In this document: piece by piece, positions 1-64,000 of the stretch
How the letters are laid out: each line of letters opens with the position of its first letter
Position numbering within the stretch: the first letter of the stretch is position 1
Assembly: GCF_001456955.1 (NCBI RefSeq)
Contig: NZ_KQ758472.1
Coordinates: forward strand, 194,022 to 258,021
DNA length: 64,000 nucleotides
Source of the DNA: Microbacterium enclense
Lineage (GTDB): Bacteria; Actinomycetota; Actinomycetes; Actinomycetales; Microbacteriaceae
Direction of reading: 5' to 3'
Translations under genes and position numbers: made by a program
The notes under the pieces: model-generated
Seen by the model: only the letters and a program-made list of their open reading frames with translations
Databases searched by the model: none
Told to the model about the DNA's origin: nothing

Positions 1-176
1 ACAGATCTCCCCCAGATCATGCGCCGAGCCCGACATTCTCCGAGGTCGGCGTCAAAACGAAGTGTACGGCACGCGCATTTCGGAGCCGTAACGTGCACAC
101 GCGGCGCTATGCTCCGCGCGACACGGGTCCCGCGCCTTCGCGGGCATCGCCGGCGGCGAAGGAAGCCGCCCGCGAA

Positions 177-2195
177 CTATCCGCGTACGCGTCGCAGAAT
201 GCTGCGATAAGCATTCATGGTCTGCGTGGCGATGACGTCCCAATCCAACGCACGCAGATCGGCGCGCTCCGGTCGACCCGATGCGACGGACCATTCCAGG
301 GCGTGCGTCAGATAGGCCGAGGTCAGATCCCCGTCGTACAGGCGCACCCAGTGGTCGCCGAGTTGCTCCTGCAGTTCCCGCATGGCGCCCAGCTGCGGGA
401 CGAGTACCGGACGATCCGCGGAGACGGCGAGGATCGCCGACCCGGAATTCTGGATGCGCGCATACGGGAGGATCACCAGGTCGGCGGCGGCGAGCGCCGC
501 CGCGATGTCGTCGTCGGGGAGGAATCGCGCGTCGATCACGATCCGGTCGTCGCCGCGGGCGGCGTCTCTGATCTCCGTCTCGAGCTCGGGCGGGGAGATC
601 TTTCCGGCGATGAGCAGCGTGGCATCCACCCCGCTCTCGCGGAAGACGCGGATCAGGTGCGGAACGTTCTTGTAGCGGCGGATCTGCCCGACGCTGGCGA
701 TCACGGGACGATCGACGTCGAGCCCGAGCCGTCGTCGCGCCTCGACCCGGTCCACACCGAAGTCGTACGAGTCGCGGTAGTGGCCGTGCGGGATGACAGC
801 CGCCGGGACCTCGGCGAGCGCAGGATAGGCAGCCCGGGCGCTGACGACGCCCTGCTCGGTCAGCGAGATGATGCCGTCGACGTTCTTCAGCAGCAGCCTG
901 TCGGCCAGGGCGCGCAACCGGGCCGTCGAGCGCTCCTCGTGGGCCGCCACGTTGTGCACCGTCCACACGAGCGCGGTTCCCCGGCGGCGCGTGAGCGCGA
1001 GGCTGCCGTAGAACAGCGCCAGCCGGCAGACGTGGCGGTAGAGCCGCGGCCCCGACAGGAACGACAGGTCCGGCCAGTGCAGGTGGATGACGTCGGTGCG
1101 CTCGAGCAGGAGCCGCCCGTAGTGCAGGTCGCGCACGACGGCGCCCTGACGCCGGAGTGCGCGGTACAGGTCGGCGGTGTAGGGATTCGCCTTCTCGGTG
1201 CGGAAGGCGGGCTCCGCCTGCACGACCAGCGGATGCCGCGCCGTCGTCGACGGCTCGCGGCCGAACAGCGTGCGCTCGGCCGCGGGGAACCCCCGCCGCC
1301 ACGACCGGCGGTGCGCCCACGCCTGGCGGTACGCGTCACGCGAGCTGCGACGCAGCGCCTCCAGGACGGCGCGCAACGCCACGCCCGCCTGCAGCAGCAG
1401 GGTGGCGACGAGCGCCACCGGAGCCGACCAGACCGTCGTGAAGTACGTGACCTTGCCCGCGAGCACCATCGCGAGGCGGCGACCGCTCGAGCTGCTCGAA
1501 CCGCCCACGTCGTGTCGGATGACGGCATCCGGGACGATGACCGGCCGGAAACCGCGACGCCACGCGCGCGTGGAGAACTCGGCATCCTCGCCGTAGAGGA
1601 AGAAGCGCTCGTCCATCCCGCCGATGCGGTGCCACACGTCGCGGCGCGACAGCAGGAGGCACCCCGTGACGATCGGCACCTCGCGAACGGAATCGCGCTT
1701 CCACCGCCCCAGGGATTCCGGATCGAACACCGCGGACTTCTTCGCCACGGCCGACGCCCCGGTGGCGTAGCACAGTAGCGACCACAGGCTCGGGGCGCCC
1801 CAGCACGACGACGGATCGAGCGCGCCGTTCTCATCGACCGTGCGGCCGCCGTAGACGCCATGCTCGGGATGCGCCTCGGCGAAGGCCACCAGCGCCTCGA
1901 GCGACCCCGGGAACGCCGAGGCGTCGGGGTTGAACAGCATCACGTAGTCGGCGGTCGACGCGTCGACGCCCCGGTTGACCGCCCGGGCGAAACCGAGGTT
2001 CTCCCCCGCGTCGATGAGCGTCACTCCGGGGTGCGCCGACCGGATCGCCTCGAGCGAGCCGTCGGTCGACCCGTTGTCGATGAGAACGACCCCGAGCCAC
2101 TCCAGGCCGAGGCCGACGAGGGAGTCGATGGCTTCGAGCGTGCGCTCGCGGGTGTTGTAGTTGACGATGATCGCGTCGACGGTGGGCGCGCTCAC
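177..2195 (-). CDS. Two-domain glycosyltransferase (GT2 + GT4 fusion)
   Basis: A 672-residue protein that joins two glycosyltransferase folds. Residues about 7-230 are a GT-A/family 2 domain with IDNGSTDGS (39-47) and the acidic nucleotide-sugar site NPDA (89-92). A hydrophobic stretch near 250-283 may sit on or in the membrane. Residues about 330-670 look like a GT-B/family 4 domain, with the motif [15 protein letters not shown] typical of the second Rossmann half. Such a protein could add two consecutive sugars to a lipid-linked repeat unit at the inner membrane; the donor sugars cannot be read from sequence. It is the last gene of the leftward operon and overlaps the acetyltransferase gene by 4 bp. 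Bases 1-176 downstream hold no gene I can support, only short GC-rich inverted repeats. Confidence 0.88.
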
Positions 2196-2755
2196 GCGCC
2201 GACCTGCGCGGCCGCGGGGGAATCGACGTCCTGGCGGTACGCGATGACCTTGGCGGGGATGCCGCCGGCGATCGCGTTCTCGGGGATGTCCTTCGTCACG
2301 ACGGCTCCGGCGGCGATGATGGCACCGTCACCGATGGTCACCCCGGCGAGGACGACGACGTCGGCCCCGAGCCAGGTACCCGACCCGATGACGATGTCGT
2401 CCTCGGCCTTGGGCTGATCCATCGGCGGGATGCCCTTCGCGATGCCGTAGTTCGACGCGGTCACCGTGACCCGGGGGGCGAGCAGCGCCTTCTCCCCGAA
2501 GGTGATCCGCCCCGTGGAGTTGCCCGCCCAGATCGTGGAGTACTCGCCGATGCGCGTGCCCGCGCCGATCGTGATGCGCTCGCCGTTGCGGAACGAGACA
2601 TTGGGCGCGAAGCTCACGTCCTTGCCCCGGGTGAGCTTGCGCACCTGCGACACGTGGGCGTACCCGTAGAAGTGCAGCACACGCAGACCGTGGATGTACA
2701 CCCGGGGGTCGAGCACCGACGCGCCCGCCACCAGCACCTTGCGGATCCGGCTCAT
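2192..2755 (-). CDS. Hexapeptide-repeat acetyltransferase
   Basis: A 187-residue left-handed beta-helix protein. The run [10 protein letters not shown] / [16 protein letters not shown] / [18 protein letters not shown] is the classic hexapeptide pattern of WbbJ/maltose-O-acetyltransferase-type enzymes, ending in the usual [10 protein letters not shown]. It probably O-acetylates a sugar of the polymer in the cytoplasm with acetyl-CoA. The chosen ATG at 2755 overlaps the end of the upstream fusion gene by 4 bp, implying translational coupling; the longer upstream reading in the same frame is out of place because it runs through the neighbouring gene. Confidence 0.88.
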
Positions 2756-4953
2756 TCGTCCACCCCTTCGAGCATCGAGCGCAGCCGGCGGGCCACGCCT
2801 TCGGTGTCCAGCTCCGCGCGGGTCGTGACCGTCACGGTGATCGTGTCGCCGTAGACCGCGGCGAAGACGGCGAGCTCGTCGCGGCGGTCCGACGCCGGCA
2901 GCACGATGAAGCGCTCGACGACGTCGCCGGAGAAGTACCGCGGCTCGCGCGACCATGGGACGAGGGTCACGTAGCCGATCGAACGCCCCCGCGGCTGGTC
3001 GTCCTCGGAGAGGCCCCGCGCGAAGGACGCGACCTGCGCGCGCACGGATGCCACCACCTCGGGCAGCCCCGACGACGGCGTTCCGTGGGCACGGAGCATC
3101 TCGACGTGATTGCGGATCGCGCGTTCGCCCTTCCGGCGCCGCGACACGGGGACCATCACGTCGATGCCGTCGAGGTCGTCGTCGACCGCGCACATCGCGG
3201 CCGCGACGATGAAGTCGTTGAGCGATCCGCGCAGCTTCGCAGCGCGACGGGTGGTCGCCGAGGCGTCGACCTCGAAGAACGTGTCGGTGAACGGCGGGAT
3301 GAACTGCGCGCGCAGGTCCTTCCGCGTCGCGTAGACCTCCTTGAGCGGACGGATGTTGCGTCCCACCACGCGCTTCATCCGCTTGACGACGGGCTTGCGC
3401 CAGTACTCACGCCAGGCGGCCGGGGCGTCGGGCTGCGCGTCCCACCAGCTGCGCGCCGCGTACAGCGGCACGAGCAGGCGCGATGCGGGAGGCCGGGAAG
3501 GGCTCGGAGCGATCGTCTCCTCGACCTCGGCGCTCGCCTCGGTCAGCTCGGTGAGGCGTTCCATCGCCCACTTCGCGTCGCCGTTGGCGTGATGCATGCG
3601 CGCTCCGAAGGCCACCTGGCCGGTGTCGAGCGACGTGAAGGTGAAGTCCCACAGCGGACGGTCCCGCGGCAGCAGACCGCGGTCGCCGTCGATGAACCAG
3701 CGAAGCGGCGTCGAGCGCAGACCGTGCGTCCCCTCCGGGAAGTGCACGTGCGCGCGCAGGTCGAAGTCGTCGGCGGGCACCCAGGCGGGTGCCGTCATCC
3801 CGAGCGGGGAGTCCACGACACGCAACCGGAACTCCGGAACCCGCCGCACGAGACGTTCGACGCCCGCCAGGATCTTCTCGCGATCGAGCGATCCGTCATC
3901 CAGGCGCAGGTTGCGACCGTGCAGCACCAGGATGCAGCCGGTGTGCATCGTCTCGTACTTGATATCGGACGCCAGGTGCGTCTCGTCGAGGATGCGCAGC
4001 AGCTCGACCGAGACCGGGGTCGTCGAGGGGTCCGGCGTGGGGGGCGAGCCGTCACCCGTGGCCGCGGGCGCGGCCGACGACACGAACCGCTCCCCGATGA
4101 CGGGTGAGCGCCACGCCTGACGTGCACCGGTGACGATGCCGCTGAACATGGCGTGCTCGTGGGCACCCGGCTTGTTGCGCGCGAACGCACGGACGATGCG
4201 CACCACCGACCGGCCTCCCAGCCGCCAGGCGAGACGCGCGCCGAGCACCGGATCGATGCGCACCCACTTCGCGATCATCGCGCCCAGCCCGAGACCGTAG
4301 CCGCGGTGGAGGTTGACGTAGTCCTGGCCCTCGCGGGTGTTGTTGTGCCAGACGATGCAGGTCTCGTCGTGCACGATGGTCGACCCGCCCCGGGCGATGC
4401 GCACGAAGATGTCGAGATCCTCGGCACCGGCCCAGGGCTTCCCCGCGCCGAGCTGGTCGTCGAAGCCGCCCATCCGCAGCAGCATCTCCCGCCGGAACGC
4501 CATGACCGCGCCATGGCCGGCATCCAGACCCTCGACGGGGGTGCGGTACAGACGCTCGCGGCGGTACGGGGCCTTGGCCGCGGACTCGGAGCGGTGCAGC
4601 ATGCGCCCCGTGACGGCGCCGACCGTGGGGTCGTCGAAGTGCGGGAGCACGACGTCGATCCACCCCTCCTCGGGAAGGCAGTCGTCGTCGGTGAAGATGA
4701 CGAACGGCCGCCCGGAGGCATGGATGCCGGCATTGCGCGCCACCGAGAGTCCGGCGCCAGCGCGCACGTAGACGACGCCGGCCTCCTCGGCGATCAGCCG
4801 GGTCTCGTCGGTGTCGGAGGCGCTGTCGACGACGACGACCTCGGTCTCGCGGGGCGTGGTCTTGCGGATCGCAGCGAGGGCTTCGCGCAGGAAGGCCGGC
4901 CGGTTGCGGGTGCAGACGATGACGGAGATGTCAGACGGCGTGAGCATGCGCAC
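2752..4953 (-). CDS. GT2 glycosyltransferase fused to WS/DGAT-type acyltransferase
   Basis: A 733-residue fusion. Residues about 8-230 are a family 2 glycosyltransferase: [16 protein letters not shown], the acidic TDDDC (88-92) and a WHNN region near 202. A Pro/Thr/Ser-rich linker (about 292-313) leads to a second domain (about 315-730) resembling the wax-ester-synthase/diacylglycerol-acyltransferase superfamily. It carries RPLWDF (432-437, the PLW motif), MHHANGD (453-459, giving HHxxxD with His454, His455 and Asp459) and NDFIVAAAM (the ND motif). WS/DGAT proteins transfer acyl groups from acyl-CoA. The inference is that one polypeptide adds a sugar and an acyl chain, producing an acylated glycan or glycolipid. 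The last position of HHxxxDG is Ala rather than Gly. The start could also be the ATG 6 bp downstream. It overlaps its upstream neighbour by 23 bp. Confidence 0.85.
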
Positions 4954-6112
4954 CCTTCGTCGTCGCGAGGTCGCGGGCGGCTTCGTAGCAGCCGACCAGC
5001 GTCTCGGCCGCGGCGTCCCAGGTCAGTGCGGGGACGTGGTCGATCGCGGCGGCGCTCATGCGCGCGAGCGTGGAGCGGTCGCGCGCGAGCAGGTCGAGGT
5101 GGGCGAGGAGCGCGTCGACGTCGCGGGGTTCGTGGAACAGGCCCTGCACGCCGTCGTCCATCAGAGCGCCGGAGGCGGTCGAGACCAGGGGCACGCACCC
5201 CATGGCCTGCGCCTCATAGGTCACCAGCGCCGATCCCTCTTCGATGGTGGGCAGGAGCAGGACATCGGATGCCGCGAGCGCCGCCTCCACCTGATGCGAG
5301 AAGCCGATGACCTTGACGCTCGGGTGGGCGAGCCTGTCGGCGAGCAGCGCTTCGTAGGCCGGCAGCATCCGCCCGATCACCGTGAACGTGCCCTCGCGAC
5401 TCGCGTCCGACCGCAGCCATGCGTCGAGGGCGTAGTGCAGGCCCTTCCGCGGTTCTCCGAGCCCGACGTAGACGGCTCGCAGCGCCGCCGCCGCCTCCGA
5501 CCGCGGCCTCGCCCGGCGCGATCCCGGCCGGAAGCCGTACTGGTGGCGCAGGACGCGGTCATCGTCGAACCCGGCGTCACGGAACGACCGGGCGACGAAC
5601 TCCGACGGGGCGAGGATGGCGGTCGCGCGCGACCAATCGGCGCGCTCCATCTCGAGGCGACGGGCGTTGGCGGTGTGCGCGGTGTCCACCGTGCCCTGCA
5701 GGCCCAGGGCGGCGACCTCGTCGGCCACCACCTTCCACGCGTACTCGGTGTGGGTGTTCGGCGCTTCGCGGACCACGGCGATCCCCCGCTCCCGCGCCGC
5801 CTGGGCGGTGCGGCCGGGTCCGGTGGGCCAGAGATGCACGACGTCGAACCCGCCACGTGCGGCGATCTGCGCCGCGCGGTGGTCGTGCCACGCGAAGGCG
5901 CGGTCGCGTCCGATCAGGCGGTGGGGAATCCTCCGGCCTCGCACCGTGAGGGTCTGCGTCACCCGCACACCGGCCGGCAGCGGCCGCGCGATGCTCGCCG
6001 CGACCACGTGCACGTCATGGCCCAGCCGCGCCAGTCCGTCGACCTGGTTCCACGCCGTCCAGCCGATCCCCGGCGCTCCGAGTGCATGAGGAAACGAAAA
6101 AAGCACCCGCAT
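4931..6112 (-). CDS. GT4 family glycosyltransferase
   Basis: A 393-residue GT-B fold protein beginning MRVLFSFPHALGAPGIG, the glycine-rich N-terminal loop of family 4 enzymes. The C-terminal half holds VYVGLGEPRKGLHYAL and the E-x7-E-like region LPTIEEGSALVTYEAQAMG, which binds the nucleotide sugar. It is the first gene of the leftward operon and its ATG follows a long upstream region shared with the rightward operon. Acceptor and donor are unknown; its place in the cluster says it extends the repeat unit of the surface polysaccharide. Confidence 0.88.
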   Translation of the reverse strand: MRVLFSFPHALGAPGIGWTAWNQVDGLARLGHDVHVVAASIARPLPAGVRVTQTLTVRGRRIPHRLIGRDRAFAWHDHRAAQIAARGGFDVVHLWPTGPGRTAQAARERGIAVVREAPNTHTEYAWKVVADEVAALGLQGTVDTAHTANARRLEMERADWSRATAILAPSEFVARSFRDAGFDDDRVLRHQYGFRPGSRRARPRSEAAAALRAVYVGLGEPRKGLHYALDAWLRSDASREGTFTVIGRMLPAYEALLADRLAHPSVKVIGFSHQVEAALAASDVLLLPTIEEGSALVTYEAQAMGCVPLVSTASGALMDDGVQGLFHEPRDVDALLAHLDLLARDRSTLARMSAAAIDHVPALTWDAAAETLVGCYEAARDLATTKGAHAHAV

Positions 6113-6398
6113 CGAACATTGCCCCCGTTTCGGGCGGGCATCGAATTGAAAACGTCAATGCTCGCCGGTCTCCTACTGTGGACACGGGGAGTCGGCATTG
6201 CAAGTCGAGCACTTGTTGTACACCGGACTGACGCGACGTTGTAACACGTGCGAATCGCTAATACCAGACGTTGCCCGCATACTGTCAAGGTGAGGTCGAT
6301 CGGTTCTGCCGGTCATGGGGTGTCTTCGGGGATCCTCTCATTCGCCATAGGTGGCTCAAGTTACATCGTCGCCCGGGGGGGCGACTGGAGGGGAAACA
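6113..6398. promoter_or_regulatory. Divergent promoter region of the polysaccharide locus
   Basis: A 286-bp gene-free stretch between two diverging operons, less GC-rich than its surroundings. On the plus strand CATACT at 6278-6283 is a possible -10 box, with no clear -35. On the minus strand TTGCAA followed 18 nt later by ACAGTA (around 6170-6200) is a weaker candidate. A CACGTG hexamer lies near 6246. The leader of the rightward gene is long and ends in GGAGGGG just before ATG 6399. I cannot assign an operator. Confidence 0.4.
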
Positions 6399-7289
6399 AT
6401 GGAAATTCCGAAGTATCTGCTTGTCCTGTGGAAGAGCAAGTGGCTCCTCGTCGTCGGCGCTCTCGTCGCCGCGGTCGCCGCATTCTTCGCCGGTTTCACG
6501 ATCGTCAACGGTCAGGTCGAGCCGCGTGCTGAGCAGTCCTACCGCGCCGGCACGACCCTGCTGCTGAACGGCCCCGACCAGCCGCTCTACCAGGCCGTCA
6601 TCCCGGGGCAGGAGCTCCAGGAGGGCCAGACCCAGCCGCAGAACGTCGATCTGACCTCGCGCGCCATCCTGTACGCCTACCTCATCAGCGGCCGTGACAT
6701 GCGCGCGACCGTCGAGTCGCAGATCGGCGCCTTCTCCGAGGAGGAGACGCTCACCGCTCTGCGCCGCACCACCCAGCCCGCCGGCGACGAGTCTTTCGCC
6801 GGTCGCTACGTGCTGCCCATCCTCGAGGTCGTCGGCACCGCCACGTCGCCCGAGCGCGCCGAGCAGATCTCGCGTGTCGCCGCGCAGACGTTCGAGGCAC
6901 AGGTCGTCACCGACCAGAACGCCGCCGAGATCCCCGAAGACAACCGCGTCGTGATCACGACCATCGACGAGAAGGCCGCAGCGGCCGTCGAAGGCTCCAA
7001 CCCGGCGATCCCGGTCGTGGTGACCTTCCTCGGCGTCTTCCTGCTGTTCGTCGCCGCGGCGTACATCATCGCCGGCTCGAAGGCCTCCCGTGAGCGCAAG
7101 CGCGCCATCAAGGCCGGTCGCACCCGGGGCGGATCGACCACGGCGCAGCCCGCCGAGGACGACGCCGAGTTCTCGTTCGACGACCTCCTGCCGGGACAGG
7201 ACCCGGACTCCGCGACGGGCGCGAACCCGTCGCGCGTGCGCAGTCGGTCCTCCCGCGTCGAGTCGGCACCGCTTCGCAGCGACGCCTGA
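6399..7289 (+). CDS. Wzz-like polysaccharide chain-length/co-polymerase protein
   Basis: A 296-residue membrane protein with an N-terminal transmembrane segment (about 14-36), a periplasm-side domain of about 180 residues and a second segment (about 205-227, IPVVVTFLGVFLLFVAAAY). This two-helix layout matches the Wzz/tyrosine-kinase-modulator group that sets polymer length with Wzy. The cytoplasmic tail is basic then acidic and shows no kinase domain. I chose ATG 6399 because GGAGGGG lies 7-8 nt upstream; an in-frame GTG at 6351 would add 16 residues of low quality. It is followed 18 bp later by the polymerase gene. Confidence 0.8.
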   Translation: MEIPKYLLVLWKSKWLLVVGALVAAVAAFFAGFTIVNGQVEPRAEQSYRAGTTLLLNGPDQPLYQAVIPGQELQEGQTQPQNVDLTSRAILYAYLISGRDMRATVESQIGAFSEEETLTALRRTTQPAGDESFAGRYVLPILEVVGTATSPERAEQISRVAAQTFEAQVVTDQNAAEIPEDNRVVITTIDEKAAAAVEGSNPAIPVVVTFLGVFLLFVAAAYIIAGSKASRERKRAIKAGRTRGGSTTAQPAEDDAEFSFDDLLPGQDPDSATGANPSRVRSRSSRVESAPLRSDA

Positions 7290-7307
7290 GCTGACCAGGC
7301 TCCTCCC

Positions 7308-8921
7308 GTGTCGCTGAACACATCGCCGACGCGGGGGCCGCTCGATGCTGCCCCCGCGTCGCCTCCCGCCGCACCGGCGGTGACCGACGACGAGGTGACC
7401 CTGCCCGCCGGCCGGATGATCCTCGCCGCCGTGATCCTCATCGCCGTGGCCGCCGTCTCGGTCATCTTCCTGCCCCCGATCGCGGCCGGCGGCGTGATGA
7501 TCGCCGTCGCCCTCGCCGTGCTCGCGCGGCGGATCCTGACCTCCTGGGTCGGGTGGCTCGGCATCCTCGTCGCCGTGGTGATGTTCATCCCCATCCGGCG
7601 CTATGCCCTTCCCATCCCGCTCCCCTTCCAGCTCGAGGCCTACCGTCTCGTGCTCGTCGTCATGTTCGCCGGGATGATCGCCGCGCTGCTGCTCGACCGC
7701 GACCGCACGTGGAAGCCGGTCGGCTTCGGCTGGCCGATCGGGCTCTTCTTCATCAGCCTGCTCGTGTCGATCCCCATGAACGGCACCCAGCTCGTCGAGG
7801 AGAACCTCGGCTCCAGCGCCGTCGGAACGCTCGTCAACTGGGTCGTCCTGCTGTCGGTGTTCTACATCGTCCGGCAGATCATCGACACCGAGACCATCGC
7901 CATGGGCCTGGTCACCGCCCTCGTCTGGTGCGGCACGGTCGTGGCCGTCCTGTCCGTGTTCGAGCGCGTGACGCGTATCAACGTCTTCCACCGGCTCGAG
8001 TTCTTCCTGCCGCTGAACCTCATCGCGGCCGACGGCGAGTCCTTCCGCGCCGGCGGATACCGCTCCTTCGGATCGTCGCAGCATCCCATCGCCCTGTCGG
8101 TGATGTTCTGCATCCTCATCCCGCTCGCGATCTATCTCGCACGCTACGGCCGGTGGCCCAAGAACGAGTGGACGCGCCGTCTGGTGTACTCGATCGTCAC
8201 CATCGTCCTGATGATGGGCGTGCTGGTCGCCGTGTCGCGCACCGCCGTCATCGTGCTCGGCATCATGTTCCTGCTGACGCTGCTGCTGCGTCCGTGGCTC
8301 GGCATCACCCTGTTCGCTCTGGGGATCCCCGCCCTGGCCATCGGCGCGGCCGCGGTGCCGAAAGTGTTCGGCACCCTGATCCTGTCGTTCCTCGACATCG
8401 ACGGCCTGATCGCCTCGCAGCAGACCTCACCGGGGTTCCGCGGCGCCGGACGATTGGCCGATCTCGGCCCCTCGCTCATCCAGGCGTCCCAGTACCCGTT
8501 CTTCGGCACGGGCCTCGGCAGTCGCATCGTCGTCGGTGAGGAGCAGAACGCCTACATCCTCGACAACCAGGTGCTCGGCACCCTTCTCGAGGTCGGAGCC
8601 GTCGGCGTGCTCGGCCTGGCGATCTTCATCCTCGCGCCCCTGGTGATGCTGGGCGCGTGGGCCTTCACGACGGCGCGCGACGAACCGCGATGGGCGATGC
8701 TGGCATTCGCCCTGTTCCTCAGCGGCGCCGGATACGCCACGGCCCTGTTCTTCTACGACGCGTTCGGCTTCATGCAGACGTTCTTCGTCTATTCCATGTT
8801 GCTCGCCGTCGGCGCCTGGCTCCTCACGGCCAGCCCGCCCGCGGTGCGGGCGCGCGAAGCCGGTGAGGGGATGTTCGTCCGGTGGCCGCGCCCGCAGGCG
8901 GCGACCGGGGCCACCGCATGA
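7308..8921 (+). CDS. Wzy/O-antigen-ligase-type polysaccharide polymerase
   Basis: A 537-residue protein with about 11-12 membrane segments and a long extracytoplasmic loop between them (around 380-425, including SQQTSPGFRGAGRLADLGPS and FGTGLGSR). That topology and loop are typical of WaaL/Wzy O-antigen ligase and polymerase proteins, which join undecaprenyl-linked repeat units outside the membrane. The GTG start at 7308 follows the Wzz-like gene closely. The stop overlaps the ATG of the next glycosyltransferase by 4 bp. Polymerase and ligase cannot be told apart from sequence alone, but the neighbouring Wzz and Wzx genes favour polymerase. Confidence 0.82.
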   Translation: MSLNTSPTRGPLDAAPASPPAAPAVTDDEVTLPAGRMILAAVILIAVAAVSVIFLPPIAAGGVMIAVALAVLARRILTSWVGWLGILVAVVMFIPIRRYALPIPLPFQLEAYRLVLVVMFAGMIAALLLDRDRTWKPVGFGWPIGLFFISLLVSIPMNGTQLVEENLGSSAVGTLVNWVVLLSVFYIVRQIIDTETIAMGLVTALVWCGTVVAVLSVFERVTRINVFHRLEFFLPLNLIAADGESFRAGGYRSFGSSQHPIALSVMFCILIPLAIYLARYGRWPKNEWTRRLVYSIVTIVLMMGVLVAVSRTAVIVLGIMFLLTLLLRPWLGITLFALGIPALAIGAAAVPKVFGTLILSFLDIDGLIASQQTSPGFRGAGRLADLGPSLIQASQYPFFGTGLGSRIVVGEEQNAYILDNQVLGTLLEVGAVGVLGLAIFILAPLVMLGAWAFTTARDEPRWAMLAFALFLSGAGYATALFFYDAFGFMQTFFVYSMLLAVGAWLLTASPPAVRAREAGEGMFVRWPRPQAATGATA

Positions 8922-9754
8922 CGCCGCGGATGTCGATCGTCATCCCCGCCCACGACGAGGGGCCCCTGGTCCGGCAGAGCCTGGAGCGGATGCTCCGCGG
9001 TGCCGAGCCCGGGGAGTTCGAGGTGGTGGTCGTCGCGAACGGATGCTCCGACGACACCGCCGCACAGGCGGCGGCGGTACCCGGGGTCGAGGTCGTCGAG
9101 ATCGCGCAGGGCTCGAAGATCGCGGCACTGAACGCCGGAGACGAGCGGGCCCGGGTCTTCCCGCGCGCCTACATCGACGCCGACGTCACGTTGACGGTGT
9201 CGGCACTGCGTGCCTTGGCCGAGGCGCTCTCGTCGACCGACTCCCCGCGCGCGGCAGCGCCCCGCCTGATCGTCGACCCGTCTCGCTCGAGCCTGCCCGT
9301 GCGCGCGCACAGCCGCATCTGGGCCACCTCGTCGTACCGGTCGCGCGGTCACGTCGGCTCCGGCGTGTATGCGGTGAACGCCGCGGGCCGGAAGCGGTGG
9401 GAGGCGTTCCCCGATGTGATCGCCGACGACCGGTTCGTGCAGCTGCGCTTCTCCCCGGAGGAGCGGATGACGCTCGCCGGCGAGACCTTCACGGTCCACG
9501 CCCCGCGCACCATGCGCGCGCTCGTGCGCCGCGGTGTGCGCATCGAGCTCGGCAATCGCCAACTGCCCGATGACAGCACGGAGCGCGACCGGGGCGGCCT
9601 GCTCGCCCGTGTTGCGCGCACCCCCCGCCTGTGGGCGTCTTTTCCCTTCTACCTCTGGGGGTACGTGATGCCCAAGGCCATCGCCCGGCGTCGTTCGGCC
9701 GGTCCCGTCGCGTGGGACCGCGACACTTCGCTGCGAGAGGCGGCACGCCGATGA
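8918..9754 (+). CDS. GT2 family glycosyltransferase
   Basis: A 278-residue GT-A protein. MSIVIPAHDEGPLVRQSL starts the fold, VVVVANGCSDDTA is the nucleotide-binding region and YIDADVTL carries the DxD-type metal site. A short hydrophobic C-terminal stretch (LWASFPFYLWGYVMPKAIA) may tether it to the membrane. ATG 8918 overlaps the polymerase stop and its own stop overlaps the flippase start, so the four genes are probably translated as one coupled unit. Confidence 0.87.
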   Translation: MTPRMSIVIPAHDEGPLVRQSLERMLRGAEPGEFEVVVVANGCSDDTAAQAAAVPGVEVVEIAQGSKIAALNAGDERARVFPRAYIDADVTLTVSALRALAEALSSTDSPRAAAPRLIVDPSRSSLPVRAHSRIWATSSYRSRGHVGSGVYAVNAAGRKRWEAFPDVIADDRFVQLRFSPEERMTLAGETFTVHAPRTMRALVRRGVRIELGNRQLPDDSTERDRGGLLARVARTPRLWASFPFYLWGYVMPKAIARRRSAGPVAWDRDTSLREAARR

Positions 9755-11397
9755 GCAGCGACCTCAAGCACAAGGCGTCGCGCGGCGCCGCGGTCACCGC
9801 GGGCGGTCTGTGGATCAAGACAGCCCTGCAGCTCATCTCGACGATGCTGCTGGCGCGTCTTCTCGATCAGTCCGACTTCGGTCTGGTGGCGATGATCATG
9901 GCGATCGTCGGCGTCGCCGACCTCGTGCGGGACTTCGGAATGACCGGCGCCATCCTCCAGGCCAAGAAGCTCACCGAGGACCAGTGGCGTTCGCTGCTGT
10001 GGTTCTCGGCGATCCTGGGCACGGTCCTGATGATCGGCATCGCCGCCTGCGCCCCCCTCATCGCCCTGCTGTACGGTGAGCCCCGCCTCGTCGTGCTGAC
10101 GCTGGCCATCGCGCCGACGCTCCTCATCAACGGCCTGTGCATGCCCCTTCAGGCGTCGGTCCAGCGTGACCTGCGTTTCGGCACCCTCGCTCTCATCGAC
10201 ATCATCGCCATGGCCGTCGGCGTCGCCCTGTCGGTGGTGGCGGCCCTCGTCGGCTTCGGCGTCTGGTCGCTGGTCGTCTTCGCCGGCGCCGGTCAGGTGT
10301 ACCGCCTGATCGCCCTGTGGGTGGCGGCCAAGCCCCGCTGGGGGCGCCCGCGCGTCGGCCGCGACATCCGGCCACTGCTGTCGACCGGCGGCAGCCTCTT
10401 CGGGGTCCAGCTGCTCAACTACGCCTCGCGCAACCTCGACAACGTGGTGATCGGCCAGCAGATCGGTGCCGCCGCTCTCGGTCAGTACTCCCGCGCGTAC
10501 GCGCTCTTCCTGCTGCCGCAGCAGCAGCTGACGGCTCCCCTCGGCCGGGTCGCGCTTCCCGTGCTCAGCCGTCTGCAGGACGACGGCGAGCGGTATCGCC
10601 GCTACATCAGCAACGCCATGGTCGTCATCGGCTACCTGGCGCTGCCCGTGTACGCCATCGCCGCGGCGGTCGCCCACCCGCTCATCCTGCTGCTGCTGGG
10701 GCCGGGGTGGGACACCGCGGCGGATGCCTTCGCGCTCCTCGCCCTGGCCGGTGTGGCGCAGGCCGTGGGCAACGTCAACGGCTGGATCTACATCACCCTC
10801 GGGCGCGCTCACCGTCAGCTGGTGTACTACGCCATCACCCGCCCGATCGTGATCGCCGCCTTCTTCGTCGGCGTGGCGTGGAACGGCGTGAACGGCCTGG
10901 CGCTGCTGTACGGCCTGGTGACGTTGACCCTGCTGATCCCCGGGTTCCTCGTCGCCACCCAGGGCACGTTCCTGCGCAGCGGCCGCGACATCGGCGTCCC
11001 GCTGATCCGTCCCGCGATCGCGGCCGGTCTGGCCTTCGCCGCATCGTGGGGCACCGCGCAGCTGCTCGTCGACGCGCTCGCGATCTTCCAGGTCGTGGCG
11101 GGCGGTCTCGCCGGCCTCGCCGTCCTCGGCATCCTGTATCTCGTTCCCGGATACCGCCGTGACTACCGCATGATGCTCGACTTCGTGAAGCAGGCCCGCA
11201 AGCCCGCGCCGCGAAAGGCCGCTGCGCCGACGACCGACGCCGCGGCCGACGCGGAGCCGACGGCCGCCGAGATCGGTGTCGAGGCCACGCCCGTCGACGT
11301 ACCCGCCACCGTGCTGGGGGCCGACGAGCCCTCCGCCGGAGAACTCGAGGCCGCGCTCGAGGAGGAGAACTCCCGGCGCGCACGGAGGAAATCATGA
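9751..11397 (+). CDS. Wzx-type lipid-linked oligosaccharide flippase (MOP superfamily)
   Basis: A 548-residue protein with about 12-14 transmembrane helices. The N-terminal LKHKASRGAAVTAGGLWIKT and the FGLVAMIMAIVGVADLVRDFG helix pair match the MOP-family polysaccharide exporter group (Wzx/RfbX, WzxC-like). It would flip undecaprenyl-linked repeat units to the outer face for the Wzy-type enzyme. The last 80 or so residues form an Ala/Glu-rich cytoplasmic tail not needed for the fold. It overlaps both neighbours by 4 bp. Confidence 0.88.
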   Translation: MSSDLKHKASRGAAVTAGGLWIKTALQLISTMLLARLLDQSDFGLVAMIMAIVGVADLVRDFGMTGAILQAKKLTEDQWRSLLWFSAILGTVLMIGIAACAPLIALLYGEPRLVVLTLAIAPTLLINGLCMPLQASVQRDLRFGTLALIDIIAMAVGVALSVVAALVGFGVWSLVVFAGAGQVYRLIALWVAAKPRWGRPRVGRDIRPLLSTGGSLFGVQLLNYASRNLDNVVIGQQIGAAALGQYSRAYALFLLPQQQLTAPLGRVALPVLSRLQDDGERYRRYISNAMVVIGYLALPVYAIAAAVAHPLILLLLGPGWDTAADAFALLALAGVAQAVGNVNGWIYITLGRAHRQLVYYAITRPIVIAAFFVGVAWNGVNGLALLYGLVTLTLLIPGFLVATQGTFLRSGRDIGVPLIRPAIAAGLAFAASWGTAQLLVDALAIFQVVAGGLAGLAVLGILYLVPGYRRDYRMMLDFVKQARKPAPRKAAAPTTDAAADAEPTAAEIGVEATPVDVPATVLGADEPSAGELEAALEEENSRRARRKS

Positions 11398-12257
11398 GAA
11401 CCCGTCCCCCCGCGATCCTGAGCGCCCTGGCTCTCGTCCTGGTGCTGGCCGGTTGCACCGCCCCGGAAGCCGCACCGCCCGCCCCGACCGAGACCTCGGC
11501 CGGCGAGCTGCGAACGGTCTCCTCGATCGCCGTCGTGGGCGACTCGATGTCGGTGGGCATGTCGGCCTGCGGCACGCGCGACGCGTGCCCCGCGGCCTCG
11601 TGGGCACTCGGCACCGACTCCGCCGTCTCCTCCATCCGCGAACGCCTCGTCAGCGCGGAAGGCGGCGCCGAGATCGAGCCGCTGTCGCTGGCACGTCCGG
11701 GGGCGGTCGTCGCCGACCGCGTCACCGCGGTCGAGAAGGCGAAGGGCAAGGCGGCCGACCTCGTGCTCGTCGCGGTCGGTACGAACAACGTGTGCACGAG
11801 CAGCATGGACAAGATCACGCCGGTCGACGAGTTCGGGCAGACCTACCGCGAACTGCTCGAGACGATCCGGGCCGGTGTCCCCGACGCACCGATCGTCGCC
11901 ACCTCGCTTCCCGACATCCGCCAGCTCTGGGAGGCGGGACGCAGCGACTCCACCATCGTGCGGTTGTGGAACGAGAGCCCGTCCTGCCGGACGCTCCTCG
12001 GCGATGCCGACTCGGATGCCGCGGCCGACGAGGCTCGGCGCGACTCCGTCATGGAGACCTGGGCGGGCTACAACGCCGCCATCATCGAGGCGTGCGCCGG
12101 GGTGTCGGCCTGCACGACGGATGACGGAGCCATCAGTCGCATCTCGTTCTCGCTCGACGACATCTCGACGGCCGATCATTTCCACCCGTCGGCGTCCGGC
12201 CAGGCGAAGGTGGCCGAAGCCGCGTGGCCGGCGGTGCGGAAGGCCCTCGGCGGCTGA
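11394..12257 (+). CDS. SGNH/GDSL-hydrolase lipoprotein
   Basis: A 287-residue exported protein with a lipoprotein signal peptide ending LVLAGC (Cys21). The SGNH fold follows: VVGDSMSVG with catalytic Ser51, AVGTNNV as block III, and DHFHPSASG near the C-terminus supplying Asp and His. Enzymes of this kind are esterases or O-acetyl transferases/deacetylases. Sitting at the end of the Wzz-Wzy-GT-Wzx operon, it may trim or move acetyl groups on the finished polymer, which would match the two hexapeptide acyltransferases of the locus. The substrate is not known. Confidence 0.86.
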   Translation: MRTRPPAILSALALVLVLAGCTAPEAAPPAPTETSAGELRTVSSIAVVGDSMSVGMSACGTRDACPAASWALGTDSAVSSIRERLVSAEGGAEIEPLSLARPGAVVADRVTAVEKAKGKAADLVLVAVGTNNVCTSSMDKITPVDEFGQTYRELLETIRAGVPDAPIVATSLPDIRQLWEAGRSDSTIVRLWNESPSCRTLLGDADSDAAADEARRDSVMETWAGYNAAIIEACAGVSACTTDDGAISRISFSLDDISTADHFHPSASGQAKVAEAAWPAVRKALGG

Positions 12258-12274
12258 GTCGACACGGCGACACT

Positions 12275-12318
12275 CCCCCGTCGCCTCCCTCCCGGATGTC
12301 GGATGGACGCGACGGGGG
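12275..12318. terminator. Hairpin between convergent operons
   Basis: CCCCCGTCGC (12275-12284) pairs perfectly with GCGACGGGGG (12309-12318) across a 24-nt loop, between the ends of two convergent genes. There is no T-run, so it may act as a bidirectional intrinsic terminator only weakly; the right arm also lies 2 bp before the stop of the leftward glycosyltransferase gene. Confidence 0.5.
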
Positions 12319-12320
12319 CG

Positions 12321-13496
12321 TCAGACCGCGAACGTCTCCGCCGGGCGGTGACGGGCGGACGACCGCAGGATGAGATCGAGCACCGCACGGTGCCGCGAGC
12401 TCCAGCTGTTGCCGTCGACGAAGGTCTGGCGGTCGGCGTCGGACAGGGGTCCGCGCGTGAGTGCCTCGTCGATCTGCGGGCCCATGTCGGCCGTGCGGGC
12501 CGAGAACGTCACCCGGTCGTGGATGCCACGCACGGGCGGCAGATCGATGGACACCACCGGAAGACCGGCAGCCAGGTACTCATAGACCTTGAGAGGGCTC
12601 ATCGCCTCGGTGAGCGCCGTGCGCCGGTGCGACAACAGCGACACGTCGCAGTTGCGCAGAGCCGCCACGAGCTCGCTGCGGCCGACGCCGGCGTGCTGGT
12701 GCACGTTCGGGACGTCGCGGAGAGGGCGCGTGTAGTCGGGGTCGGGCGTCGGGCCCAGCAGGATGACGTGCAGATCGGGGCGCTGCCGCGCCAGTGCCGC
12801 GATGCCCTCGACGTCGAGGCGGTTGTCGATCGTGCCGACGTAGATCGCACGCGGACCCGGGATCGCGCCCAGCCAGTCGGGGGCCGCGGGGCGAGGACCC
12901 GACCACTCGCCGGGATCGACGCCGTTCGGCACGACAGTCGCGGGTCCGCGGGGATCGATCCGGTCGATGATCTGCTGCGACACCGCGGCGACACCGACCT
13001 CGCTCTCGCTGATCTGGCGGTAGGCCGCCGCGTAGGCCGGCCAGTACGCCCGGCGGGCCTCCGAGCTGAGCCAGTCGTCGCGTCCGAAATAGGTGACGGT
13101 GTCGGCCCAGCTGAACGGGCAGAAGGCCGCGACCAGCGGATTGGTCGTCACGATCGCGGGGCGGGTCATGCCCGCCCGGACGGTCGCGGTGCGCAGTTGC
13201 ACGTCGTACGAGCGGTAGGTGCGTACGATGGCCGACACCCCGGTGGGGTCACGACGCGCCAAGCGCGTCGGTGTGATCAGGCGTCGATCCTCACGAGCCG
13301 GGAAGGACTCGGCCGGCCGCAGCCCCCGCGCCACGATGCTCGCCAGCGACCGGAAGGGGTTCGCCACGAGCAGCCGACCCACCTCGTCGGACGACATGAG
13401 CGTCTGCAGAATGCGGTCGGGCGGGCGCATCATCCCGCGGGCGGCGGCGTCGGCGTACGTCTCGTACGAGAAGGTGAAGACGACGTCACGCGTCAT
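12321..13496 (-). CDS. Glycosyltransferase (GT-B fold)
   Basis: A 391-residue protein. The second half reads AIYVGTIDNRLDVEGIAAL, VHQHAGVGRSELVAAL and EAMSPLKVYEYLAAGLPVVS, the usual family 4-like donor-binding region with the PLKVYEYLA motif. The N-terminal half begins VVFTFSYETYADAAARG and is more divergent, as in teichuronic-acid TuaH-like enzymes. It is the last gene of the convergent leftward operon and overlaps the acyltransferase gene by 4 bp. The start at 13496 is favoured over an upstream in-frame ATG because of that coupling. Confidence 0.84.
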   Translation of the reverse strand: MTRDVVFTFSYETYADAAARGMMRPPDRILQTLMSSDEVGRLLVANPFRSLASIVARGLRPAESFPAREDRRLITPTRLARRDPTGVSAIVRTYRSYDVQLRTATVRAGMTRPAIVTTNPLVAAFCPFSWADTVTYFGRDDWLSSEARRAYWPAYAAAYRQISESEVGVAAVSQQIIDRIDPRGPATVVPNGVDPGEWSGPRPAAPDWLGAIPGPRAIYVGTIDNRLDVEGIAALARQRPDLHVILLGPTPDPDYTRPLRDVPNVHQHAGVGRSELVAALRNCDVSLLSHRRTALTEAMSPLKVYEYLAAGLPVVSIDLPPVRGIHDRVTFSARTADMGPQIDEALTRGPLSDADRQTFVDGNSWSSRHRAVLDLILRSSARHRPAETFAV

Positions 13497-14068
13497 GACA
13501 CGATCTCCCGCAACACACGGGCCGGGGCGCCCACCGCGACGCACCGCGGCGGCAGGTCGGAGGTCACGACGGCATTGGCGCCCACCACGGTGCCGGCGCC
13601 GATCGTCACGCCCGGCATGACCACGACGTTCTGCCCGAGCCAGGCGCCACGACCGATGCGGACGGGAGCAACGCGAGCCAGCGGCTGATCACGGATGGGG
13701 ATGTCGGGGTCGTCGAATCCGTGGGTGTGATCGGAGATGTACACGCCGCGGGCGAGCGCCACGGCATCCTCGATGATCACCTCTTCGACCGCGGTGATCG
13801 AGGTCTGGTTCATCCGGACGCGGTCCCCGATGTGGATGACGGGGCCGGCGGCGTCGAGCAGCGGCACCATGAACCATGACGACGGGCCGATGAGCACGTC
13901 GCGACCGACGACGACCTTCTGCGGGTTGCCCGCGCGGAAGGGGAGCATGATGCGCGAGCCCCGGCCGAAGTCGGCGAACCCGGTGGCCGCGATCTTCGTG
14001 TAGGCCGCATCGCGCGCGCGGGTCGCGTACTCCATCAACGTCATCGGGTTGATACCCCGGCCCGTCAT
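13493..14068 (-). CDS. Hexapeptide-repeat acyltransferase
   Basis: A 191-residue left-handed beta-helix protein. The C-terminal half IGRGAWLGQNVVVMPGVTIG / AGTVVGANAVVTSDLP / AVGAPARVLREI is the standard acetyl/acyl-CoA-binding coil. DHTHGFDDPDIPIRDQP matches the loop with the catalytic His in WbbJ/WcaF-type enzymes. ATG 14068 overlaps the pyruvyl transferase stop by 4 bp. This is the second acyltransferase of the locus, so the polymer probably bears more than one acyl decoration. Confidence 0.87.
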   Translation of the reverse strand: MTGRGINPMTLMEYATRARDAAYTKIAATGFADFGRGSRIMLPFRAGNPQKVVVGRDVLIGPSSWFMVPLLDAAGPVIHIGDRVRMNQTSITAVEEVIIEDAVALARGVYISDHTHGFDDPDIPIRDQPLARVAPVRIGRGAWLGQNVVVMPGVTIGAGTVVGANAVVTSDLPPRCVAVGAPARVLREIVS

Positions 14069-15261
14069 GACAGACCCTCGACGTTGCGTCGGGCCGCGCG
14101 GGTGACGGCGTCGCGTGCGGCCAGGATGCGCGCGCGCAGTTCGTCGCGCGCGTCGATCGCCGTCGTCACCGCGGTGAAGAGGTCGGCGTCGAACGACGAG
14201 CCCGGAGCGACGCAGAGTTCGGGGGCTCCGAACAGGTCCATGAGCCCCTCGACCTTGCCCTGCGTGGCGACCGTCACCGGGGGCGTCCCGGCCATGAGCG
14301 ACATCACCGCGAGGTGCATGCGACCCGTGACCGTGACGGCTGCCCGCGCGGCGAGACCGCGGATCTCGGCCGGTGCGAGCAGACGCGGCACGAGATGCAC
14401 GTCGGCATCCTCGCCGGCAGCGCTCACCAGGGCCTCGCACAGCGGCAGATCGTCGGCACCGTGGCGCGACACGTGCGGCACAACCAGAACGACGAAGCCT
14501 GCGGCCCGCAGCGTCTGAACGACCCGCACGTAGGCGGGCAGCCGATCGCCGACGAGCCCCGAGGCGTTCACGAGCGCGAGCTCGCGGTCGCCGAGATCGG
14601 GCAGCAGACGCTCCACGAGCGAGTCGTCGCGCGAGGTAGCGGCGAACACGATGTCGGCACTGTCGTGCACCGTGAGACCGTCGGTGCGCGCGCGTGCGGC
14701 CGACCGGGGATCGCGCAGGTACAGCCGCACTCCCGTGTCGCCCGCGCGTCGCAGCGCCGCGACGGCCCGCTCGTGCGGTGCCGCGTTCCAGCTGAACCCG
14801 ATGATGCGAGTGGGCCACCCGAGACGTGCCAGGCGCTCGGCGAGTCCCGCCCGGTTGACGGAGGCCCGCAGCACGTAGGCGCCGTCCATGATGTCGGCGC
14901 CGATGACGGAGAACGAACGCGCCGACCGGAGTTCCCGGGAGAGCGCGCGGACGTCGCGTGCGTGACCCACGGCCGACCCGTAGACGAGGGCGGGAAGCGG
15001 GACGACGCGCATCCGGTCTCGAAGGGCCGCGGGCACGTCGAAATCCTGCGTCGAGCGGGTCAGCACCACCACCGGCCCGTCGACGTTCTCGACGAAGGCC
15101 TCGACCAGAGCCTGATCGCCGATGTTGCCGCGTCCGGGTGGGGCCAGCAGCAGGTGGTTGCGCGCCCCCGTTCGGGGCCGGGCCCGGATCAGGAGGCGAT
15201 CGACGAGCCGGATCAGCCCCTCCGACTGCAGGGGTTTCGCCAGGCGGCGCAGCACGCTCAC
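14065..15261 (-). CDS. Polysaccharide pyruvyl transferase family protein
   Basis: A 398-residue protein with APPGRGNIGDQALVEAF at residues about 40-56 and, near the C-terminus, VTGRMHLAVMSLMAGTP and VEGLMDLFG. These are the landmarks of the CsaB/WcaK pyruvyl-transferase family, which moves pyruvate from phosphoenolpyruvate to a sugar as a ketal. Pyruvylation adds negative charge to a cell-wall polymer and can anchor S-layer-type proteins. Its gene lies between the two exported paralogues and the acyltransferase. Confidence 0.86.
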   Translation of the reverse strand: MSVLRRLAKPLQSEGLIRLVDRLLIRARPRTGARNHLLLAPPGRGNIGDQALVEAFVENVDGPVVVLTRSTQDFDVPAALRDRMRVVPLPALVYGSAVGHARDVRALSRELRSARSFSVIGADIMDGAYVLRASVNRAGLAERLARLGWPTRIIGFSWNAAPHERAVAALRRAGDTGVRLYLRDPRSAARARTDGLTVHDSADIVFAATSRDDSLVERLLPDLGDRELALVNASGLVGDRLPAYVRVVQTLRAAGFVVLVVPHVSRHGADDLPLCEALVSAAGEDADVHLVPRLLAPAEIRGLAARAAVTVTGRMHLAVMSLMAGTPPVTVATQGKVEGLMDLFGAPELCVAPGSSFDADLFTAVTTAIDARDELRARILAARDAVTRAARRNVEGLS

Positions 15262-15313
15262 TGAGCGCTCGACCGGAGGACGTGGACGGGGCTCCGGCGA
15301 AGCGACGGAGTGA

Positions 15314-16477
15314 TCAGAGTTTCCAAATGGCCCTCAGGTATTCATCGGTAGGAGTGGGAGTGCGCTGCTCGAGCCACGCGGAATCTACGGTTGAAAGCGT
15401 CGGGTCATTCGTCCAACCTCCGGAATTGGAGTAGGCCGTCGTCGCCGATGTGAAAGAGTTCTCTACGGATGCCCAGACGCCCGGGACGCTTCCGATCATA
15501 ATGGAATCGCGCGCCGACATAACGCCGTTGGTCCCCGACCCGTTGGCAGCCTGAGGCCACCCGCCCGAGGAGCTCTTCGCCCCCTCCGGCAGCGGATAAC
15601 GCTGCAGCATGCGGCTGCCCGCGACCACGAGGGAATGCTCGAAACGCACACCGCTCGCCAGTTCGGTCGGAATGAATGCCGCATTGGTCGAGGCGAAGAT
15701 GACGGTGTCCTTCATCACGACGTTGCGCAGCGCATGCGAACCGGACAACTGGTACGTGTCGAGGTGCGCCGTGGATCCCGTCGGCTTGTACATCGACGCG
15801 ATGTAGCAGCCGATGATCGAGAGATCCGTCACGGTGCTGCCCGCCGTGCGGGTGGCCCACGCATCGGATTCGGTGAGCTGGGATTCCGGCGTGACGCACT
15901 CGACGAACTCGACGTTCGACACCGCGGCCGTCTCGTTGCTCGACACGTTGAAGGCCCGCCCCTTCGACCAGGCCCACGCGAAGTCGGAGACTCCCGTGAG
16001 CACCAGCGAGTTGGGGAAGGTCCAGAAGCCGACGAAGCTGACGCCCACGACGCGGTCCAGGCGGATCGATGCGTCGAAGCCGACACTGGCGGACCCGTCG
16101 CGCGGCATGATCAGGATGCGGCGTCCGCGCCCGGCCTGACCCGCACCCTGCAGCACGGGCTTCGCCGACGACCCGGCACCGTTTCCGGCGAGGCGCCCCG
16201 GGCGCACCAGAATGCGTACGTTCCCGTTCGGCGAGACCGTCCGCAGCGAGGCGATGGCGTTGGCGATGGCGGTCCAGTTGCAGTCGCACTCGATGGTCTT
16301 GTCGAACACGTCGGTGGGTCGGGGCGTCCGCGACGGCCAGTGCGAGCCGTCGGGGCCGAATCTGTTCGATGTCAGGGTGGCGGCGGACGCGACCTGCGGC
16401 GTGAGGAGTGTGGAGGCGGCGAGCACGGGGACGACGGAGAGGAATCCGATGAAGGACCGGCGGCTGATGGCATGCAT
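15314..16477 (-). CDS. Exported protein, probable beta-helix, twin-arginine-like signal
   Basis: A 387-residue protein beginning MHAISRRSFIGFLSVVPVL with a signal peptide ending about ASA (residues 30-32); the RR pair suggests Tat export. The body has a WPSRTPR motif near 47-53, a CDC pair, RILVRPGRLAGNGAGSS, and a series of short strands (VRFEHSLVVAG, VVMKDTVIFAS, GVMSARDSIMIG) that read like coils of a right-handed parallel beta-helix. I do not recognise a named family. It is a clear paralogue of the adjacent gene at 16625-17881, matching along almost the whole length. It could bind or cleave the polysaccharide outside the cell. Confidence 0.8.
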   Translation of the reverse strand: MHAISRRSFIGFLSVVPVLAASTLLTPQVASAATLTSNRFGPDGSHWPSRTPRPTDVFDKTIECDCNWTAIANAIASLRTVSPNGNVRILVRPGRLAGNGAGSSAKPVLQGAGQAGRGRRILIMPRDGSASVGFDASIRLDRVVGVSFVGFWTFPNSLVLTGVSDFAWAWSKGRAFNVSSNETAAVSNVEFVECVTPESQLTESDAWATRTAGSTVTDLSIIGCYIASMYKPTGSTAHLDTYQLSGSHALRNVVMKDTVIFASTNAAFIPTELASGVRFEHSLVVAGSRMLQRYPLPEGAKSSSGGWPQAANGSGTNGVMSARDSIMIGSVPGVWASVENSFTSATTAYSNSGGWTNDPTLSTVDSAWLEQRTPTPTDEYLRAIWKL

Positions 16478-16624
16478 GCGCGCAAATATATGAGCACGCG
16501 GAATGCGCAGACAACGTTTTTCACAAACGACCGCGGAACGTAATCGAATCTTCGTTTTTCGAACGGGGAAAGAACACCCGAGAACCTTTCCCGCCCTCGG
16601 CGATGCCTCGCCACGCGTGGAGCG

Positions 16625-17881
16625 TCAGCGAAGGCGCCAGATCCCCCGCAGCCGGTCATCCGTGGGCATGGGCGCCTTCTCCTGGAGCCAGCTCGAGTCG
16701 ACGTCGCCGAGCGACGGGTCGGACTGGAAGGAGCCGTTGATCGCCGCGGGCGGTTCCGATGCCGAGACGGTCGTGTTCTCGGCGAGCGAGAACGTCCCGC
16801 GCACCCGACCGATGAAGATCGAATCCTTCGCGCTCATCTGATCGGTGGACTTGGCCGCGTTCACCGCCGCGGGCTGCCCGGAGGTGAAGGCGTTCGCGCC
16901 GTCGGGCAGCGGGTAGCGCTCCAACATGCGGTCGCCCCCGACGAGCAGGGTGCGGTCGAAGACGATCCCGCTGGCGTCCGCCGTCGGGATGAAGCCGGCG
17001 TTGGTCGACGAGAACAGCACCGTCCCCTCCACCAGCAACCCGTCCATGTCGGCGTTGCCCGAGAGCTGGAGCGTGTCGCAATGCGCGGAGGAGTCCTCCC
17101 CCTTGTAGGTCGGTGCGAGGTAGCAGCCTCGCACCGCGATGTCGCGGAAGGCGTTCGATCCCGTCCGGAACGCCCAGGTGTCGGCATCCCCCGCGGCCGC
17201 CTCCGGAGTGACGCACTCCACGAACTCCGTGCCCTCGGTCGGGCCGCTGTCGCCGGACGTGATGTTGAACGCCTGCCCCTTCGACCACGCCCAGGCGAAG
17301 TCGCGCGTCGAGGTGAGCACGATGCTCTTGGGGAACGTCCAGAAGCCGGCGAAGGCGACACCCACGACGGCGTCCATGCGCAGCGAGCTGTCGATCGTCA
17401 CCGACTCCGTGCCGTCGCGCGGGATCACGAGCACCCGCGAGGCGCGTCCGTCACGCCCCACCTGCGACAGCACCGGCTCCGACGTCGATCCTGCTCCGTT
17501 CCCCGACAGTGTCCCCGGTCGCACCAGCACGCGCGCGGAACCGTCCGGAGCGGCGCGGTCGACGGCGACGATCGCGGCAGCGATGGCCTCCCACGTGCAG
17601 TCGCACTCCACGCTCGCGTCGAACGCGTCGTAGGCCCGCGGCGTCCGCGACGGCCAGCGCTGGCCGGTGGGACCGAAGACGTCGCCGGAGTCCGGGATCT
17701 CGGGAGGGGTGGATGCCGCGGCGGGGCCGACGGCGCCGAGCCCGCCTTCCGCCGCCACCGTCGGCGTCGCGGCCGGAGAGGTCGGCGCCACGCGCTCCCC
17801 GTCCGGCGCGCACGCGGCGACCACCGCCACCGGCGTCAGAAGGAGGAAGGACATCGCGGTCCGTCGGGAAATATCGGTCAC
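16625..17881 (-). CDS. Exported lipoprotein paralogue, probable beta-helix
   Basis: A 418-residue protein from the GTG at 17881. That start is chosen because TDISRRTAMSFLLLTPVAVVAAC follows at once: a twin-arginine-type signal with a lipobox Cys near residue 27. A longer in-frame start at 17938 is possible. After a Pro/Ala linker the body follows the neighbouring exported protein motif by motif: WPSRTPR, CDCTWEAIA, RVLVRPGTLSGNGAGS, FAWAWSKGQAFN, FVECVTPEA, LPDGANAF and a matching C-terminus LRGIWRL. Function is unknown. It is the first gene of the convergent leftward operon and ends about 150 bp before its paralogue; that gap holds no gene. Confidence 0.78.
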   Translation of the reverse strand: MTDISRRTAMSFLLLTPVAVVAACAPDGERVAPTSPAATPTVAAEGGLGAVGPAAASTPPEIPDSGDVFGPTGQRWPSRTPRAYDAFDASVECDCTWEAIAAAIVAVDRAAPDGSARVLVRPGTLSGNGAGSTSEPVLSQVGRDGRASRVLVIPRDGTESVTIDSSLRMDAVVGVAFAGFWTFPKSIVLTSTRDFAWAWSKGQAFNITSGDSGPTEGTEFVECVTPEAAAGDADTWAFRTGSNAFRDIAVRGCYLAPTYKGEDSSAHCDTLQLSGNADMDGLLVEGTVLFSSTNAGFIPTADASGIVFDRTLLVGGDRMLERYPLPDGANAFTSGQPAAVNAAKSTDQMSAKDSIFIGRVRGTFSLAENTTVSASEPPAAINGSFQSDPSLGDVDSSWLQEKAPMPTDDRLRGIWRLR

Positions 17882-18075
17882 TGTCGGCTCCGAACGCTCA
17901 CCAGCGGACCCCACCGCTGTCGCTCCAACCCTACGCATCGGGTGTGTCGTCGATATGACGAGGGACGTTCTCTGCGTCACTTCACGGCGAGACGGCGGCG
18001 CCGCACCGCGGGAGGCGGGGGGCCGCAAACGGCGCAGGGCGACCGCATCGCGAGGGAGACGGCGGAACAGTGAGG

Positions 18076-18110
18076 GTGCCGGCTACAGGACTCGAACCTG
18101 CAACCCCCGT
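18076..18110. repeat. attL core (35-bp direct repeat)
   Basis: These 35 bases are identical to 60275-60309 and correspond to the T arm and 3' acceptor strand of tRNA-Thr on the minus strand. The match ends at 18110; beyond it the sequence no longer folds as a tRNA. This copy is the displaced chromosomal 3' end of the tRNA gene left by integration. The crossover lies somewhere inside the repeat. Confidence 0.92.
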
Positions 18111-18215
18111 TTGGGCGACAAAGCCTATCGGGGCTTACCGATTTCTCCCGCTGATCGGGCAATACCGGCCCGACCATTTACCCTGGGTGACCGCCGGTGC
18201 CCGACGTTTCCCAGC

Positions 18216-18239
18216 GAAAGCGATGGGTAAGCGATGGAT
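18216..18239 (+). promoter_or_regulatory. Putative integrase arm-type sites, left end
   Basis: GAAAGCGATGGGT (18216-18228) is followed by CGATGGAT (18232-18239), giving CGATGGRT twice at an 11-bp spacing just before the integrase stop codon. The same pair, same orientation and same spacing occurs at 60205-60228 inside the right end. Tyrosine recombinases use paired direct arm sites like this, so these are probable integrase N-terminal-domain binding sites. Confidence 0.6.
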
Positions 18240-19384
18240 CAGGACGCGAACAGCTCCAGAATCGAACGCACGTCGGGCCCCTCGTGGAGCCGCCTGATGT
18301 AATGCCGCTTCGTGATCTTCGGCGACTCGTGCCCCAGCTGGCCGGCGGCCGTCTCGTCGTCGGCCTCGGTCGCGACGAGGGTCGCCACCGCCTTGCGGAA
18401 CGTCCTCGGCGTCACCCAGTCTTCGTAGCCGTGCGCAGCGCGGAACTTCCGCCACTGGGTGCGGAAGTTGTTCGGGCTCCGCAGCGTGCCCGTGACGGAG
18501 GGGAAGACGAACTCGCTGTCCCGAGTGCGCTCGGTGAGCGCGTCGACGAGGAACGGCGGGAGGATCAGCCGGCGGTGCGACATCTCCGTCTTCGCGTACC
18601 CCTGCCGGTAGAGACCCTTCCCCGTGATCTCCTTCACCGTGCCGGTGACCTCGATGTACGGGATGTCGACGAGGTGCACGTCCTGGTCCCACCGGAGTGC
18701 GAACACCTCGCCGGTGCGGATGCCGGTGCCGAGGATCATGTCAACGGGGTCGGCGATGTCGGTGCGGCGGAGCGCTCCCCCGTTCGTGAGGCGCGCGTCC
18801 CACTCGGCGAGCTGCGCGCGCGCGCGGACGACCTCGGCGACGTCCAGGGTGCGAGGCTCGGCCGCCTTGCGCGGGATTGAGACGGCGTCGCGCACGGGGT
18901 TGAGGGGCATGGCACCCTTCCGCACGGCGAGCCCGCAGATGCCGCGGAGCACCACGCGGCAGAGTCGAGCGGTCTCGGGCCCGCTGTTCACCATGAGCGC
19001 TTCGAGGAACCGGTCGACGGCCGGCACGGTGACCTCGCGCACCTGCAGCCCACCCATGCCGCGGACGATGTGCTTCATGTTGCGGCGGTAGAGGTCCTTC
19101 GTTCCGTCGCTGACGTCGCGGCGCTCGAGCTCCTTCGTCCATTCCTCGACGACACGGCTGAGGCGGGTCTCGGGGGTGAGGTCCTCAGCGGGGAGGCGCG
19201 CGCGGTCGCGAAGAGCCTCCTTGAGCGCGTTCTCAGCCTTCTGCCCGGAGGGGCCGCCCCGCTCGACGATGCGGGTGACGCCGTCGTAGTCACGGAACCG
19301 TGCGCGCGCCACCCACTGGCCAGGGCCGAGCTGCACGCGGTTGATCGTGCCCCACGTGCCGACGGGCATCGGAGGTCGGGCCAT
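18239..19384 (-). CDS. int: Phage tyrosine recombinase (integrase)
   Basis: A 381-residue site-specific recombinase that integrates and excises the phage at tRNA-Thr. The N-terminal region up to about residue 150 contains the arm-binding and core-binding domains. The catalytic domain holds GTGIRTGEVFALRW (Arg223), the PRTFRK box (Arg330), QLGHES (His352) and HYI (Tyr362 nucleophile). The HxxR box has Arg327 where most relatives have His. Start ATG 19384 (MARPPMPVGTWG) is chosen over a longer reading that would overlap the upstream peptidase gene. It lies 128 bp from attL, transcribed toward it. Confidence 0.92.
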   Translation of the reverse strand: MARPPMPVGTWGTINRVQLGPGQWVARARFRDYDGVTRIVERGGPSGQKAENALKEALRDRARLPAEDLTPETRLSRVVEEWTKELERRDVSDGTKDLYRRNMKHIVRGMGGLQVREVTVPAVDRFLEALMVNSGPETARLCRVVLRGICGLAVRKGAMPLNPVRDAVSIPRKAAEPRTLDVAEVVRARAQLAEWDARLTNGGALRRTDIADPVDMILGTGIRTGEVFALRWDQDVHLVDIPYIEVTGTVKEITGKGLYRQGYAKTEMSHRRLILPPFLVDALTERTRDSEFVFPSVTGTLRSPNNFRTQWRKFRAAHGYEDWVTPRTFRKAVATLVATEADDETAAGQLGHESPKITKRHYIRRLHEGPDVRSILELFAS

Positions 19385-19385
19385 C

Positions 19386-19844
19386 TCAGGCGACCTCGAT
19401 GCGCTGTGCCCAGGAGCCGGCGCCCATCTTCGGTTGCACGTAGACGACGTCGCCGACGCGCATGAGCACGGCCTGGAATGCTTCGAGCGTGGTGCGCATG
19501 ACGCCGAGCTCGAGCGCCATCGCGCCGACGTGGCCGTCACGTAGTTCTTCGACGTGGCGATAGTCGTCGAGGGTGATTAGTCGCAGCGCGCCCCATTCCT
19601 CGGCTGCGCGTTCCTGCTTCGCGTGGACCGGGCCGAAGCGGGTGGGCGTGTGCGCGAGGGCGTGGTGGCCGAGCTCGTGCGCGAGGACGCAGCGGTGGAG
19701 GCGCGCGTGCATTCCGGGGCGAAGGCGGGTGACCCTGCGGTCTGTCCAGGATTGACCGTCGCGACCGTCGGGCAGTCGCCCGTGCTCGATGCGGATGCCG
19801 CCCTGCCGGGCGAGGTCCTCGAGGTACTCGTCGATAGGGGTCAT
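19386..19844 (-). CDS. ImmA/IrrE-family metallopeptidase
   Basis: A 152-residue protein with the zinc-peptidase motif HELGHHAL near residue 55 and a downstream acidic stretch QERAAEEWGALRLI supplying the third ligand. ImmA/IrrE peptidases cleave or inactivate phage repressors on DNA damage. The gene overlaps the repressor gene by 4 bp, so the repressor and its likely antagonist are co-translated. This predicts SOS-type induction by proteolysis rather than RecA-driven self-cleavage. Confidence 0.88.
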   Translation of the reverse strand: MTPIDEYLEDLARQGGIRIEHGRLPDGRDGQSWTDRRVTRLRPGMHARLHRCVLAHELGHHALAHTPTRFGPVHAKQERAAEEWGALRLITLDDYRHVEELRDGHVGAMALELGVMRTTLEAFQAVLMRVGDVVYVQPKMGAGSWAQRIEVA

Positions 19845-20302
19845 TGCTCGTCGGTGGGCTCCGGGTCGGTGGGGCGGGCTACGGCGTCCAGGTCATCTTC
19901 GGTGGGGGTTCCGACATCGGCGCCGAAGCGGCCGCGGATGACATTGTCCGGGGCGCTGATTTCTTGCGTGATCGCGCGCATAGCGCCATCGACTGCGCGG
20001 GGCCGGCGGTCCACCGGTACGGCCTCGATCAGGGTGCCGAGGATCCCGAGCCAGATGTCTGTCTGCTGGTCGAACGAGACGGGTTCGATGTCGATGCCAA
20101 GAACTTCATAGATCCGCTGCAGCACCTTCGCCTGCGGGGTGGTGTTGCCGTTCTCGATATCGCTGAGCGTCTGTCGAGAGACGTTCGCGTTCTCGGCGAG
20201 CTCTTCCTGCTTCATGCCCTGCTCAAGTCGTAGCGACTTGACGCGGCGCGCCAACGTCGCGCGCATCTCGGCAGTCAATTTCGCAGGTGAATTTCTTGAC
20301 AT
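19841..20302 (-). CDS. XRE-family phage repressor
   Basis: A 153-residue protein. Residues about 18-68 are a Cro/C1-type helix-turn-helix: LRLEQGMKQEELAENANVSR, then TLSDIENGNTTPQAKVL. The C-terminal part has no S24-type protease Ser/Lys pair that I can see, fitting inactivation by the partner ImmA-like peptidase. ATG 20302 is preferred to longer in-frame readings because it opens the HTH domain and lies 7 nt after a possible -10 (TACGTT, complement of 20310-20315), which would make the message leaderless. Confidence 0.88.
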   Translation of the reverse strand: MSRNSPAKLTAEMRATLARRVKSLRLEQGMKQEELAENANVSRQTLSDIENGNTTPQAKVLQRIYEVLGIDIEPVSFDQQTDIWLGILGTLIEAVPVDRRPRAVDGAMRAITQEISAPDNVIRGRFGADVGTPTEDDLDAVARPTDPEPTDEQ

Positions 20303-20422
20303 GGCCTTGAACGTATCATGCCCAGAAATAAGGGCACAAGGTCTTCTTTTCTTGACATGGCGTCCAGTCTTGTCCCCCAAATGGGTTGCTTTTGTGTCCA
20401 GAAGTTGTCTACAGTCCTGGAC
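20303..20422. promoter_or_regulatory. Lysis-lysogeny switch region with repeated operators
   Basis: A 120-bp divergent region. The 14-mer TTTCTTGACATGGC occurs twice in the same orientation, at 20292-20305 (overlapping the repressor start) and 20348-20361. GTCCAG followed by TTGTC at similar spacing occurs at 20362 and 20396, and a related TGTCCAGGACTG lies on the other strand over the Cro-like start. Rightward promoter candidate: TTGCTT (20386-20391), 18 nt, TACAGT (20410-20415), then 7 nt to ATG 20423. Leftward candidate: TACGTT 7 nt before ATG 20302. Both would give leaderless transcripts. Confidence 0.6.
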
Positions 20423-20647
20423 ATGAACCAGCAAAGAACGGCCGGAGAGGCCCTCCGGACACTCCGAGGGATAGCCGGTCTCACTCTCGACAGGGCTGCC
20501 GAGATCGCCGATACCGCTCCGGCCTACCTGTCCAAAGTCGAGAACGGTCGCCTGGTGCCCACCGTCGGCTACGTCGCGAATGTGACCGCAGCTATCGCGG
20601 GTCACATGAAGGAGACCGGCTCTCTCACGAACAAGGTCGCGTCGTGA
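20423..20647 (+). CDS. Cro-like helix-turn-helix regulator
   Basis: A 74-residue XRE-type protein: LRGIAGLTLDRAAEIADTAP followed by AYLSKVENGRLVPTVGYV is a complete HTH. It is divergent from the repressor, the position of a Cro. The start at 20423 is chosen because a plausible -10 lies 7 nt upstream and the upstream in-frame codons are in the operator region. It overlaps the next gene by 4 bp. Confidence 0.8.
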   Translation: MNQQRTAGEALRTLRGIAGLTLDRAAEIADTAPAYLSKVENGRLVPTVGYVANVTAAIAGHMKETGSLTNKVAS

Positions 20648-20856
20648 CTTCGTCGGGCGAGGTCCTCACGATCCAGCAGGTCGCGGAGGTCACCGGCCTC
20701 GCGGTGCAGACGCACTACAACATGCGCTCCAAGGGCGAGGGGCCGCGCATGTGGCTGCTGCGCGGGCGCGTGCGCTGCTACCGCAGCGACCTTGACGCCT
20801 GGATGCGCGAGCAGTCCGGCGCCGACAACGTGGCCCCGCTCAAGCGGACCGCCTGA
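20644..20856 (+). CDS. Small MerR/excisionase-type DNA-binding protein
   Basis: A 70-residue protein from GTG 20644. LTIQQVAEVTGLAVQTHYN with RVRCYRSDLDAWMREQ is the helix-turn-helix plus wing of the AlpA/Xis/HTH_17 group, which direct excision or regulate early genes. Coupling to the Cro-like gene (GTGA overlap) puts it in the early rightward transcript, where an excisionase would be needed. Confidence 0.75.
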   Translation: MTSSGEVLTIQQVAEVTGLAVQTHYNMRSKGEGPRMWLLRGRVRCYRSDLDAWMREQSGADNVAPLKRTA

Positions 20857-20872
20857 CCAACCACAGATGAAA

Positions 20873-20896
20873 CGCCCCCGGCGGCAACCAGGGGCG
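20873..20896. terminator. Small GC hairpin in early leader
   Basis: CGCCCC (20873-20878) pairs with GGGGCG (20891-20896) over a 12-nt loop in the 66-bp gap before the 152-aa gene, whose RBS GAGAGGAGGG lies just beyond. With no T-run it may be a weak terminator or an antitermination target. Confidence 0.35.
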
Positions 20897-20922
20897 AATC
20901 GAAAGAGAGGAGGGCACTACAG

Positions 20923-21381
20923 ATGCCCACCACCGCCACCGTAGCACCGCGCCGCGCTTACACCGGAGCGGACATCGCGTCCGGCCTCCGCGCGCTCGCG
21001 GACCTCATCGAGACGAAGCCGTGGATCGCCGCGGGCGTACGCCTCCCGACCGTCCCCCAGCACTTCACCATCGGACTCACCGAGCGGCGTGACGTTGAGG
21101 CCCTCGCGGTCGTGTTCGACGACACCGTGCACGAGGCCGAGCAGGACAGCGCGACCTACGTAAGCACGTCGGGGCAGCTCGACGGCCTGCGCGTCTCCGC
21201 TTACGCCGTCATCGACCACGCCTCAGCCACGAGCGGCATCGCCGAGGAGCCCGACCGCGGGGAGTGCTTCGTCTGCGGCCCCGACCAGGAGGCCGACTCC
21301 GACGGCCAGTGCGCGGGATGCGGGCGCCGCCTGAACATGAGCCCCGACCTCCGCTCCGACCCGAACTGGTGGGCCGCGTGA
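20923..21381 (+). CDS. Phage early protein with C-terminal zinc ribbon
   Basis: A 152-residue protein of unknown function. Near the C-terminus it has CFVCGPDQEADSDGQCAGCG, a CxxC...CxxC zinc-ribbon. The rest is a mixed alpha/beta stretch without a motif I can name. GAGAGGAGGG lies about 10 nt upstream of ATG. It overlaps the next gene by 4 bp. Confidence 0.78.
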   Translation: MPTTATVAPRRAYTGADIASGLRALADLIETKPWIAAGVRLPTVPQHFTIGLTERRDVEALAVVFDDTVHEAEQDSATYVSTSGQLDGLRVSAYAVIDHASATSGIAEEPDRGECFVCGPDQEADSDGQCAGCGRRLNMSPDLRSDPNWWAA

Positions 21382-21557
21382 ACGTCATCGGCCGCATCGT
21401 CGCCGTCCTGCTCGGAAGCGGCGTCCTCTTCATCGTTCTCGCGATCCTCCGTGGTCGCTTCGACGGCGCAGCGACCATCGCTGTCGCCTGCCTCGTCCTC
21501 GCCGTGTCCACCACCGTGTGGGCGGCCATCAACCGAAAGCGCAGCGACCACTCATGA
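21378..21557 (+). CDS. Small two-helix membrane protein
   Basis: A 59-residue protein from GTG 21378. It consists of two hydrophobic helices, IVAVLLGSGVLFIVLAI and ATIAVACLVLAVSTTVWAA, joined by a short RGRFDG turn, with a charged C-terminus NRKRSDHS. The GTG overlaps the upstream stop and its stop overlaps the next ATG by 4 bp. A role in superinfection exclusion or membrane association is possible but not shown. Confidence 0.68.
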   Translation: MNVIGRIVAVLLGSGVLFIVLAILRGRFDGAATIAVACLVLAVSTTVWAAINRKRSDHS

Positions 21558-22795
21558 GCCAGACATTCACCGTCGAGAACTTCAAGGGCGTCCGAGAGAT
21601 CACCCTCTCCCCCGAGGGATCGCTCGTGGTTATCGCAGGAGGGAACGGCGCCGGCAAGTCGAGCTTCATCGACGCGTTCGTCGAGCTGTTCGACCCGAAA
21701 GGCACCCGCCTCACCCCGAAGCCCATCCGCGACGGCGAGGACGAAGCCCGCGCCGAGTTCATCGACACCGACCTCGACATCCGCGTCGTCCGCACGTGGA
21801 AGAAGAACGACGCTGGCCGCCTCGAGGTGTTCGCCCTCGACGGCGCGAAGTACGGCAAGCCGGCCGAAGTCGTGGCCCGGCTTACCGGCGGGCTGATCTT
21901 CGACCCCGTCGCGTTCCTCAACCTCGACGAGAAGAAGCAGCGCGACGCGCTTCTCTCGAAGGTGGCCCTCCCGTTCGACCTCGACGAAGTGGCCCGGGAG
22001 AAAGCGGGCGCCGAGAGCCGTCGCCTGGAAGCGGGCCGCGACGTGAAGCGACTCGAGGGGGCGCTCGCGTCCATCCCGAAGCCCGCACCGGGCACGCCCG
22101 CGGAGGAGGTCTCGTCGCAGGCAATCCTCGATGAGATCGACGCGGCGCAGCATGCACAGCGACACCGCGAACGCGTAGAGCGTGTCTATCAGGATCTCGC
22201 TGGCGAACTGCACGACCTGGAGTCCGAGCTCGCCGGACTGCAGCGCCGCCTCGATGACACCCGTGCGCAGAAGGCCGCGGCGTACAAGGCGCGCGAAGCG
22301 CTCCCTACTCCCGTCGACGTGGCGCCGTTGCGGGGCCGACTCGCAGACGTCGAGCAGACGAACGCCGCCGTCCGAGCAGGGCGAGACCACGCACGCGTCG
22401 CCGCCGAGCTCGCGGCCGCGCGTTCCGCCCACGATGCCGCGCAGGCTGACATCGACGCCGTCGAGACGAAGAAGGCGGCCGGGCTCGCCGCCGCGAGCTT
22501 CCCCGTCGCTGGCCTCTCGGTCGACGAGTCGGGCGTGACGTTCGAGGGCATCCCGTTCGCGCAGGTGAACAGCGCCATGCGCCGCCGCATCGCGTTCGCG
22601 ATCGCGACCGCCGGGGACCCGCAGCTGCGCCTCGTCATCGTTAAGGACGGCGACCTGCTCGATGCCGAGTCCCTGGAAAGCATCCGGGCCCTCGCCGCGG
22701 AACGCGGTTACACGGCGCTGATCGAGCGTGACCGTGACGAGTCTCGCCAGATCGGCTTCACGATCGTCGACGGCGCGCTCGGGGGTGCCCAGTGA
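21554..22795 (+). CDS. SMC/RecF-like AAA ATPase
   Basis: A 413-residue ATPase. The N-terminal part has FKGVREITLSPEGSLVVIAG and the Walker A GGNGAGKSSF near residue 33-42. A central region rich in Ala, Arg and Glu (about 150-310) should form a coiled coil. The C-terminal part has VNSAMRRRIAFAIA in the place of the ABC signature and LRLVIVKDGDLLD as Walker B. Phages often carry such ATPases next to YqaJ-type exonuclease and RecT, as here, so it probably assists homologous recombination or end processing. Confidence 0.85.
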   Translation: MSQTFTVENFKGVREITLSPEGSLVVIAGGNGAGKSSFIDAFVELFDPKGTRLTPKPIRDGEDEARAEFIDTDLDIRVVRTWKKNDAGRLEVFALDGAKYGKPAEVVARLTGGLIFDPVAFLNLDEKKQRDALLSKVALPFDLDEVAREKAGAESRRLEAGRDVKRLEGALASIPKPAPGTPAEEVSSQAILDEIDAAQHAQRHRERVERVYQDLAGELHDLESELAGLQRRLDDTRAQKAAAYKAREALPTPVDVAPLRGRLADVEQTNAAVRAGRDHARVAAELAAARSAHDAAQADIDAVETKKAAGLAAASFPVAGLSVDESGVTFEGIPFAQVNSAMRRRIAFAIATAGDPQLRLVIVKDGDLLDAESLESIRALAAERGYTALIERDRDESRQIGFTIVDGALGGAQ

Positions 22796-22986
22796 CCGTC
22801 GACATGGCGCGCATCAAGGAGGTGCACGGGCTCGCACAGGCCGCGAAGGAGTCGCAGCACGCCGACCCCTTGGCCGCGCGCGTCGGGACGAAGCTCTTCC
22901 GCGACGGGCACCGCAAGGGGTTCTGGGACGGTGTCGAGTACGCCCTCACCCACCGCGAGGTGCTCGCGGAAATGGTGACGCCGTGA
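22792..22986 (+). CDS. Small protein of the recombination operon
   Basis: A 64-residue protein from GTG 22792, overlapping both neighbours by 4 bp. It is charged, with RDGHRKGFWDGVEYALTHRE near the C-terminus, and has no motif I recognise. Tight coupling between the ATPase and exonuclease genes is the only clue to its job. Confidence 0.65.
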   Translation: MTVDMARIKEVHGLAQAAKESQHADPLAARVGTKLFRDGHRKGFWDGVEYALTHREVLAEMVTP

Positions 22987-23603
22987 CCGCCCTCGCCGTG
23001 CTCGAGCGGACCCTCGGCGACACTGCCGACCGCGACTCGTGGGCTCACGTGCACGAGCAGACGATCGGGTCTTACGCTGCGTCGAGCTTCGCGAAGCCGA
23101 CGTCCGTCGAGACATACGTGCGGCAGATCATCGCGCCGCGCGAGTTTCGCGGCAACGCGGCGACCGAGTCGGGCGTGCGGTGGGAGCCGATGCTCCTCGC
23201 CTGGGCCGGGGCTGAGCCGAACACCCTGTTCGTCCACCACCCCGAGCACCGCGGGTTCGGCGCAACAGTCGACGGCACGATACCCGGCGACCCGTTCGCG
23301 ATCGTCGAGACGAAGGCGAAGCACAACCGCATCATCGACGGCCCGACGCCCCGCGAGGTCCGACAGATGGCCTGGCAACTGTTCTGCATCCCCGAGGCGT
23401 CCGAGTGCCGATTCGTGTGGGGCGAGCTCGTCACCGGCCCCAGCGAGGACGGTGGGTGGCGTCTCCGCCGCGACCCCCAGACCCTCATCTTCCCGCGTGA
23501 GCACCCCGCGATCGTCACCGCGACGGCGCTGATCGTCCCCATCGCCCACGAAGTCCTCGCCGGCGTCCGCGCCGCGCGCAAAGCAGAAAGCACCCCGTTC
23601 TGA
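22983..23603 (+). CDS. YqaJ-family (lambda-exonuclease-like) recombinase exonuclease
   Basis: A 206-residue PD-(D/E)xK-type nuclease. Motifs: RGNAATESGVRWEPMLLAWA near the N-terminal third (the helix with the catalytic Glu), GATVDGTIPGDPFAIVETKA carrying D...ExK, and MAWQLFCIP, where YqaJ proteins have the conserved Q. It degrades one strand from a double-strand end to give single strands for RecT. It overlaps the RecT gene (TGATG). Confidence 0.87.
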   Translation: MTALAVLERTLGDTADRDSWAHVHEQTIGSYAASSFAKPTSVETYVRQIIAPREFRGNAATESGVRWEPMLLAWAGAEPNTLFVHHPEHRGFGATVDGTIPGDPFAIVETKAKHNRIIDGPTPREVRQMAWQLFCIPEASECRFVWGELVTGPSEDGGWRLRRDPQTLIFPREHPAIVTATALIVPIAHEVLAGVRAARKAESTPF

Positions 23604-24583
23604 TGACGAACGAACTCGTCCTCCCCACCTCCATTCAGCCGCAGACCTGGAACGCCGACACCGCCGCGATGATGGAGTTCGCCGGCCTGACGTGGCTCGA
23701 GCAGCGCCCCGACCCGGAGAACCCCGGGCAACCGAAGAGCGTGCGCATGTACGCCCCCTCCGGGATCATGGCGGCGTTCATCGCCGCGTGCCGTCGCACC
23801 GGCCTCGACCCGACCGCGAAGCAGATCTACGCCGCGCAGATGGCCGGCAAGTGGACCGTCCTCATCGGCATCGACGGGATGCGTCTCGTCGCCCAGCGCA
23901 CGGGCGAATACGACGGGCAGGACCCGATCGAGTGGCAGGCGACCGAAGACGGCCCGTGGACAACCGTCCCCCCGAAGCAGCCGTTCTCCGCGCGCATCCG
24001 CATCTACCGGAAGGGCATCAGCCGCCCGCTTGAGCAGACCGTCACGTGGGCCGAGTTCGGCGGCACGAAGGGCAACTGGGACAAGCGGCCGTCGCACATG
24101 CTCGGCATCCGCGTCGAGTCTCACGGCTTCCGCCGCCTGTACCCGATGGAACTGTCGGGCCTCTACACGCCCGAGGACTTCGAGGCCGACGGCGAGCTGA
24201 TCGCTCAAGGTGACAATGCGCCAGCCGCACCCTCGGAGGACTGGACAGCGCTCTTCGCTGCGGCGTCGACACGCGAGGAACTCGAGGCTGTGCGTCTCAG
24301 AATCCCCGAGGCGGAGAAGAACGACAAGCTTCGCACCGCGTTCCTCGCTCGCGCCGGTTACCTCTCCCGCGAAGAGGCTCGCACCGAGGACGCCGACGTC
24401 GTCACCGACGATTCCCAGACCACCGACGAGGGCGCGCAGGCCCCCCGCCCGGACGTTGAGACCCCCCAAGCTCCGTCCGCCCCCGCGCCCTCGTCGGTGC
24501 CCGAAGCGCTCACACAGGAGGAGTGGGAGGCAGCCGAGGCAGCACGCTTCGACGCCGAGCAGGGGGTGAGCGATCGTGGCTGA
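23603..24583 (+). CDS. recT: RecT/Bet-family single-strand annealing protein
   Basis: A 326-residue protein. FIAACRRTGLDPTAKQIYAA, WTVLIGIDGMRLVAQRTGEYDG and SHMLGIRVESHGFRRLYP are the conserved core of the Bet/RecT annealing family (about residues 50-190). The C-terminal 120 residues are acidic and proline-rich and probably flexible. Together with the upstream YqaJ nuclease it forms a two-component recombinase like lambda Red. Confidence 0.9.
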   Translation: MTNELVLPTSIQPQTWNADTAAMMEFAGLTWLEQRPDPENPGQPKSVRMYAPSGIMAAFIAACRRTGLDPTAKQIYAAQMAGKWTVLIGIDGMRLVAQRTGEYDGQDPIEWQATEDGPWTTVPPKQPFSARIRIYRKGISRPLEQTVTWAEFGGTKGNWDKRPSHMLGIRVESHGFRRLYPMELSGLYTPEDFEADGELIAQGDNAPAAPSEDWTALFAAASTREELEAVRLRIPEAEKNDKLRTAFLARAGYLSREEARTEDADVVTDDSQTTDEGAQAPRPDVETPQAPSAPAPSSVPEALTQEEWEAAEAARFDAEQGVSDRG

Positions 24584-25019
24584 TGTCATCGACGGCGGCA
24601 CGGGCGAGCTGCGCCTGTCCCCCGCTGAACAAGCTGTGCGCAACATGCTCGCGATCCCTTCCGGGATCTACGGCCCGACGATGGGGGCGCAGGAACTCGA
24701 CCAGCGCATCCAGGATCTCGCGGACCTGATCGAGCACATCGCACAGGTGATCGTCGTGCTTTACGAGGACCGTCACGCGGCCGAGGAGGCCTATCTCAAG
24801 GCGTTCGCAGAACTGATGGTCATGCACGCAAAGCACGGGGCGCAGCTCGCCCGTCAGTTCGCGATCGCGAAGACGACGACGGAGCTGCACGAGCTGAACC
24901 TCGCGAAGGAAAAGCTCCGCTACGCGGAGGAGATGCAGAAGGCCGTGCAGAACCGGTCTTTCGGGCTGATGAACATCGGCAAGCGGTTCACCGCGGCGAT
25001 GGGGATGGGGAACCGATGA
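24576..25019 (+). CDS. Helical phage protein of unknown function
   Basis: A 147-residue protein from GTG 24576, overlapping recT by 8 bp. It is almost all helix, with long heptad-like runs (ELDQRIQDLADLIEHIAQVI and ELHELNLAKEKLRYAEEMQK) suggesting a coiled coil. Its place between RecT and RusA suggests a part in DNA replication or recombination. I do not recognise the family. Confidence 0.75.
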   Translation: MADVIDGGTGELRLSPAEQAVRNMLAIPSGIYGPTMGAQELDQRIQDLADLIEHIAQVIVVLYEDRHAAEEAYLKAFAELMVMHAKHGAQLARQFAIAKTTTELHELNLAKEKLRYAEEMQKAVQNRSFGLMNIGKRFTAAMGMGNR

Positions 25020-25441
25020 GCGCCGACGCTCAGACCGGTCGGCGGTCCGTCGTGATCGACGTGCTCGGCGTTCCGGCCCCGCAGGGCTCGAAGCGGGCGT
25101 TCGTCGTCGGCAACCGCGCCGTGATCAGCGAGGACTCGAAGAAAACCGCCCCCTGGCGGGACAGCGTCTCGGCGGCGGGCGTGGCCGCCATGGCGGGCGC
25201 TCCGGCGTTCGACGGCGCGCTACGCGTGGAGATCGAGTTCCGGATGCCGCGGCCCCGCTCGGTGAAGCGGGCGCGCCCGTCGGTGAAGCCCGACGTCGAC
25301 AAGCTCGCCCGCGCGGTGCTCGACAGCCTCTCCGCCGCCGCGGTCATCGTCGACGACGCGCGCATCGTCTCGCTCAGGGCCGAGAAGGTCTACGCCGACA
25401 TCTCTGGCGCGACGATCCGGGTGAGCGAGGTGCTCGCGTGA
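25016..25441 (+). CDS. rusA: RusA-like Holliday junction resolvase
   Basis: A 141-residue nuclease of the RusA family. GVPAPQGSKRAFVVGNRA opens the fold and KPDVDKLARAVLDSLSA followed by IVDDARIVSL gives the conserved acidic residues (Asp in PDVDK and in VDDARI) that hold the metal. It resolves branched DNA made during phage recombination and replication before packaging. It overlaps the neighbouring genes by 4 bp. Confidence 0.9.
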   Translation: MSADAQTGRRSVVIDVLGVPAPQGSKRAFVVGNRAVISEDSKKTAPWRDSVSAAGVAAMAGAPAFDGALRVEIEFRMPRPRSVKRARPSVKPDVDKLARAVLDSLSAAAVIVDDARIVSLRAEKVYADISGATIRVSEVLA

Positions 25442-27240
25442 CCGCCGCACTCGCGCCTGTCGGATACGCGCGCCCCACGGTGCCCTGGAACGGCCTCACC
25501 GTCACCGACCTCTTCTGCGGTGCGGGCGGGTCGTCGTCGGGCCTCGTGGAAGCGGGATACCGAGTCGTCATCGCGGCGAACCACTGGGCACTCGCGATCG
25601 AGTCGCACCAGATCAACCACCCCGACACCGACCACTCGCAGGCGGACATCTCGCAGGTGAACCCGGCGTACTTCCCGAAGACGCACGTGCTGTGGGGGTC
25701 GCCGGAGTGCACGAACCACTCGATCGCGAAGGGTGTGAAGCGTCAGCGGGCACAGGATCAGGCGCTGTTCGAGCTGGACGGCACTCGCCCGCTGGCCGAC
25801 GAGGCCGCGAACCGCTCGCGCGCCACGATGTGGGACATTCCCCGATTCGCCGAGCACCACCGCTACATGGCGATCATCCTCGAGAACGTCGTCGACGCGT
25901 ACCGGTGGGACCAGTTCGAGGCGTGGCAGATGGCGATGCGCGCCCTCGGCTACCGGATGCAGTTCGTGTGGCTGAACAGCATGCACGCGCAGATCGGCGG
26001 GCTCCCGGCGCCGCAGTCTCGCGACCGCATGTACATCGTCATGTGGCGCGAGGATCTCGTGTCGAAGGACCGCCCCGGCCCCGACGTCGGAAAGTGGACG
26101 CGCCCGATGGCGGTGTGCCCCGAGCACGGCGAGGTGCAGGCCGCCCAGGCGTTCAAGAAAGCCGAGCAGTGGGGCCGTTACCGCGCGCAGTACGTCTACC
26201 GGTGCCCGAAGTGCTGGCTCCCGATCGAGCCGGGGTGGCTGGCCGCCGAGTCGATCATCGACTGGTCGCTGCCTGCGCCCCGCATCGGCGACCGCTCGAA
26301 GCCCCTCGCGCCCAAGACGCGCGAGCGCATCCGCCGAGGCATTGAGCGCCACTGGGCCCCGATCATCGCGAAGGCCGCCGGCAACACGTACGACGGCGTC
26401 ACGACCGGGTCGGGTTACCTCCGGGTCAGCGATCTGGACTCGCCCATCCCAGCGCAGACGGGCACCGCCGAGCACGGCCTCGCGATGCCGCCGGCGTTCC
26501 TCGCGCAGTTCCGCGAGCGGGACCGGACGCAGACGCTCGACAAGGCGCTGCCGACGGTCGTCGCCGACGGCGCGGGCCAGGCACTCCTGGTGCCGGTCGA
26601 GGGCCGCGACGGTAAGAGCGCGGCATCCGTCGCGGATCCGCTGCGCACCCAGTCGACGCGGAACGAGACGGGCCTGCTGGTCCCGTACTACTCGAAGGGA
26701 GCCTCGCGGCCGACGAGCGACCCGATGGGCACGATCACGACTGTCGACAGCGCGGGTCTCGTCGTGCCGCTGCGCAACCACGGCGTCGCGAAGCCGACCT
26801 CGCATCCGATCGACACGGTGAGCGCGGAGGGGAACCACCATGCGCTCGTGCTGACGAACACGCACCAGAACCGTGCGCGCCCCGTGACCGAGCCCCTGCC
26901 GACGGCGACCACCGCCACGACGCAGGCGCTCATTATGCGGAACAACCTGGGCGGCGCCGAGATGACGACGCCCGCGATCGAGCCCCTGCGGACGTTGACG
27001 ACCGGCGGTCACCAGTCGCTGCTGGAACCGGGCGCGCCCATCAGCCTCGACGTCGACGACGCGGGCTTCCGCATGCTCGAGCCTCACGAGATCCAGCTCG
27101 GCATGGGCTTCGCCGCCGACTACCACCTCGTCGGATCGAAGCGGGACAAGGTCAAGCAGGCCGGGAACGCCGTCACTCCGCCCGCCGCGCGCGACCTGGG
27201 CCATGCCGTCGCCGAGTTCCTCCTCGCGGTGCATTCGTGA
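25438..27240 (+). CDS. C5-cytosine DNA methyltransferase with repeated insert
   Basis: A 600-residue methyltransferase. Motif I is VTDLFCGAGGSSSGL (21-35); motif IV is WGSPECTNHS with the catalytic Cys; motif VI is ILENVVDAYRW; motif VIII is PAPQSRDRMYIV; motifs IX/X are RMLEPHEIQLGMGF and KQAGNAVTPPAARDLG. Between VIII and IX lie a CPEHG...CPKC zinc-ribbon-like insert (about 222-261) and then about 190 residues of degenerate repeats of the form P-x2-T-(I/V/L)-(T/S). It should modify phage DNA, probably against host restriction. No restriction endonuclease partner is seen nearby, so it is an orphan. Confidence 0.9.
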   Translation: MTAALAPVGYARPTVPWNGLTVTDLFCGAGGSSSGLVEAGYRVVIAANHWALAIESHQINHPDTDHSQADISQVNPAYFPKTHVLWGSPECTNHSIAKGVKRQRAQDQALFELDGTRPLADEAANRSRATMWDIPRFAEHHRYMAIILENVVDAYRWDQFEAWQMAMRALGYRMQFVWLNSMHAQIGGLPAPQSRDRMYIVMWREDLVSKDRPGPDVGKWTRPMAVCPEHGEVQAAQAFKKAEQWGRYRAQYVYRCPKCWLPIEPGWLAAESIIDWSLPAPRIGDRSKPLAPKTRERIRRGIERHWAPIIAKAAGNTYDGVTTGSGYLRVSDLDSPIPAQTGTAEHGLAMPPAFLAQFRERDRTQTLDKALPTVVADGAGQALLVPVEGRDGKSAASVADPLRTQSTRNETGLLVPYYSKGASRPTSDPMGTITTVDSAGLVVPLRNHGVAKPTSHPIDTVSAEGNHHALVLTNTHQNRARPVTEPLPTATTATTQALIMRNNLGGAEMTTPAIEPLRTLTTGGHQSLLEPGAPISLDVDDAGFRMLEPHEIQLGMGFAADYHLVGSKRDKVKQAGNAVTPPAARDLGHAVAEFLLAVHS

Positions 27241-27827
27241 ACTGGGCGCCCGACACCCTCCCCCGGGTCCGCCGCGCGTGCGGCGCGTGCCCGGGATGCC
27301 ACCCCGGCCGCCAGTTCGGTGGCGACGAGTGCTGCCGCCGTTCCACCTGCCCCTGCCACGAAGGAGACACCGTGTCCGATCGACGCGTCCCCCGCCGCCA
27401 GCTCGAAGCGCTGTCCCGGCGCGACGGGTTCGTGTGCGTGTGGACGGCAACCGAGGGCGACCGTCTCGTCCCGCAGCACCGTCAGGGCGGGATGGGCGGC
27501 CGCCCTGACAAGCACCGCACCGAGAACCTCCTCTGGCTCGACTCGCTCCTCAACGGGGGCATCGAGGCGGACGCCGACCTCGCCGAGATCGCGAAGGCGT
27601 ACGGCATCAAGGTCCCCATCTGGGTGCCCGATGTGGCCGCGGTGCCGGTGTTCTTCGCGCACGAGCACGCCTGGTTCCTCCTCGAGGGCGACGAGCGCCG
27701 GGAAATCAGCGCCGTCGAGGCCCTCGACCGGATGCACCAGATCTACGGGGACGAGTACTTCGCGTGGAAGGCTCGCGCGGACCAGTCGCCCCGGGCCGCG
27801 CTGCTCGCGCTGAGGGGGTCTCGCTGA
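27237..27827 (+). CDS. HNH-like protein with Cys-rich N-terminus
   Basis: A 196-residue protein. Its start is Cys-rich (CGACPGCHPG and CCRRSTCPCHEG). The middle, VPQHRQGGMGGRPDKHRTEN then LLWLDSLLNG, resembles the actinophage HNH fold (HR..GMGG......N.L.L...) but the usual Cys residues after LL are missing, so zinc binding and catalysis may be changed. The long reading from GTG 27237 is kept because it overlaps the methyltransferase stop by 4 bp; a GTG at 27372 is an alternative. Confidence 0.65.
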   Translation: MNWAPDTLPRVRRACGACPGCHPGRQFGGDECCRRSTCPCHEGDTVSDRRVPRRQLEALSRRDGFVCVWTATEGDRLVPQHRQGGMGGRPDKHRTENLLWLDSLLNGGIEADADLAEIAKAYGIKVPIWVPDVAAVPVFFAHEHAWFLLEGDERREISAVEALDRMHQIYGDEYFAWKARADQSPRAALLALRGSR

Positions 27828-28645
27828 TGCGTATCCGCAGCACGAAGCCGGAGTTCTGGAAGAGCGAGCGTGTTGCGCTCCTGTCGTGGGAGGACCGTCT
27901 CCTTCTCAAGGGGCTGGAGTCGTACGTCGACGACAACGGCGTGGGCCGCGACGACGTCGCCCTGATCGTCGGTGACCTCTTCGCTCGCGACATGTTCGCG
28001 AATCCTCGCGAGACCGTCGCGAGGGTGTCCGAAGGTCTTTCCCGCATCGAAACGGCCGGACTTATCCACAGGTACGAGGCCGAGGGGACGCGGCTGCTGT
28101 TCGTGTCGTTCTGGGAAAGCATCCAACGGATCGACAAGCCCGGGCGGGGAAGAATGCCCAGGCCAGACGGCACAACCGAGTTCGGAGACTCCGACATTCG
28201 CGAGAGTGTCGCGAAACGTCGCGAGACCGTCGCTCCTGGAACAGAGGAACAGGGGAACAGAGGAACAGAGGAACAGGGTGTTCTCGCGCGCGTGACCCCG
28301 ACCGCTGAACTCGAAGCAGCCTTCGCTCACGCCTACGCCGCCTGGCCGAAGAAGACCGAACGGAAGCAGGCGTTCGACCGGTTCAAGATCGCCGCCCGCC
28401 GCCGCCCCTTCACCGAGCTCGTCGCCGACATCGTCCGCTTCGGGAACGCGTACGCCGAGACGACGGAGACGAAGTTCGTCCCCGCGCTGGGCGTGTGGAT
28501 CGGTCACGAGCGGTGGACCGACGATCTCCCCGCGGCCCGCACCCCCCGCCCCGCCCCTGCCGCGCGCCCGACGCGCGGTCAGGAGCACCTCGCCTACATC
28601 GCCTCTCTCGGCGAACCCACTCACCAGCAGGAGATCGAACGATGA
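27827..28645 (+). CDS. Phage replication initiator (lambda O-like role)
   Basis: A 272-residue protein starting MRIRSTKPEFWKSERV. Residues about 1-100 look like a winged-helix DNA-binding domain (LSWEDRLLLKGLESYVDDNG and ETVARVSEGLSRIETAGLI). The middle includes PGTEEQGNRGTEEQGV, encoded by a run of short direct repeats. The C-terminal half (AYAAWPKKTERKQAFDRFKI) resembles replisome-organiser tails. With the next gene it forms an initiator plus helicase-loader pair. Start 27827 is set by the TGATG junction with the upstream gene. Confidence 0.78.
   Translation: MRIRSTKPEFWKSERVALLSWEDRLLLKGLESYVDDNGVGRDDVALIVGDLFARDMFANPRETVARVSEGLSRIETAGLIHRYEAEGTRLLFVSFWESIQRIDKPGRGRMPRPDGTTEFGDSDIRESVAKRRETVAPGTEEQGNRGTEEQGVLARVTPTAELEAAFAHAYAAWPKKTERKQAFDRFKIAARRRPFTELVADIVRFGNAYAETTETKFVPALGVWIGHERWTDDLPAARTPRPAPAARPTRGQEHLAYIASLGEPTHQQEIER
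28238..28277 (+). repeat. Iteron cluster, candidate phage replication origin
   Basis: Five tandem 8-mers GGAACAG(A/G) run without a gap from 28238 to 28277, inside the initiator gene. Just upstream (28196-28236) the words TCGCGA and GTCGCGA recur. Initiator-binding iterons inside the initiator's own gene are how lambdoid origins are built, so this is the best origin candidate in the prophage. Confidence 0.6.
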
Positions 28646-29043
28646 ACACTCAGGAAGCGGCGAAGCTCCTCGCGGTCGCCGCGGGCTTCGACAACCGCCG
28701 CCCCGACGACCTCGCGACCGCCGCGTGGCGCGAACTTCTCGGCGACTTCACGTACGAGCAGTGCCGCGCCGCGATCGTCGCCCACTACCGCGACCCCGCG
28801 ACCCGGCACCAGTACCTCACCGCCGCGCACGTGCTCGACCGCGTCGAGGCGAACGCCCGCACGAAGACCGCCGACGTCGAGACCGACGTGCGCTCGGCGA
28901 AGGCGCGCGGCATCGTCCCCGCCGACTGGCCGCGCCGGCAACCGCTCGACCCGGAGGCCGCGTACCGGCTGCAGGCCGCGCGAGAGCGGGACCGGCAGGA
29001 GTCCATCCGCCACACGACCGGCGCGATCGAGGCCGGAGCATGA
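28642..29043 (+). CDS. Probable helicase loader
   Basis: A 133-residue helical protein. MNTQEAAKLLAVAAGFDNRR and WRELLGDFTYEQCRAAIVAH follow the pattern of phage helicase loader/inhibitor proteins of the G39P type (short N-terminal helical domain, then an unstructured charged tail). Direct adjacency (4-bp overlap) to the initiator gene supports a lambda P-like job of bringing the host DnaB to the origin. The assignment rests on pattern and position only. Confidence 0.6.
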   Translation: MNTQEAAKLLAVAAGFDNRRPDDLATAAWRELLGDFTYEQCRAAIVAHYRDPATRHQYLTAAHVLDRVEANARTKTADVETDVRSAKARGIVPADWPRRQPLDPEAAYRLQAARERDRQESIRHTTGAIEAGA

Positions 29044-29387
29044 CCGTCTCGGTGAACTTCGCGGACCAGGCGTGGGCGCGCCTCGCAGTCCTGGCGGACG
29101 GGATCGGCATCACCGTCCCCGAGCTGCTCGAGGACGCCGCGCAGCGTCTCCTCGTCGGCACGTCCCGGTTCGCGAAGGACCAGCCCCGCCGGGCGGAGCA
29201 GCTCGCCCGCACCCGCGCCGTGCACAAGCAGATGCTCACGTCGCAGATCATCCGGCTCCGCGCGCAGGGCCGCACGGTCATGCAGATCGCGGACGCGGTC
29301 GGCTACTCGTCGTCGTACGTGTCGAAGATCCTCTGCGAGAACGGCGCTCGCACCCACAAGACCCATACCGAAAGGACAGCAGCATGA
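29040..29387 (+). CDS. Helix-turn-helix protein
   Basis: A 115-residue protein. The C-terminal part [20 protein letters not shown] then [13 protein letters not shown] is a clear resolvase/transposase-type helix-turn-helix. The N-terminal half is helical. Basic character and place in the replication operon suggest a DNA-binding regulator. Start ATG 29040 overlaps the upstream stop by 4 bp. Confidence 0.75.
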
Positions 29388-29614
29388 GCAAGCGAGACAC
29401 CCGCCCGATCGAGGTCGGCGACAGGTTCGAGACCCGCGATGCCCGCGATGGCGGGAAGGTCGTCGAGGTCGTGGAGGTGAAGCGCAACGCGCTCGGAGCC
29501 ATTCGCTACCTGATCCGCACCGAGGTCCATCCCCGCAACCCCTCGGCTGTGGGCCGCGCCGTCCGCGTGCAGGAGAGCACCCTCCGCGGCGCCTACAAGC
29601 GGGTGAGCCGCTGA
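29384..29614 (+). CDS. Small basic phage protein
   Basis: A 76-residue protein with alternating beta-strand pattern ([31 protein letters not shown]) like a small barrel. AAAGGA lies about 8 nt before ATG 29384. Its stop overlaps the SSB start. No named family. Confidence 0.68.
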
Positions 29615-30111
29615 TGGCCGGCGAGACGATCATCACCGTCGTCGGCAACCTCACCGCTGACCCGGAGCTGCGGTACACGCAGAACGGCCTCCCCGTCGCG
29701 AACTTCACCATCGCGAGCACCGCGCGCACCTTCGACCGGCAGGCGAACGAGTGGAAGGACGGCGAGGCGCTGTTCCTGCGGGCGTCGGTGTGGCGCGAGT
29801 TCGCGGAGCACGTCGCTGGGTCGCTGACGAAGGGGTCGCGTGTCATCGCGACCGGGCGGCTCAAGCAGCGCTCGTTCAAGGACAAGGAGGGCAACGACCG
29901 GACGGCGATCGAGCTGGAGGTCGACGAGATCGGGCCGAGCCTGAGGTACGCGACGGCGCAGGTGACGCGCGCCGCAGGCGGTACGGGCTCGACTGGCGGT
30001 CGATCGGGTGCCACGGCGGGTGACGAGCCCTGGGCGACGCCGGGAGCGGCTCAGGCGGGCGCTGCGGACGCGTGGGGAGGTGGCGGACATGGCGACGACA
30101 CCCCGTTCTGA
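29614..30111 (+). CDS. ssb: Single-stranded DNA-binding protein
   Basis: A 165-residue SSB. The OB fold is plain: [45 protein letters not shown], and [17 protein letters not shown] Gly-rich linker leads to the acidic tip GDDTPF, the conserved partner-binding tail. It protects single strands made by the YqaJ exonuclease and at replication forks. Confidence 0.95.
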
Positions 30112-30232
30112 GCCCCTCTGCCCGGAGTGCCGGGACGGAAAGTGCCGCAACTGCATCGAGCAGGCGATGACCGACGACGAACTGGCGCCCTGCGGGTGCC
30201 CCAACCACGAGGAGACCCCGTGCGCATCCTGA
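30089..30232 (+). CDS. Small zinc-binding protein
   Basis: A 47-residue protein starting inside the end of ssb. [12 protein letters not shown] and CGCPNH give a Cys-rich core for one or two zinc ions. Nothing else can be said; its reading frame is strongly coding and it overlaps the next gene by 13 bp. Confidence 0.62.
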
Positions 30233-30708
30233 CCGTTCGCCAGCCATGGGCTCACGCGATCATTCACGGCGGTAAGGACGTCGAGAACCGCGTCCGCAAC
30301 GTCGCGGGGGACTACCGCGGACCGGTTGCGATTCACGCGGCACTGCAACGCGACGATGACGGCTGGGTCAGCTCCGGTCGTTATGCCCTCACGAGAACGA
30401 TGGACCGCGGCCAACCGGCCACCCTCGGCGCGATCATCGGCGTCGTTGACCTCGAGGACGCGCACCTGGTGAAGCAGTCCAACGGCATAAGCAACGTCTG
30501 CTTCGACAATCACACGCCTGTCGGACGGATCTGCTCACCGTGGGCGCAGAACTACATCGAGTTCCCCGCCTACTCGGGGTACCACCTCGTGCTCGCCAAT
30601 CCGCGACCGCTGAAAGATCCGGTTCCGTACCGGGGGGCGCTCGGACTCCGCCGCCTCGACGACGACACCACCGCGCGCATCCTCGCGCAGATCGGAGAAC
30701 AGGCATGA
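30220..30708 (+). CDS. ASCH-domain protein
   Basis: A 162-residue protein from GTG 30220. [20 protein letters not shown] then VENRVRNVAGDYRGPVAIHA is the typical start of an ASCH/PUA-like domain, an RNA- or modified-base-binding fold common in phages. The GTG opens directly on the domain, which decides the start. Role in the phage is unknown; ASCH proteins are thought to act in RNA or modified-DNA metabolism. Confidence 0.8.
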   Translation: MRILTVRQPWAHAIIHGGKDVENRVRNVAGDYRGPVAIHAALQRDDDGWVSSGRYALTRTMDRGQPATLGAIIGVVDLEDAHLVKQSNGISNVCFDNHTPVGRICSPWAQNYIEFPAYSGYHLVLANPRPLKDPVPYRGALGLRRLDDDTTARILAQIGEQA

Positions 30709-31562
30709 CGCTCGTCTGCGCAACGAACGACGGCCTCTCCGGCATCCGCGCGTGCACGACGCTCGGCGAGCACCGCGTTACCTGCCTCGACCACCCCGGC
30801 TGGGACGAGAAAACCCGACCCGGCACCTGCCGCGGGTGCCTCCCCCTCGCTGCCGAGGTCGGGTTCCTCTGCCGCCACTGCTGGGAGCTCGTCGAGACCG
30901 CCTACGCCGGGTGGCAGCGGTGGTCGACGCTCATCGTCGCCGCCGGCGGGCGCGCCGTCACCGCGACGGGAGGGGGTGGGTCGTCGGCGCTCGGGTACTC
31001 GAACCTGTCGCTCGCCATGCTCGAACTCGACGCCTGCAACCGCCACCTCGCGACCCGGGAGGACCGCACCCTGCTCATGTGGGTGAACACGCCCGCCGGC
31101 GCCGGACACGCGATCCAGTTCGCGCACGCCGCGCTGAACGCGTACCGCACGCTCGAGGTCGAGGAACGCGCGAAGGTAACCCCGCCGCCCGCGCGGTGCC
31201 CCGAGTGCGGCCTCCTCACGGCAACACGGAACCGGGAGCGGGTCGTCGGCGCGTTCACCGTCGTCGAATGCCAGCACTGCGGCCACCGCCTCGACAAGAT
31301 CCGCACCGGCCCCGACTCCTGGACCGGATCGCGCGCCTGCGAGCACGACAACGGCGCCGAGCACCTCGCGTGCACCGACGTCGACTGCGGCTGCTGGTGC
31401 CACCACTACGGCACCAAGTCCCGCCGCGCCGGCATCGAACTCCTCTGGGACGCCGACCTCGCCACCGCCGCCCCCGGCTCCGCACCCCGCGACGCCTGGA
31501 CCATCGACGACGCCCACACGATCACCCGGCGCACCGCCGACACCGGAAGGAAGACCGCATGA
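30705..31562 (+). CDS. Multi-zinc-ribbon phage protein
   Basis: A 285-residue protein with four Cys-rich clusters: CRGCLPLAAEVGFLCRHC, ARCPECGLL, VECQHCGHRL and DCGCWCHHYG. The middle ECGLL...CQHCG pair is a classic zinc ribbon. Spacing helices carry WELVETAYAGWQRW. Similar Cys-rich proteins occur in actinophage early regions, but the function is not known to me. Overlaps both neighbours by 4 bp. Confidence 0.75.
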   Translation: MTLVCATNDGLSGIRACTTLGEHRVTCLDHPGWDEKTRPGTCRGCLPLAAEVGFLCRHCWELVETAYAGWQRWSTLIVAAGGRAVTATGGGGSSALGYSNLSLAMLELDACNRHLATREDRTLLMWVNTPAGAGHAIQFAHAALNAYRTLEVEERAKVTPPPARCPECGLLTATRNRERVVGAFTVVECQHCGHRLDKIRTGPDSWTGSRACEHDNGAEHLACTDVDCGCWCHHYGTKSRRAGIELLWDADLATAAPGSAPRDAWTIDDAHTITRRTADTGRKTA

Positions 31563-31975
31563 CCACCACAGACGTTGTTCTCCCCGGCGCAGAGAAGTGC
31601 CCCGGACACCTCGAATGGTCCGCTTTCGGCGCGATGTACCCCGACACCGTGTGCGCCAGCGCGCTCAGGTGGGCTGATGGCTACCAGGGGACCGGCCTGT
31701 GCGATGCTGACGACGCATTCCGAGAGAAGGGCATTCCCTGCCCGTTCTGCGACCCGGACGGATTCATCGACTACCAGTGGTCGGTCAGCGACGGCGAACA
31801 CGTCATCCTCTGGGAAGCCGACGAGACCGCCGTTCACCCCGACACCGATATCCACTTCCACGATGGCAAAGCGCTGTGGTGGACAGCGACTCACCCAGAC
31901 CGCGGCGAAGAGCGGGTGCTGTTTCGTTCGATCATGGACCGCTGGGACGAGGTAGAAGCGGAGGTTCACCCGTGA
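31559..31975 (+). CDS. Phage protein of unknown function
   Basis: A 138-residue acidic protein with a CPFCDPDG motif in the middle and many Trp and Asp residues. ATG 31559 overlaps the upstream stop by 4 bp. The protein is not recognised. Confidence 0.7.
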   Translation: MTTTDVVLPGAEKCPGHLEWSAFGAMYPDTVCASALRWADGYQGTGLCDADDAFREKGIPCPFCDPDGFIDYQWSVSDGEHVILWEADETAVHPDTDIHFHDGKALWWTATHPDRGEERVLFRSIMDRWDEVEAEVHP

Positions 31976-32259
31976 CCGCCTCCACAGTGCCGACCTTCGC
32001 CGCCTGGCACACCGCCGCCGAGGAGAGCTTCGACCGGATGCGCGCCCACGCCGTCGAGGAGCTGTCCGCTCTGCTCGGCGAGGACGTGCACCTCGACGAA
32101 ACCGGCGCGATCGTCCTGGACGAGGACCAGCGAGACCGGCTTCTCGCCGCCGTACCGACCACCACCGCGCCCGGGTTCCCGTACGAGACCGCCTGGGGCG
32201 TCCCGATCCGGCGCGCCGAGGCGGACGCGCTCAACCACCCGAATGGGAGCGCATCGTGA
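31972..32259 (+). CDS. Small acidic phage protein
   Basis: A 95-residue protein from GTG 31972, helical at the start (AAWHTAAEESFDRMRAHAVE). It overlaps both neighbours by 4 bp. No motif recognised. Confidence 0.65.
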   Translation: MTASTVPTFAAWHTAAEESFDRMRAHAVEELSALLGEDVHLDETGAIVLDEDQRDRLLAAVPTTTAPGFPYETAWGVPIRRAEADALNHPNGSAS

Positions 32260-32636
32260 CTGTCTACGTCGATGACATGTTCATGAAGGCCACCGTCCCA
32301 AACGGTGCTCGCAAGGTCAGCGGCGAGTGGTGCCACATGCAGGCCGACACCCGCGAAGAACTCGACGACATGGCCGACAAGATCGGCTTGCGTCGCTCGT
32401 GGATTCAGTACCCGGGCACGTGGAAAGAGCACTACGACGTGACGCGCCCGCGTCGGGACGCCGCTATCGCGGCCGGCGCGGTGCCAGTGGGCATGCTCGA
32501 ACTCGCCCGCATCCGCAAGCGGTGGCGCGAGGAACACAGATCGAGCGTGCAGGAGTGCGAGTGCTCCGAGTTCGCGCAGCAGCATGCGATCACGGACCCA
32601 GGATGCCCGGCTCACGAATCGAGTGATCCGTCATGA
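32256..32636 (+). CDS. DUF4031-type protein
   Basis: A 126-residue protein from GTG 32256. MTVYVDDMFMKATVPNG, WCHMQADTREELDDMADKIG, RSWIQYPGTWKEHYDV and AAIAAGAVPVG match my memory of the DUF4031 family, common in actinobacteria and their phages and of unknown function. A Cys/His cluster (CECSEFAQQH...CPAH) at the C-terminus could bind zinc. Confidence 0.75.
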   Translation: MTVYVDDMFMKATVPNGARKVSGEWCHMQADTREELDDMADKIGLRRSWIQYPGTWKEHYDVTRPRRDAAIAAGAVPVGMLELARIRKRWREEHRSSVQECECSEFAQQHAITDPGCPAHESSDPS

Positions 32637-32794
32637 TCGACGCAATCGAGCGCGTGCGCGAGGTGTGCGCCAAGGCTCTGGCGGTCAAGGTCGCCGGGTC
32701 GGGCGAGGGTGAGGCGGCCATGGCTGCCATGGCGTCCGTCATCCTCCGCATCCTGGACGGCGCAGAACCGAACGTGCGGGAGTCCGATGGCTGA
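32633..32794 (+). CDS. Small helical phage protein
   Basis: A 53-residue reading frame from ATG 32633 that overlaps the upstream stop by 4 bp and the next start by 8 bp. The product, MIDAIERVREVCAKALAVKV..., is one amphipathic helix plus a shorter Ala/Met-rich helix. The overlaps on both sides are the main evidence. Confidence 0.55.
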   Translation: MIDAIERVREVCAKALAVKVAGSGEGEAAMAAMASVILRILDGAEPNVRESDG

Positions 32795-33002
32795 CGTGCA
32801 GCTTCCCGCCTGGATCACCGTCAAGGTCGCGGCCGCCGTCGTCGGGAAGGCTGAGCGCACCGTGTACCGGTGGATCGACCGCGGCCTGCTCGCCACCGAC
32901 ACGGACGGCGAAGGCCGCACCCTGGTCCCGTCGAAGGCGGTCGGGCGCGTGGCCCTCACGCAGAAGCGCGGACGCCCCCGGGGCATTCCGACACGCCGCT
33001 GA
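32787..33002 (+). CDS. Small MerR/HTH_17-type DNA-binding protein
   Basis: A 71-residue protein. WITVKVAAAVVGKAERTVYR then WIDRGLLATDT is a helix-turn-helix followed by a wing, as in excisionase-type proteins. The C-terminus is very basic (QKRGRPRGIPTRR, an AT-hook-like GRPRG). It is the last gene of the early rightward operon, so it could control the switch to late genes or assist excision. Confidence 0.72.
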   Translation: MADVQLPAWITVKVAAAVVGKAERTVYRWIDRGLLATDTDGEGRTLVPSKAVGRVALTQKRGRPRGIPTRR

Positions 33003-33080
33003 TCGGGCCGCCCGGAAAAGGTGCAAATGTGTCAAAACAGGCAGGATAAGAACTAGATGGTGGATCACTCCGCCCACGAC

Positions 33081-33117
33081 GAAGCCCCGGCCCACACCAC
33101 GTGGAAACCGGGGCTTC
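33081..33117. terminator. Strong hairpin ending the early operon
   Basis: GAAGCCCCGG (33081-33090) pairs perfectly with CCGGGGCTTC (33108-33117) over a 17-nt loop, between the last early gene and the leftward 59-aa gene. It would work for both strands. The same word pair GAAGCCCCCGG/CCGGGGGCTTC builds the hairpin at 52058. Confidence 0.7.
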
Positions 33118-33128
33118 GACGCGCGGGA

Positions 33129-33308
33129 TCAGCCCTTCTCGACCGTCACGCTACCCGGCTGCGGACCGCCCGACGCATACCGATACGCCAACGCCAGGTC
33201 CGCAAGCGCTGCCGCCTTCGGTGCTGAGTTCAGCGACGAGCTCAGAACCGTCTTCGTGTGCTCCTCGATCGCCGCGAAGAGCGCCGCCTGCGTCTCTCTC
33301 TGCCCCAT
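33129..33308 (-). CDS. Lone leftward small gene before the terminase
   Basis: A 59-residue protein MGQRETQAALFAAIEEHTKT... with ALADLALAYRYASGG, mostly one long helix. It is the only leftward gene between the early and late operons. GGGGAATGTC before the ATG may be its RBS. No family is recognised; small helical proteins at this position occur in related actinophages, to my recollection. Confidence 0.58.
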   Translation of the reverse strand: MGQRETQAALFAAIEEHTKTVLSSSLNSAPKAAALADLALAYRYASGGPQPGSVTVEKG

Positions 33309-33412
33309 GACATTCCCCAATCCGCCGAGCCCTGCGCTCAGCACTGGTCTCCAACGTACGGGCAACCCCCGACACCCCACAGGGCAAGAGGCCCGCGAAG
33401 AGGTGACACCCC

Positions 33413-33925
33413 ATGGCGTCCATCAGTCCCGAACAGCGTCAGCGGGTCCTCGACCTCCACGCCACCGGCACCCCCCGCAACGAGATCTCCCGCCTCACCG
33501 GCATCAGCGCTGGGTCCGTCACCAACATCTGCCGCGACGCCGGCCGGTCCTTTGACCGGTCAGCGACGAAACAGGCGTCTGAGGCTCGCGCGGTGGATCT
33601 CGCGGCGGGTCGGCTTCGTCTGGCGGAGAAGATGCTGGCGGCCTCGGAGGCAATGCTCGACACCATCGACGACCCTTACATCGTCTTCAATTTCGGTGGC
33701 AGCGAGAACACGTACAACGAGCACGAGCTCGACTCGGCGCCGGTTGAGGTGAAGCGGAACATCATCACGACGGCGGGGATCACGTTCGACAAGCTGACCC
33801 GCATCGTGGAGAAGTCCGACAGCGGGCTCGAGCAGGCTGCTGGTGTGCTCGACACGATTGCGGCCGGGTTCACGGCTGCGGCTGAGCGGTACCGGGCCGC
33901 CGAGGCGACACCCGATGAGGGTTGA
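33413..33925 (+). CDS. Terminase small subunit-like protein
   Basis: A 170-residue protein. MASISPEQRQRVLDLHATGT then EISRLTGISAGSVTNICRD is an N-terminal helix-turn-helix; the rest is helical with a coiled-coil-like stretch. A DNA-binding N-terminus, its size and an 11-bp overlap with the large terminase gene support the small-subunit role: recognition of the packaging site. Confidence 0.75.
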   Translation: MASISPEQRQRVLDLHATGTPRNEISRLTGISAGSVTNICRDAGRSFDRSATKQASEARAVDLAAGRLRLAEKMLAASEAMLDTIDDPYIVFNFGGSENTYNEHELDSAPVEVKRNIITTAGITFDKLTRIVEKSDSGLEQAAGVLDTIAAGFTAAAERYRAAEATPDEG

Positions 33926-35201
33926 CGAGCTCGAACGTCTCGTCTCTCGTGCGCAGCTGCTTTCCCTCGTCGACGCGGCGAAGTTCAAGCTGGCCCTGTG
34001 GTTCGGTGCTGTCTCCTCCGGGAAGACGGTGATCAGCCTGTGGGCGTTCCTGCTCGCGGTGCGTGTGGCCCCGAAGACGGGGATTATCGTGATCGTCGGT
34101 CGGACGATGACGACGGTGTACCAGAACGTGTTCGTCCTGTTCCAGAACACGTCGATCTTCGGGACGCTGATCGCGTCGCAGGTCAGTTACACGCCCGGCG
34201 CCTCGTCCGCCCGCATCCTGGGCCGTGAGGTCATGGTCATCGGCGCGTCGAACAAGGAAGCCGTCGGCCGTATCCAGGGTTCGACGGTGGCGCTCGCGTA
34301 CGTCGACGAGGCCGCGCTCCTCCCCGAGGAGTTCTGGAACATGCTCGTCTCCCGCCTCCGCGTCGACGGTGCTCGCCTCCTCGCGACGATGAACCCCGCT
34401 TCCCGGAACCACTGGATCAGGAAGAACTGGATCGTCCCCGGGCCGGCGAAGAACCTCATCAGCTTCCACTTCACGATGCGCGACAACCCGAACCTCCCGG
34501 CCGACTACATCGCCGACATGGAGGCGTCGTTCTCCGGCGTGTTCTACGACCGGATGATCAAGGGCGAGTGGACGAACGCTGAGGGCGCCGTCTACCCGAT
34601 GTGGGATCCCGCCCGGCACGTCATCCCCTTCGCGGACATGCCGCGCCTGCGGGACGTCATGGGCATCGGGATGGACTACGGCACGACGAACACGACCGCG
34701 GCGCTCATGCTCGGCGTGTCCGACGAGGCGAAGCCCCGCCTGGTGCTGATGGACGAGTGGCGGTACAACCCGAAGGACCACAACGACCTCCGCCTCACCG
34801 ACGCGGCCCTCTCGCAACGGTTCCGGGCGTGGCTCCCGCAGGATCACACGCCGTACCCGCTGACCGTGCAGCCGAGGTTCCTGATGCTCGACCCGGCCGC
34901 CGCGTCGATGCACATGCAGATGCAGCAGGACCTCCGCGGCACCGGCCTCACCCCGTGGCCGGCGGTGAACGACGTGCTCCCCGGTATCCAGACGATCGCG
35001 ACCGCCCTCGACGCGGGGCAGCTCGTCGTCACCGACCGATGCACGGGCTTCACCGAAGAGGTCACCGAGTACCGGTGGGATGCGAAGGCCACGGACGCCG
35101 GTGAGGACCAGGTCGTGAAAGAGAACGACCACAGCCTCGACGCGGGCCGGTACATCGCCCACTCGACGACGAACTACTGGAAGCCGCAGCTCGCGGCATA
35201 A
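33915..35201 (+). CDS. terL: Terminase large subunit
   Basis: A 428-residue DNA-packaging motor. Walker A is GAVSSGKTVISL near residue 30; Walker B is VALAYVDEAALLPEEFW; the coupling region LLATMNPAS follows. The nuclease half begins MGIGMDYGTTNTTAALML (first catalytic Asp) and ends with VVKENDHSLDAGRYI, with the last acidic residue. This layout is the PBSX/Terminase_6-type, usually with headful or defined pac packaging. Start ATG 33915 is preferred to an upstream in-frame codon that would extend deep into the small subunit. Confidence 0.95.
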   Translation: MRVDELERLVSRAQLLSLVDAAKFKLALWFGAVSSGKTVISLWAFLLAVRVAPKTGIIVIVGRTMTTVYQNVFVLFQNTSIFGTLIASQVSYTPGASSARILGREVMVIGASNKEAVGRIQGSTVALAYVDEAALLPEEFWNMLVSRLRVDGARLLATMNPASRNHWIRKNWIVPGPAKNLISFHFTMRDNPNLPADYIADMEASFSGVFYDRMIKGEWTNAEGAVYPMWDPARHVIPFADMPRLRDVMGIGMDYGTTNTTAALMLGVSDEAKPRLVLMDEWRYNPKDHNDLRLTDAALSQRFRAWLPQDHTPYPLTVQPRFLMLDPAAASMHMQMQQDLRGTGLTPWPAVNDVLPGIQTIATALDAGQLVVTDRCTGFTEEVTEYRWDAKATDAGEDQVVKENDHSLDAGRYIAHSTTNYWKPQLAA

Positions 35202-35203
35202 GC

Positions 35204-35287
35204 CCCGCAGAAGGGCGTGAGTCGTGTCGAGGTCATGAGCCTGCACGGCGGCGTCGCGCACCGCCCTTCACCTCGCGCCCTCTGCGG
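35204..35287 (+). other. Structured leader between terminase and portal genes
   Basis: In the 113-bp gap before the portal gene, CCGCAG-A-AGGGCG (35204-35216) can pair with CGCCCTCTGCGG (about 35276-35287) as a 12-bp stem with one bulged A, enclosing about 60 nt. A second CGCCCTT copy inside the loop could compete for the same arm, giving two alternative folds. The portal RBS AAGGGGG follows. It may be a regulatory leader or a processing site. Confidence 0.4.
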
Positions 35288-35314
35288 CTTCACATCAACC
35301 CAAGGGGGTCTCCT

Positions 35315-36889
35315 GTGCCGATCCCCGAGCAGAACACGGCCTGGCCTCCCGCCCCGTGGGATGAGGCGTACAAGGCGTACGCGCTGAACGAGGCGTGGCA
35401 GCTGGGCGACACCGCGACGCTGGAGCGGCTGTACTCGTCCGACCGGCAGGCCGCCGCGACGCACACGCACCGCGGTCAGGCGTACCGTGGTGGGCTCGTC
35501 GGCGCCGCGTCGAAGATGTTCTGGGGCCGCCCCGTCCCGGCGAACGAGAACCGCACCCGCATCCACGTCCCCGCCCCGGCCGACCTGGCGACGCTGTCGT
35601 CGGATCTGGTGTTCGCGGAGCCGCCGGAGGTGTCCCTCGGCACCGACAGCACCGAGAAGGGCAAGGCGCGCCTCGACCTCATCGCCAACAGTGAAGCCGC
35701 GCACGCCACCTGGAACACCATGGGCGAACTGAAGGCCGCGCTCGGCGCGACGGTCATCACCTCCGCGTGGGACACCGACGTCGCCGATCACGTGTGGCTC
35801 GAGGTCGCCGCCGCCGACGTCGTCATCCCCGTATTCCGCCGCGGGGTCATGGTCGAGTGCACCATGTGGACCGAGTACCGCGAGGACCGGACGCAGGTCG
35901 TCTACCGTCACCTGGAGCACCACGAGGTCGGCGCGATCGAGCACGCCCTGTTCCGCGGGACGGAGACGAACCTCGGGAGGCGGGTCCCGCTGCAGGACCG
36001 CCCCGAAACGGCAGGCCTCGCGGGTCTCGTGAACGAGGACTCCCGCATCCTCACGGGCATCGACCGGCTCACCTGCTCGTACAACCCGAACATGCCGACC
36101 CGTGCGTGGCGGAAGAAGGGCGTTCTCGCGAACACGGGCCGCTCCGACTACGCCGGCCTGCACGGCCTGTTCGACGCGCTGGACGAGACGTTCTCGTCGT
36201 GGATGCGTGACCTCCGCCAGGGCGCGGGCCGCATCCTCGTCCCCGACGCGATGCTCGACTACCTCGGCCCCGGCATGGGTGCGGCGTTCGACATGGGGCG
36301 CGAGGTGTTCGCCGGTCTCAACTCCCCCGGGAAGCCGGGCGAGCTGATGATCGACAAGGTCCAGTTCGAGATTCGTGTCGAGCAGCACGAGCGCACCGCG
36401 TTCGCCCTCTACCGCGAGATCCTCCGCGCCGCCGGCTACTCGCAGTCGGCGTGGGGTGACTACTCCGGTGGTGGGCAGGGCGGCACGCAGACCGCGACGG
36501 AGGTCGACGACCGGAACAAGGCGTCGGAGCGCACCCGCGACAAGAAGATCCTGTACGACCGGGCTGCGATCAGCCGTCAGGCGTCGGTCGCGCTCGAGCT
36601 CGACGGGAAGCTGTTCCCCGGGAAGGGTGGCGGCCGGTTCGAGCAGCCGACGGTGATCTTCCCCGACGTGTCGCAGGAGGACCCGGAGAAGCTCGCGCGG
36701 ACCCTGTCGCTCCTGGATGCGGCCGGGGCGATCAGCCTGTGGGAGAAGGTCGCTCGCGCGAACCCCGACTGGGGTGAGGACGAGATCAAGGCCGAGGTTG
36801 GCCGCATCCGTGAGGACCGCGGCACCGCGCCCGACCCGGCGACGTTCGACGGCGACGACGAGGACCCCGAAGACCCGGAGGACGCGTGA
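35315..36889 (+). CDS. Portal protein (SPP1 gp6-like)
   Basis: A 524-residue protein from GTG 35315 with AAGGGGGTC upstream. Features: an N-terminal helical start ALNEAWQLGDTATLERLYSS, AASKMFWGRPVP, a central TWNTMGELKAALGATVITSA, LVNEDSRILTGIDRLTCSYN, the tunnel-helix region IRVEQHERTAFALYREILRA and TATEVDDRNKASERT. These follow SPP1-type portals. It forms the dodecameric channel for DNA entry. The acidic tail DGDDEDPEDPEDA is natively flexible. Confidence 0.9.
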   Translation: MPIPEQNTAWPPAPWDEAYKAYALNEAWQLGDTATLERLYSSDRQAAATHTHRGQAYRGGLVGAASKMFWGRPVPANENRTRIHVPAPADLATLSSDLVFAEPPEVSLGTDSTEKGKARLDLIANSEAAHATWNTMGELKAALGATVITSAWDTDVADHVWLEVAAADVVIPVFRRGVMVECTMWTEYREDRTQVVYRHLEHHEVGAIEHALFRGTETNLGRRVPLQDRPETAGLAGLVNEDSRILTGIDRLTCSYNPNMPTRAWRKKGVLANTGRSDYAGLHGLFDALDETFSSWMRDLRQGAGRILVPDAMLDYLGPGMGAAFDMGREVFAGLNSPGKPGELMIDKVQFEIRVEQHERTAFALYREILRAAGYSQSAWGDYSGGGQGGTQTATEVDDRNKASERTRDKKILYDRAAISRQASVALELDGKLFPGKGGGRFEQPTVIFPDVSQEDPEKLARTLSLLDAAGAISLWEKVARANPDWGEDEIKAEVGRIREDRGTAPDPATFDGDDEDPEDPEDA

Positions 36890-37056
36890 TGGACGAGTTC
36901 CCCCGCTGCGCGCACTGCGGCCAGAGGATCGAGCGCATCAACTTCGCGCTCGGCCCCGAGTGGCGGCACTGGCCCTCGCCGTACGGCAACTACCGCACGA
37001 GCGAGAAGTACCGCATCTGCCACTCGACGACGGTAGCGACGCCCACCAGCGAGTGA
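36889..37056 (+). CDS. Small protein with zinc-finger-like start
   Basis: A 55-residue protein whose ATG overlaps the portal stop (TGATG). It begins MDEFPRCAHCGQRIER; with a later CH it could bind one zinc ion. It lies 15 bp before the minor capsid gene. Such tiny zinc proteins after the portal gene are common in actinophages, but the role is unknown. Confidence 0.62.
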   Translation: MDEFPRCAHCGQRIERINFALGPEWRHWPSPYGNYRTSEKYRICHSTTVATPTSE

Positions 37057-37071
37057 CCCGGGGGGTGACCG

Positions 37072-38274
37072 GTGGCGCTGTTCAAGCCGGACCCCGACCG
37101 CAGCATCGAGGACATCGTCGAGGACCTCGGCCGGGAGATCGCCGACCGGTTCCGCGACGCCGAGGACGAAGCGATCGCCGAGGTCGCCGCTCGCGCACGC
37201 CGCGACATGGACCTCTCCTCCCGACTGCCGGAAGCGGCCGCCGGCGCGGGGCTCACCGTCGCGGAACGGCGGGAGCAAAACCGCATCCTCGCCGAGCTCG
37301 CCGCGCACCGTGCACGGGCCCTGAACGAGCTCGCCCGCATCGGTGAGCGTCTCGCGGACGGTCTCGCCCCCGGTGGCCTGGCCGCGCGGATCGTCGCCGC
37401 CGCCGCGCTCGAGGGGGAAGCCGCTGCCGCGGTCACTCTCGGCATCGGCGTCGGCAACGTTCGGCCCGTCCCGTTCACGTCGACCGCGGCTCAGGCCGCG
37501 TCTATGGTGGCCGTGTCGCTGGAGAACCGGCTGACGAACCTGCGGGAGCGGATCACCCGGTACCCGCGGGACGCGTACCAGCGGATCGTCGCCATGTACA
37601 CGCCGTCCACGCTCCTCGGCATCACGACGTCGCAGGTGCAGCAGGCGCGGATCGTGCAACGGTTCCTCGCCGAGGGCATCACCGGCTTCGTGGATCGGTC
37701 CGGGCGCCGGTGGACGATCGGCGCGTACGCGGAGATGGCAGGGCGCACCAGCGTCGCCCGCGCGTACAACGACGCCGGCGTCCGGCGGATGCAGCAGAAC
37801 GGCATCCAGCTCGGCACGATCAGCGGCGGCGCCGATGCGTGCCGGAAGTGCGCACCGTGGATCGGGAAGATCGTGTCGTTCGACGGCACGACCGGCGACG
37901 TCGTCCTCCCCCACGCGACCCGCGACGAACCGGTCACCGTGCACATCGACGGGACCCTCGCGCAGGCGCGCGCCGCCGGGTGGGGACACCCGAACGACCG
38001 GTGCAAGATCAACGCCTACTCCCCTGGCCTCGCGATCCCGCAGCGGGACTTCGAGTACGACAAGCAGGCCGAGCACGAACGCGCCGAGCAGCGCCGCCTC
38101 GAGCGGGAGATCCGGTCAGCGAAACGCGACCAGGCCGCCGCCATGACGGACACGGAACAGCGCCGCGCCGCGCGCGACGTCGCGAAGGCGCAGGCGGAGA
38201 TGCGCGCGTTCCTCAAGCAGACCGGCCGGAAACGCTCCTCGTACCGCGAGCAGCTGCACTTCGCCGACGGATAG
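37072..38274 (+). CDS. Minor capsid protein (SPP1 gp7/Mu F-like)
   Basis: A 400-residue protein from GTG 37072. The N-terminal half is helical. The diagnostic part is SVARAYNDAGVRRMQQNGIQ, DACRKCAPWIGKIVSFDG and AAGWGHPNDRCKINAYSPG, the Cys/His-containing Phage_Mu_F-type head-morphogenesis domain. The C-terminal 80 residues are a charged helix. It follows the portal as in SPP1, where gp7 binds the portal and affects DNA ejection. Confidence 0.85.
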   Translation: MALFKPDPDRSIEDIVEDLGREIADRFRDAEDEAIAEVAARARRDMDLSSRLPEAAAGAGLTVAERREQNRILAELAAHRARALNELARIGERLADGLAPGGLAARIVAAAALEGEAAAAVTLGIGVGNVRPVPFTSTAAQAASMVAVSLENRLTNLRERITRYPRDAYQRIVAMYTPSTLLGITTSQVQQARIVQRFLAEGITGFVDRSGRRWTIGAYAEMAGRTSVARAYNDAGVRRMQQNGIQLGTISGGADACRKCAPWIGKIVSFDGTTGDVVLPHATRDEPVTVHIDGTLAQARAAGWGHPNDRCKINAYSPGLAIPQRDFEYDKQAEHERAEQRRLEREIRSAKRDQAAAMTDTEQRRAARDVAKAQAEMRAFLKQTGRKRSSYREQLHFADG

Positions 38275-38290
38275 ATCAAGGAGAGCGACC

Positions 38291-38947
38291 ATGAATCGAA
38301 CGGGAACGCCCACACGCTTCCGACGCCCTCTCGTCCATTTGCGTCAGCGCACACGGGACGGCAGCCTCGCCCACCGCATCCTCACGATCGCTCAGGAGCG
38401 ACGTCCCTGGTACGACTGGGGCGCCCGCCTGATGGTACTCGTGGGCCAGTTCCGCACCGGGTCCTACGACACACCCCGCGGCCGAGACCTCTGGTATCGC
38501 TTCGAAGCCGAGAACGAGCACCGCGGGCGCATCATCAAGACCCGCACCTACGCCAACGTGCGCGCCACCCGCGAGCAGGACTTCTCATGGCGCATCTTCG
38601 ACGTGCAGGACGACGGACACACGGTGAAGGTCGGCCACTACGGCGGCCAGATCACCCACTTCGGGCTGAGCCGGCGTGAGATGAAGCTCTTCCGTCGATG
38701 GGACTTCTGGGAGTGCCGCGTGCGCGGAGAATGGTTCGGCCTCCGCCGGTGGCTGTACCACCTCGGCCTGCACCACCACGTCGACCTCCGCAAGCCGTTC
38801 GCGTGCAACGCCACGCCCAAGCGCGGATCCGGCGGATACTCCCACTGGCACTGCGAGCTCCGCGGCCGCCACGAGGTGCACCGGTTCCGCAACTACACCT
38901 GGCCCGGGGGCACCGCGCGCGTCGAATACGACCCCATCCCGGCCTGA
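38291..38947 (+). CDS. Phage protein of unknown function in the head module
   Basis: A 218-residue basic protein rich in Trp, His and Arg (RRPWYDWGARLMVLVGQFRT, FRRWDFWECRVRGEWFGLRR, LHHHVDL). It has no motif I can name. The residue make-up differs from the neighbouring head genes, which suggests an inserted accessory gene between the minor capsid protein and the scaffold. CAAGGAGAG lies 8 nt before ATG 38291. Confidence 0.7.
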   Translation: MNRTGTPTRFRRPLVHLRQRTRDGSLAHRILTIAQERRPWYDWGARLMVLVGQFRTGSYDTPRGRDLWYRFEAENEHRGRIIKTRTYANVRATREQDFSWRIFDVQDDGHTVKVGHYGGQITHFGLSRREMKLFRRWDFWECRVRGEWFGLRRWLYHLGLHHHVDLRKPFACNATPKRGSGGYSHWHCELRGRHEVHRFRNYTWPGGTARVEYDPIPA

Positions 38948-38954
38948 CAGACCC

Positions 38955-39044
38955 GGGAGGGGCGTCAACGCGGTCCCCGCTGTGAAGCCGCGAAGGACGC
39001 TCACGACGCTCTCCTTACAAGCGAGGCGTACCTGCGCCCCTCCC
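38955..39044 (+). other. Structured intergenic region before the redoxin gene
   Basis: The 202-bp gap (38948-39149) has no gene. GGGAGGGGCG (38955-38964) pairs perfectly with CGCCCCTCCC (39035-39044) across 70 nt, which themselves contain smaller GC stems. Downstream, GCACTTCGACGGCTGC and CCGCAGGGGTGCAGCG add further pairing options up to the RBS AGGAGG of the redoxin gene. A leader RNA or small RNA is possible. Confidence 0.4.
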
Positions 39045-39149
39045 CACACACTCCGCGGCCGTCGTCGGCCCTGCACTTCGACGGCTGCGGTCCCCTCACA
39101 CGTCGCTCACCGCAGGGGTGCAGCGAACCCACGAGCAGGAGGCTCACCC

Positions 39150-39398
39150 ATGACCACCGTCCGCGTCTACACCAAGCCGGACTGCCGGCAGTGCGACCTC
39201 ACCAAGACCCTGCTCACCAAGCGCGGCGTCGACTTCACCATCGAGGACCTCACCGACCCCGGCAACCTCGCCGCCGCGAAGGCCCTCGGCCACCAGTCCG
39301 CGCCCGTCGTCATCGCCGGCGAGGAGTCGTGGGCGGGGTTCCGCCCCGACCTGATCGGCGAACTCGCCGACCGTCTCACCGAGGAGGTGCCCGCGTGA
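39150..39398 (+). CDS. NrdH-like glutaredoxin
   Basis: An 82-residue thioredoxin-fold protein: VRVYTKPDCRQCDLTKTLLT with a CRQC active site, SAPVVIAGEESWAGFRPD with the cis-Pro and the W-x-GFRPD motif of NrdH redoxins. NrdH proteins pass electrons to class Ib ribonucleotide reductase. Here it lies inside the head operon, its stop overlapping the scaffold start by 4 bp, so it may instead act in disulfide control during virion assembly. AGGAGG lies 9 nt upstream. Confidence 0.88.
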   Translation: MTTVRVYTKPDCRQCDLTKTLLTKRGVDFTIEDLTDPGNLAAAKALGHQSAPVVIAGEESWAGFRPDLIGELADRLTEEVPA

Positions 39399-40042
39399 GC
39401 ACGCAGACCCGCACCCTCGGCCCGCAGTTCGCCCCGGTGTTCGACCGCCCGTTCCTGCGGTACTTCGACGGCGAGAACGGCGCACCCGGCGGCACCCCCA
39501 CGCCCGCGGCTCCCGCCGAGCCCGCCGCACCCGCGGCCCCGGCGACTCCGCCCGCACCGACTCCCCCGCCGGCACAGCCCGCTCCCCCGGCCACGCCCCC
39601 GGCCCAGCCCGAGCCGGTGAACTTCCGCGGCAACCCCGACGAGTACGTCCGCGAGCTCCGCCAGGAGGCGCGCGGCCACCGCGAGTCGTTCGAGAAGGAG
39701 CAGAGCGAGCACACCGCGACGAAGGCCGAGCGCGACGCCGCCGCCGCCGAGCGTGACACCCTCAAGCGCGAGCGGGCCGTGCTCCTCGCCGCGCCCCGCC
39801 TCGGCGCCCACGCCGACCTGCTGCTCGACTCCTCGAGCTTCACCAAGACCCTCGCCGGAATCGACCTCGCCGACCAGGCAGCCGTCGACAAGGCGATCAC
39901 AGACGCGCTCGAGAGGAACTCGGCGTTCAAGGCAGGACCCACTCTCCCCGGAGCAAGCGGCCCCGGGCACCAGGGCGGCCAGCCGACCCCCACCACCACC
40001 CCCTCCCTCGACGGCGCAGTCAAAGCGCGCCTCGGGGGCTGA
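39395..40042 (+). CDS. Capsid scaffolding protein
   Basis: A 215-residue protein from GTG 39395. It has a Pro/Ala-rich linker (about 35-72), then a charged coiled coil (EYVRELRQEARGHRESFEKE, ATKAERDAAAAERDTLKRER) and a compact C-terminus. This composition and the position directly before the major capsid gene are those of a scaffold that shapes the procapsid. Confidence 0.83.
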   Translation: MSTQTRTLGPQFAPVFDRPFLRYFDGENGAPGGTPTPAAPAEPAAPAAPATPPAPTPPPAQPAPPATPPAQPEPVNFRGNPDEYVRELRQEARGHRESFEKEQSEHTATKAERDAAAAERDTLKRERAVLLAAPRLGAHADLLLDSSSFTKTLAGIDLADQAAVDKAITDALERNSAFKAGPTLPGASGPGHQGGQPTPTTTPSLDGAVKARLGG

Positions 40043-40063
40043 CTCCTCTGAGGGAGATGAAAC

Positions 40064-41068
40064 ATGCCCGTATCCATCGCAGAAGCGAAGAAGAACGCGA
40101 CCGACGATGTCGACGTGGCGGTGATCGACGAGTTCCGTAAGGAATCGACCGTCATCGACTCGCTGATCTTCGACGACGTCGTGAACCCCGCCGGCGGCGG
40201 CGCGACGCTCACCTACGGCTACCGCCGCCTCGCCACGCAGCGCAGCGCCGGATTCCGTGCGCTGAACACCGAGTACACGCCCGAGCACGTCACCACGACC
40301 CCCGTCACGGTGAATCTCGCGCCCCTCGGTGGCTCGTTCGAGGTCGACCGCGTCATCGCGAAGATCGGCCCCGCCGCGTCCGGCGCCGTCACGCTGAACC
40401 TGCAGCAGACCGTCAAGGCCACCCGCACGAAGTTCCAGGACGCCGTCATCAACGGCGACGTGGCGACCGACGCGAACGGCTTCGACGGTCTCGACAAGGC
40501 CCTCACCGGCTCGTCGACCGAGCTCGGCGTCGGCGCCGTGACCGACTGGTCCGACTTCGACACCAACGCCCGCGCCGAGCACCGCGCGCTCGACAAGATC
40601 GACGAGTTCCTCGCCGCTCTCGACGGCGCGCCGACCATCATCCTCGGCAACGCATCCGCGCTCGCCCGCGTGCGCGCCGCGGCCCGCCGCGCCGGCCAGT
40701 ACACCAAGGACCCCGTCGAGGGCCTCCTCGGGGTCAACGGCCGCCCGATCGAGCGTGAGACGTACGGTGGCGTGCTGTTCGCCGACCCGGGCAACAAGCC
40801 CGGCACGAACAACCCGATCATCCCGATCGCCACGCGCACCGTCGGCGGCTCGTCCGTGACCGGCCTGACCGACCTGTACGCGTACCGTGTCGGCCTCGAC
40901 GGCTTCCACGGCGTGTCCATCGTCGGCGGCCAGCTCGTGCAGACCTGGCTCCCCGACTTCACGTCGGCCGGCGCCGTCAAGAAGGGCGAGGTCGAGCTCG
41001 GCCCGATCGCCGTCGCCCTCAAGGCCACCAAGGCAGCCGCCGTGCTGCGCAACGTGAAGGTGCGGTGA
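40064..41068 (+). CDS. Major capsid protein (HK97 fold)
   Basis: A 334-residue protein. The N-terminal arm MPVSIAEAKKNATDDVDVAV is followed by an E-loop-like region with YGYRRLATQRSAGFRALNTE and TPVTVNLAPLGGSFEVDRVI, then the P-domain helix LNLQQTVKATRTKFQDAVIN and the A-domain PTIILGNASALARVRAAARR. These are traits of HK97-fold capsids. GAGGGAGATGAAAC upstream gives a good RBS. No protease gene is present, so maturation probably needs no cleavage by a phage-coded protease, as in SPP1. Confidence 0.9.
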   Translation: MPVSIAEAKKNATDDVDVAVIDEFRKESTVIDSLIFDDVVNPAGGGATLTYGYRRLATQRSAGFRALNTEYTPEHVTTTPVTVNLAPLGGSFEVDRVIAKIGPAASGAVTLNLQQTVKATRTKFQDAVINGDVATDANGFDGLDKALTGSSTELGVGAVTDWSDFDTNARAEHRALDKIDEFLAALDGAPTIILGNASALARVRAAARRAGQYTKDPVEGLLGVNGRPIERETYGGVLFADPGNKPGTNNPIIPIATRTVGGSSVTGLTDLYAYRVGLDGFHGVSIVGGQLVQTWLPDFTSAGAVKKGEVELGPIAVALKATKAAAVLRNVKVR

Positions 41069-41481
41069 TCGACATGGCGAAGAAGACCATCAAAACGCCC
41101 GTCGAGGGCTTCGACGGCATCGTCGCGGGCGTCCGGTTCGTCGACGGCGTGGGCTCCACGGACGACGAGGGCGCTATCGCGTACTTCGAGCGTCAGGGGT
41201 ACACCGTCGGCGGCCACGTCGACGAGGACGCTGAGCGGGACTTCCCCCTGGGCGACCCGTCCGACAAGTGGACGAAGACGCAGCTCCTCGCGTACGCGAA
41301 GGCGCACGGCATCCAGATCGAAGCCGACGTGAAGACGAAGGACGACATCTGGGCGGCGATCAAGCCCGGCGGCACCCCGTACAAGGGCGTCACCACCCCG
41401 GAGGGTCAGGCGCTCGTCAACGACGCCACCGACCCGAAGGACGGCGAGGTCAAGGACCAGGCGGAACTGCCGGTCAAGTAA
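41065..41481 (+). CDS. Capsid-adjacent protein with Rho-N/HeH-like motif
   Basis: A 138-residue protein from GTG 41065 overlapping the capsid stop (an ATG at 41074 is a possible alternative). WTKTQLLAYAKAHGIQIEAD and VKTKDDIWAAIKPGGTPYKG form a helix-extended-loop-helix of the Rho_N/SAP kind. The gene at 41609-42058 ends with the same structure, so the two look like paralogues. A head-completion or decoration role is likely from position. Confidence 0.7.
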   Translation: MIDMAKKTIKTPVEGFDGIVAGVRFVDGVGSTDDEGAIAYFERQGYTVGGHVDEDAERDFPLGDPSDKWTKTQLLAYAKAHGIQIEADVKTKDDIWAAIKPGGTPYKGVTTPEGQALVNDATDPKDGEVKDQAELPVK

Positions 41482-41489
41482 CCGTCACC

Positions 41490-41528
41490 GCTCCCCGCAC
41501 GGCGCGCACACGCCGTCGTGCGGGGAGC
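41490..41528 (+). terminator. Strong hairpin after the capsid cistrons
   Basis: GCTCCCCGCACG (41490-41501) pairs perfectly with CGTGCGGGGAGC (41517-41528), 12 bp with a 15-nt GC-rich loop that can itself pair. It starts 8 bp after the stop at 41481 and ends 4 bp before the tRNA-like sequence. There is no T-run and essential head genes follow, so mRNA 3'-end protection is as likely as termination. Confidence 0.7.
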
Positions 41529-41532
41529 ACCA

Positions 41533-41593
41533 CGACACGTAGCTCAGATGGAAGAGCCACGGGACGCAGGTTCGAGTCCTGCCGTGTCGACCA
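41533..41593 (+). ncRNA. tRNA-like RNA lacking an anticodon arm
   Basis: This 61-nt sequence folds as a tRNA with one arm missing. Acceptor CGACACG (41533-41539) pairs with CGTGTCG (41583-41589), 7 of 7. After TA comes a D arm, GCTC-AGATGGAA-GAGC. Only 8 nt (CACGGGAC) stand where the 17-nt anticodon arm and variable loop should be. The T arm GCAGG-TTCGAGT-CCTGC is canonical. Discriminator A and an encoded CCA follow, unlike the host tRNA-Thr in this window, which has no encoded CCA. It cannot decode. The intact acceptor-T half is what RNase P and CCA-handling enzymes recognise, so it may be an mRNA processing signal, a small RNA decoy, or the relic of a tRNA. An RBS, GAGGAGG, follows at once. 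Confidence 0.7.
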
Positions 41594-41608
41594 CCCAGAG
41601 GAGGCATC

Positions 41609-42058
41609 ATGCGCATCATCCACCCCCAGGCTGTCGCCGGCCGCCAGAGGCAGTTCGACGTCGAGTTCATCGACGGTGTCGCGACGGTCGAGTCGTTGCA
41701 CCCCGAGCGGGAGCTCGCGTTCCGTCAGCACGGGTTCCGCTTCGAGGAAGACCCCGAGGTCGTCGCCCCGTACCACGGGGGCCTCGGCGAGCCGATCATC
41801 GACCTCACCACCATGACGATCGCGCAGCTGCGCGAGATCGCCGAGATGGACGGTATCGACCTCCCGTCGAAGGCGAAGCACGCGGAGATCGTCGAAATCC
41901 TGTCCCGCCGCCCGATGGACCCCATCCCGGGCAGCGTCGAGAACGGTGACGGGTCGTTCGTCTCCCCCGGCGTTCCCGATTTCGGAAAGGCCGAGCTGCG
42001 CGACGGCATCTGGGCGGCGGTCAAGCCCGGCGAAACGCTGCCGGGTACGGAGGGCTGA
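41609..42058 (+). CDS. Head-module protein with Rho-N/SAP-like C-terminus
   Basis: A 149-residue protein. MTIAQLREIAEMDGIDLPSK is a Rho_N/SAP-like helix pair, and RDGIWAAVKPGETLPG at the end matches IWAAIKPGGTPYKG in the protein at 41065-41481. RBS GAGGAGG lies between the tRNA-like element and ATG 41609. A structural head or joining role is likely from position only. Confidence 0.7.
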   Translation: MRIIHPQAVAGRQRQFDVEFIDGVATVESLHPERELAFRQHGFRFEEDPEVVAPYHGGLGEPIIDLTTMTIAQLREIAEMDGIDLPSKAKHAEIVEILSRRPMDPIPGSVENGDGSFVSPGVPDFGKAELRDGIWAAVKPGETLPGTEG

Positions 42059-42059
42059 G

Positions 42060-42473
42060 ATGCAGCGCGTGTTCGCCACCCCCACGGACTACGCGAAGTA
42101 CGCCGAGGAGGACTTCGACGACACCGATCTGCTGACGAAGCGACTGCGCTCTGCGTCCGTCGAGGTCGAGAAGCTGATCCGCGGCGCCGTGTACGACGTC
42201 GACGACGACGGCTACCCCACCGACGCCGACACCGCGGAGGACCTCGCGGAGGCGACGTGCGCGATCGTCGAGCACTGGGCCGACACCGACGACCCCCGCG
42301 GCATCGACGCGGTCCAGGGCGCGGTGAAGATCGGGTCCGTGTCGCTCGGCACGACGTCGTCCGGGTCGGACAACCTGTCCGCCAGCGAGAAGCTCGCGCG
42401 CCGCATCGGCGACAAGGCCGTCGACATTCTCACCACCGCGGGCCTGATCGGCGCCGCCGTCGCACACTCCTGA
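42060..42473 (+). CDS. Head-tail connector (adaptor) protein
   Basis: A 137-residue protein starting MQRVFATPTDYAKYAEEDFD, with TDLLTKRLRSASVEVEKLIR then DLAEATCAIVEHWAD. Short helical proteins with this pattern are the HK97 gp6/SPP1 gp15-type adaptors. It overlaps the upstream stop by one base. The start at 42060 is the only good one in frame. Confidence 0.75.
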   Translation: MQRVFATPTDYAKYAEEDFDDTDLLTKRLRSASVEVEKLIRGAVYDVDDDGYPTDADTAEDLAEATCAIVEHWADTDDPRGIDAVQGAVKIGSVSLGTTSSGSDNLSASEKLARRIGDKAVDILTTAGLIGAAVAHS

Positions 42474-42565
42474 ATTGCTTGACTGCATTCTGAACAGGCT
42501 GTCGTCGTGACCGGAATGACGGCCCATATTCTTTGACCAGCGAAGCGGACGAGGGGCACTGAACG

Positions 42566-42784
42566 GTGAAATACATGCATCGACCTGGCCCTACCCGGCT
42601 CGAAGACCTCCGGCGTCTTGAAGGACTCGAGAGGCGATATCGCTGGAGCCCCTGGAAAGCTCCCGCGATTCAGGGCTTGTGGATGGTGTCTGCTGGTCTG
42701 CCGAATCCCTACCCTGCTTCGGTTCTCCGGATGGCGCATAGAGATCCGAATGCAGCTGCAATCCTCTGGCGCCGAACGACCTAG
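42566..42784 (+). CDS. Small inserted gene of unknown function (possible moron)
   Basis: A 72-residue reading frame from GTG 42566 lying in a 334-bp gap (42474-42807) between two head-tail joining genes. The DNA is visibly richer in A and T than its neighbours and third positions are mixed, so either it was acquired separately or it is non-coding. GAGGGG lies about 11 nt upstream of the start. The product is basic and Trp/Pro-rich (YRWSPWKAPAIQGLWMV) with no known motif. A possible -10 TATTCT is at 42527-42532 without a clear -35. Confidence 0.38.
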   Translation: MKYMHRPGPTRLEDLRRLEGLERRYRWSPWKAPAIQGLWMVSAGLPNPYPASVLRMAHRDPNAAAILWRRTT

Positions 42785-42807
42785 ATCCGGCTCGTTAGGA
42801 GGTCACG

Positions 42808-43152
42808 ATGGCCCGCCTGCGAGCGAAGCACCTCCCCCACCGCGTCATCGTCCAGCCGTTCGACGGCGACGGCGCCGAAGGCGACATCTGGGGCGACGAG
42901 CGCGCGGACCGCCCCGCGTACGTCGAACAGAAGACCCGCCTCCGCGTCGACCGCCGCTCCACCTCCCCCACGTCTGGGCAGGAGATCACGTCAACGACGT
43001 TCGTCGTGATGCTGCCCGACGACGACACCGCACCCCGGTCACGTGTGACCGTGTGGGCGGGCACCCCGCGCGAGCGCACCGCCGAGGTCATCGACTCCGC
43101 GTTCTTCGACTACCGCGGCACCCCGTCCCACGTGGAGCTGTACCTCGAGTAG
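42808..43152 (+). CDS. Head-closure (stopper) protein
   Basis: A 114-residue protein of beta-strand character: HRVIVQPFDGDGAEGDIWGD, QKTRLRVDRRSTSPTSGQEI, TSTTFVVMLPDD and VIDSAFFDYRGTPSHVELYL. Size and position (after the adaptor and before the HK97 gp10-like gene) match SPP1 gp16-type stoppers. RBS AGGAGG lies 7 nt upstream. Confidence 0.75.
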   Translation: MARLRAKHLPHRVIVQPFDGDGAEGDIWGDERADRPAYVEQKTRLRVDRRSTSPTSGQEITSTTFVVMLPDDDTAPRSRVTVWAGTPRERTAEVIDSAFFDYRGTPSHVELYLE

Positions 43153-43161
43153 GGAGCGCCC

Positions 43162-43527
43162 ATGGCCATTCGCGTGCAGGTGACGATGACGAACCGCCTC
43201 GGCGAGTTGACCGACGAGATTCGGGCGCGCCTCATCTCCGGCGAGAACAAGGCCGCCGAGCGCGGTCTCACCCTCTCCCGGCAGATGGTGCCCCTCGACA
43301 CGGGAAACCTCTCCGGGTCCGGGACCGTGGAGCCGGCCGTCGACCCCGAGGAGGGCGCGGGCATCGTCTACGACACCCCGTACGCGGCCCGGCTGCATGA
43401 GCACCCCGAGTACGACTTCTCGAAGGACTCGAACCCGAACGCGCAGGGCAAGTGGGTGGAGAACGCCGTCGTGCAGAACAAAAAGGAGCTCGGCGACATC
43501 ATCCGGAACGAGGTGCAGGGTGGCTGA
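43162..43527 (+). CDS. HK97 gp10-like tail-completion protein
   Basis: A 121-residue protein. RGLTLSRQMVPLDTGNLSGS and IVYDTPYAARLHEHPEYDFS are the characteristic parts of the HK97-gp10_like/minor capsid family that sits at the head-tail joint. It overlaps the next gene by 8 bp. Confidence 0.83.
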   Translation: MAIRVQVTMTNRLGELTDEIRARLISGENKAAERGLTLSRQMVPLDTGNLSGSGTVEPAVDPEEGAGIVYDTPYAARLHEHPEYDFSKDSNPNAQGKWVENAVVQNKKELGDIIRNEVQGG

Positions 43528-43936
43528 CGCGCCGGAGATCATCCTGAACCGCGCGCTCGCGCAGCTGCTGCACACCGCGGGCCTCGCGGTCTACCACCAG
43601 CTGCCGGGTGTCATACCGGAGCGAGCGATCCGCCTCGACGGCGTCATGCCGACCAGCGTCAACGAGTACACGCTGCTCACCCCGCTCCGCCCTGTCCCCG
43701 AGGGCCGCGCGGACATGGTCTGGCGCACGCAGATCTACACCCGACGCAAGGGCGGCGCCGCCGCCGCGCGCTCCTGGGGCGCCGACCTCCGCGCCGTGCT
43801 CGACCAGAAGGAGTACGTCCCCAACGTGCTCGGCATCGGCTGGGCGTGGGAGTTCTCCGCCACCGACTTCGACCCCGACTCGCAGGGACGCGCAGCCGTC
43901 GCCTCGACCTACTACTTCCGCGGCCGCCGGCCGTAG
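43520..43936 (+). CDS. Tail terminator protein
   Basis: A 138-residue protein from GTG 43520. It has an alpha/beta pattern with ILNRALAQLLHTAGLAVYHQ, PRRKGGAAAARSWGADLRAV-like helices and a terminal strand VASTYYFRGRRP, typical of siphovirus tail terminators that cap the tail tube. Position immediately before the tail tube gene agrees. Confidence 0.75.
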   Translation: MADAPEIILNRALAQLLHTAGLAVYHQLPGVIPERAIRLDGVMPTSVNEYTLLTPLRPVPEGRADMVWRTQIYTRRKGGAAAARSWGADLRAVLDQKEYVPNVLGIGWAWEFSATDFDPDSQGRAAVASTYYFRGRRP

Positions 43937-43982
43937 GAACCCCGCCGGAAGCGCCGGCACACCACCCACGAAGGAGGCGGCC

Positions 43983-44735
43983 ATGGCCGACACCACCCTC
44001 TACGACACGATGGCGCCCTCCGCGGGGTCCGTCGCGCTCGCGCACCAGCGCCTGATCCGCATGCGGCAGAACGGCGTGTTCCAGAACATCACGGGCGACA
44101 TCAACAACCTCGCCCTCAACCCGACGAAGATCAGTGTCCCCCGCGAGGTGTACGGCCAGAAGGGCCGCACCCGCGAGGACATCATCGGCTACAACTACGC
44201 CCCCACCTTCGACGTCGAGGTCGTCCGCGACCCCGTCACGAAGCAGATCGTCGCCGCCCAGGCGTGGTTCAAGGACCTCGTGTCCGCCGCGTTCTCCGAG
44301 GGCGAGGCGAACAAGCGCGAGTTCCAGCTGTTCACCGACGCGCTCGACGAGGACATGCCCGTCGTGCAGGGCAAGTTCTCTGTCGCGTACGCCGAGGGCA
44401 ACACGGGCTTCGCCGACAAGGGCATCGTCCGCATCACCCTCCAGTCCGACGGCATCGTCCCGCGCATCACTTCCCCGCTCGCCGGGAACGGCGCGCCGAT
44501 CCTCGAGTCCGCCACCCCGGCCGGTCTCACCACCGGTGACCTGCTCAAGGTCCGCGGGTACAAGCTCGGCACCGTCGTCAGCGCCACGATCGACGGTCAG
44601 GCGGTCACGAAGATCCTCAAGGTCGACGAGTACACCGTCGCCCTGCTGATCCCGGCGACCGTGTCCGGCTCGGCACCGATCACCGTCACCAACGACGCCG
44701 GCGCGTCGAACACGCTGCCGTACACCGCCGCGTAA
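43983..44735 (+). CDS. Major tail (tube) protein with Ig-like C-terminus
   Basis: A 250-residue protein. The first 165 residues are the tube fold (INNLALNPTKISVPREVYGQ, EANKREFQLFTDALDEDMPV, FSVAYAEGNTGFADKGIVRI). Residues about 166-250 (ILESATPAGLTTGDLLKVRG ... PITVTNDAGASNTLPY) look like an IPT/TIG Ig-like domain, which many phages add to the tube surface. RBS AAGGAGG lies 7 nt upstream. Confidence 0.88.
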   Translation: MADTTLYDTMAPSAGSVALAHQRLIRMRQNGVFQNITGDINNLALNPTKISVPREVYGQKGRTREDIIGYNYAPTFDVEVVRDPVTKQIVAAQAWFKDLVSAAFSEGEANKREFQLFTDALDEDMPVVQGKFSVAYAEGNTGFADKGIVRITLQSDGIVPRITSPLAGNGAPILESATPAGLTTGDLLKVRGYKLGTVVSATIDGQAVTKILKVDEYTVALLIPATVSGSAPITVTNDAGASNTLPYTAA

Positions 44736-44756
44736 GTCAGGGAGGGCAGGGACTCC

Positions 44757-45224
44757 ATGACTGTGCACGCCGAGAAGGTCGGCCGCGACCTTCACCTCAC
44801 GTTCGACGGCATCGACCAGCCGTTCGTCATCCACCCGCTCCCCGGCCGCGCCGGAGTGCAGATCACCGACACCTACCTCGCCGTCTCCGCCGGGCAGTCG
44901 AACCGCGCGCAGGACATGACCGAGGCGCTGCAGATCGCCGCGGACGGTGGCCGACAGAACGCGATCACCGGCCGGTGGGAACCGCGCCCCGACGCCGAGC
45001 AGACCAACTTCAACCGCATCGGCCTCGAGCTGTCGCAGGACGAAGCCGAGTCCATCCTGATGCCCGCGTTCTTCTGGCAGACGGTGCTCGGCCTCGACGG
45101 CGTGAAGGCGTACATCGAGGGCGGTGAGGGTCTCGCGGGCACCCTAAAAGCCACGGGGGCGCTGTCCCTGCGTTTGGGTCTCTTGGCCCGGCGGACATCG
45201 CCCGCGGCATCCGCGACGGCCTGA
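44757..45224 (+). CDS. Tail assembly chaperone, short form (G)
   Basis: A 155-residue protein, the unshifted product. It contains PFVIHPLPGRAGVQITDTYL and LELSQDEAESILMPAFFWQT, as in mycobacteriophage-type chaperones that bind the tape measure during tail assembly. It comes directly after the tube gene. Reading past codon 139 in frame gives a short tail (LGLLARRTSPAASATA) and a stop at 45224. Confidence 0.85.
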   Translation: MTVHAEKVGRDLHLTFDGIDQPFVIHPLPGRAGVQITDTYLAVSAGQSNRAQDMTEALQIAADGGRQNAITGRWEPRPDAEQTNFNRIGLELSQDEAESILMPAFFWQTVLGLDGVKAYIEGGEGLAGTLKATGALSLRLGLLARRTSPAASATA

Positions 45225-45652
45225 TCATCGGCGTCGGCCGGCCCGACGCGAACGGGGTCTACCCCGAGCTGATCTACACCCCCGAGTGGCAGGCGCAGCG
45301 CGCGGCATCCGCCGAGCGGCACACCCGCCACGACGACGGCCCCGGCCTGACGACCTCCGAGTTCTGGGGGCTCGTCTGGCCGGAGCTGTTCGGCGAGGTG
45401 GAGCTCGACCTCGCCACCGCGGGCCTCATCCCCGACCTCGACCGCGCGCTCGACACCCGCCCGTGGCACACCGTCCGCGGCGCGATCTACCGCCTCCCCG
45501 ACATCGACACGACATGGGTCGGGAAGGCGGTACGGCATGTTCGACGCGGGCGCACTGATCTTCAAGATCCAGACGGCGGGCGCGCAGACCTTCCGGTCGG
45601 ACATGGCGTCCGCGGACCAGGCGATCGAGAAGGTCGGCCGGACTTCATCTGA
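44757..45652 (+). CDS. Tail assembly chaperone, frameshifted long form (GT)
   Basis: Predicted product of a -1 shift at 45173-45179: about 141 residues of the short form joined to about 157 residues read in the other frame (GPADIARGIRDGLIIGVGRP, ELIYTPEWQAQRAASAERHT, LTTSEFWGLVWPELFGEVEL). No good start codon opens the second frame independently. The extension overlaps the tape measure gene by 116 bp. A G/GT pair in fixed ratio is near universal in siphoviruses. Confidence 0.8.
45173..45179 (+). promoter_or_regulatory. Programmed -1 frameshift slippery heptamer
   Basis: TTTGGGT is read as CG(T TTG GGT) in the zero frame, a perfect X-XXY-YYZ heptamer. It is the only one in the window between the last -1-frame stop (45125-45127) and the zero-frame stop at 45224. 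Slippage joins the chaperone to the -1 frame that stays open to 45652. Confidence 0.8.
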
Positions 45653-48416
45653 GGCGACCCCGAAGGTCGAGCGCACCGGCGACGCCGTCGACAGGACCGG
45701 CAAGAAGGCGAAGGACGCGAAGGCTCCCCTCGACGAGCAGGCGAAGTCGACGAAGGGCGTCGGCGACGAGTCCGAGACCGCGGCGAAGAAGCAGCAGAAG
45801 CAGGCCCAGTCGACCGAGGAGCAGATCTCGGCGGCCCGGGAGCTGTCGAAGGTCCTCCTCGTCGCCGGTGCCGCCACTGCCGCTGTCGTGGCGCTGTCGG
45901 TGGCGAAGTACACCGAGTTCGACGAGGCGATGGCGCAGACCCGCGCCGCGACGATGGCGACCGCCGCGGAGCAGAAGCAGCTCGGCGAGGCCGCGCTCGA
46001 GGCCGGCGCCGACACCGCGTACTCGGCGTCCGAGGCCGCCGCCGCGGAGGAGGAGCTCGCGAAGGCGGGCCAGTCCGTCTCCGACATCGTCGGCGGCTCC
46101 CTGAACGGGGCGCTCGCCCTCGCCGCCGCCGGGCAACTGCAGGTCGCCCGCTCCGCCGAGATCATGGCGACCACGCTCACCCAGTTCCGCCTCCCCGCGT
46201 CCGAGGCTGCGCACGTCTCCGACGTGCTCGCCGCCGGCGCTGGCAAGGCTCAGGGATCCGTCGACGACCTCGCGCTCGCGCTGAGCTACGTCGGACCCCT
46301 CGCCGGGTCTGTCGGCCTCTCGCTCGACGAGACCGCCGGCACGATCGCGTACTTCGCGACGCAGGGCATCATCGGCGAGAAAGCCGGAACGTCGCTCCGC
46401 GGCGTTCTCGCGAGCCTCCAGGCGCCGTCCATGGCCGCGGAGAAGGAGATGGCGAAGTACAACATCACCGCCTTCGACGCGCAAGGCAACATGCTCTCCC
46501 TCGCCGGCATCGCCGACCAGCTGCGTAACAACCTCGGCGGCCTCACCGAGCAGGAGCGTCTCGCCGCGCTCGGCCGAATCTTCGGCAACGAGTCCCTCAA
46601 CGCCGCGACGCTGCTCTACGAAGGCGGCTCCGCCAAGATCAACGAGTGGACCGACGCGGTCGACGACTCCGGGTACGCCGCGGAGCAGGCCGCCATGCGG
46701 CAGGACAACCTCGCCGGCGACATTGAGAAGCTCGGTGGAGCGTTCGACACCGCGCTCATCCGCACCGGATCCGGCGCGAACGAGATCCTCCGCCAGATGG
46801 TGCAGATCGCGACGCAGCTGGTCGACAGCTACGGGGAGATGCCCGCCCCGGTGCAGGCGACCGCGCTTGTGGTCGGCGTTGCTGCGGCCGCGATGCTGCT
46901 GTTCGCGGGCGGTGCCGTGCAGGTCCGAGCCCGACTGATCGAGCTGCAGGCCGAGTTCGCCAAGACCAACGCCAGTATGCGCACCACTGCCCTGGTCGGC
47001 GCTGGCGCGGCGCTCGCGCTCACCGGCATCGTCACCGTCATCGCGCTCGTCGTCGCCCGTCAGGCGGAGATGAACGCGGGCGCCGCCGAGTTCGCCGACA
47101 GCCTCGACGAGGTCACGGGCGCCGCGACGGAGAACACCCGCGCGATGATCGCGAAGAAGCTGGCCGACGCCGGCGTGTTCGAGCAGGCGAAGAAGGTCGG
47201 CCTCAGTCAGAAGGAGCTCACCGACGCTCTCTACGAGGGTGGAGCGGCCGCCGACGACGTCATCAAGCGGTTCAAGGACGCGAGCTTCGCCACGGGCGGC
47301 TTCGACATCGGCTTGCAGGACGCGAGCCGAGCCGTCGACGACATGAACACGCAGCTCATCGACTCGAAGACCCGCCACGATGACCTCAAGGCCGCCACCG
47401 AGGGGTCGACGGACGCGACGGGCGCCGGCACGGAGGTCACGAAGTCCGCGGCCGCGGCGTACGTCGAAGCCGCCGACGGCGCGGACACCCTCGAGGGTGA
47501 GCTGCAGCAGCTCATCGACACCATCAACGAGGCGAACGGGGTCGGGCAGGACGCGGTCAGCGCGAACATCGACTATCAGGACGCGCTCGCGAAGGTCGAC
47601 GAGACCATCCAGAAGGCACGCGAGGGCCAGGAGGGCTACTCCCTGTCCCTGGACCAGGGCACGCAGGCAGGCCGCGACAACCTCGGCATGCTCAACGACC
47701 TCGCAGCCTCGTCGCAGGACGCAGCGGATAAGCAGTTCGCGCTCGACGGGAACACCCAGAATTACCGGTCGTCGCTCGAGGCTGGCCGTCAGGCCCTCAT
47801 CCAGCGCGCACAGGACCTGGGGTACAACGCCGACGAGGCGCAGGCCCTCGCCGATCAGATCTACCGCATCCCGTCCGAGACGGAGTGGAAGATCATCGCG
47901 GACACTGCGTTCGCGCAGCAGCAGGTGGACTCGTACATCAGCCGCAACACCGGCCGCGAGATCATCGTGAAGATCGCGGGCGTACCCGTGGCGCAAGGCC
48001 TCGGCGGGTCGGGCGGCATCACGCAGGCCGACGGCGGCAAGGTCGAGTTCTACGCGAACGGTGGCCGCCGCGGCGAGAACCACGTCGCACAGTTCGCTCG
48101 CGCCGGCACCTACCGGGTGTGGGCGGAGGACGAGACCGGCGGCGAGTGGTACCTGCCCAACTCCCCCGCGAAGCGCGACCGGTCCCTGGTCATCGCGAAG
48201 CAGATGCTCTCCGAGTGGGGCTTCGACATGGTCCCGAAGGGCGCCGCGCCGGCCATCACCGGCGGCGGCGGCCCCTCGTCCGACCTGACCGGCCTCGACA
48301 TCACTGGAACCCTCCATATCGGCGGAGACGGGCTGGTCCGGATCGTTGACGGCCGCATCGCGGAAGCCCGATACCAATCAGCCACGACCCTGAGCGGAGG
48401 GAGCTCCTCACGATGA
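45537..48416 (+). CDS. Tail tape measure protein
   Basis: A 959-residue protein, the longest in the prophage. It starts MFDAGALIFKIQTAGAQTFR, then has a charged coiled coil (about 20-100), a PhageMin_Tail-type core (ADTAYSASEAAAAEEELAKA, GIIGEKAGTSLRGVLASLQA) and hydrophobic segments near 103-123, 438-462 and 480-508. It sets tail length and probably inserts in the membrane on DNA entry. At about 1 nm per 6-7 residues the tail would be around 140 nm; that is an estimate from family knowledge. Confidence 0.93.
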   Translation: MFDAGALIFKIQTAGAQTFRSDMASADQAIEKVGRTSSEATPKVERTGDAVDRTGKKAKDAKAPLDEQAKSTKGVGDESETAAKKQQKQAQSTEEQISAARELSKVLLVAGAATAAVVALSVAKYTEFDEAMAQTRAATMATAAEQKQLGEAALEAGADTAYSASEAAAAEEELAKAGQSVSDIVGGSLNGALALAAAGQLQVARSAEIMATTLTQFRLPASEAAHVSDVLAAGAGKAQGSVDDLALALSYVGPLAGSVGLSLDETAGTIAYFATQGIIGEKAGTSLRGVLASLQAPSMAAEKEMAKYNITAFDAQGNMLSLAGIADQLRNNLGGLTEQERLAALGRIFGNESLNAATLLYEGGSAKINEWTDAVDDSGYAAEQAAMRQDNLAGDIEKLGGAFDTALIRTGSGANEILRQMVQIATQLVDSYGEMPAPVQATALVVGVAAAAMLLFAGGAVQVRARLIELQAEFAKTNASMRTTALVGAGAALALTGIVTVIALVVARQAEMNAGAAEFADSLDEVTGAATENTRAMIAKKLADAGVFEQAKKVGLSQKELTDALYEGGAAADDVIKRFKDASFATGGFDIGLQDASRAVDDMNTQLIDSKTRHDDLKAATEGSTDATGAGTEVTKSAAAAYVEAADGADTLEGELQQLIDTINEANGVGQDAVSANIDYQDALAKVDETIQKAREGQEGYSLSLDQGTQAGRDNLGMLNDLAASSQDAADKQFALDGNTQNYRSSLEAGRQALIQRAQDLGYNADEAQALADQIYRIPSETEWKIIADTAFAQQQVDSYISRNTGREIIVKIAGVPVAQGLGGSGGITQADGGKVEFYANGGRRGENHVAQFARAGTYRVWAEDETGGEWYLPNSPAKRDRSLVIAKQMLSEWGFDMVPKGAAPAITGGGGPSSDLTGLDITGTLHIGGDGLVRIVDGRIAEARYQSATTLSGGSSSR

Positions 48417-49372
48417 TGATCGCCACCCTCACCGCCCGCCCTGACATGGCCCCCGTCCCTCGCGTCGAGATCCAGCTGCAGGAGATGGACGCGTACGACG
48501 GCGGTGGCGCCGGGGCTGCACCGACGGGGAGTCTCGACGGCGGCAGCCCCGGCGCTACCGGCCCGGAGGCGACCGGTGGAACGGCGCAGATGGTCACCGT
48601 GAAGGTCCCGGACGACACCGCGCATATAACGCTCTGGCGGCGGGACGGCTCACGCCGACGGGAAGTGCGCGGTGTCATCGGCGCCGCGTTTTCGTTCGAC
48701 GGTTTCGGGGCATTGGATCGCGAAGCGGGCAGAGGTGTCGCGAGCGCGTACGAACTCGAGTGCCACACCGTGTTTCACGGGTCGGTCACCCTCCCCATCG
48801 GATCGGTCATCATGCCGGCCCCGGCCGAGCGGTACGAAACCGTCATCCAGCAGCCCCTCAATCCGCGTCTGCGAGCGGTCGTCACCGAGACCGCCGCCAA
48901 CGTGGAAAGCATCACGCGGCAGGCGCCTCTGGATCTGGTGCCTGTCGAGGGGAAATCGTTCCCTCGTCTGGTGGGTTTCGGTCCGCGGCAGGGCCTGTCG
49001 GGTGTGCAGTTCAGCTTCGAGGTGCCGGACAGGGCGACGGCGGCTGCGGTCTGGGCCACGCTCGGCGACGAGGAACACCCCCAACTGGCTGCGTGGCTGG
49101 TCCGGTCCATGCACCCCCTGCTGCCTCCCGTCTTCTTCTGCGAGGTGCGTGACCTCCAGGAGGTGGACTTCGACCTCGCGTACGGCGGCACGCGAAGCCG
49201 CTTCGTGGCTGTCGTCTCCGAGATCGCAGCGCCCGCTCCGGCGCTCACGACCCCCGCTGTCCGATACTCCGACCTCGTGGCGGCCTTCGGCCCGTCCTAC
49301 GACGAGATCGGTACCGCTCTACCGCGCTACAGCCAGTGGGGCACGGCGTGGGAGTTCGCCTCCGCAAGCTGA
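48413..49372 (+). CDS. Distal/minor tail protein
   Basis: A 319-residue protein overlapping the tape measure stop by 4 bp. It is of mixed beta character with a Gly/Ala-rich early loop (GGGAGAAPTGSLDGGSPGAT). Position after the tape measure and size fit a distal tail or first minor tail protein at the tail tip. ATG 48416 is an equally possible start. Confidence 0.72.
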   Translation: MMIATLTARPDMAPVPRVEIQLQEMDAYDGGGAGAAPTGSLDGGSPGATGPEATGGTAQMVTVKVPDDTAHITLWRRDGSRRREVRGVIGAAFSFDGFGALDREAGRGVASAYELECHTVFHGSVTLPIGSVIMPAPAERYETVIQQPLNPRLRAVVTETAANVESITRQAPLDLVPVEGKSFPRLVGFGPRQGLSGVQFSFEVPDRATAAAVWATLGDEEHPQLAAWLVRSMHPLLPPVFFCEVRDLQEVDFDLAYGGTRSRFVAVVSEIAAPAPALTTPAVRYSDLVAAFGPSYDEIGTALPRYSQWGTAWEFASAS

Positions 49373-49382
49373 GAGGAACACG

Positions 49383-50468
49383 ATGCGCGCCGCCTCCGAC
49401 CAAGCACGCAGCATCATCGGCAGCGGTGGCCTGAACGCTCAATGGGTGTTCGACCTCATGTACGCCGGCGAACGCCGCCTCCAGGACGTGCCCATCGCAA
49501 CCGGACACTCGTTGCAGTGGGACGGCACGAGGTTCGTCACCGGATCAGGCACGGCTCGCGTCGTCTGGGCGGACAGCTATGCCCGGTCGATGGCGCCCCG
49601 GGAGGTGGGCGACTGGTTCTCCCCGTTCGGGGGTGAGTTGCAGGTCGACTGCCTCGTCGGCGGGGGCGTGTTCACCGAGCGGATCCCGCAGGGACGGTTC
49701 GTCATCACGAACGTCCCTGACGTGGTCGAGGCGCGGATGCCGTGGGAAGGGCAGGTCATCCACCCGGGCGAGTCCTTCACCCTCGAGCTCAACGACCCCC
49801 TCGTCCGCGTGCAGCGGAACGACTTCGCCCTGCCGACGGCTCCCCGTTCCACGTCAGCGTGGTCGGAGGTGCAGGCGATCTCGGAGCTTCCGGTCCTCCG
49901 CAACGTCGACGACAAGGTCCTCCCGCCGCTGCCGTACGAAGGCGCGCGCGAGCCGATCCTGCAGGCGATCTTCGACGCGATGGATGCCTGGCCGCACGTG
50001 GACTCCGCGGGATATCTCACCGCGCGGCCGAAGGCGTGGCCCGAACCGGTCGGCGAGCTCGTCGACGTGGTGACTGCCCCTCCGTCGATGACCTCCCGGG
50101 AGACGCACAACCGTGTGGCTGTGACGGGGCGCACAGCGGACGGGAAGCCACTGTACAGCGTCCGCGAAGTGACGGAGGGGTTCCTCCGCACGCGGAACCC
50201 TGACGGGTCGCCGTCACCCTTCGGAGGGTCCACGTACTCCTACCGGGCCGACCGACTGACGACGCAGCAGCAGGTCGACGACTACGCCGATGCCCTGCTC
50301 CGCCGGGTGGCGCGGCTTCGCTCGGTCACGCGCGAAATCACTGTGCCCTTCAACCCGCTCATTGAGGTAGGGGACGTGCACATCTTCCGCGGCGGGCACG
50401 TCCGGACACAGGTCGTTCGGCACGTCGGCGCCGCGACCGTCCTCACGGTGGAGGTGCCAGATGCTTGA
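49383..50468 (+). CDS. Minor tail protein (tail-tip hub-like)
   Basis: A 361-residue protein. WVFDLMYAGERRLQDVPIAT, GDWFSPFGGELQVDCLVGGG, VIHPGESFTLELNDPLVRVQ, ISELPVLRNVDDKVLPPLPY and a final ITVPFNPLIEVGDVHIFRGG look like the actinophage minor tail proteins that form the baseplate-like hub (DUF5047-type, from memory). GAGAGGAAC lies upstream. It overlaps the next gene by 8 bp. Confidence 0.75.
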   Translation: MRAASDQARSIIGSGGLNAQWVFDLMYAGERRLQDVPIATGHSLQWDGTRFVTGSGTARVVWADSYARSMAPREVGDWFSPFGGELQVDCLVGGGVFTERIPQGRFVITNVPDVVEARMPWEGQVIHPGESFTLELNDPLVRVQRNDFALPTAPRSTSAWSEVQAISELPVLRNVDDKVLPPLPYEGAREPILQAIFDAMDAWPHVDSAGYLTARPKAWPEPVGELVDVVTAPPSMTSRETHNRVAVTGRTADGKPLYSVREVTEGFLRTRNPDGSPSPFGGSTYSYRADRLTTQQQVDDYADALLRRVARLRSVTREITVPFNPLIEVGDVHIFRGGHVRTQVVRHVGAATVLTVEVPDA

Positions 50469-51354
50469 CGCCGAAGCGATCACCAAGCTCCTCGATGGGA
50501 AGAGCCGTGTCACCCCGTACGTCGGGCGCTACGTGGGCCAGTCCGACATGCTCGCGCTCGTCGACCTCGGAGACCAACGCATCACAGTTCCCTTCACCGG
50601 CGGCTTCGTGCCGGAGGTGAGCGAGACCGTGCACGTCTGGTCCATCGACGGGGTCCTGTTCATGATCGGTCCGACCGCGCCGAAGCCGGGCGGCGGCGTC
50701 GTTGCGACCGTGTCCGGCGACTACGTCAACGTGACGACCGACTTCGGAACGTTCCTGATGCCGTACGGTCCCCCATCGGACCCGCCCACATCCGGCGACA
50801 GCGTTGGCATCAACTGGTCCTGGCCGCCGTGGTGCATGAAGCTGTCCACCTCCCCCGACCCGCCACCCCCGCCACCCGCACCCGGAGGCGGCGAACCGAG
50901 CGGGCCCGTGACACGCACGGCGGAGTTCCGCGCCATCGACGCCGGATCCACCGACCGGGGGTCCGCCCGCTGGTGGACAGCGAGCCCGTACGCATTGAAC
51001 TCCACCTACGGCGCATGGTTCTACGGCGACCAGATCAAGAGCACGATCCCCGCGAACGCGGAGTTCGGGTCGCTCGAGATCTTCATCGTCTACAGCCAGC
51101 GGCGCGGCGACCCGCCCCGCTTCGCCCTGCACAGCGACGCCCGGAAGGGCGGCGTACCGGGGTTCGGCGGCTACACCACGTGGGCGCCCGGTGAGGGGTG
51201 GCAGACGCCGCCCGACGCCGCCGGGTGGTTCAACGCGCTCAAGGCGGGCGGCGACCGGTGGGGCGTCGGCCTCAACCAGGGCGGCTACAACATCTTCAAG
51301 TCGCTCGCCCAGGACGGCATGTCCGGCGCGCTGCGCATCACATGGAAGGCCTGA
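50461..51354 (+). CDS. Minor tail protein
   Basis: A 297-residue protein. Residues about 1-120 form a small barrel-like domain (VTPYVGRYVGQSDMLALVDL, ITVPFTGGFVPEVSETVHVW). A run of prolines and glycines (about 132-150) links it to a second beta-rich domain with YGDQIKSTIPANAEFGSLEI and NALKAGGDRWGVGLNQGGYN. Two-domain make-up suits a tail-tip or receptor-contact protein. Confidence 0.72.
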   Translation: MLDAEAITKLLDGKSRVTPYVGRYVGQSDMLALVDLGDQRITVPFTGGFVPEVSETVHVWSIDGVLFMIGPTAPKPGGGVVATVSGDYVNVTTDFGTFLMPYGPPSDPPTSGDSVGINWSWPPWCMKLSTSPDPPPPPPAPGGGEPSGPVTRTAEFRAIDAGSTDRGSARWWTASPYALNSTYGAWFYGDQIKSTIPANAEFGSLEIFIVYSQRRGDPPRFALHSDARKGGVPGFGGYTTWAPGEGWQTPPDAAGWFNALKAGGDRWGVGLNQGGYNIFKSLAQDGMSGALRITWKA

Positions 51355-51357
51355 CGC

Positions 51358-52044
51358 ATGGGGCACATCGAAAGCGCCGACGGGGCGCTCACCATCAACG
51401 ACGACGCATCCGACGTCGCCGGGGACCTGCAGGCCATCGTCGACATGGCGATGAAGACCGGGGGTCTCCTCAAGGTCAACTCGGCGCAGCGGCAGAACCT
51501 CACCGGCAGCCAGACGCGGGTGGGATGGCTGATCATCGAGACGGACACAGGCCTGATCTACGAACGCACCAACACGGCGCCGCAGGGTGTCCTGGTCGGT
51601 GGAGCGTCGCTGCCGGAGATCAACCTGGTCGCCGGGCAGGTGCAGTCGGCCGCGGCAAACGAGACCGTCCGCATGTGGGCGGCGCCCGGTACGTCTCCGT
51701 CGCGCTCGTTCAGCGACCAGTGGTTCACGTACGCGTCGTCCGGTGACATCACCGTGAAGAAGGCGGGCTACTACCGCATCTCCGCGCGGGTGCTCGTCGC
51801 CGCCGTCGCGGGGCAGGCACTCGCCCTGTGGCTCAACTCCACCCTCGGAGTTCTGTCGCAGGACTCCGTGGTGACCTCCGCCACCCTCGGCGTCATGGCG
51901 AAGCTCGACGTCGCCTCCGTCTACCTGCCGGCGAACGCGGTCGTGAACGTCATCATCGCCACCACCAGCGGAAGCGTCGCCCTCGGCGGCCCCGACCCGG
52001 CGCGCAGCTCCGGCGAGTTCTCCGTCCAGTTCCTCTCGTCGTAA
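51358..52044 (+). CDS. Minor tail / probable receptor-contact protein
   Basis: A 228-residue protein. The C-terminal half (VKKAGYYRISARVLVAAVAG, LWLNSTLGVLSQDSVV, VYLPANAVVNVIIATTSGSV) has the jelly-roll pattern of C1q/TNF-like trimeric tail tips. It is the last gene before a terminator hairpin, ending the tail operon. Confidence 0.7.
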   Translation: MGHIESADGALTINDDASDVAGDLQAIVDMAMKTGGLLKVNSAQRQNLTGSQTRVGWLIIETDTGLIYERTNTAPQGVLVGGASLPEINLVAGQVQSAAANETVRMWAAPGTSPSRSFSDQWFTYASSGDITVKKAGYYRISARVLVAAVAGQALALWLNSTLGVLSQDSVVTSATLGVMAKLDVASVYLPANAVVNVIIATTSGSVALGGPDPARSSGEFSVQFLSS

Positions 52045-52057
52045 CCCACACCACGCG

Positions 52058-52086
52058 GAAGCCCCCGGAACACCACCGGGGGCTTC
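52058..52086. terminator. Terminator hairpin after the tail genes
   Basis: GAAGCCCCCGG (52058-52068) pairs perfectly with CCGGGGGCTTC (52076-52086) over a 7-nt loop, 14 bp after the stop at 52044 and 21 bp before the endolysin start. It could separate tail and lysis transcripts. Confidence 0.7.
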
Positions 52087-52106
52087 GTCACGAAAGGACG
52101 TGCCGC

Positions 52107-52904
52107 ATGCCGCGCTACGCCAACGGACAGGCCCCCCTCAGCGCGCTCGTCAAGCTGAGCGACCAGCACTACCTTCCCGAGGGGACCGCGGCGCGCTGGC
52201 GCGAGCTGCAGCGTCTCGCGTGGGAGAAGTACGGCGTCTGGCTGATCATCTCGCCGGGGTGGAACGCCTACCGCCCCCTCAGCATCCAGTACGAGTACCG
52301 CGCCGAGCTCGGCATCTGGGCCGCGGTGCCCGGGTACTCCTCCCACGGGCTGAACTTCAACGGCCGCGACTGCGCAGCCATCGACGTCTACAACTGGGCG
52401 TCGCTCGGGTGGGGACGGTTCGTCGCGCTCTGCCGCCTCGTCGGCTTCACCGTCGACTTCGTCTCGCCGCAGGAGCTGTGGCACATCGGCGACTTCGACC
52501 CGTGGAGCGTGCCCACGTTCGCGGCCATCACCATCAACCCCGAAACCACCAAACTGCCTGAGCCTGAGGAGGCCGACGACATGCCCATCAACTTCCGATC
52601 GACGACGGGCGGCGTGAGCTTCACGATGGTGCCCGGCATCTGCATCACCCGGCACTACAACGAGACCGCCGCGGCGAACACGAATTACTTCAACACCGGC
52701 AAGCAGTGGCCCGGCGAGAACGCGCGCCAAGAGGACCGCGAGAAGGCCGGCGAGCGTCAGCTCACCGACGCGGGCATCCTCATGCTGCTCAAGCAGTACG
52801 GGTTCGCTTGGGCGTCCCGTGACATCGCGCGCCTGCCGATGGACGGCGAGACCCTTTACGCGGACCACATCCTGCAGCAGCGGGGCGTGGAGATCGCCTC
52901 GTGA
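52107..52904 (+). CDS. Endolysin, M15-type peptidase
   Basis: A 265-residue cell-wall hydrolase. SSHGLNFNGRDCAAIDVYNW and ELWHIGDFDPW are the two zinc-binding regions of M15/VanY-type D,D- or L,D-peptidases (SxHxx...D and HxxxD-like). The C-terminal part (about 160-265: VSFTMVPGICITRHYNETAA ... RQLTDAGILMLLKQYGFAWA) is probably a cell-wall-binding domain. RBS AAAGGACG lies 9 nt upstream. It opens the lysis module. Confidence 0.85.
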   Translation: MPRYANGQAPLSALVKLSDQHYLPEGTAARWRELQRLAWEKYGVWLIISPGWNAYRPLSIQYEYRAELGIWAAVPGYSSHGLNFNGRDCAAIDVYNWASLGWGRFVALCRLVGFTVDFVSPQELWHIGDFDPWSVPTFAAITINPETTKLPEPEEADDMPINFRSTTGGVSFTMVPGICITRHYNETAAANTNYFNTGKQWPGENARQEDREKAGERQLTDAGILMLLKQYGFAWASRDIARLPMDGETLYADHILQQRGVEIAS

Positions 52905-53326
52905 CGGTCATCCCCACCGCGTGGCGGTACAAGCTCGCGCACATCTACCTCGCCGAAATCATCACCGTGATCCTCGGCGCGGGTGCGGGCGTGTTCGGCG
53001 CGACCATCGTCGCCACCCCGGACGCGTACCAGCGGGTTCCGTCGTTCGCGCAGGCGTTTGCGCTCGTCCCCCCGCCGTGGTGGGGGCTGGCGATGGTCGT
53101 GCTGTCCGTGCTGATGGTGGCGATGCTCGTCCACTCGCGCGCGGCCGCCGCGATACCCACGTTCCTGCTCGGGATCGTGTGGGTGCTGTGGGTCCTGCCG
53201 ATCGCGTTCTCGCCGAACTTCGCCCCGTCCGCGCCGATCGTGTACACGGTGCTCGCGCTGCTCACCCTCGTCGCCGGGATGGCGTGCCTGGTGCAACGAG
53301 GGGAGATCGACGGTGGACGAGCCTAA
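52901..53326 (+). CDS. Four-helix membrane protein of the lysis module
   Basis: A 141-residue protein from GTG 52901, overlapping the endolysin stop by 4 bp. It has four hydrophobic helices (IYLAEIITVILGAGAGVFGA, WWGLAMVVLSVLMVAMLV, IPTFLLGIVWVLWVLPIAF, IVYTVLALLTLVAGMACLV). Its place suggests a holin or antiholin, but size is large for a classic holin. Confidence 0.7.
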   Translation: MTVIPTAWRYKLAHIYLAEIITVILGAGAGVFGATIVATPDAYQRVPSFAQAFALVPPPWWGLAMVVLSVLMVAMLVHSRAAAAIPTFLLGIVWVLWVLPIAFSPNFAPSAPIVYTVLALLTLVAGMACLVQRGEIDGGRA

Positions 53327-53804
53327 GCCGGTACGCATCACCTCGCCCGACAACGCGTGGGCGGCCGGGGCGATGGTCATCTCCACCGGCATCCCGATCC
53401 TGTCGGTCGTCGAGGTGTATCAGCCGCTCGCGCTCGAGGCGTGGAGTGTCGTCCTGGCCGATGCGTGGCAGTGGGTGCTCCTGCTGGCCGCCGTCGTCGC
53501 GCTGGCGACCTTGCCGCTGATGAAGCGCGCCGAGGGTCACGGACACCGCATGCGCGCCGTGCAGCGCATCGAGGCCGTCGTGACAGGCGTCGTGTCGCTG
53601 TGTTACCTGCTGCTGTGGGCCGCTCTCGTGCACGAGTACGGCTTCGGATCGAACCCCCTCACGCAGCTCATGGTCGGCGGCCTTGGTGTCACCGCCGCTG
53701 TGCGCGTGGCTCAGATCGTCCGCGGGCTCGCGCGCTACCGGCGAGCTCTCCGGGCTGGACGCACCACCCACGTGGAGGCGATCGCCCAGTCGAAGGAGAC
53801 CTGA
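53313..53804 (+). CDS. Membrane protein of the lysis module
   Basis: A 163-residue protein from GTG 53313, overlapping its upstream neighbour by 14 bp. Four hydrophobic segments (AWAAGAMVISTGIPILSVVE, AWQWVLLLAAVVALATLPL, VVTGVVSLCYLLLWAALV, LTQLMVGGLGVTAAVRVAQI) and a basic C-terminus. It is similar in plan to the gene before it. Role in lysis is inferred from position. Confidence 0.7.
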   Translation: MDEPKPVRITSPDNAWAAGAMVISTGIPILSVVEVYQPLALEAWSVVLADAWQWVLLLAAVVALATLPLMKRAEGHGHRMRAVQRIEAVVTGVVSLCYLLLWAALVHEYGFGSNPLTQLMVGGLGVTAAVRVAQIVRGLARYRRALRAGRTTHVEAIAQSKET

Positions 53805-54109
53805 TGACGGTGGACGCGTGGGTCGCTATCGCGACCGTGGCGGCCGTTGTGGTCACCGCCGTCGCTGGACTCACGAAAGCCACCGCCGACCTCATCGGTG
53901 CGTGGCGCCGCCCTGACAAGACCCCTGCCCCCGAGGTAGGCATTCCCGCCGTCGCCGAGCACGTCGACGACGACATCGACTACCGCGCGTACGCCGACAT
54001 GAAGGATCAGCTCAAGAAGGCCGAGACGCGCGCGGAGAAGGCCGAGGGCGAGCGCGACTACTGGATGCGCCGCGCCCTCGGGATCGACGAAGACACCCAC
54101 CCCACCTGA
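53804..54109 (+). CDS. Single-helix membrane protein with coiled coil (spanin/holin-like)
   Basis: A 101-residue protein with one N-terminal transmembrane helix (WVAIATVAAVVVTAVAGL) and a charged helix (YADMKDQLKKAETRAEKAEG) at the C-terminus. TGATG overlap with the upstream gene. Actinophages often have such a protein as a second holin component. Confidence 0.7.
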   Translation: MTVDAWVAIATVAAVVVTAVAGLTKATADLIGAWRRPDKTPAPEVGIPAVAEHVDDDIDYRAYADMKDQLKKAETRAEKAEGERDYWMRRALGIDEDTHPT

Positions 54110-54130
54110 CCCCGGCACCGTGTCGGGGTC
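54108..54130. terminator. Terminator-like hairpin in lysis module
   Basis: GACCCCG (54108-54114) pairs with CGGGGTC (54124-54130) over a 9-nt loop, directly on the stop codon at 54109, followed by TTCGTCTCG. It stands before the holin-like gene and may lower its expression. Confidence 0.55.
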
Positions 54131-54153
54131 TTCGTCTCGAAAGGACACCCCGC

Positions 54154-54540
54154 ATGTTCGAACTGACCCTGCCCCCGGGCCTCATCGTGTCGCTGCTCGT
54201 CGGCGTCATCCTCCCGCTCATCGTGGGCCTCGTCACCACCCGCGTGACGAACTCCTCGACCCGCGCGCTGCTGCTCGCTGTACTTTCGGCCGCGGCCGGT
54301 CTGCTGACCGAGCTCGGGGAGTCGATCGCCGCCGGCACCGCGTACGACATCGGCGTCGGCGGTCTCGCCGCGCTCACCACGTTCCTGACGGCCGTCGGCC
54401 TGCACTTCGGCCTGTACAAGCCGACCGGTGCCGCCGCGGCGCTGCAGAGCGTCGGCGGGAAGCGCCTGCCCGACCCGCGCACTTCGACGCGCGAGGAGTA
54501 CCAGGACGCGCTGGACGACCGCGACGACGGCGCCCAGTGA
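54154..54540 (+). CDS. Holin-like protein
   Basis: A 128-residue protein with hydrophobic helices at about 8-27 (PGLIVSLLVGVILPLIVGLV), 38-55 (ALLLAVLSAAAGLLTELG) and 66-84 (IGVGGLAALTTFLTAVGLHF), then a charged soluble tail (STREEYQDALDDRDDGAQ). Three helices plus a charged tail fit a class I holin better than the other membrane proteins here. AAAGGACA lies 8 nt upstream. Confidence 0.78.
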   Translation: MFELTLPPGLIVSLLVGVILPLIVGLVTTRVTNSSTRALLLAVLSAAAGLLTELGESIAAGTAYDIGVGGLAALTTFLTAVGLHFGLYKPTGAAAALQSVGGKRLPDPRTSTREEYQDALDDRDDGAQ

Positions 54541-54543
54541 CCC

Positions 54544-54663
54544 ATGACGAGCAGGGCGGGCACCACCGCGCGCATGCGTCAGCTGCACGTGTTCTTCGTC
54601 CTCGCGGACCTCGACCTCGCCCTGCTCGTCACCCTCATCTGCTGCTTGCTCTGGCGGTCCTGA
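54544..54663 (+). CDS. Possible 39-aa membrane miniprotein
   Basis: A reading frame starting 3 bp after the holin-like stop: a basic start (MTSRAGTTARMRQL) and one hydrophobic helix (FFVLADLDLALLVTLICCLL). Compact spacing supports translation. It could modulate the holin; evidence is slight. Confidence 0.4.
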   Translation: MTSRAGTTARMRQLHVFFVLADLDLALLVTLICCLLWRS

Positions 54664-54734
54664 CCGGAGCTTTCAGCCTCTACTTCTCACCCCGCCGCGG
54701 GAGCCCCCGCACTGTTCGAACGGAGTAGCCGCAC

Positions 54735-56852
54735 ATGGCTCTTGCTCAGATCATTCTCCGGCGCGGCACGGCCGCCGAGTGGGCCACCTCCAACCCGGTC
54801 CTCGCCGCTGGTGAGTTCGGCTACGACACCACGTCGAAGCGGGCGAAGGTCGGCGACGGTCAGAACGCGTGGTCGGCGCTGCAGTGGGTGACCATGTCCA
54901 ACGCCGATGTCGTCCGCCTCGAGGACGCGGCGAAGCAGGTCGCCGAGGCGTCCGCGACGACGGACCAGATCACGGTCGGCCTGCTGAACAACAAGCAGTC
55001 CGCCACCTACATCAAGACGGCCGCGCTGATCGACGAGCTCGGCGGCGGCGCGGATCCCACGCCGGTGCTCGCGATCCTGCAGGTGGGTGACTCGCTCACG
55101 GAGAACTGGGGATCGAACAACAACAACATCGAGCTGAAGAACGCCTACGGCGCAGCGAACGTCCTGAGCATCGGCAAGGGTGGGCAGACGTCGCCGCAGA
55201 TCGCAGCGCGTCAGGGCGGTGTCCCCGCCATGCTCACCGTCGCAGGTGGCAAGATCCCGGCATCAGGATCGGTCGGCGTCACCCCCGACGCGAACCTCTT
55301 CTACATGAACGCCGCGACCGGCACCTGGTCCCAGGCGGGCACCCTCGCCGGCGTCCCGGGCACGCTTCTCCTCACAAAAACCAGCGGCGGGGTCTACACC
55401 TACACGTTCACCCGCACCACCGCGGGTGCCGAGGTTGCGACCCCAGCACCGACGCCGTTCCGCACCGGCTTCGACTGGCGCGACCGCATCATGACCGTCT
55501 GCATCGGCCGCAACGACTTCAAGACCTCCACGCCGCAGCAGATCGTCGACCGCATCCGCGCGATCATCGAGTGGAACCGCAGCGACCCATCGCAGCACAT
55601 CGTCCTGTCCATCCCGCCGTCGAATGCCGAGACGCCAGGGTCGGCGGACCGTGCGCTGCTCGACGCCGCGAACGCCGCCATCAAGGCCGCATTCCCCCGG
55701 CAGTGGGTCGACTGGGCCGGGTACCTCACGTCCGCGCTGACCCTGCAGCAGGCGGGCATCACCCCGACGTCGCAGGACACGACCGACATCGGCAACGGCA
55801 TCGTGCCGACGTCGTTCCGCGGCGACGCCCTGCACTACAACGCCGTCGCGTATGACGTCATCAACGCGCTCGTGCTCGCCGAGTTCGCCGCGCGCGGCGT
55901 CGGGACCTACAGCGGTGGAGGTGGCACCGGCGTCGCGCCGAGCTTCACCACCGCGTCACCGCTGCCCGGGATGACCGTCGGCACACCGGTGAATGTGCCG
56001 ATCGCGACGGATGGCACGGCCCCGGTCACGGTCAGCGTGGTGTCCGGCATGCCCAACGGCCTGACGTACTCGTCGGGTGCGATCACGGGTACGGCCACCG
56101 CAGCGGGAACGGCGAACATCGTTCTCCGCGCGGCCAACGCGTACGGCACGGTTGACAAGACCTTCACCGTGACGATCGCCGCAGCCTCCAGCGCCCTGCA
56201 TGGGTACGGGCTCACTGACGCCACTCACCGGTACGCCGGCGTGCGTCTGCCCGCGATCGACGCGGCGGCAACCCCATGGCCGGACTCCATCGGCACGCTC
56301 GACCTCGCGCACAGCGGCACGACGATGAAGGTCGGATCGGGCCCCGGCGGCGTGGACAAGTCCTTCGACACCCCGAAGACTACGACCGCGTCGAACACCC
56401 AGCGCGTGTTCAACACGACCGGCGACAACACGGTGCGGACGATTGCGGTCGTGGTGAACAACCGTACCCCCGCGGCCGTCGCGCACGGCATCGTCAGCAT
56501 CGGCGCCGGCTTCCTCTCCCTCACCCGCGGCGCAAACGGGGCATTCGCGGCCGCGGCGACGGGGATCTCGTCGGTGCCACAGCAGACGGTCGACGCTGGG
56601 TGGCGGGTCGCGTTCGCCTGGTACAACCCCTCGACGGGGGAGCTCGGGCTGGATGCGACCGGTACCGCCGCGACCACCAGCGGCACGCGGGGTTCGGCGA
56701 CGTCGACGACCCTCGCTGTCGGCGGCGGCGCGACCGCATCCATCGACATCGGGGTGGCGGAGGTTCTGCTGTGGGACCGCGTCCTCAGCGAGAGCGAGCG
56801 TGCCACCGTGCGCGCCGCGCTCGCCCAGCACTACCCGGCTATCACCGTTTGA
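54735..56852 (+). CDS. Tail fibre with SGNH hydrolase domain
   Basis: A 705-residue protein in four parts. Residues 1-52 (ILRRGTAAEWATSNPVLAAG, KVGDGQNAWSAL) match the Mtd-type N-terminal fold found at the start of fibres. Residues about 110-385 are an SGNH hydrolase: LQVGDSLTEN with Ser120, CIGRNDF as block III, and GDALHYN near 363-369 with Asp and His. Residues about 395-485 are a putative Ig domain (He_PIG-like, NGLTYSSGAITGTATAAGTA). Residues about 490-705 look like a LamG/concanavalin-type domain. It probably binds the cell surface and removes ester groups from the host polysaccharide during infection. Bases 54664-54734 before it hold only its leader. Confidence 0.85.
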   Translation: MALAQIILRRGTAAEWATSNPVLAAGEFGYDTTSKRAKVGDGQNAWSALQWVTMSNADVVRLEDAAKQVAEASATTDQITVGLLNNKQSATYIKTAALIDELGGGADPTPVLAILQVGDSLTENWGSNNNNIELKNAYGAANVLSIGKGGQTSPQIAARQGGVPAMLTVAGGKIPASGSVGVTPDANLFYMNAATGTWSQAGTLAGVPGTLLLTKTSGGVYTYTFTRTTAGAEVATPAPTPFRTGFDWRDRIMTVCIGRNDFKTSTPQQIVDRIRAIIEWNRSDPSQHIVLSIPPSNAETPGSADRALLDAANAAIKAAFPRQWVDWAGYLTSALTLQQAGITPTSQDTTDIGNGIVPTSFRGDALHYNAVAYDVINALVLAEFAARGVGTYSGGGGTGVAPSFTTASPLPGMTVGTPVNVPIATDGTAPVTVSVVSGMPNGLTYSSGAITGTATAAGTANIVLRAANAYGTVDKTFTVTIAAASSALHGYGLTDATHRYAGVRLPAIDAAATPWPDSIGTLDLAHSGTTMKVGSGPGGVDKSFDTPKTTTASNTQRVFNTTGDNTVRTIAVVVNNRTPAAVAHGIVSIGAGFLSLTRGANGAFAAAATGISSVPQQTVDAGWRVAFAWYNPSTGELGLDATGTAATTSGTRGSATSTTLAVGGGATASIDIGVAEVLLWDRVLSESERATVRAALAQHYPAITV

Positions 56853-56868
56853 CCGATGTCCACGACAG

Positions 56869-56907
56869 CGCCCCCGGCGCCCCCTTTCGAGGTGGGCGCC
56901 GGGGGCG
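56869..56907. terminator. Bidirectional terminator hairpin, family copy 1
   Basis: CGCCCCCGGCGCCC (56869-56882) pairs over 14 bp with GGGCGCCGGGGGCG (56894-56907); TTTCGTCGTT follows. It separates the tail fibre from the first leftward conversion gene and would stop transcription from both sides. Related copies are at 57710 and 58243. Confidence 0.8.
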
Positions 56908-56919
56908 TTTCGTCGTTCG

Positions 56920-57642
56920 TCAGGCGGCGAGGTGCTCGCGGATGATCTGGCCGTAGCGGGCCTGGGCCTCACGGTTCAGGTGCACGCCGTCATCGGATAC
57001 CCCGGCGATGTACCCGCCTTCGGGGGCGCGGAGGAACGTCAGCCCGTCGAAGAATTCCCAACCCCGTTCTTGCGCGAGCTGCTGCAGGTCAGCGTTGTGC
57101 TCTTCGGTGGTGCGGCGGGTCTCCGTGTCCCGAGGGGGGATCGCCAGGAGGATCACGCGGTTCGCAGGGGCCTTGGCGACGATCCGGTCGATGTTGGCGC
57201 GGGTGTCGGCGAACGCGACGCCCTGGCCGAGGTCGTTCGTGCCGGTCATGATCAAGGTGATGTCCGCCTGGTCGAGCTGGGCGAGGTTGTCGGCCTGCGT
57301 TCCAGACGTGGTGCCACCGTCAGCCCACCCGCCGCCGAACGTGAAGCCGTCGCCGAGCAGCTGGGACACCCATGAGGCGTCGCCGATGTCGCCGGCGGAG
57401 AAGTCCGAAGAGTTGACCTCGGTATTCGAGTCGCCGACGACGGAGATGGTCTGCGCGGCGGCCTGGGTCGGCATCTCGATCGGCATCGGGCTATAGGCAA
57501 CCGTCGTCGCCGGCGCGGTGCGGTCTTGTGCCAGGGCGTAGCCGGCGAGGCTGAGCGTCACGACCCCGAACAGGCCGACAGCAACGAGCTTCGCGACCCC
57601 AGCGCGGTCGAAGTTGGACCGTCGACCATTGTGCTTCCCCAT
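56920..57642 (-). CDS. Exported/anchored SGNH hydrolase (moron)
   Basis: A 240-residue protein. MGKHNGRRSNFDRAG is basic, then a hydrophobic helix (VAKLVAVGLFGVVTLSLAGY) acts as signal or anchor. The SGNH fold follows: ISVVGDSNTEV (Ser nucleophile), LIMTGTNDLG (block III), DDGVHLNREAQ (Asp and His). Its orientation is opposite to the virion genes and it has its own promoter and terminator, so it is probably made by the lysogen. An enzyme that strips ester groups from the host's own polymer could block superinfection. Start 57642 is set by a -10 box 7 nt upstream. Confidence 0.85.
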   Translation of the reverse strand: MGKHNGRRSNFDRAGVAKLVAVGLFGVVTLSLAGYALAQDRTAPATTVAYSPMPIEMPTQAAAQTISVVGDSNTEVNSSDFSAGDIGDASWVSQLLGDGFTFGGGWADGGTTSGTQADNLAQLDQADITLIMTGTNDLGQGVAFADTRANIDRIVAKAPANRVILLAIPPRDTETRRTTEEHNADLQQLAQERGWEFFDGLTFLRAPEGGYIAGVSDDGVHLNREAQARYGQIIREHLAA

Positions 57643-57649
57643 GCGCCCG

Positions 57650-57671
57650 ATTGTATGTGACCGCCCGGTCA
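57650..57671 (-). promoter_or_regulatory. Promoter and palindromic operator of the SGNH moron
   Basis: On the minus strand TACAAT (57655-57650) ends 7 nt before ATG 57642, so the transcript is probably leaderless. Just upstream, TGACCG-CC-CGGTCA (57658-57671) is a perfect inverted repeat lying in the -10/-35 spacer, a good place for a repressor. Confidence 0.55.
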
Positions 57672-57709
57672 ATTCATTCCGACCCCACAGCACCACCCCA
57701 GCACGACGA

Positions 57710-57751
57710 CGCCCCCGGCGCCTGCTCATCACGAGCGGGTCGCGGGGGGCG
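57710..57751. terminator. Terminator hairpin, family copy 2
   Basis: CGCCCCC (57710-57716) pairs with GGGGGCG (57745-57751), with an inner stem CCTGCTC/GAGCGGG around the loop ATCAC. GTTTCGTCGT follows. It lies at the 3' end of the leftward gene 57772-58101. Confidence 0.7.
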
Positions 57752-57771
57752 TTTCGTCGTAGTGGTCGGAG

Positions 57772-58101
57772 TCAGCTCATCAGCGAACTCGGTGCGACCG
57801 AATCTTCTGGGGGTTCCGGAACGACATACAGACCATTGGTGCTGTTGGCGGTGTGCATCAGCGCTTCGAGCCAGGCGCGGCTGACAGCCGGGGACCGGCC
57901 CCCGCTGAACTTGAACACGAATGACGCTCCCGGATGCATCCATACCGCAGTGCGGCCACCACCGACCGACTGGTCGTCTTTCCACGAGAAGTAGAACGGT
58001 TCCCCGCGACGAAGCTTATTGCCGACGACAACCTGCAGGTGCGCGAGAAGTCGGTCCTCGAAGTCGACCCGGATCTGCTCGTTGTAGATGAACTTGCCCA
58101 C
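57772..58101 (-). CDS. Small protein of a Microbacteriaceae family (DUF7882-like)
   Basis: A 109-residue protein from GTG 58101. GKFIYNEQIRVDFEDRLLAH, LQVVVGNKLRRGEPFYFSW, AVWMHPGASFVFKFSGGRSP and AWLEALMHTANSTNGLYV match, from memory, a short protein family found many times over in Microbacteriaceae genomes and phages, of unknown function. The GTG start is supported by TTGAGG, 17 nt, CAAACT (complement of 58136-58108) ending 6 nt before it, again a leaderless layout. Confidence 0.75.
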   Translation of the reverse strand: MGKFIYNEQIRVDFEDRLLAHLQVVVGNKLRRGEPFYFSWKDDQSVGGGRTAVWMHPGASFVFKFSGGRSPAVSRAWLEALMHTANSTNGLYVVPEPPEDSVAPSSLMS

Positions 58102-58242
58102 GCGTGTAGTTTGCCGACCGGGGCTGAGGCCCTCAAGTTCCGCGCGATGTACTACGCCACGGAACCCGCAGCACCTGGACGCGACGCGTGCGGGATCGCG
58201 CCTGCGTCGCCGCGGCGGCGAGCGGCACGGATCCAACCACAA

Positions 58243-58284
58243 CGCCCCCGGCGCCGGCTCGCCAAGAGCGGGTAGCCGGGGGCG
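58243..58284. terminator. Terminator hairpin, family copy 3
   Basis: CGCCCCCGGC (58243-58252) pairs perfectly with GCCGGGGGCG (58275-58284), with an inner GCTC/GAGC pair like copy 2, then TTTCGTCGTT. It lies at the 3' end of the leftward run 58934-58294. Confidence 0.75.
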
Positions 58285-58293
58285 TTTCGTCGT

Positions 58294-58452
58294 TCACCGG
58301 TCCCGAAGGATCTCGCGAAGCTCGTCACGATGCTTCGCAAGGGCACCGCTTACGGCGGCGCGGATGATCCAGTACGAGACCACGAGAGTGCCGATCAGGT
58401 AAAGCAGGCTCGCGCAGACGATGAGCACGACATAGGCGGTGGGCTGATCCAT
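58294..58452 (-). CDS. 52-aa single-helix membrane protein
   Basis: MDQPTAYVVLIVCASLLYLI... gives one transmembrane helix (residues 7-33) then a charged amphipathic helix KHRDELREILRDR. It ends 10 bp before the copy 3 terminator. The layout resembles small superinfection-exclusion proteins, but that is inference. Confidence 0.6.
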   Translation of the reverse strand: MDQPTAYVVLIVCASLLYLIGTLVVSYWIIRAAVSGALAKHRDELREILRDR

Positions 58453-58479
58453 CCACCGACCGTATCGAACGATAGAAGG

Positions 58480-58755
58480 TCAGGTAGAGCGAACGTGCAG
58501 CAGCACCCACCCGTCGGGCACCTGCGCCCGCAGCGCGGCCATGTCGGCGGCTTCGATGCCGCGGGTGCCGTCGCGTCGCGCGAACGTCCCCGCCGCGGCT
58601 AGGAGCGTGGTGCCGTTGCTCATCCGCACAGGCGCGTCCGTCAGCTCGAATCCCGCCGGCGCGCGCTGCTGGAGCACCTTGTGCACCTCGGCGAGGGAGT
58701 GCGCTTCGACGTCGACGGTGGTGGTCTCGCGGGGGCGGATGGTTCCTATCAGCAC
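58480..58755 (-). CDS. Small protein of unknown function in conversion region
   Basis: A 91-residue protein with an alpha/beta pattern: TTVDVEAHSLAEVHKVLQQR, FELTDAPVRMSNGTTLLAAA, DMAALRAQVPDGWVLLHVRS. No family is recognised. It overlaps the upstream gene by 7 bp, so the two are one operon. Confidence 0.68.
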   Translation of the reverse strand: MLIGTIRPRETTTVDVEAHSLAEVHKVLQQRAPAGFELTDAPVRMSNGTTLLAAAGTFARRDGTRGIEAADMAALRAQVPDGWVLLHVRST

Positions 58756-58934
58756 CGGACCATCGTAGGGACGGCCGCCGACATCTCGTCAGCCCAGGCG
58801 GTAACCACATCCACCGGGTAGCGGCCTCGTTCGTCGGGGAGCGGGCCGACACCGCAGTCGTTCCACACGAGGAGGGTGGAGCGGTGAATGCGAAGGCGGC
58901 GGGCGACGGCGCGGGCGGTGAGGTGGGATGTCAT
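58749..58934 (-). CDS. Small MerR-type DNA-binding protein
   Basis: A 61-residue protein: LTARAVARRLRIHRSTLLVW and RGRYPVDVVTAWADEM give a helix-turn-helix and wing of the HTH_17/AlpA type. It is the third protein of this kind in the prophage (others at 20644 and 32787). It could be an excisionase or a regulator of the conversion genes. Confidence 0.68.
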   Translation of the reverse strand: MTSHLTARAVARRLRIHRSTLLVWNDCGVGPLPDERGRYPVDVVTAWADEMSAAVPTMVRC

Positions 58935-58998
58935 GCGCCGACGATACGAGCGGAAACCCGCGCTGCGAAGTGATCCTGGGCAGACTTCACCCGGCAGT

Positions 58999-59328
58999 TC
59001 ACCCGTCGCGGGGCGTCGGCGGCAAGTACGCCGGCCCGAACCCGGTCGTCCCGTGCGGGGGTGCTGACCGTCGTGCCCGGCCGACGGGCGCCCATTCCGC
59101 GGCGCCGGGGATGCCTTCCATGATCGCGGCCACCAGGACTGCGGTGTGCTCGTCGTCGTAGTACCCCGCCCACCGGCCTGCCTCGTACGCGAGCACGTCG
59201 CCCCGGTCGCCAGCGGCCTCGAGCAGCTCGGCGATGACCGGGCCCGGGTCCTGGGTGTACCGGTTGCGGGAGCAGATCGCCGACAGTTGGATGCCGAGCG
59301 CGACGTCGGGGTGCAGGGGGCGGGACAT
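58999..59328 (-). CDS. Protein of unknown function
   Basis: A 109-residue protein starting MSRPLHPDVALGIQLSAICS, with VIAELLEAAGDRGDVLAYEA and GRWAGYYDDEHTAVLVAAIM. Mostly helical, no named family. Start 59328 is chosen over an upstream ATG that lies near the divergent lipoprotein promoter. Confidence 0.65.
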   Translation of the reverse strand: MSRPLHPDVALGIQLSAICSRNRYTQDPGPVIAELLEAAGDRGDVLAYEAGRWAGYYDDEHTAVLVAAIMEGIPGAAEWAPVGRARRSAPPHGTTGFGPAYLPPTPRDG

Positions 59329-59388
59329 GGCAGGGACGCTACGCCCCACCGCCGACATCATGGTTCGGCTGTGGCTAGGCTCCCGCCT

Positions 59389-59940
59389 ATGAGAACCCCC
59401 CGTACTGCCACCGCCGCTTCTGTTGCATTCGCACTCGCCCTTTCTGGCTGCGCGGCTGGTGCACCGTCGACGGATGCGCCTCCTGCGAGCTCACCCGCAG
59501 TGTCGCCTACCACCGAATCGTCAACCGTTGCGCAGTGGGCGTCCTTGATTGCCCAACAGAAGGCGGAGTGGGATGACTGGGCCGAGAGCTGGGACGACAG
59601 CGAGTGCAGCCCCGCCTTCGCCACCACGCAGGCTGGCATCATCTGCAGAGTCCAACTAACCAGCGCCACTTTCATGGCAACGACCACGACAATTGAGCAC
59701 CAGCTGGCGGTCACGCCCGGCAAGAAGGGGTTCATCGCCAGCAGCCCGCCCGCGGAGGTCTCTTCGCTGTTCGCTCAAACCAAGACCGCCGCGGAGACCG
59801 TGCAGCGGGAGGCTGAAGCGTGGGACGCTGGCGGGTGTTCGACCACCACCGGCGAGGGTTGCGCCTCCCTCACGTTCGCCTTCGATCGGGCCATCGGCGA
59901 CCTCTCGAAGGCATTCGTGGGCTGGTCGCCATACATGTGA
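59389..59940 (+). CDS. Prophage-encoded lipoprotein
   Basis: A 183-residue lipoprotein with signal peptide and lipobox ALSGC (Cys21), a Ser/Thr/Pro linker, then a helical domain with four Cys in pairs (SECSPAFATTQAGIICRV and GGCSTTTGEGCASL), likely disulfide-bonded outside the cell. TAGGCT ends 7 nt before ATG 59389, a leaderless layout. Lipoproteins at this place commonly block DNA injection by related phages; that role is a guess. Confidence 0.75.
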   Translation: MRTPRTATAASVAFALALSGCAAGAPSTDAPPASSPAVSPTTESSTVAQWASLIAQQKAEWDDWAESWDDSECSPAFATTQAGIICRVQLTSATFMATTTTIEHQLAVTPGKKGFIASSPPAEVSSLFAQTKTAAETVQREAEAWDAGGCSTTTGEGCASLTFAFDRAIGDLSKAFVGWSPYM

Positions 59941-59975
59941 GTGTCGATGTCAGACGTCCAGCATAGGTTGGCTCG

Positions 59976-60206
59976 GTGACTTCCCCTGCTGCCATGTTGG
60001 ATTTCGAGGAGCAGTGGCCGCGGTGGTCGAGCGCGAAAGACGAGGCGATCCGCGTGCGCTTCGACATCCCGCCCGCCCGGTACTTCCAGCTCCTCAACCG
60101 CCTCATCGACACGGAGGAGGCCCTCGCCGCCAATCCCCTGCTCGTGCACCGGTTGCGTCGACGTCGCGACGATGCCGCCGCGCACCGTCAGCGCCGCGCG
60201 AGCTGA
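59976..60206 (+). CDS. DUF3263-type protein
   Basis: A 76-residue protein from GTG 59976. MLDFEEQWPRWSSAKDEAIR, ARYFQLLNRLIDTEEALAAN and PLLVHRLRRRRD match, from memory, the DUF3263 family of actinobacteria, a small helix-turn-helix-like protein. It is the last gene before attR, so it belongs to the prophage and may have been picked up from a host. Confidence 0.75.
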   Translation: MTSPAAMLDFEEQWPRWSSAKDEAIRVRFDIPPARYFQLLNRLIDTEEALAANPLLVHRLRRRRDDAAAHRQRRAS

Positions 60207-60228
60207 AAGCGATGGGTTTCCGATGGGT
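60205..60228 (+). promoter_or_regulatory. Putative integrase arm-type sites, right end
   Basis: GAAAGCGATGGGT (60205-60217) and CGATGGGT (60221-60228) repeat the word pair of 18216-18239 with the same 11-bp spacing and orientation, 47 bp inside attR. Confidence 0.6.
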
Positions 60229-60274
60229 TGGGGCCAGATCGTCGGCCCTTCGGACCTGAGATCCGCGGAATTAC

Positions 60275-60309
60275 GTGCCGGCTACAGGACTCGAACCTGC
60301 AACCCCCGT
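60275..60309. repeat. attR core (35-bp direct repeat)
   Basis: Identical to 18076-18110. It covers the 3' half of tRNA-Thr. The part of the tRNA 3' of the crossover here came from the phage and restores a full gene. Confidence 0.92.
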
Positions 60310-60348
60310 ATTACAAGTACGGTGCGCTACCAATTGCGCCAAGCCGGC
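60276..60348 (-). tRNA. tRNA-Thr (anticodon TGT)
   Basis: A 73-nt cloverleaf: acceptor GCCGGCT/AGCCGGC, D arm GCGC-AATTGGTA-GCGC, anticodon arm CCGTA-CTTGTAA-TACGG with TGT at the anticodon, variable GGGTT, T arm GCAGG-TTCGAAT-CCTGT, discriminator A, no encoded CCA. It reads ACA/ACG-type threonine codons and is the prophage attachment site. Confidence 0.96.
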
Positions 60349-60397
60349 AGAAGACGCCGAGGGCGTCTCGAGCAACGAGTCTACGACCTGGCCGGAC

Positions 60398-60775
60398 TCA
60401 GGCCTGGTGTCGGCCGCTCTGACGATCCCAGTCGAGCGACTTGAACTGCAGGAACGAGCACAGGTTGCCGGCGACGACGAGCTCGGCCGCGAGGCTGGCC
60501 ATGTCATGCGGCGACAGGGTGAGATCGTCCGGGCGCGCGCTGAGCGTCGCCTCCCAGAGCGGCTCGTCGTACCCCTTCGGCTGCATGTAGATCGACGCGT
60601 TCGCATTCGACAGGGTGACGACGACGAGGCCGGTGTCCTGACCCTCGGCGTCTTCTTGGTCGACCACCTTGATGTTGCCCGCGACCAGGTGCCCCTGGTC
60701 GCGGAACTCCTGCACCCATGCCTTCAGCTGATCACGGGACCGCCGCGGCGGGGAGTCCTCGAGCTCGTCGTTCAT
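60398..60775 (-). CDS. Conserved protein of unknown function
   Basis: A 125-residue acidic cytosolic protein starting MNDELEDSPPRRSRDQLKAW, with TGLVVVTLSNANASIYMQPK and LSPHDMASLAAELVVAGNLC. No motif named. It is the first chromosomal gene past the tRNA. Confidence 0.72.
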   Translation of the reverse strand: MNDELEDSPPRRSRDQLKAWVQEFRDQGHLVAGNIKVVDQEDAEGQDTGLVVVTLSNANASIYMQPKGYDEPLWEATLSARPDDLTLSPHDMASLAAELVVAGNLCSFLQFKSLDWDRQSGRHQA

Positions 60776-60813
60776 GCCACCAGAATCGCACACCGTCGCA
60801 CGCACCGAAGGGA

Positions 60814-61773
60814 TTAGCCGGCGGGCGCTGCAGACGGCGTGGACGACGGGGTCGGAGTCGCGGTGGAGTAGTAGGCGTTGCTGTCGACGGTCAGCACGAA
60901 CTGCGCGAACTCCTTCGCGTCATCCATGTTGCCGACGTACGGCGTGCCGTTCACGAGCACGGTCGCGGTCGCCGTGAGCGCCTGTCCGTTCGTGCCGGGA
61001 AGGCCCTTGATCGCGCGATCGGTCGCCGCCTTCGCCCAGCCCGTGTACGTCTCGTCCTCGATGCACGAGCGCACGGTCGCGACGTCGCTCACGCCCGCTC
61101 CCTGCGCCATGTCGGCCAGCTGCTGATCGCTGTAGCCGTCGGTGTCGGCTGCGGGCTGGTTCGTGAGCAGCTCGTGGTTGAACGCGAAGAACCGGTCGGA
61201 CGCGTGGGTCGCCACGCACGCGGCGGCCCCCGCAGCGCGCAGGCTGTACTTCGTGCCGTTCGACTTCGACGTGAGCATCGCCACCGGGTAGTAGGTGAGC
61301 GTGGCGGCGTCGTCGCCCACCCACTTCGACAGCTGCGTGGCGTTGGCGGACTGGAACTCGCGCGCCTCGGTGGAGAGGTAGTCGACGTAGACGCGGATGT
61401 CGACGGGTGCGGCCGTCGACGTCGGCTCGGGGGTGGGAGTCGCGGTCGGCACGGCCTCGGCGGCCATGGTCGCGGCGGTGCCGTCGACCGTCTGGTCGGC
61501 CAGGGGATCCGCGACCTGCGACGCGCTGGTGATCAGGAAGCCGTCGTCGGCGGCGGCGCCCGGGAGCGCCTGCGACCGACCCTCGCGGGAATTGAGAGCG
61601 GCGGAGACGCCCGCGGCGCCGATGCCGATCACCGCGACGGCACCGACGGCGATCGCCGAGCGTCGTGCGATGCGCCAGCGCGTCTGCTTCGCTTTGACCT
61701 GCTGCGCCTTCTCACGCACCGCCTCGCGACGATCGCGTTCGGCGGGCGCATTCGCTGAGGGGTCGTGGGACAT
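60814..61773 (-). CDS. DsbA-fold membrane protein without CxxC
   Basis: A 319-residue protein. The cytosolic start is charged (ERDRREAVREKAQQVKAKQ), then one transmembrane helix (about 44-62) and a Thr/Pro linker. The outer domain matches Thioredoxin_4/DsbA-like proteins: VDIRVYVDYLSTEAREFQSA then NATQLSKWVGDD, LTNQPAADTDGYSDQQLADM and LTATATVLVNGTPYVGN. Where relatives have a CPxC motif after VDY, this has STEA, so it cannot be a classic oxidoreductase. Start 61773 is taken in place of a longer frame without signal. Confidence 0.82.
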   Translation of the reverse strand: MSHDPSANAPAERDRREAVREKAQQVKAKQTRWRIARRSAIAVGAVAVIGIGAAGVSAALNSREGRSQALPGAAADDGFLITSASQVADPLADQTVDGTAATMAAEAVPTATPTPEPTSTAAPVDIRVYVDYLSTEAREFQSANATQLSKWVGDDAATLTYYPVAMLTSKSNGTKYSLRAAGAAACVATHASDRFFAFNHELLTNQPAADTDGYSDQQLADMAQGAGVSDVATVRSCIEDETYTGWAKAATDRAIKGLPGTNGQALTATATVLVNGTPYVGNMDDAKEFAQFVLTVDSNAYYSTATPTPSSTPSAAPAG

Positions 61774-61985
61774 GAAACCTTCCGGGCGCGGTGGATCACC
61801 GCAAGAAACGTGGGGTTCGCGCGGGTGAGGCGAACAGGCACCGATGGTAGCCAGGCTGGCTGAGAAATGACCAGACACGTGCCATACTGACCCTGCGTGC
61901 ACTGTCGCGCGCACGGGGTCGCACCCGTTCATTCCATTCACTACGGATCGTCCGGCACGTACCTGCCGGTGAAGGAGAAGAAAAA
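61774..61985. promoter_or_regulatory. Divergent upstream region of the ABC ATPase gene
   Basis: A 212-bp gap with no gene. CATACT near 61883-61888 on the plus strand is a possible -10 with TGGCTG-like -35 upstream, about 100 nt before the ATG. GAAGGAGAAG forms the RBS at 61972-61981. No operator is recognised. Confidence 0.35.
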
Positions 61986-63089
<1,104 letters not shown>

Positions 63090-63102
63090 CCCACGCACCG
63101 AC

Positions 63103-63148
63103 GCGGCGCGTCCCCGTTCCCGATTCGCATCGGCCGGGGGCGCGCCGC
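63103..63148 (+). terminator. Terminator hairpin after the ATPase gene
   Basis: GCGGCGCG-T-CCCC from 63103 pairs with GGGG-G-CGCGCCGC ending at 63148, 12 pairs plus one G-T, over about 20 nt. TGTTTCCC follows. Confidence 0.65.
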
Positions 63149-63168
63149 ACTGTTTCCCGGAGGTATCC

Positions 63169-64000
63169 GTGTCCGAATCCCTCAGCATCACGGCGAGCGC
63201 CGTCGATCCCGGGCTCCTGCAGTTGCCGTGGTCGACGGGACTCGGCGAGTGGCCCAGCAATCACATCGTCGCGCTTCCCAAGGGCATCTCGCGTCACCTC
63301 GTGCGCTTCGCGAACCTGTCGGGTCGCGTCGTCGCCATCAAAGAGACGACCGAGGAGATGGCGCGCCGCGAGTACGACATGCTCGGCAATCTCGATCGCC
63401 TGGCCGCTCCGTGCGTCGACCGCATCGCGGTCATCGCCGGCCGCACCGACGCGTCGGGCCGCCCGCTGCCGGCCGCTCTCGTCACCGCGCACCTGAAGTT
63501 CTCGCTCCCCTACCGGGCGCTGTTCACCCAGGTTCTGCGGCCGCACACGGCCACGCGCCTCGTCGACGCGCTGGCGGTTCTGCTCGTTCGTCTGCACAAC
63601 GTGGGCTTCTACTGGGGCGACGTGTCGCTGTCGAACACCCTTTTCCGCCGCGATGCGGGCGAGTTCGCGGCGTACCTCGTCGACGCCGAGACCGGTGAGC
63701 TGCACGGCCATCGCCTGAGCCCGGGCCAACGCGCCCACGATCTCGACATCGCGCGCACGAACATCGCCGGAGAGATCATGGACCTCGAAGCCGGCGGGCG
63801 GCTCGAGGGAGGGGTGGATGCCATCGCCATCGCTGATGGGCTGGTGTCGTCGTACCACTCGCTGTGGGGAGCACTCACCGACAAGGAGTCGTTCGCCGTC
63901 GACGAGTCGTGGCGCATCACCGAGCGCGTGCACCGCCTGAACGCCCTCGGCTTCGACATCGGCGAGATGTCGATCCGCACGGCCAGCGACGGCACGCAGG
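63169..64000 (+). CDS. Kinase-like/DUF4032-type protein (partial)
   Basis: At least 277 residues from GTG 63169, running off the window; RBS GGAGG lies 5 nt upstream. GRVVAIKETTEEMARREYDM has the kinase-type Lys-Glu pair; LVRLHNVGFYWGDVSLSNTL then YLVDAETGE are the catalytic HxxxFxxxD..N and the metal-binding D of lipopolysaccharide-kinase-like folds. From memory, actinobacterial proteins of this build carry a DUF4032 domain further on, which would lie past the end. Confidence 0.8.
   Translation, partial: MSESLSITASAVDPGLLQLPWSTGLGEWPSNHIVALPKGISRHLVRFANLSGRVVAIKETTEEMARREYDMLGNLDRLAAPCVDRIAVIAGRTDASGRPLPAALVTAHLKFSLPYRALFTQVLRPHTATRLVDALAVLLVRLHNVGFYWGDVSLSNTLFRRDAGEFAAYLVDAETGELHGHRLSPGQRAHDLDIARTNIAGEIMDLEAGGRLEGGVDAIAIADGLVSSYHSLWGALTDKESFAVDESWRITERVHRLNALGFDIGEMSIRTASDGTQ

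Follow-up and report, generated by a model that had tools for sequence, protein, structure and literature searches.

A prophage head operon in the window, by which we mean the whole 64,000-nucleotide stretch of Microbacterium enclense DNA that was analysed, carries a tRNA-like element that has an acceptor stem, a D arm and a T arm and lacks an anticodon arm. This armless form is conserved at the same site in related phages and prophages, and many other phages have elements built in the same way. The element is probably a cis-acting RNase P processing signal that ends the RNA upstream of it and starts the RNA downstream.

The terminase, portal, minor head, major capsid and tape measure genes of the prophage (PHROG) lie on the plus strand. 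Phage relatives of its 334-residue major capsid protein are annotated as major capsid or major head protein, and the gene order is major capsid gene, 138-aa gene, hairpin, element, 149-aa gene. A reading of the sequence alone had placed the element between the capsid and connector genes; it does not lie directly between them, as the 138-aa and 149-aa genes flank the element, and a connector gene would, by position only, come after the 149-aa gene. The two flanking genes have weak PHROG 10541 and 3281 matches in common, and their Pfam matches (Ish1, HeH/Rho_N) fall below the cut-offs. Their proteins also share the motif D-x-I-W-A-A-x-K-P-G, as if duplicated around the element. The features are:

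40064-41068, plus strand: major capsid protein gene, 334 aa (PHROG 212 major head protein, E 1.2e-71)
41065-41481, plus strand: 138-aa gene 5' of the element (PHROG 10541, weak Ish1-like match)
41490-41528, plus strand: 12-bp hairpin, extended by inner pairs (fold; hairpins of differing sequence at the same place in relatives)
41533-41539, plus strand: acceptor stem 5' strand, pairing with 41583-41589 (Rfam alignment, covariation)
41542-41557, plus strand: D arm (GCTC/GAGC), loop with GG (Rfam alignment, class conservation)
41558-41565, plus strand: 8-nt linker replacing the anticodon arm and variable loop (Rfam alignment, class conservation)
41566-41582, plus strand: T arm (GCAGG TTCGAGT CCTGC) (Rfam alignment; pairing rewritten in L263)
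41583-41593, plus strand: acceptor 3' strand, discriminator A and encoded CCA (sequence, Rfam alignment)
41609-42058, plus strand: 149-aa gene 3' of the element (sub-cut-off Pfam matches to HeH and Rho_N)

The window cloverleaf consists of 41533-41589 followed by ACCA. When the window was compared with the Rfam tRNA model (RF00005), positions 41533-41590 scored 44.1 bits against a gathering cut-off of 29 (E 4.3e-6 in the 64-kb window), and the alignment comprises a 7-bp acceptor stem, a 4-bp D stem, a 5-bp T stem with GTTCGAGTC and a discriminator A. The model's anticodon arm, with its 7-nt loop, is skipped, and 8 nt lie between the D and T stems; the tRNA-like element without an anticodon arm that had been proposed from the sequence is thus confirmed. 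Decoding is excluded by the anatomy of the window element, which has no anticodon. ARAGORN did not call the element in the window, where the sole tRNA reported was a tRNA-Thr elsewhere and no tmRNA was found. At 57 nt, with a short linker, no tag-coding part and A3-U70 in place of G3-U70, the element falls outside tmRNA as well, and it has the acceptor/T stack, T loop and RCCA-type tail of an RNase P site. Its fold energy is unexceptional (z -1.65 for the element, z -0.64 for 83 nt around it), so the case rests on the tRNA match and on the comparison with relatives.

The sequence-only reading had also described a hairpin 4 nt upstream of the element and a ribosome-binding site 3 nt past the CCA, and both are present: the hairpin at 41490-41528 folds at -35.5 kcal/mol (z -6.7) with 4 nt between it and the element, and the ribosome-binding site (AGAGGAGG) begins 3 nt past the CCA. 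The spacer between hairpin and element (41529-41532) reads ACCA, so that cutting at 41532/41533 would give an RNA whose end resembles that of a tRNA acceptor minihelix. Among the relatives, five of nine have one extra base in this spacer, and in L136 it is GCCA.

Capsid relatives were taken from viral contigs (the best 80 of 154) and from genomes (40 loci). The armless form follows the hairpin in ten distinct phages or prophages: L009, which is the window, L012, L013, L015, L024, L032, L095, L136, L260 and L263. Full tRNAs with the anticodons CAT, CCT, GTT, CTG and CGT occupy the same site in L010, L011, L020, L059 and L084, and L016 has a CGC tRNA with a shortened anticodon loop. In L017 only acceptor and T arms are found, and the sequence resembles, a few substitutions aside, an L010/L084-type tRNA minus the stretch between two CAG triplets. 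The site is degenerate in L018 (16.8 bits), bears only a T-arm-like trace in L061 and L090, and in L023 gives way past the hairpin to a different sequence, probably an inserted gene. The hairpin is kept in L019, L021 and L091 without a tRNA-like element, and the element is therefore not indispensable. An additional locus from the window's genus, L262, has an element with the same sequence as that of L095 (Microbacterium sp. Se63.02b), after a capsid relative. As tRNAs of varied identity occupy the site, it is the tRNA shape that is often kept, and decoding identity is irrelevant. On this reading, the anticodon arm would have been lost at least twice in the window's family. Full-length tRNAs in relatives had been named beforehand as a sign that the armless form is a one-off deletion; five such tRNAs, and a sixth with a shortened anticodon loop, do exist, but the armless form in ten distinct relatives and many other phages argues against a one-off deletion.

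Several other observations were made at or near this site. At L011 5480-5555, after a capsid relative 96% identical to that of the window, there is a tRNA-Arg(CCT) with an A3-C70 mismatch, as if the anticodon arm had been regained or the armless form had arisen more than once. Other relatives, at L022 5516-5643 (a Rhodococcus phage REQ3-type locus) and also in L027, L033, L035, L044, L045 and L100, have at a boundary two genes past the capsid gene another structured RNA, conserved and about 125-165 nt long; it has a long closing helix and, by eye, a pseudoknot-like interleaved pairing, and an Rfam search of the L022 RNA gave no credible match. In the Lachnospiraceae relatives L124 (3208-3276) and L126 (about 540-645), weak tRNA-like matches precede the capsid gene by about 730 nt, and L050 has a tRNA-Tyr at a similar place upstream of its capsid gene.

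Elements of the same build were sought in viral contigs with the exact pattern GTAGCTCAG-N(3-8)-GAGC-N(3-16)-GGTTCGANTCC, which a standard full-length tRNA fails because of its length and which matched at least 120 stretches. Among the matches listed, 101 are distinct (window included), and 75 of these have at least six of seven acceptor pairs. The pattern fixes one of the seven acceptor positions on the 5' strand and none of the seven on the 3' strand; we calculate that, were all bases equally frequent, chance would yield one or two well-paired elements, versus the 75 found. In an alignment of these 75 elements, again among the matches listed, 98.8% of cells are paired and the covariation score is 0.699 versus 0.142 after shuffling, a score that is raised by the shared ancestry of the rows and, in the acceptor stem, by their selection for acceptor pairing; the three outer T-stem pairs were unselected yet covary. 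Double changes occur at 9 of the 16 pairs, and sliding the partners lowers pairing to 39-47%. The compensating changes with constant absence of the arm that the sequence-only reading had looked to for support are accordingly found both in the window's phage family and beyond it. The linker measures 8-13 nt across the class and 6 nt in L095. A second pattern with another D stem matched 32 stretches, including 15 distinct well-paired elements, and hence a second D-stem type exists.

Model R1, our model of the armless class, whose alignment includes the window itself, matches the window with 72.5 bits over 61 nt, a full-length match within the 55-63 nt by which the class is defined. Across 295 genomes of the window's genus, R1 has six top matches of 59-62 nt that score 63.5-72.5 bits; a full-length tRNA comes next with 58.1 bits. 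Four of the six have a capsid relative just upstream; the element of the fifth, L258, has the same sequence as that of viral contig L155, and the sixth is L261. Armless elements with another D stem score 42-67 bits, overlapping full tRNAs (up to 49), so the score alone does not define the class and length is needed too. A BLAST search of the element and its flanks against named phages matched 1068 records, none over more than 80% of the query, and the 40 listed rows span 34% of the query and are parts of tRNA genes. Separately, the isolated Polaribacter phage Danklef_1 (L288 3007-3064) has at positions 43546-43603 of MT732458 an armless element that scores 74.6 bits with R1 and is annotated as tRNA-OTHER, Undet_(NNN).

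The genes next to class elements were called with a rough gene caller of our own that missed some window genes. Where both neighbours were called, both lie on the same strand as the element in 53 of 65 cases, both on the opposite strand in 3 and on mixed strands in 9, and 17 of the 53 same-strand elements are within 100 nt of both neighbours. An ARAGORN tRNA lies at most 3 kb away in 13 of 75 (among the matches listed), and a boundary function is less clear for elements in long non-coding gaps or near tRNAs. Among the 25 best-represented of 50 PHROG families matched by the upstream neighbours (60 ORFs), 12 are named, 10 of them head or virion families; several of these families match the same protein (L152, L248), and thus only a handful of the 60 ORFs is named. 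The 25 listed of 65 families matched by the downstream neighbours (62 ORFs) include endolysin, terminase, tail, protease, endonuclease, exonuclease, transposase and methyltransferase. Most of the neighbouring genes fall in no named family. Individual loci place the element 3' of a portal protein (L181), of a protein 36% identical to Corynebacterium phage major tail proteins (L199) and, in L152 and likewise in its close relative L219, of a different major capsid family (PHROG 267), 4 nt past a strong hairpin. The 334-aa protein upstream of the L146 element looks scaffold-like; it matched no family, and a phage-record protein search with the neighbours of L146 (334 aa) and L180 (342 aa) found nothing.

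A hairpin just upstream, as a general part of the class, was considered and rejected: one of -15 kcal/mol or lower is present in 12 of 75 cases versus 12 of 225 random places, in a count whose script overlooked known hairpins in L172, L223 and L234. The protective 3' hairpin suggested from the sequence is thus retained for the window's family and for L152/L219, and not for the class at large.

Elements also adjoin the large phage RNAs GOLLD and ROOL. In L192 the element begins 3 nt past the GOLLD match, and in L208 the ROOL match shares its 3'-terminal stretch with the first 10 bases of the element, while a full tRNA sits immediately 5' of this ROOL; a full tRNA also lies 8 nt after GOLLD in Streptococcus phage Javan565 (L289). 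GOLLD or ROOL was present in 2 of 24 armless loci scanned with Rfam. Patterns for ROOL 3' ends were either too strict (2 stretches) or, by our own estimate, dominated by chance, and so the link to GOLLD and ROOL rests on single loci. We propose that armless elements at GOLLD and ROOL 3' ends have the same role as those at gene boundaries. Precursors of tRNA and of tmRNA are RNase P substrates. On the minus strand of another viral contig (L291, 5381-5722 and 5745-6324), ROOL is followed 22 nt on by a tmRNA gene, with tRNA genes around them. The available text of three publications places GOLLD and ROOL near tRNAs, or a pseudo-tRNA within GOLLD, and does not name the armless element (PMC7567579, PMC12286853, PMC6582537).

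In the reading we favour, the head-operon transcript would fold here into a tRNA elbow and acceptor stem, and host RNase P would read the acceptor/T stack, the D-T elbow and the CCA-like tail and cut at 41532/41533. The capsid-side RNA would be left, in the window's family, with the stable hairpin plus 4-5 nt at its end, and trimming of the element's 3' side would create a new 5' end for the downstream genes, close ahead of the ribosome-binding site. The anticodon arm would be dispensable for cutting and lost more than once; similarly built elements are found at gene boundaries in many other phages. We infer RNase P as the enzyme, the cut and an effect on expression; cleavage at 41532/41533 fits the observations. 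Points against this reading are the upstream hairpin that is not general, the elements in long gaps or near tRNAs, the small share of same-strand elements close to both neighbours, the mostly unnamed neighbour families, the CCA that is not encoded throughout the class, and the relatives that do without an element.

It is rather unlikely, in our estimation, that the excised 57-nt RNA is itself the product, as a trans-acting tRNA mimic titrating tRNA-binding enzymes. Its targets would be processing or modifying enzymes or defence-system nucleases, and without an anticodon it would be immune to anticodon nucleases; such a role could coexist with cis processing. Much of the D- and T-arm sequence is set by the search pattern, and its conservation is therefore uninformative, but the pattern-free core speaks for a mimic: A21 is present in all 75 elements, and G18 and the last linker base (C33 of the window element, C48-like) in at least 90%, among the matches listed. 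Positions of the A21, G18 and C48 type belong to the tRNA elbow and core. The occurrence of elements at varied gene boundaries, some near tRNA clusters, points the same way. Against a mimic, the boundary in the window's family is occupied by tRNAs of varied identity, by acceptor and T arms only or by the armless form, and the class has no common aminoacylation mark, with G3-U70 in 10 of 75 elements and discriminator A in 36 of 75 (among the matches listed). Alanylation requires the G3-U70 identity pair; a shared charging identity, by alanylation or otherwise, was rejected on these G3-U70 counts and the mixed discriminators. An encoded CCA is not universal in the class: C74, C75 and A76 are found in 49, 24 and 51 of the 75 elements (among the matches listed) and in 92, 70 and 70 of 113 full tRNAs in the same stretches. 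This tail bias fits use by processing enzymes, as would be expected of a cis-acting processing signal, better than aminoacylation. The RNase P-site shape at class level is to be read with the T loop built into the search pattern and a complete RCCA in a minority of elements.

A further alternative, which we regard as quite improbable, is that tRNA genes land at the boundary and that the armless forms are what remains of them on the way to loss. Close relatives do have full tRNAs at the site, L017 resembles an L010/L084-type tRNA that suffered a deletion, and L018 is degenerate; moreover, 26 of the 101 distinct pattern matches (among the matches listed) have fewer than six of seven acceptor pairs and may include decayed copies. 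However, the armless form is conserved beyond the level of synonymous positions. In 36 pairs from nine armless relatives, with L263 left out, median identity was 0.90 for the element (0.85-1.00), 0.64 for fourfold sites of the capsid gene (0.50-0.84) and 0.54 for the flanks, and the element was more alike than the fourfold sites in 36 of 36 pairs, although recent exchange of elements between phages could add to this high identity. The elements of L012 and L136 are identical and both end in ACCC. Changes among the nine relatives are mostly in the D loop and linker or preserve pairs, as in L015, where G1-C72 replaces C1-G72, and two T-stem pairs are rewritten with pairing kept in L263; the data thus suggest that substitutions avoid stems or keep pairs. 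The covariation across phages and the narrow length range (56-63 nt in the 75 elements, among the matches listed, where the pattern permitted 46-64) likewise argue against decay.

That the element is an attachment-site relic, or a place where a phage, satellite or tRNA cassette integrates, is exceedingly improbable: tRNA genes are common integration targets and partial copies are left behind, according to the available text of PMC9897764, but a search of its own genome, in which 5 of 60 first-look candidates were scored, matched nothing other than the element, what is kept is the complete cloverleaf less one arm rather than one side of a tRNA, and acceptor strands differ (61 different 5' strands in 75 elements, among the matches listed), all of which disfavours the relic put forward by the sequence-only reading.

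We found no description of phage anticodon-armless tRNA-like elements in the open-licence papers searched. Canonical phage tRNA genes (RF00005) have the acceptor, D and T arms in common with them, whereas the armless elements have neither an anticodon arm nor a decoding function. In mitochondrial tRNA punctuation, the tRNAs that serve as transcript cutting sites are mostly functional tRNAs; the human mascRNA and menRNA retain a short anticodon-like arm, whereas the phage elements have none; and the phage M3 and C4 RNAs are not known to be tRNA cloverleaves. M3 and C4 RNA are alike in being phage RNAs cut by RNase P, being named as substrates together with tmRNA in the available text of PMC11143913. 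MALAT1 is named as a substrate in that of PMC4919922, in which mascRNA (from MALAT1) and menRNA (from MEN beta) are tRNA-like structures that follow the upstream RNA on its 3' side and that RNase P and RNase Z cut. These two come from animal nuclear long non-coding RNAs, whereas the armless elements lie in phage mRNA or phage RNA. Plant mitochondrial t-elements are tRNA-like cutting sites in longer RNAs as well (PMC4919922, available text), but these and mitochondrial punctuation are organellar, unlike the phage-borne armless elements. The tRNA-like domain of tmRNA is an upper tRNA half without an anticodon and has an RNase P-made 5' end (PMC3985003, available text); it differs in being alanylated and carrying a long insert with a coding part, whereas the phage elements have a short linker, a D stem and no common G3-U70.

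By analogy, the class would work like MALAT1/mascRNA processing and tRNA punctuation, and what is new would be that it is phage-borne and widespread, with a fixed absence of the arm. We tentatively suggest, as a plausible extension held with less confidence than the cis-acting signal in the window, that a large undescribed phage class forms a portable RNase P cut-and-protect module that sets RNA ends, relative levels of virion proteins and the 3' ends of GOLLD and ROOL. The making of tRNA-like RNA ends through RNase P is already known from human nuclear RNAs and from organelles; if the class is widespread in phages, it would add a new layer of phage gene control. It may explain some of the 'undetermined' tRNAs in phage annotation, such as that of Danklef_1, and would suggest how the ends of the GOLLD and ROOL RNA cages arise. 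The question of how one phage operon gives unequal amounts of its proteins becomes testable at defined nucleotides.
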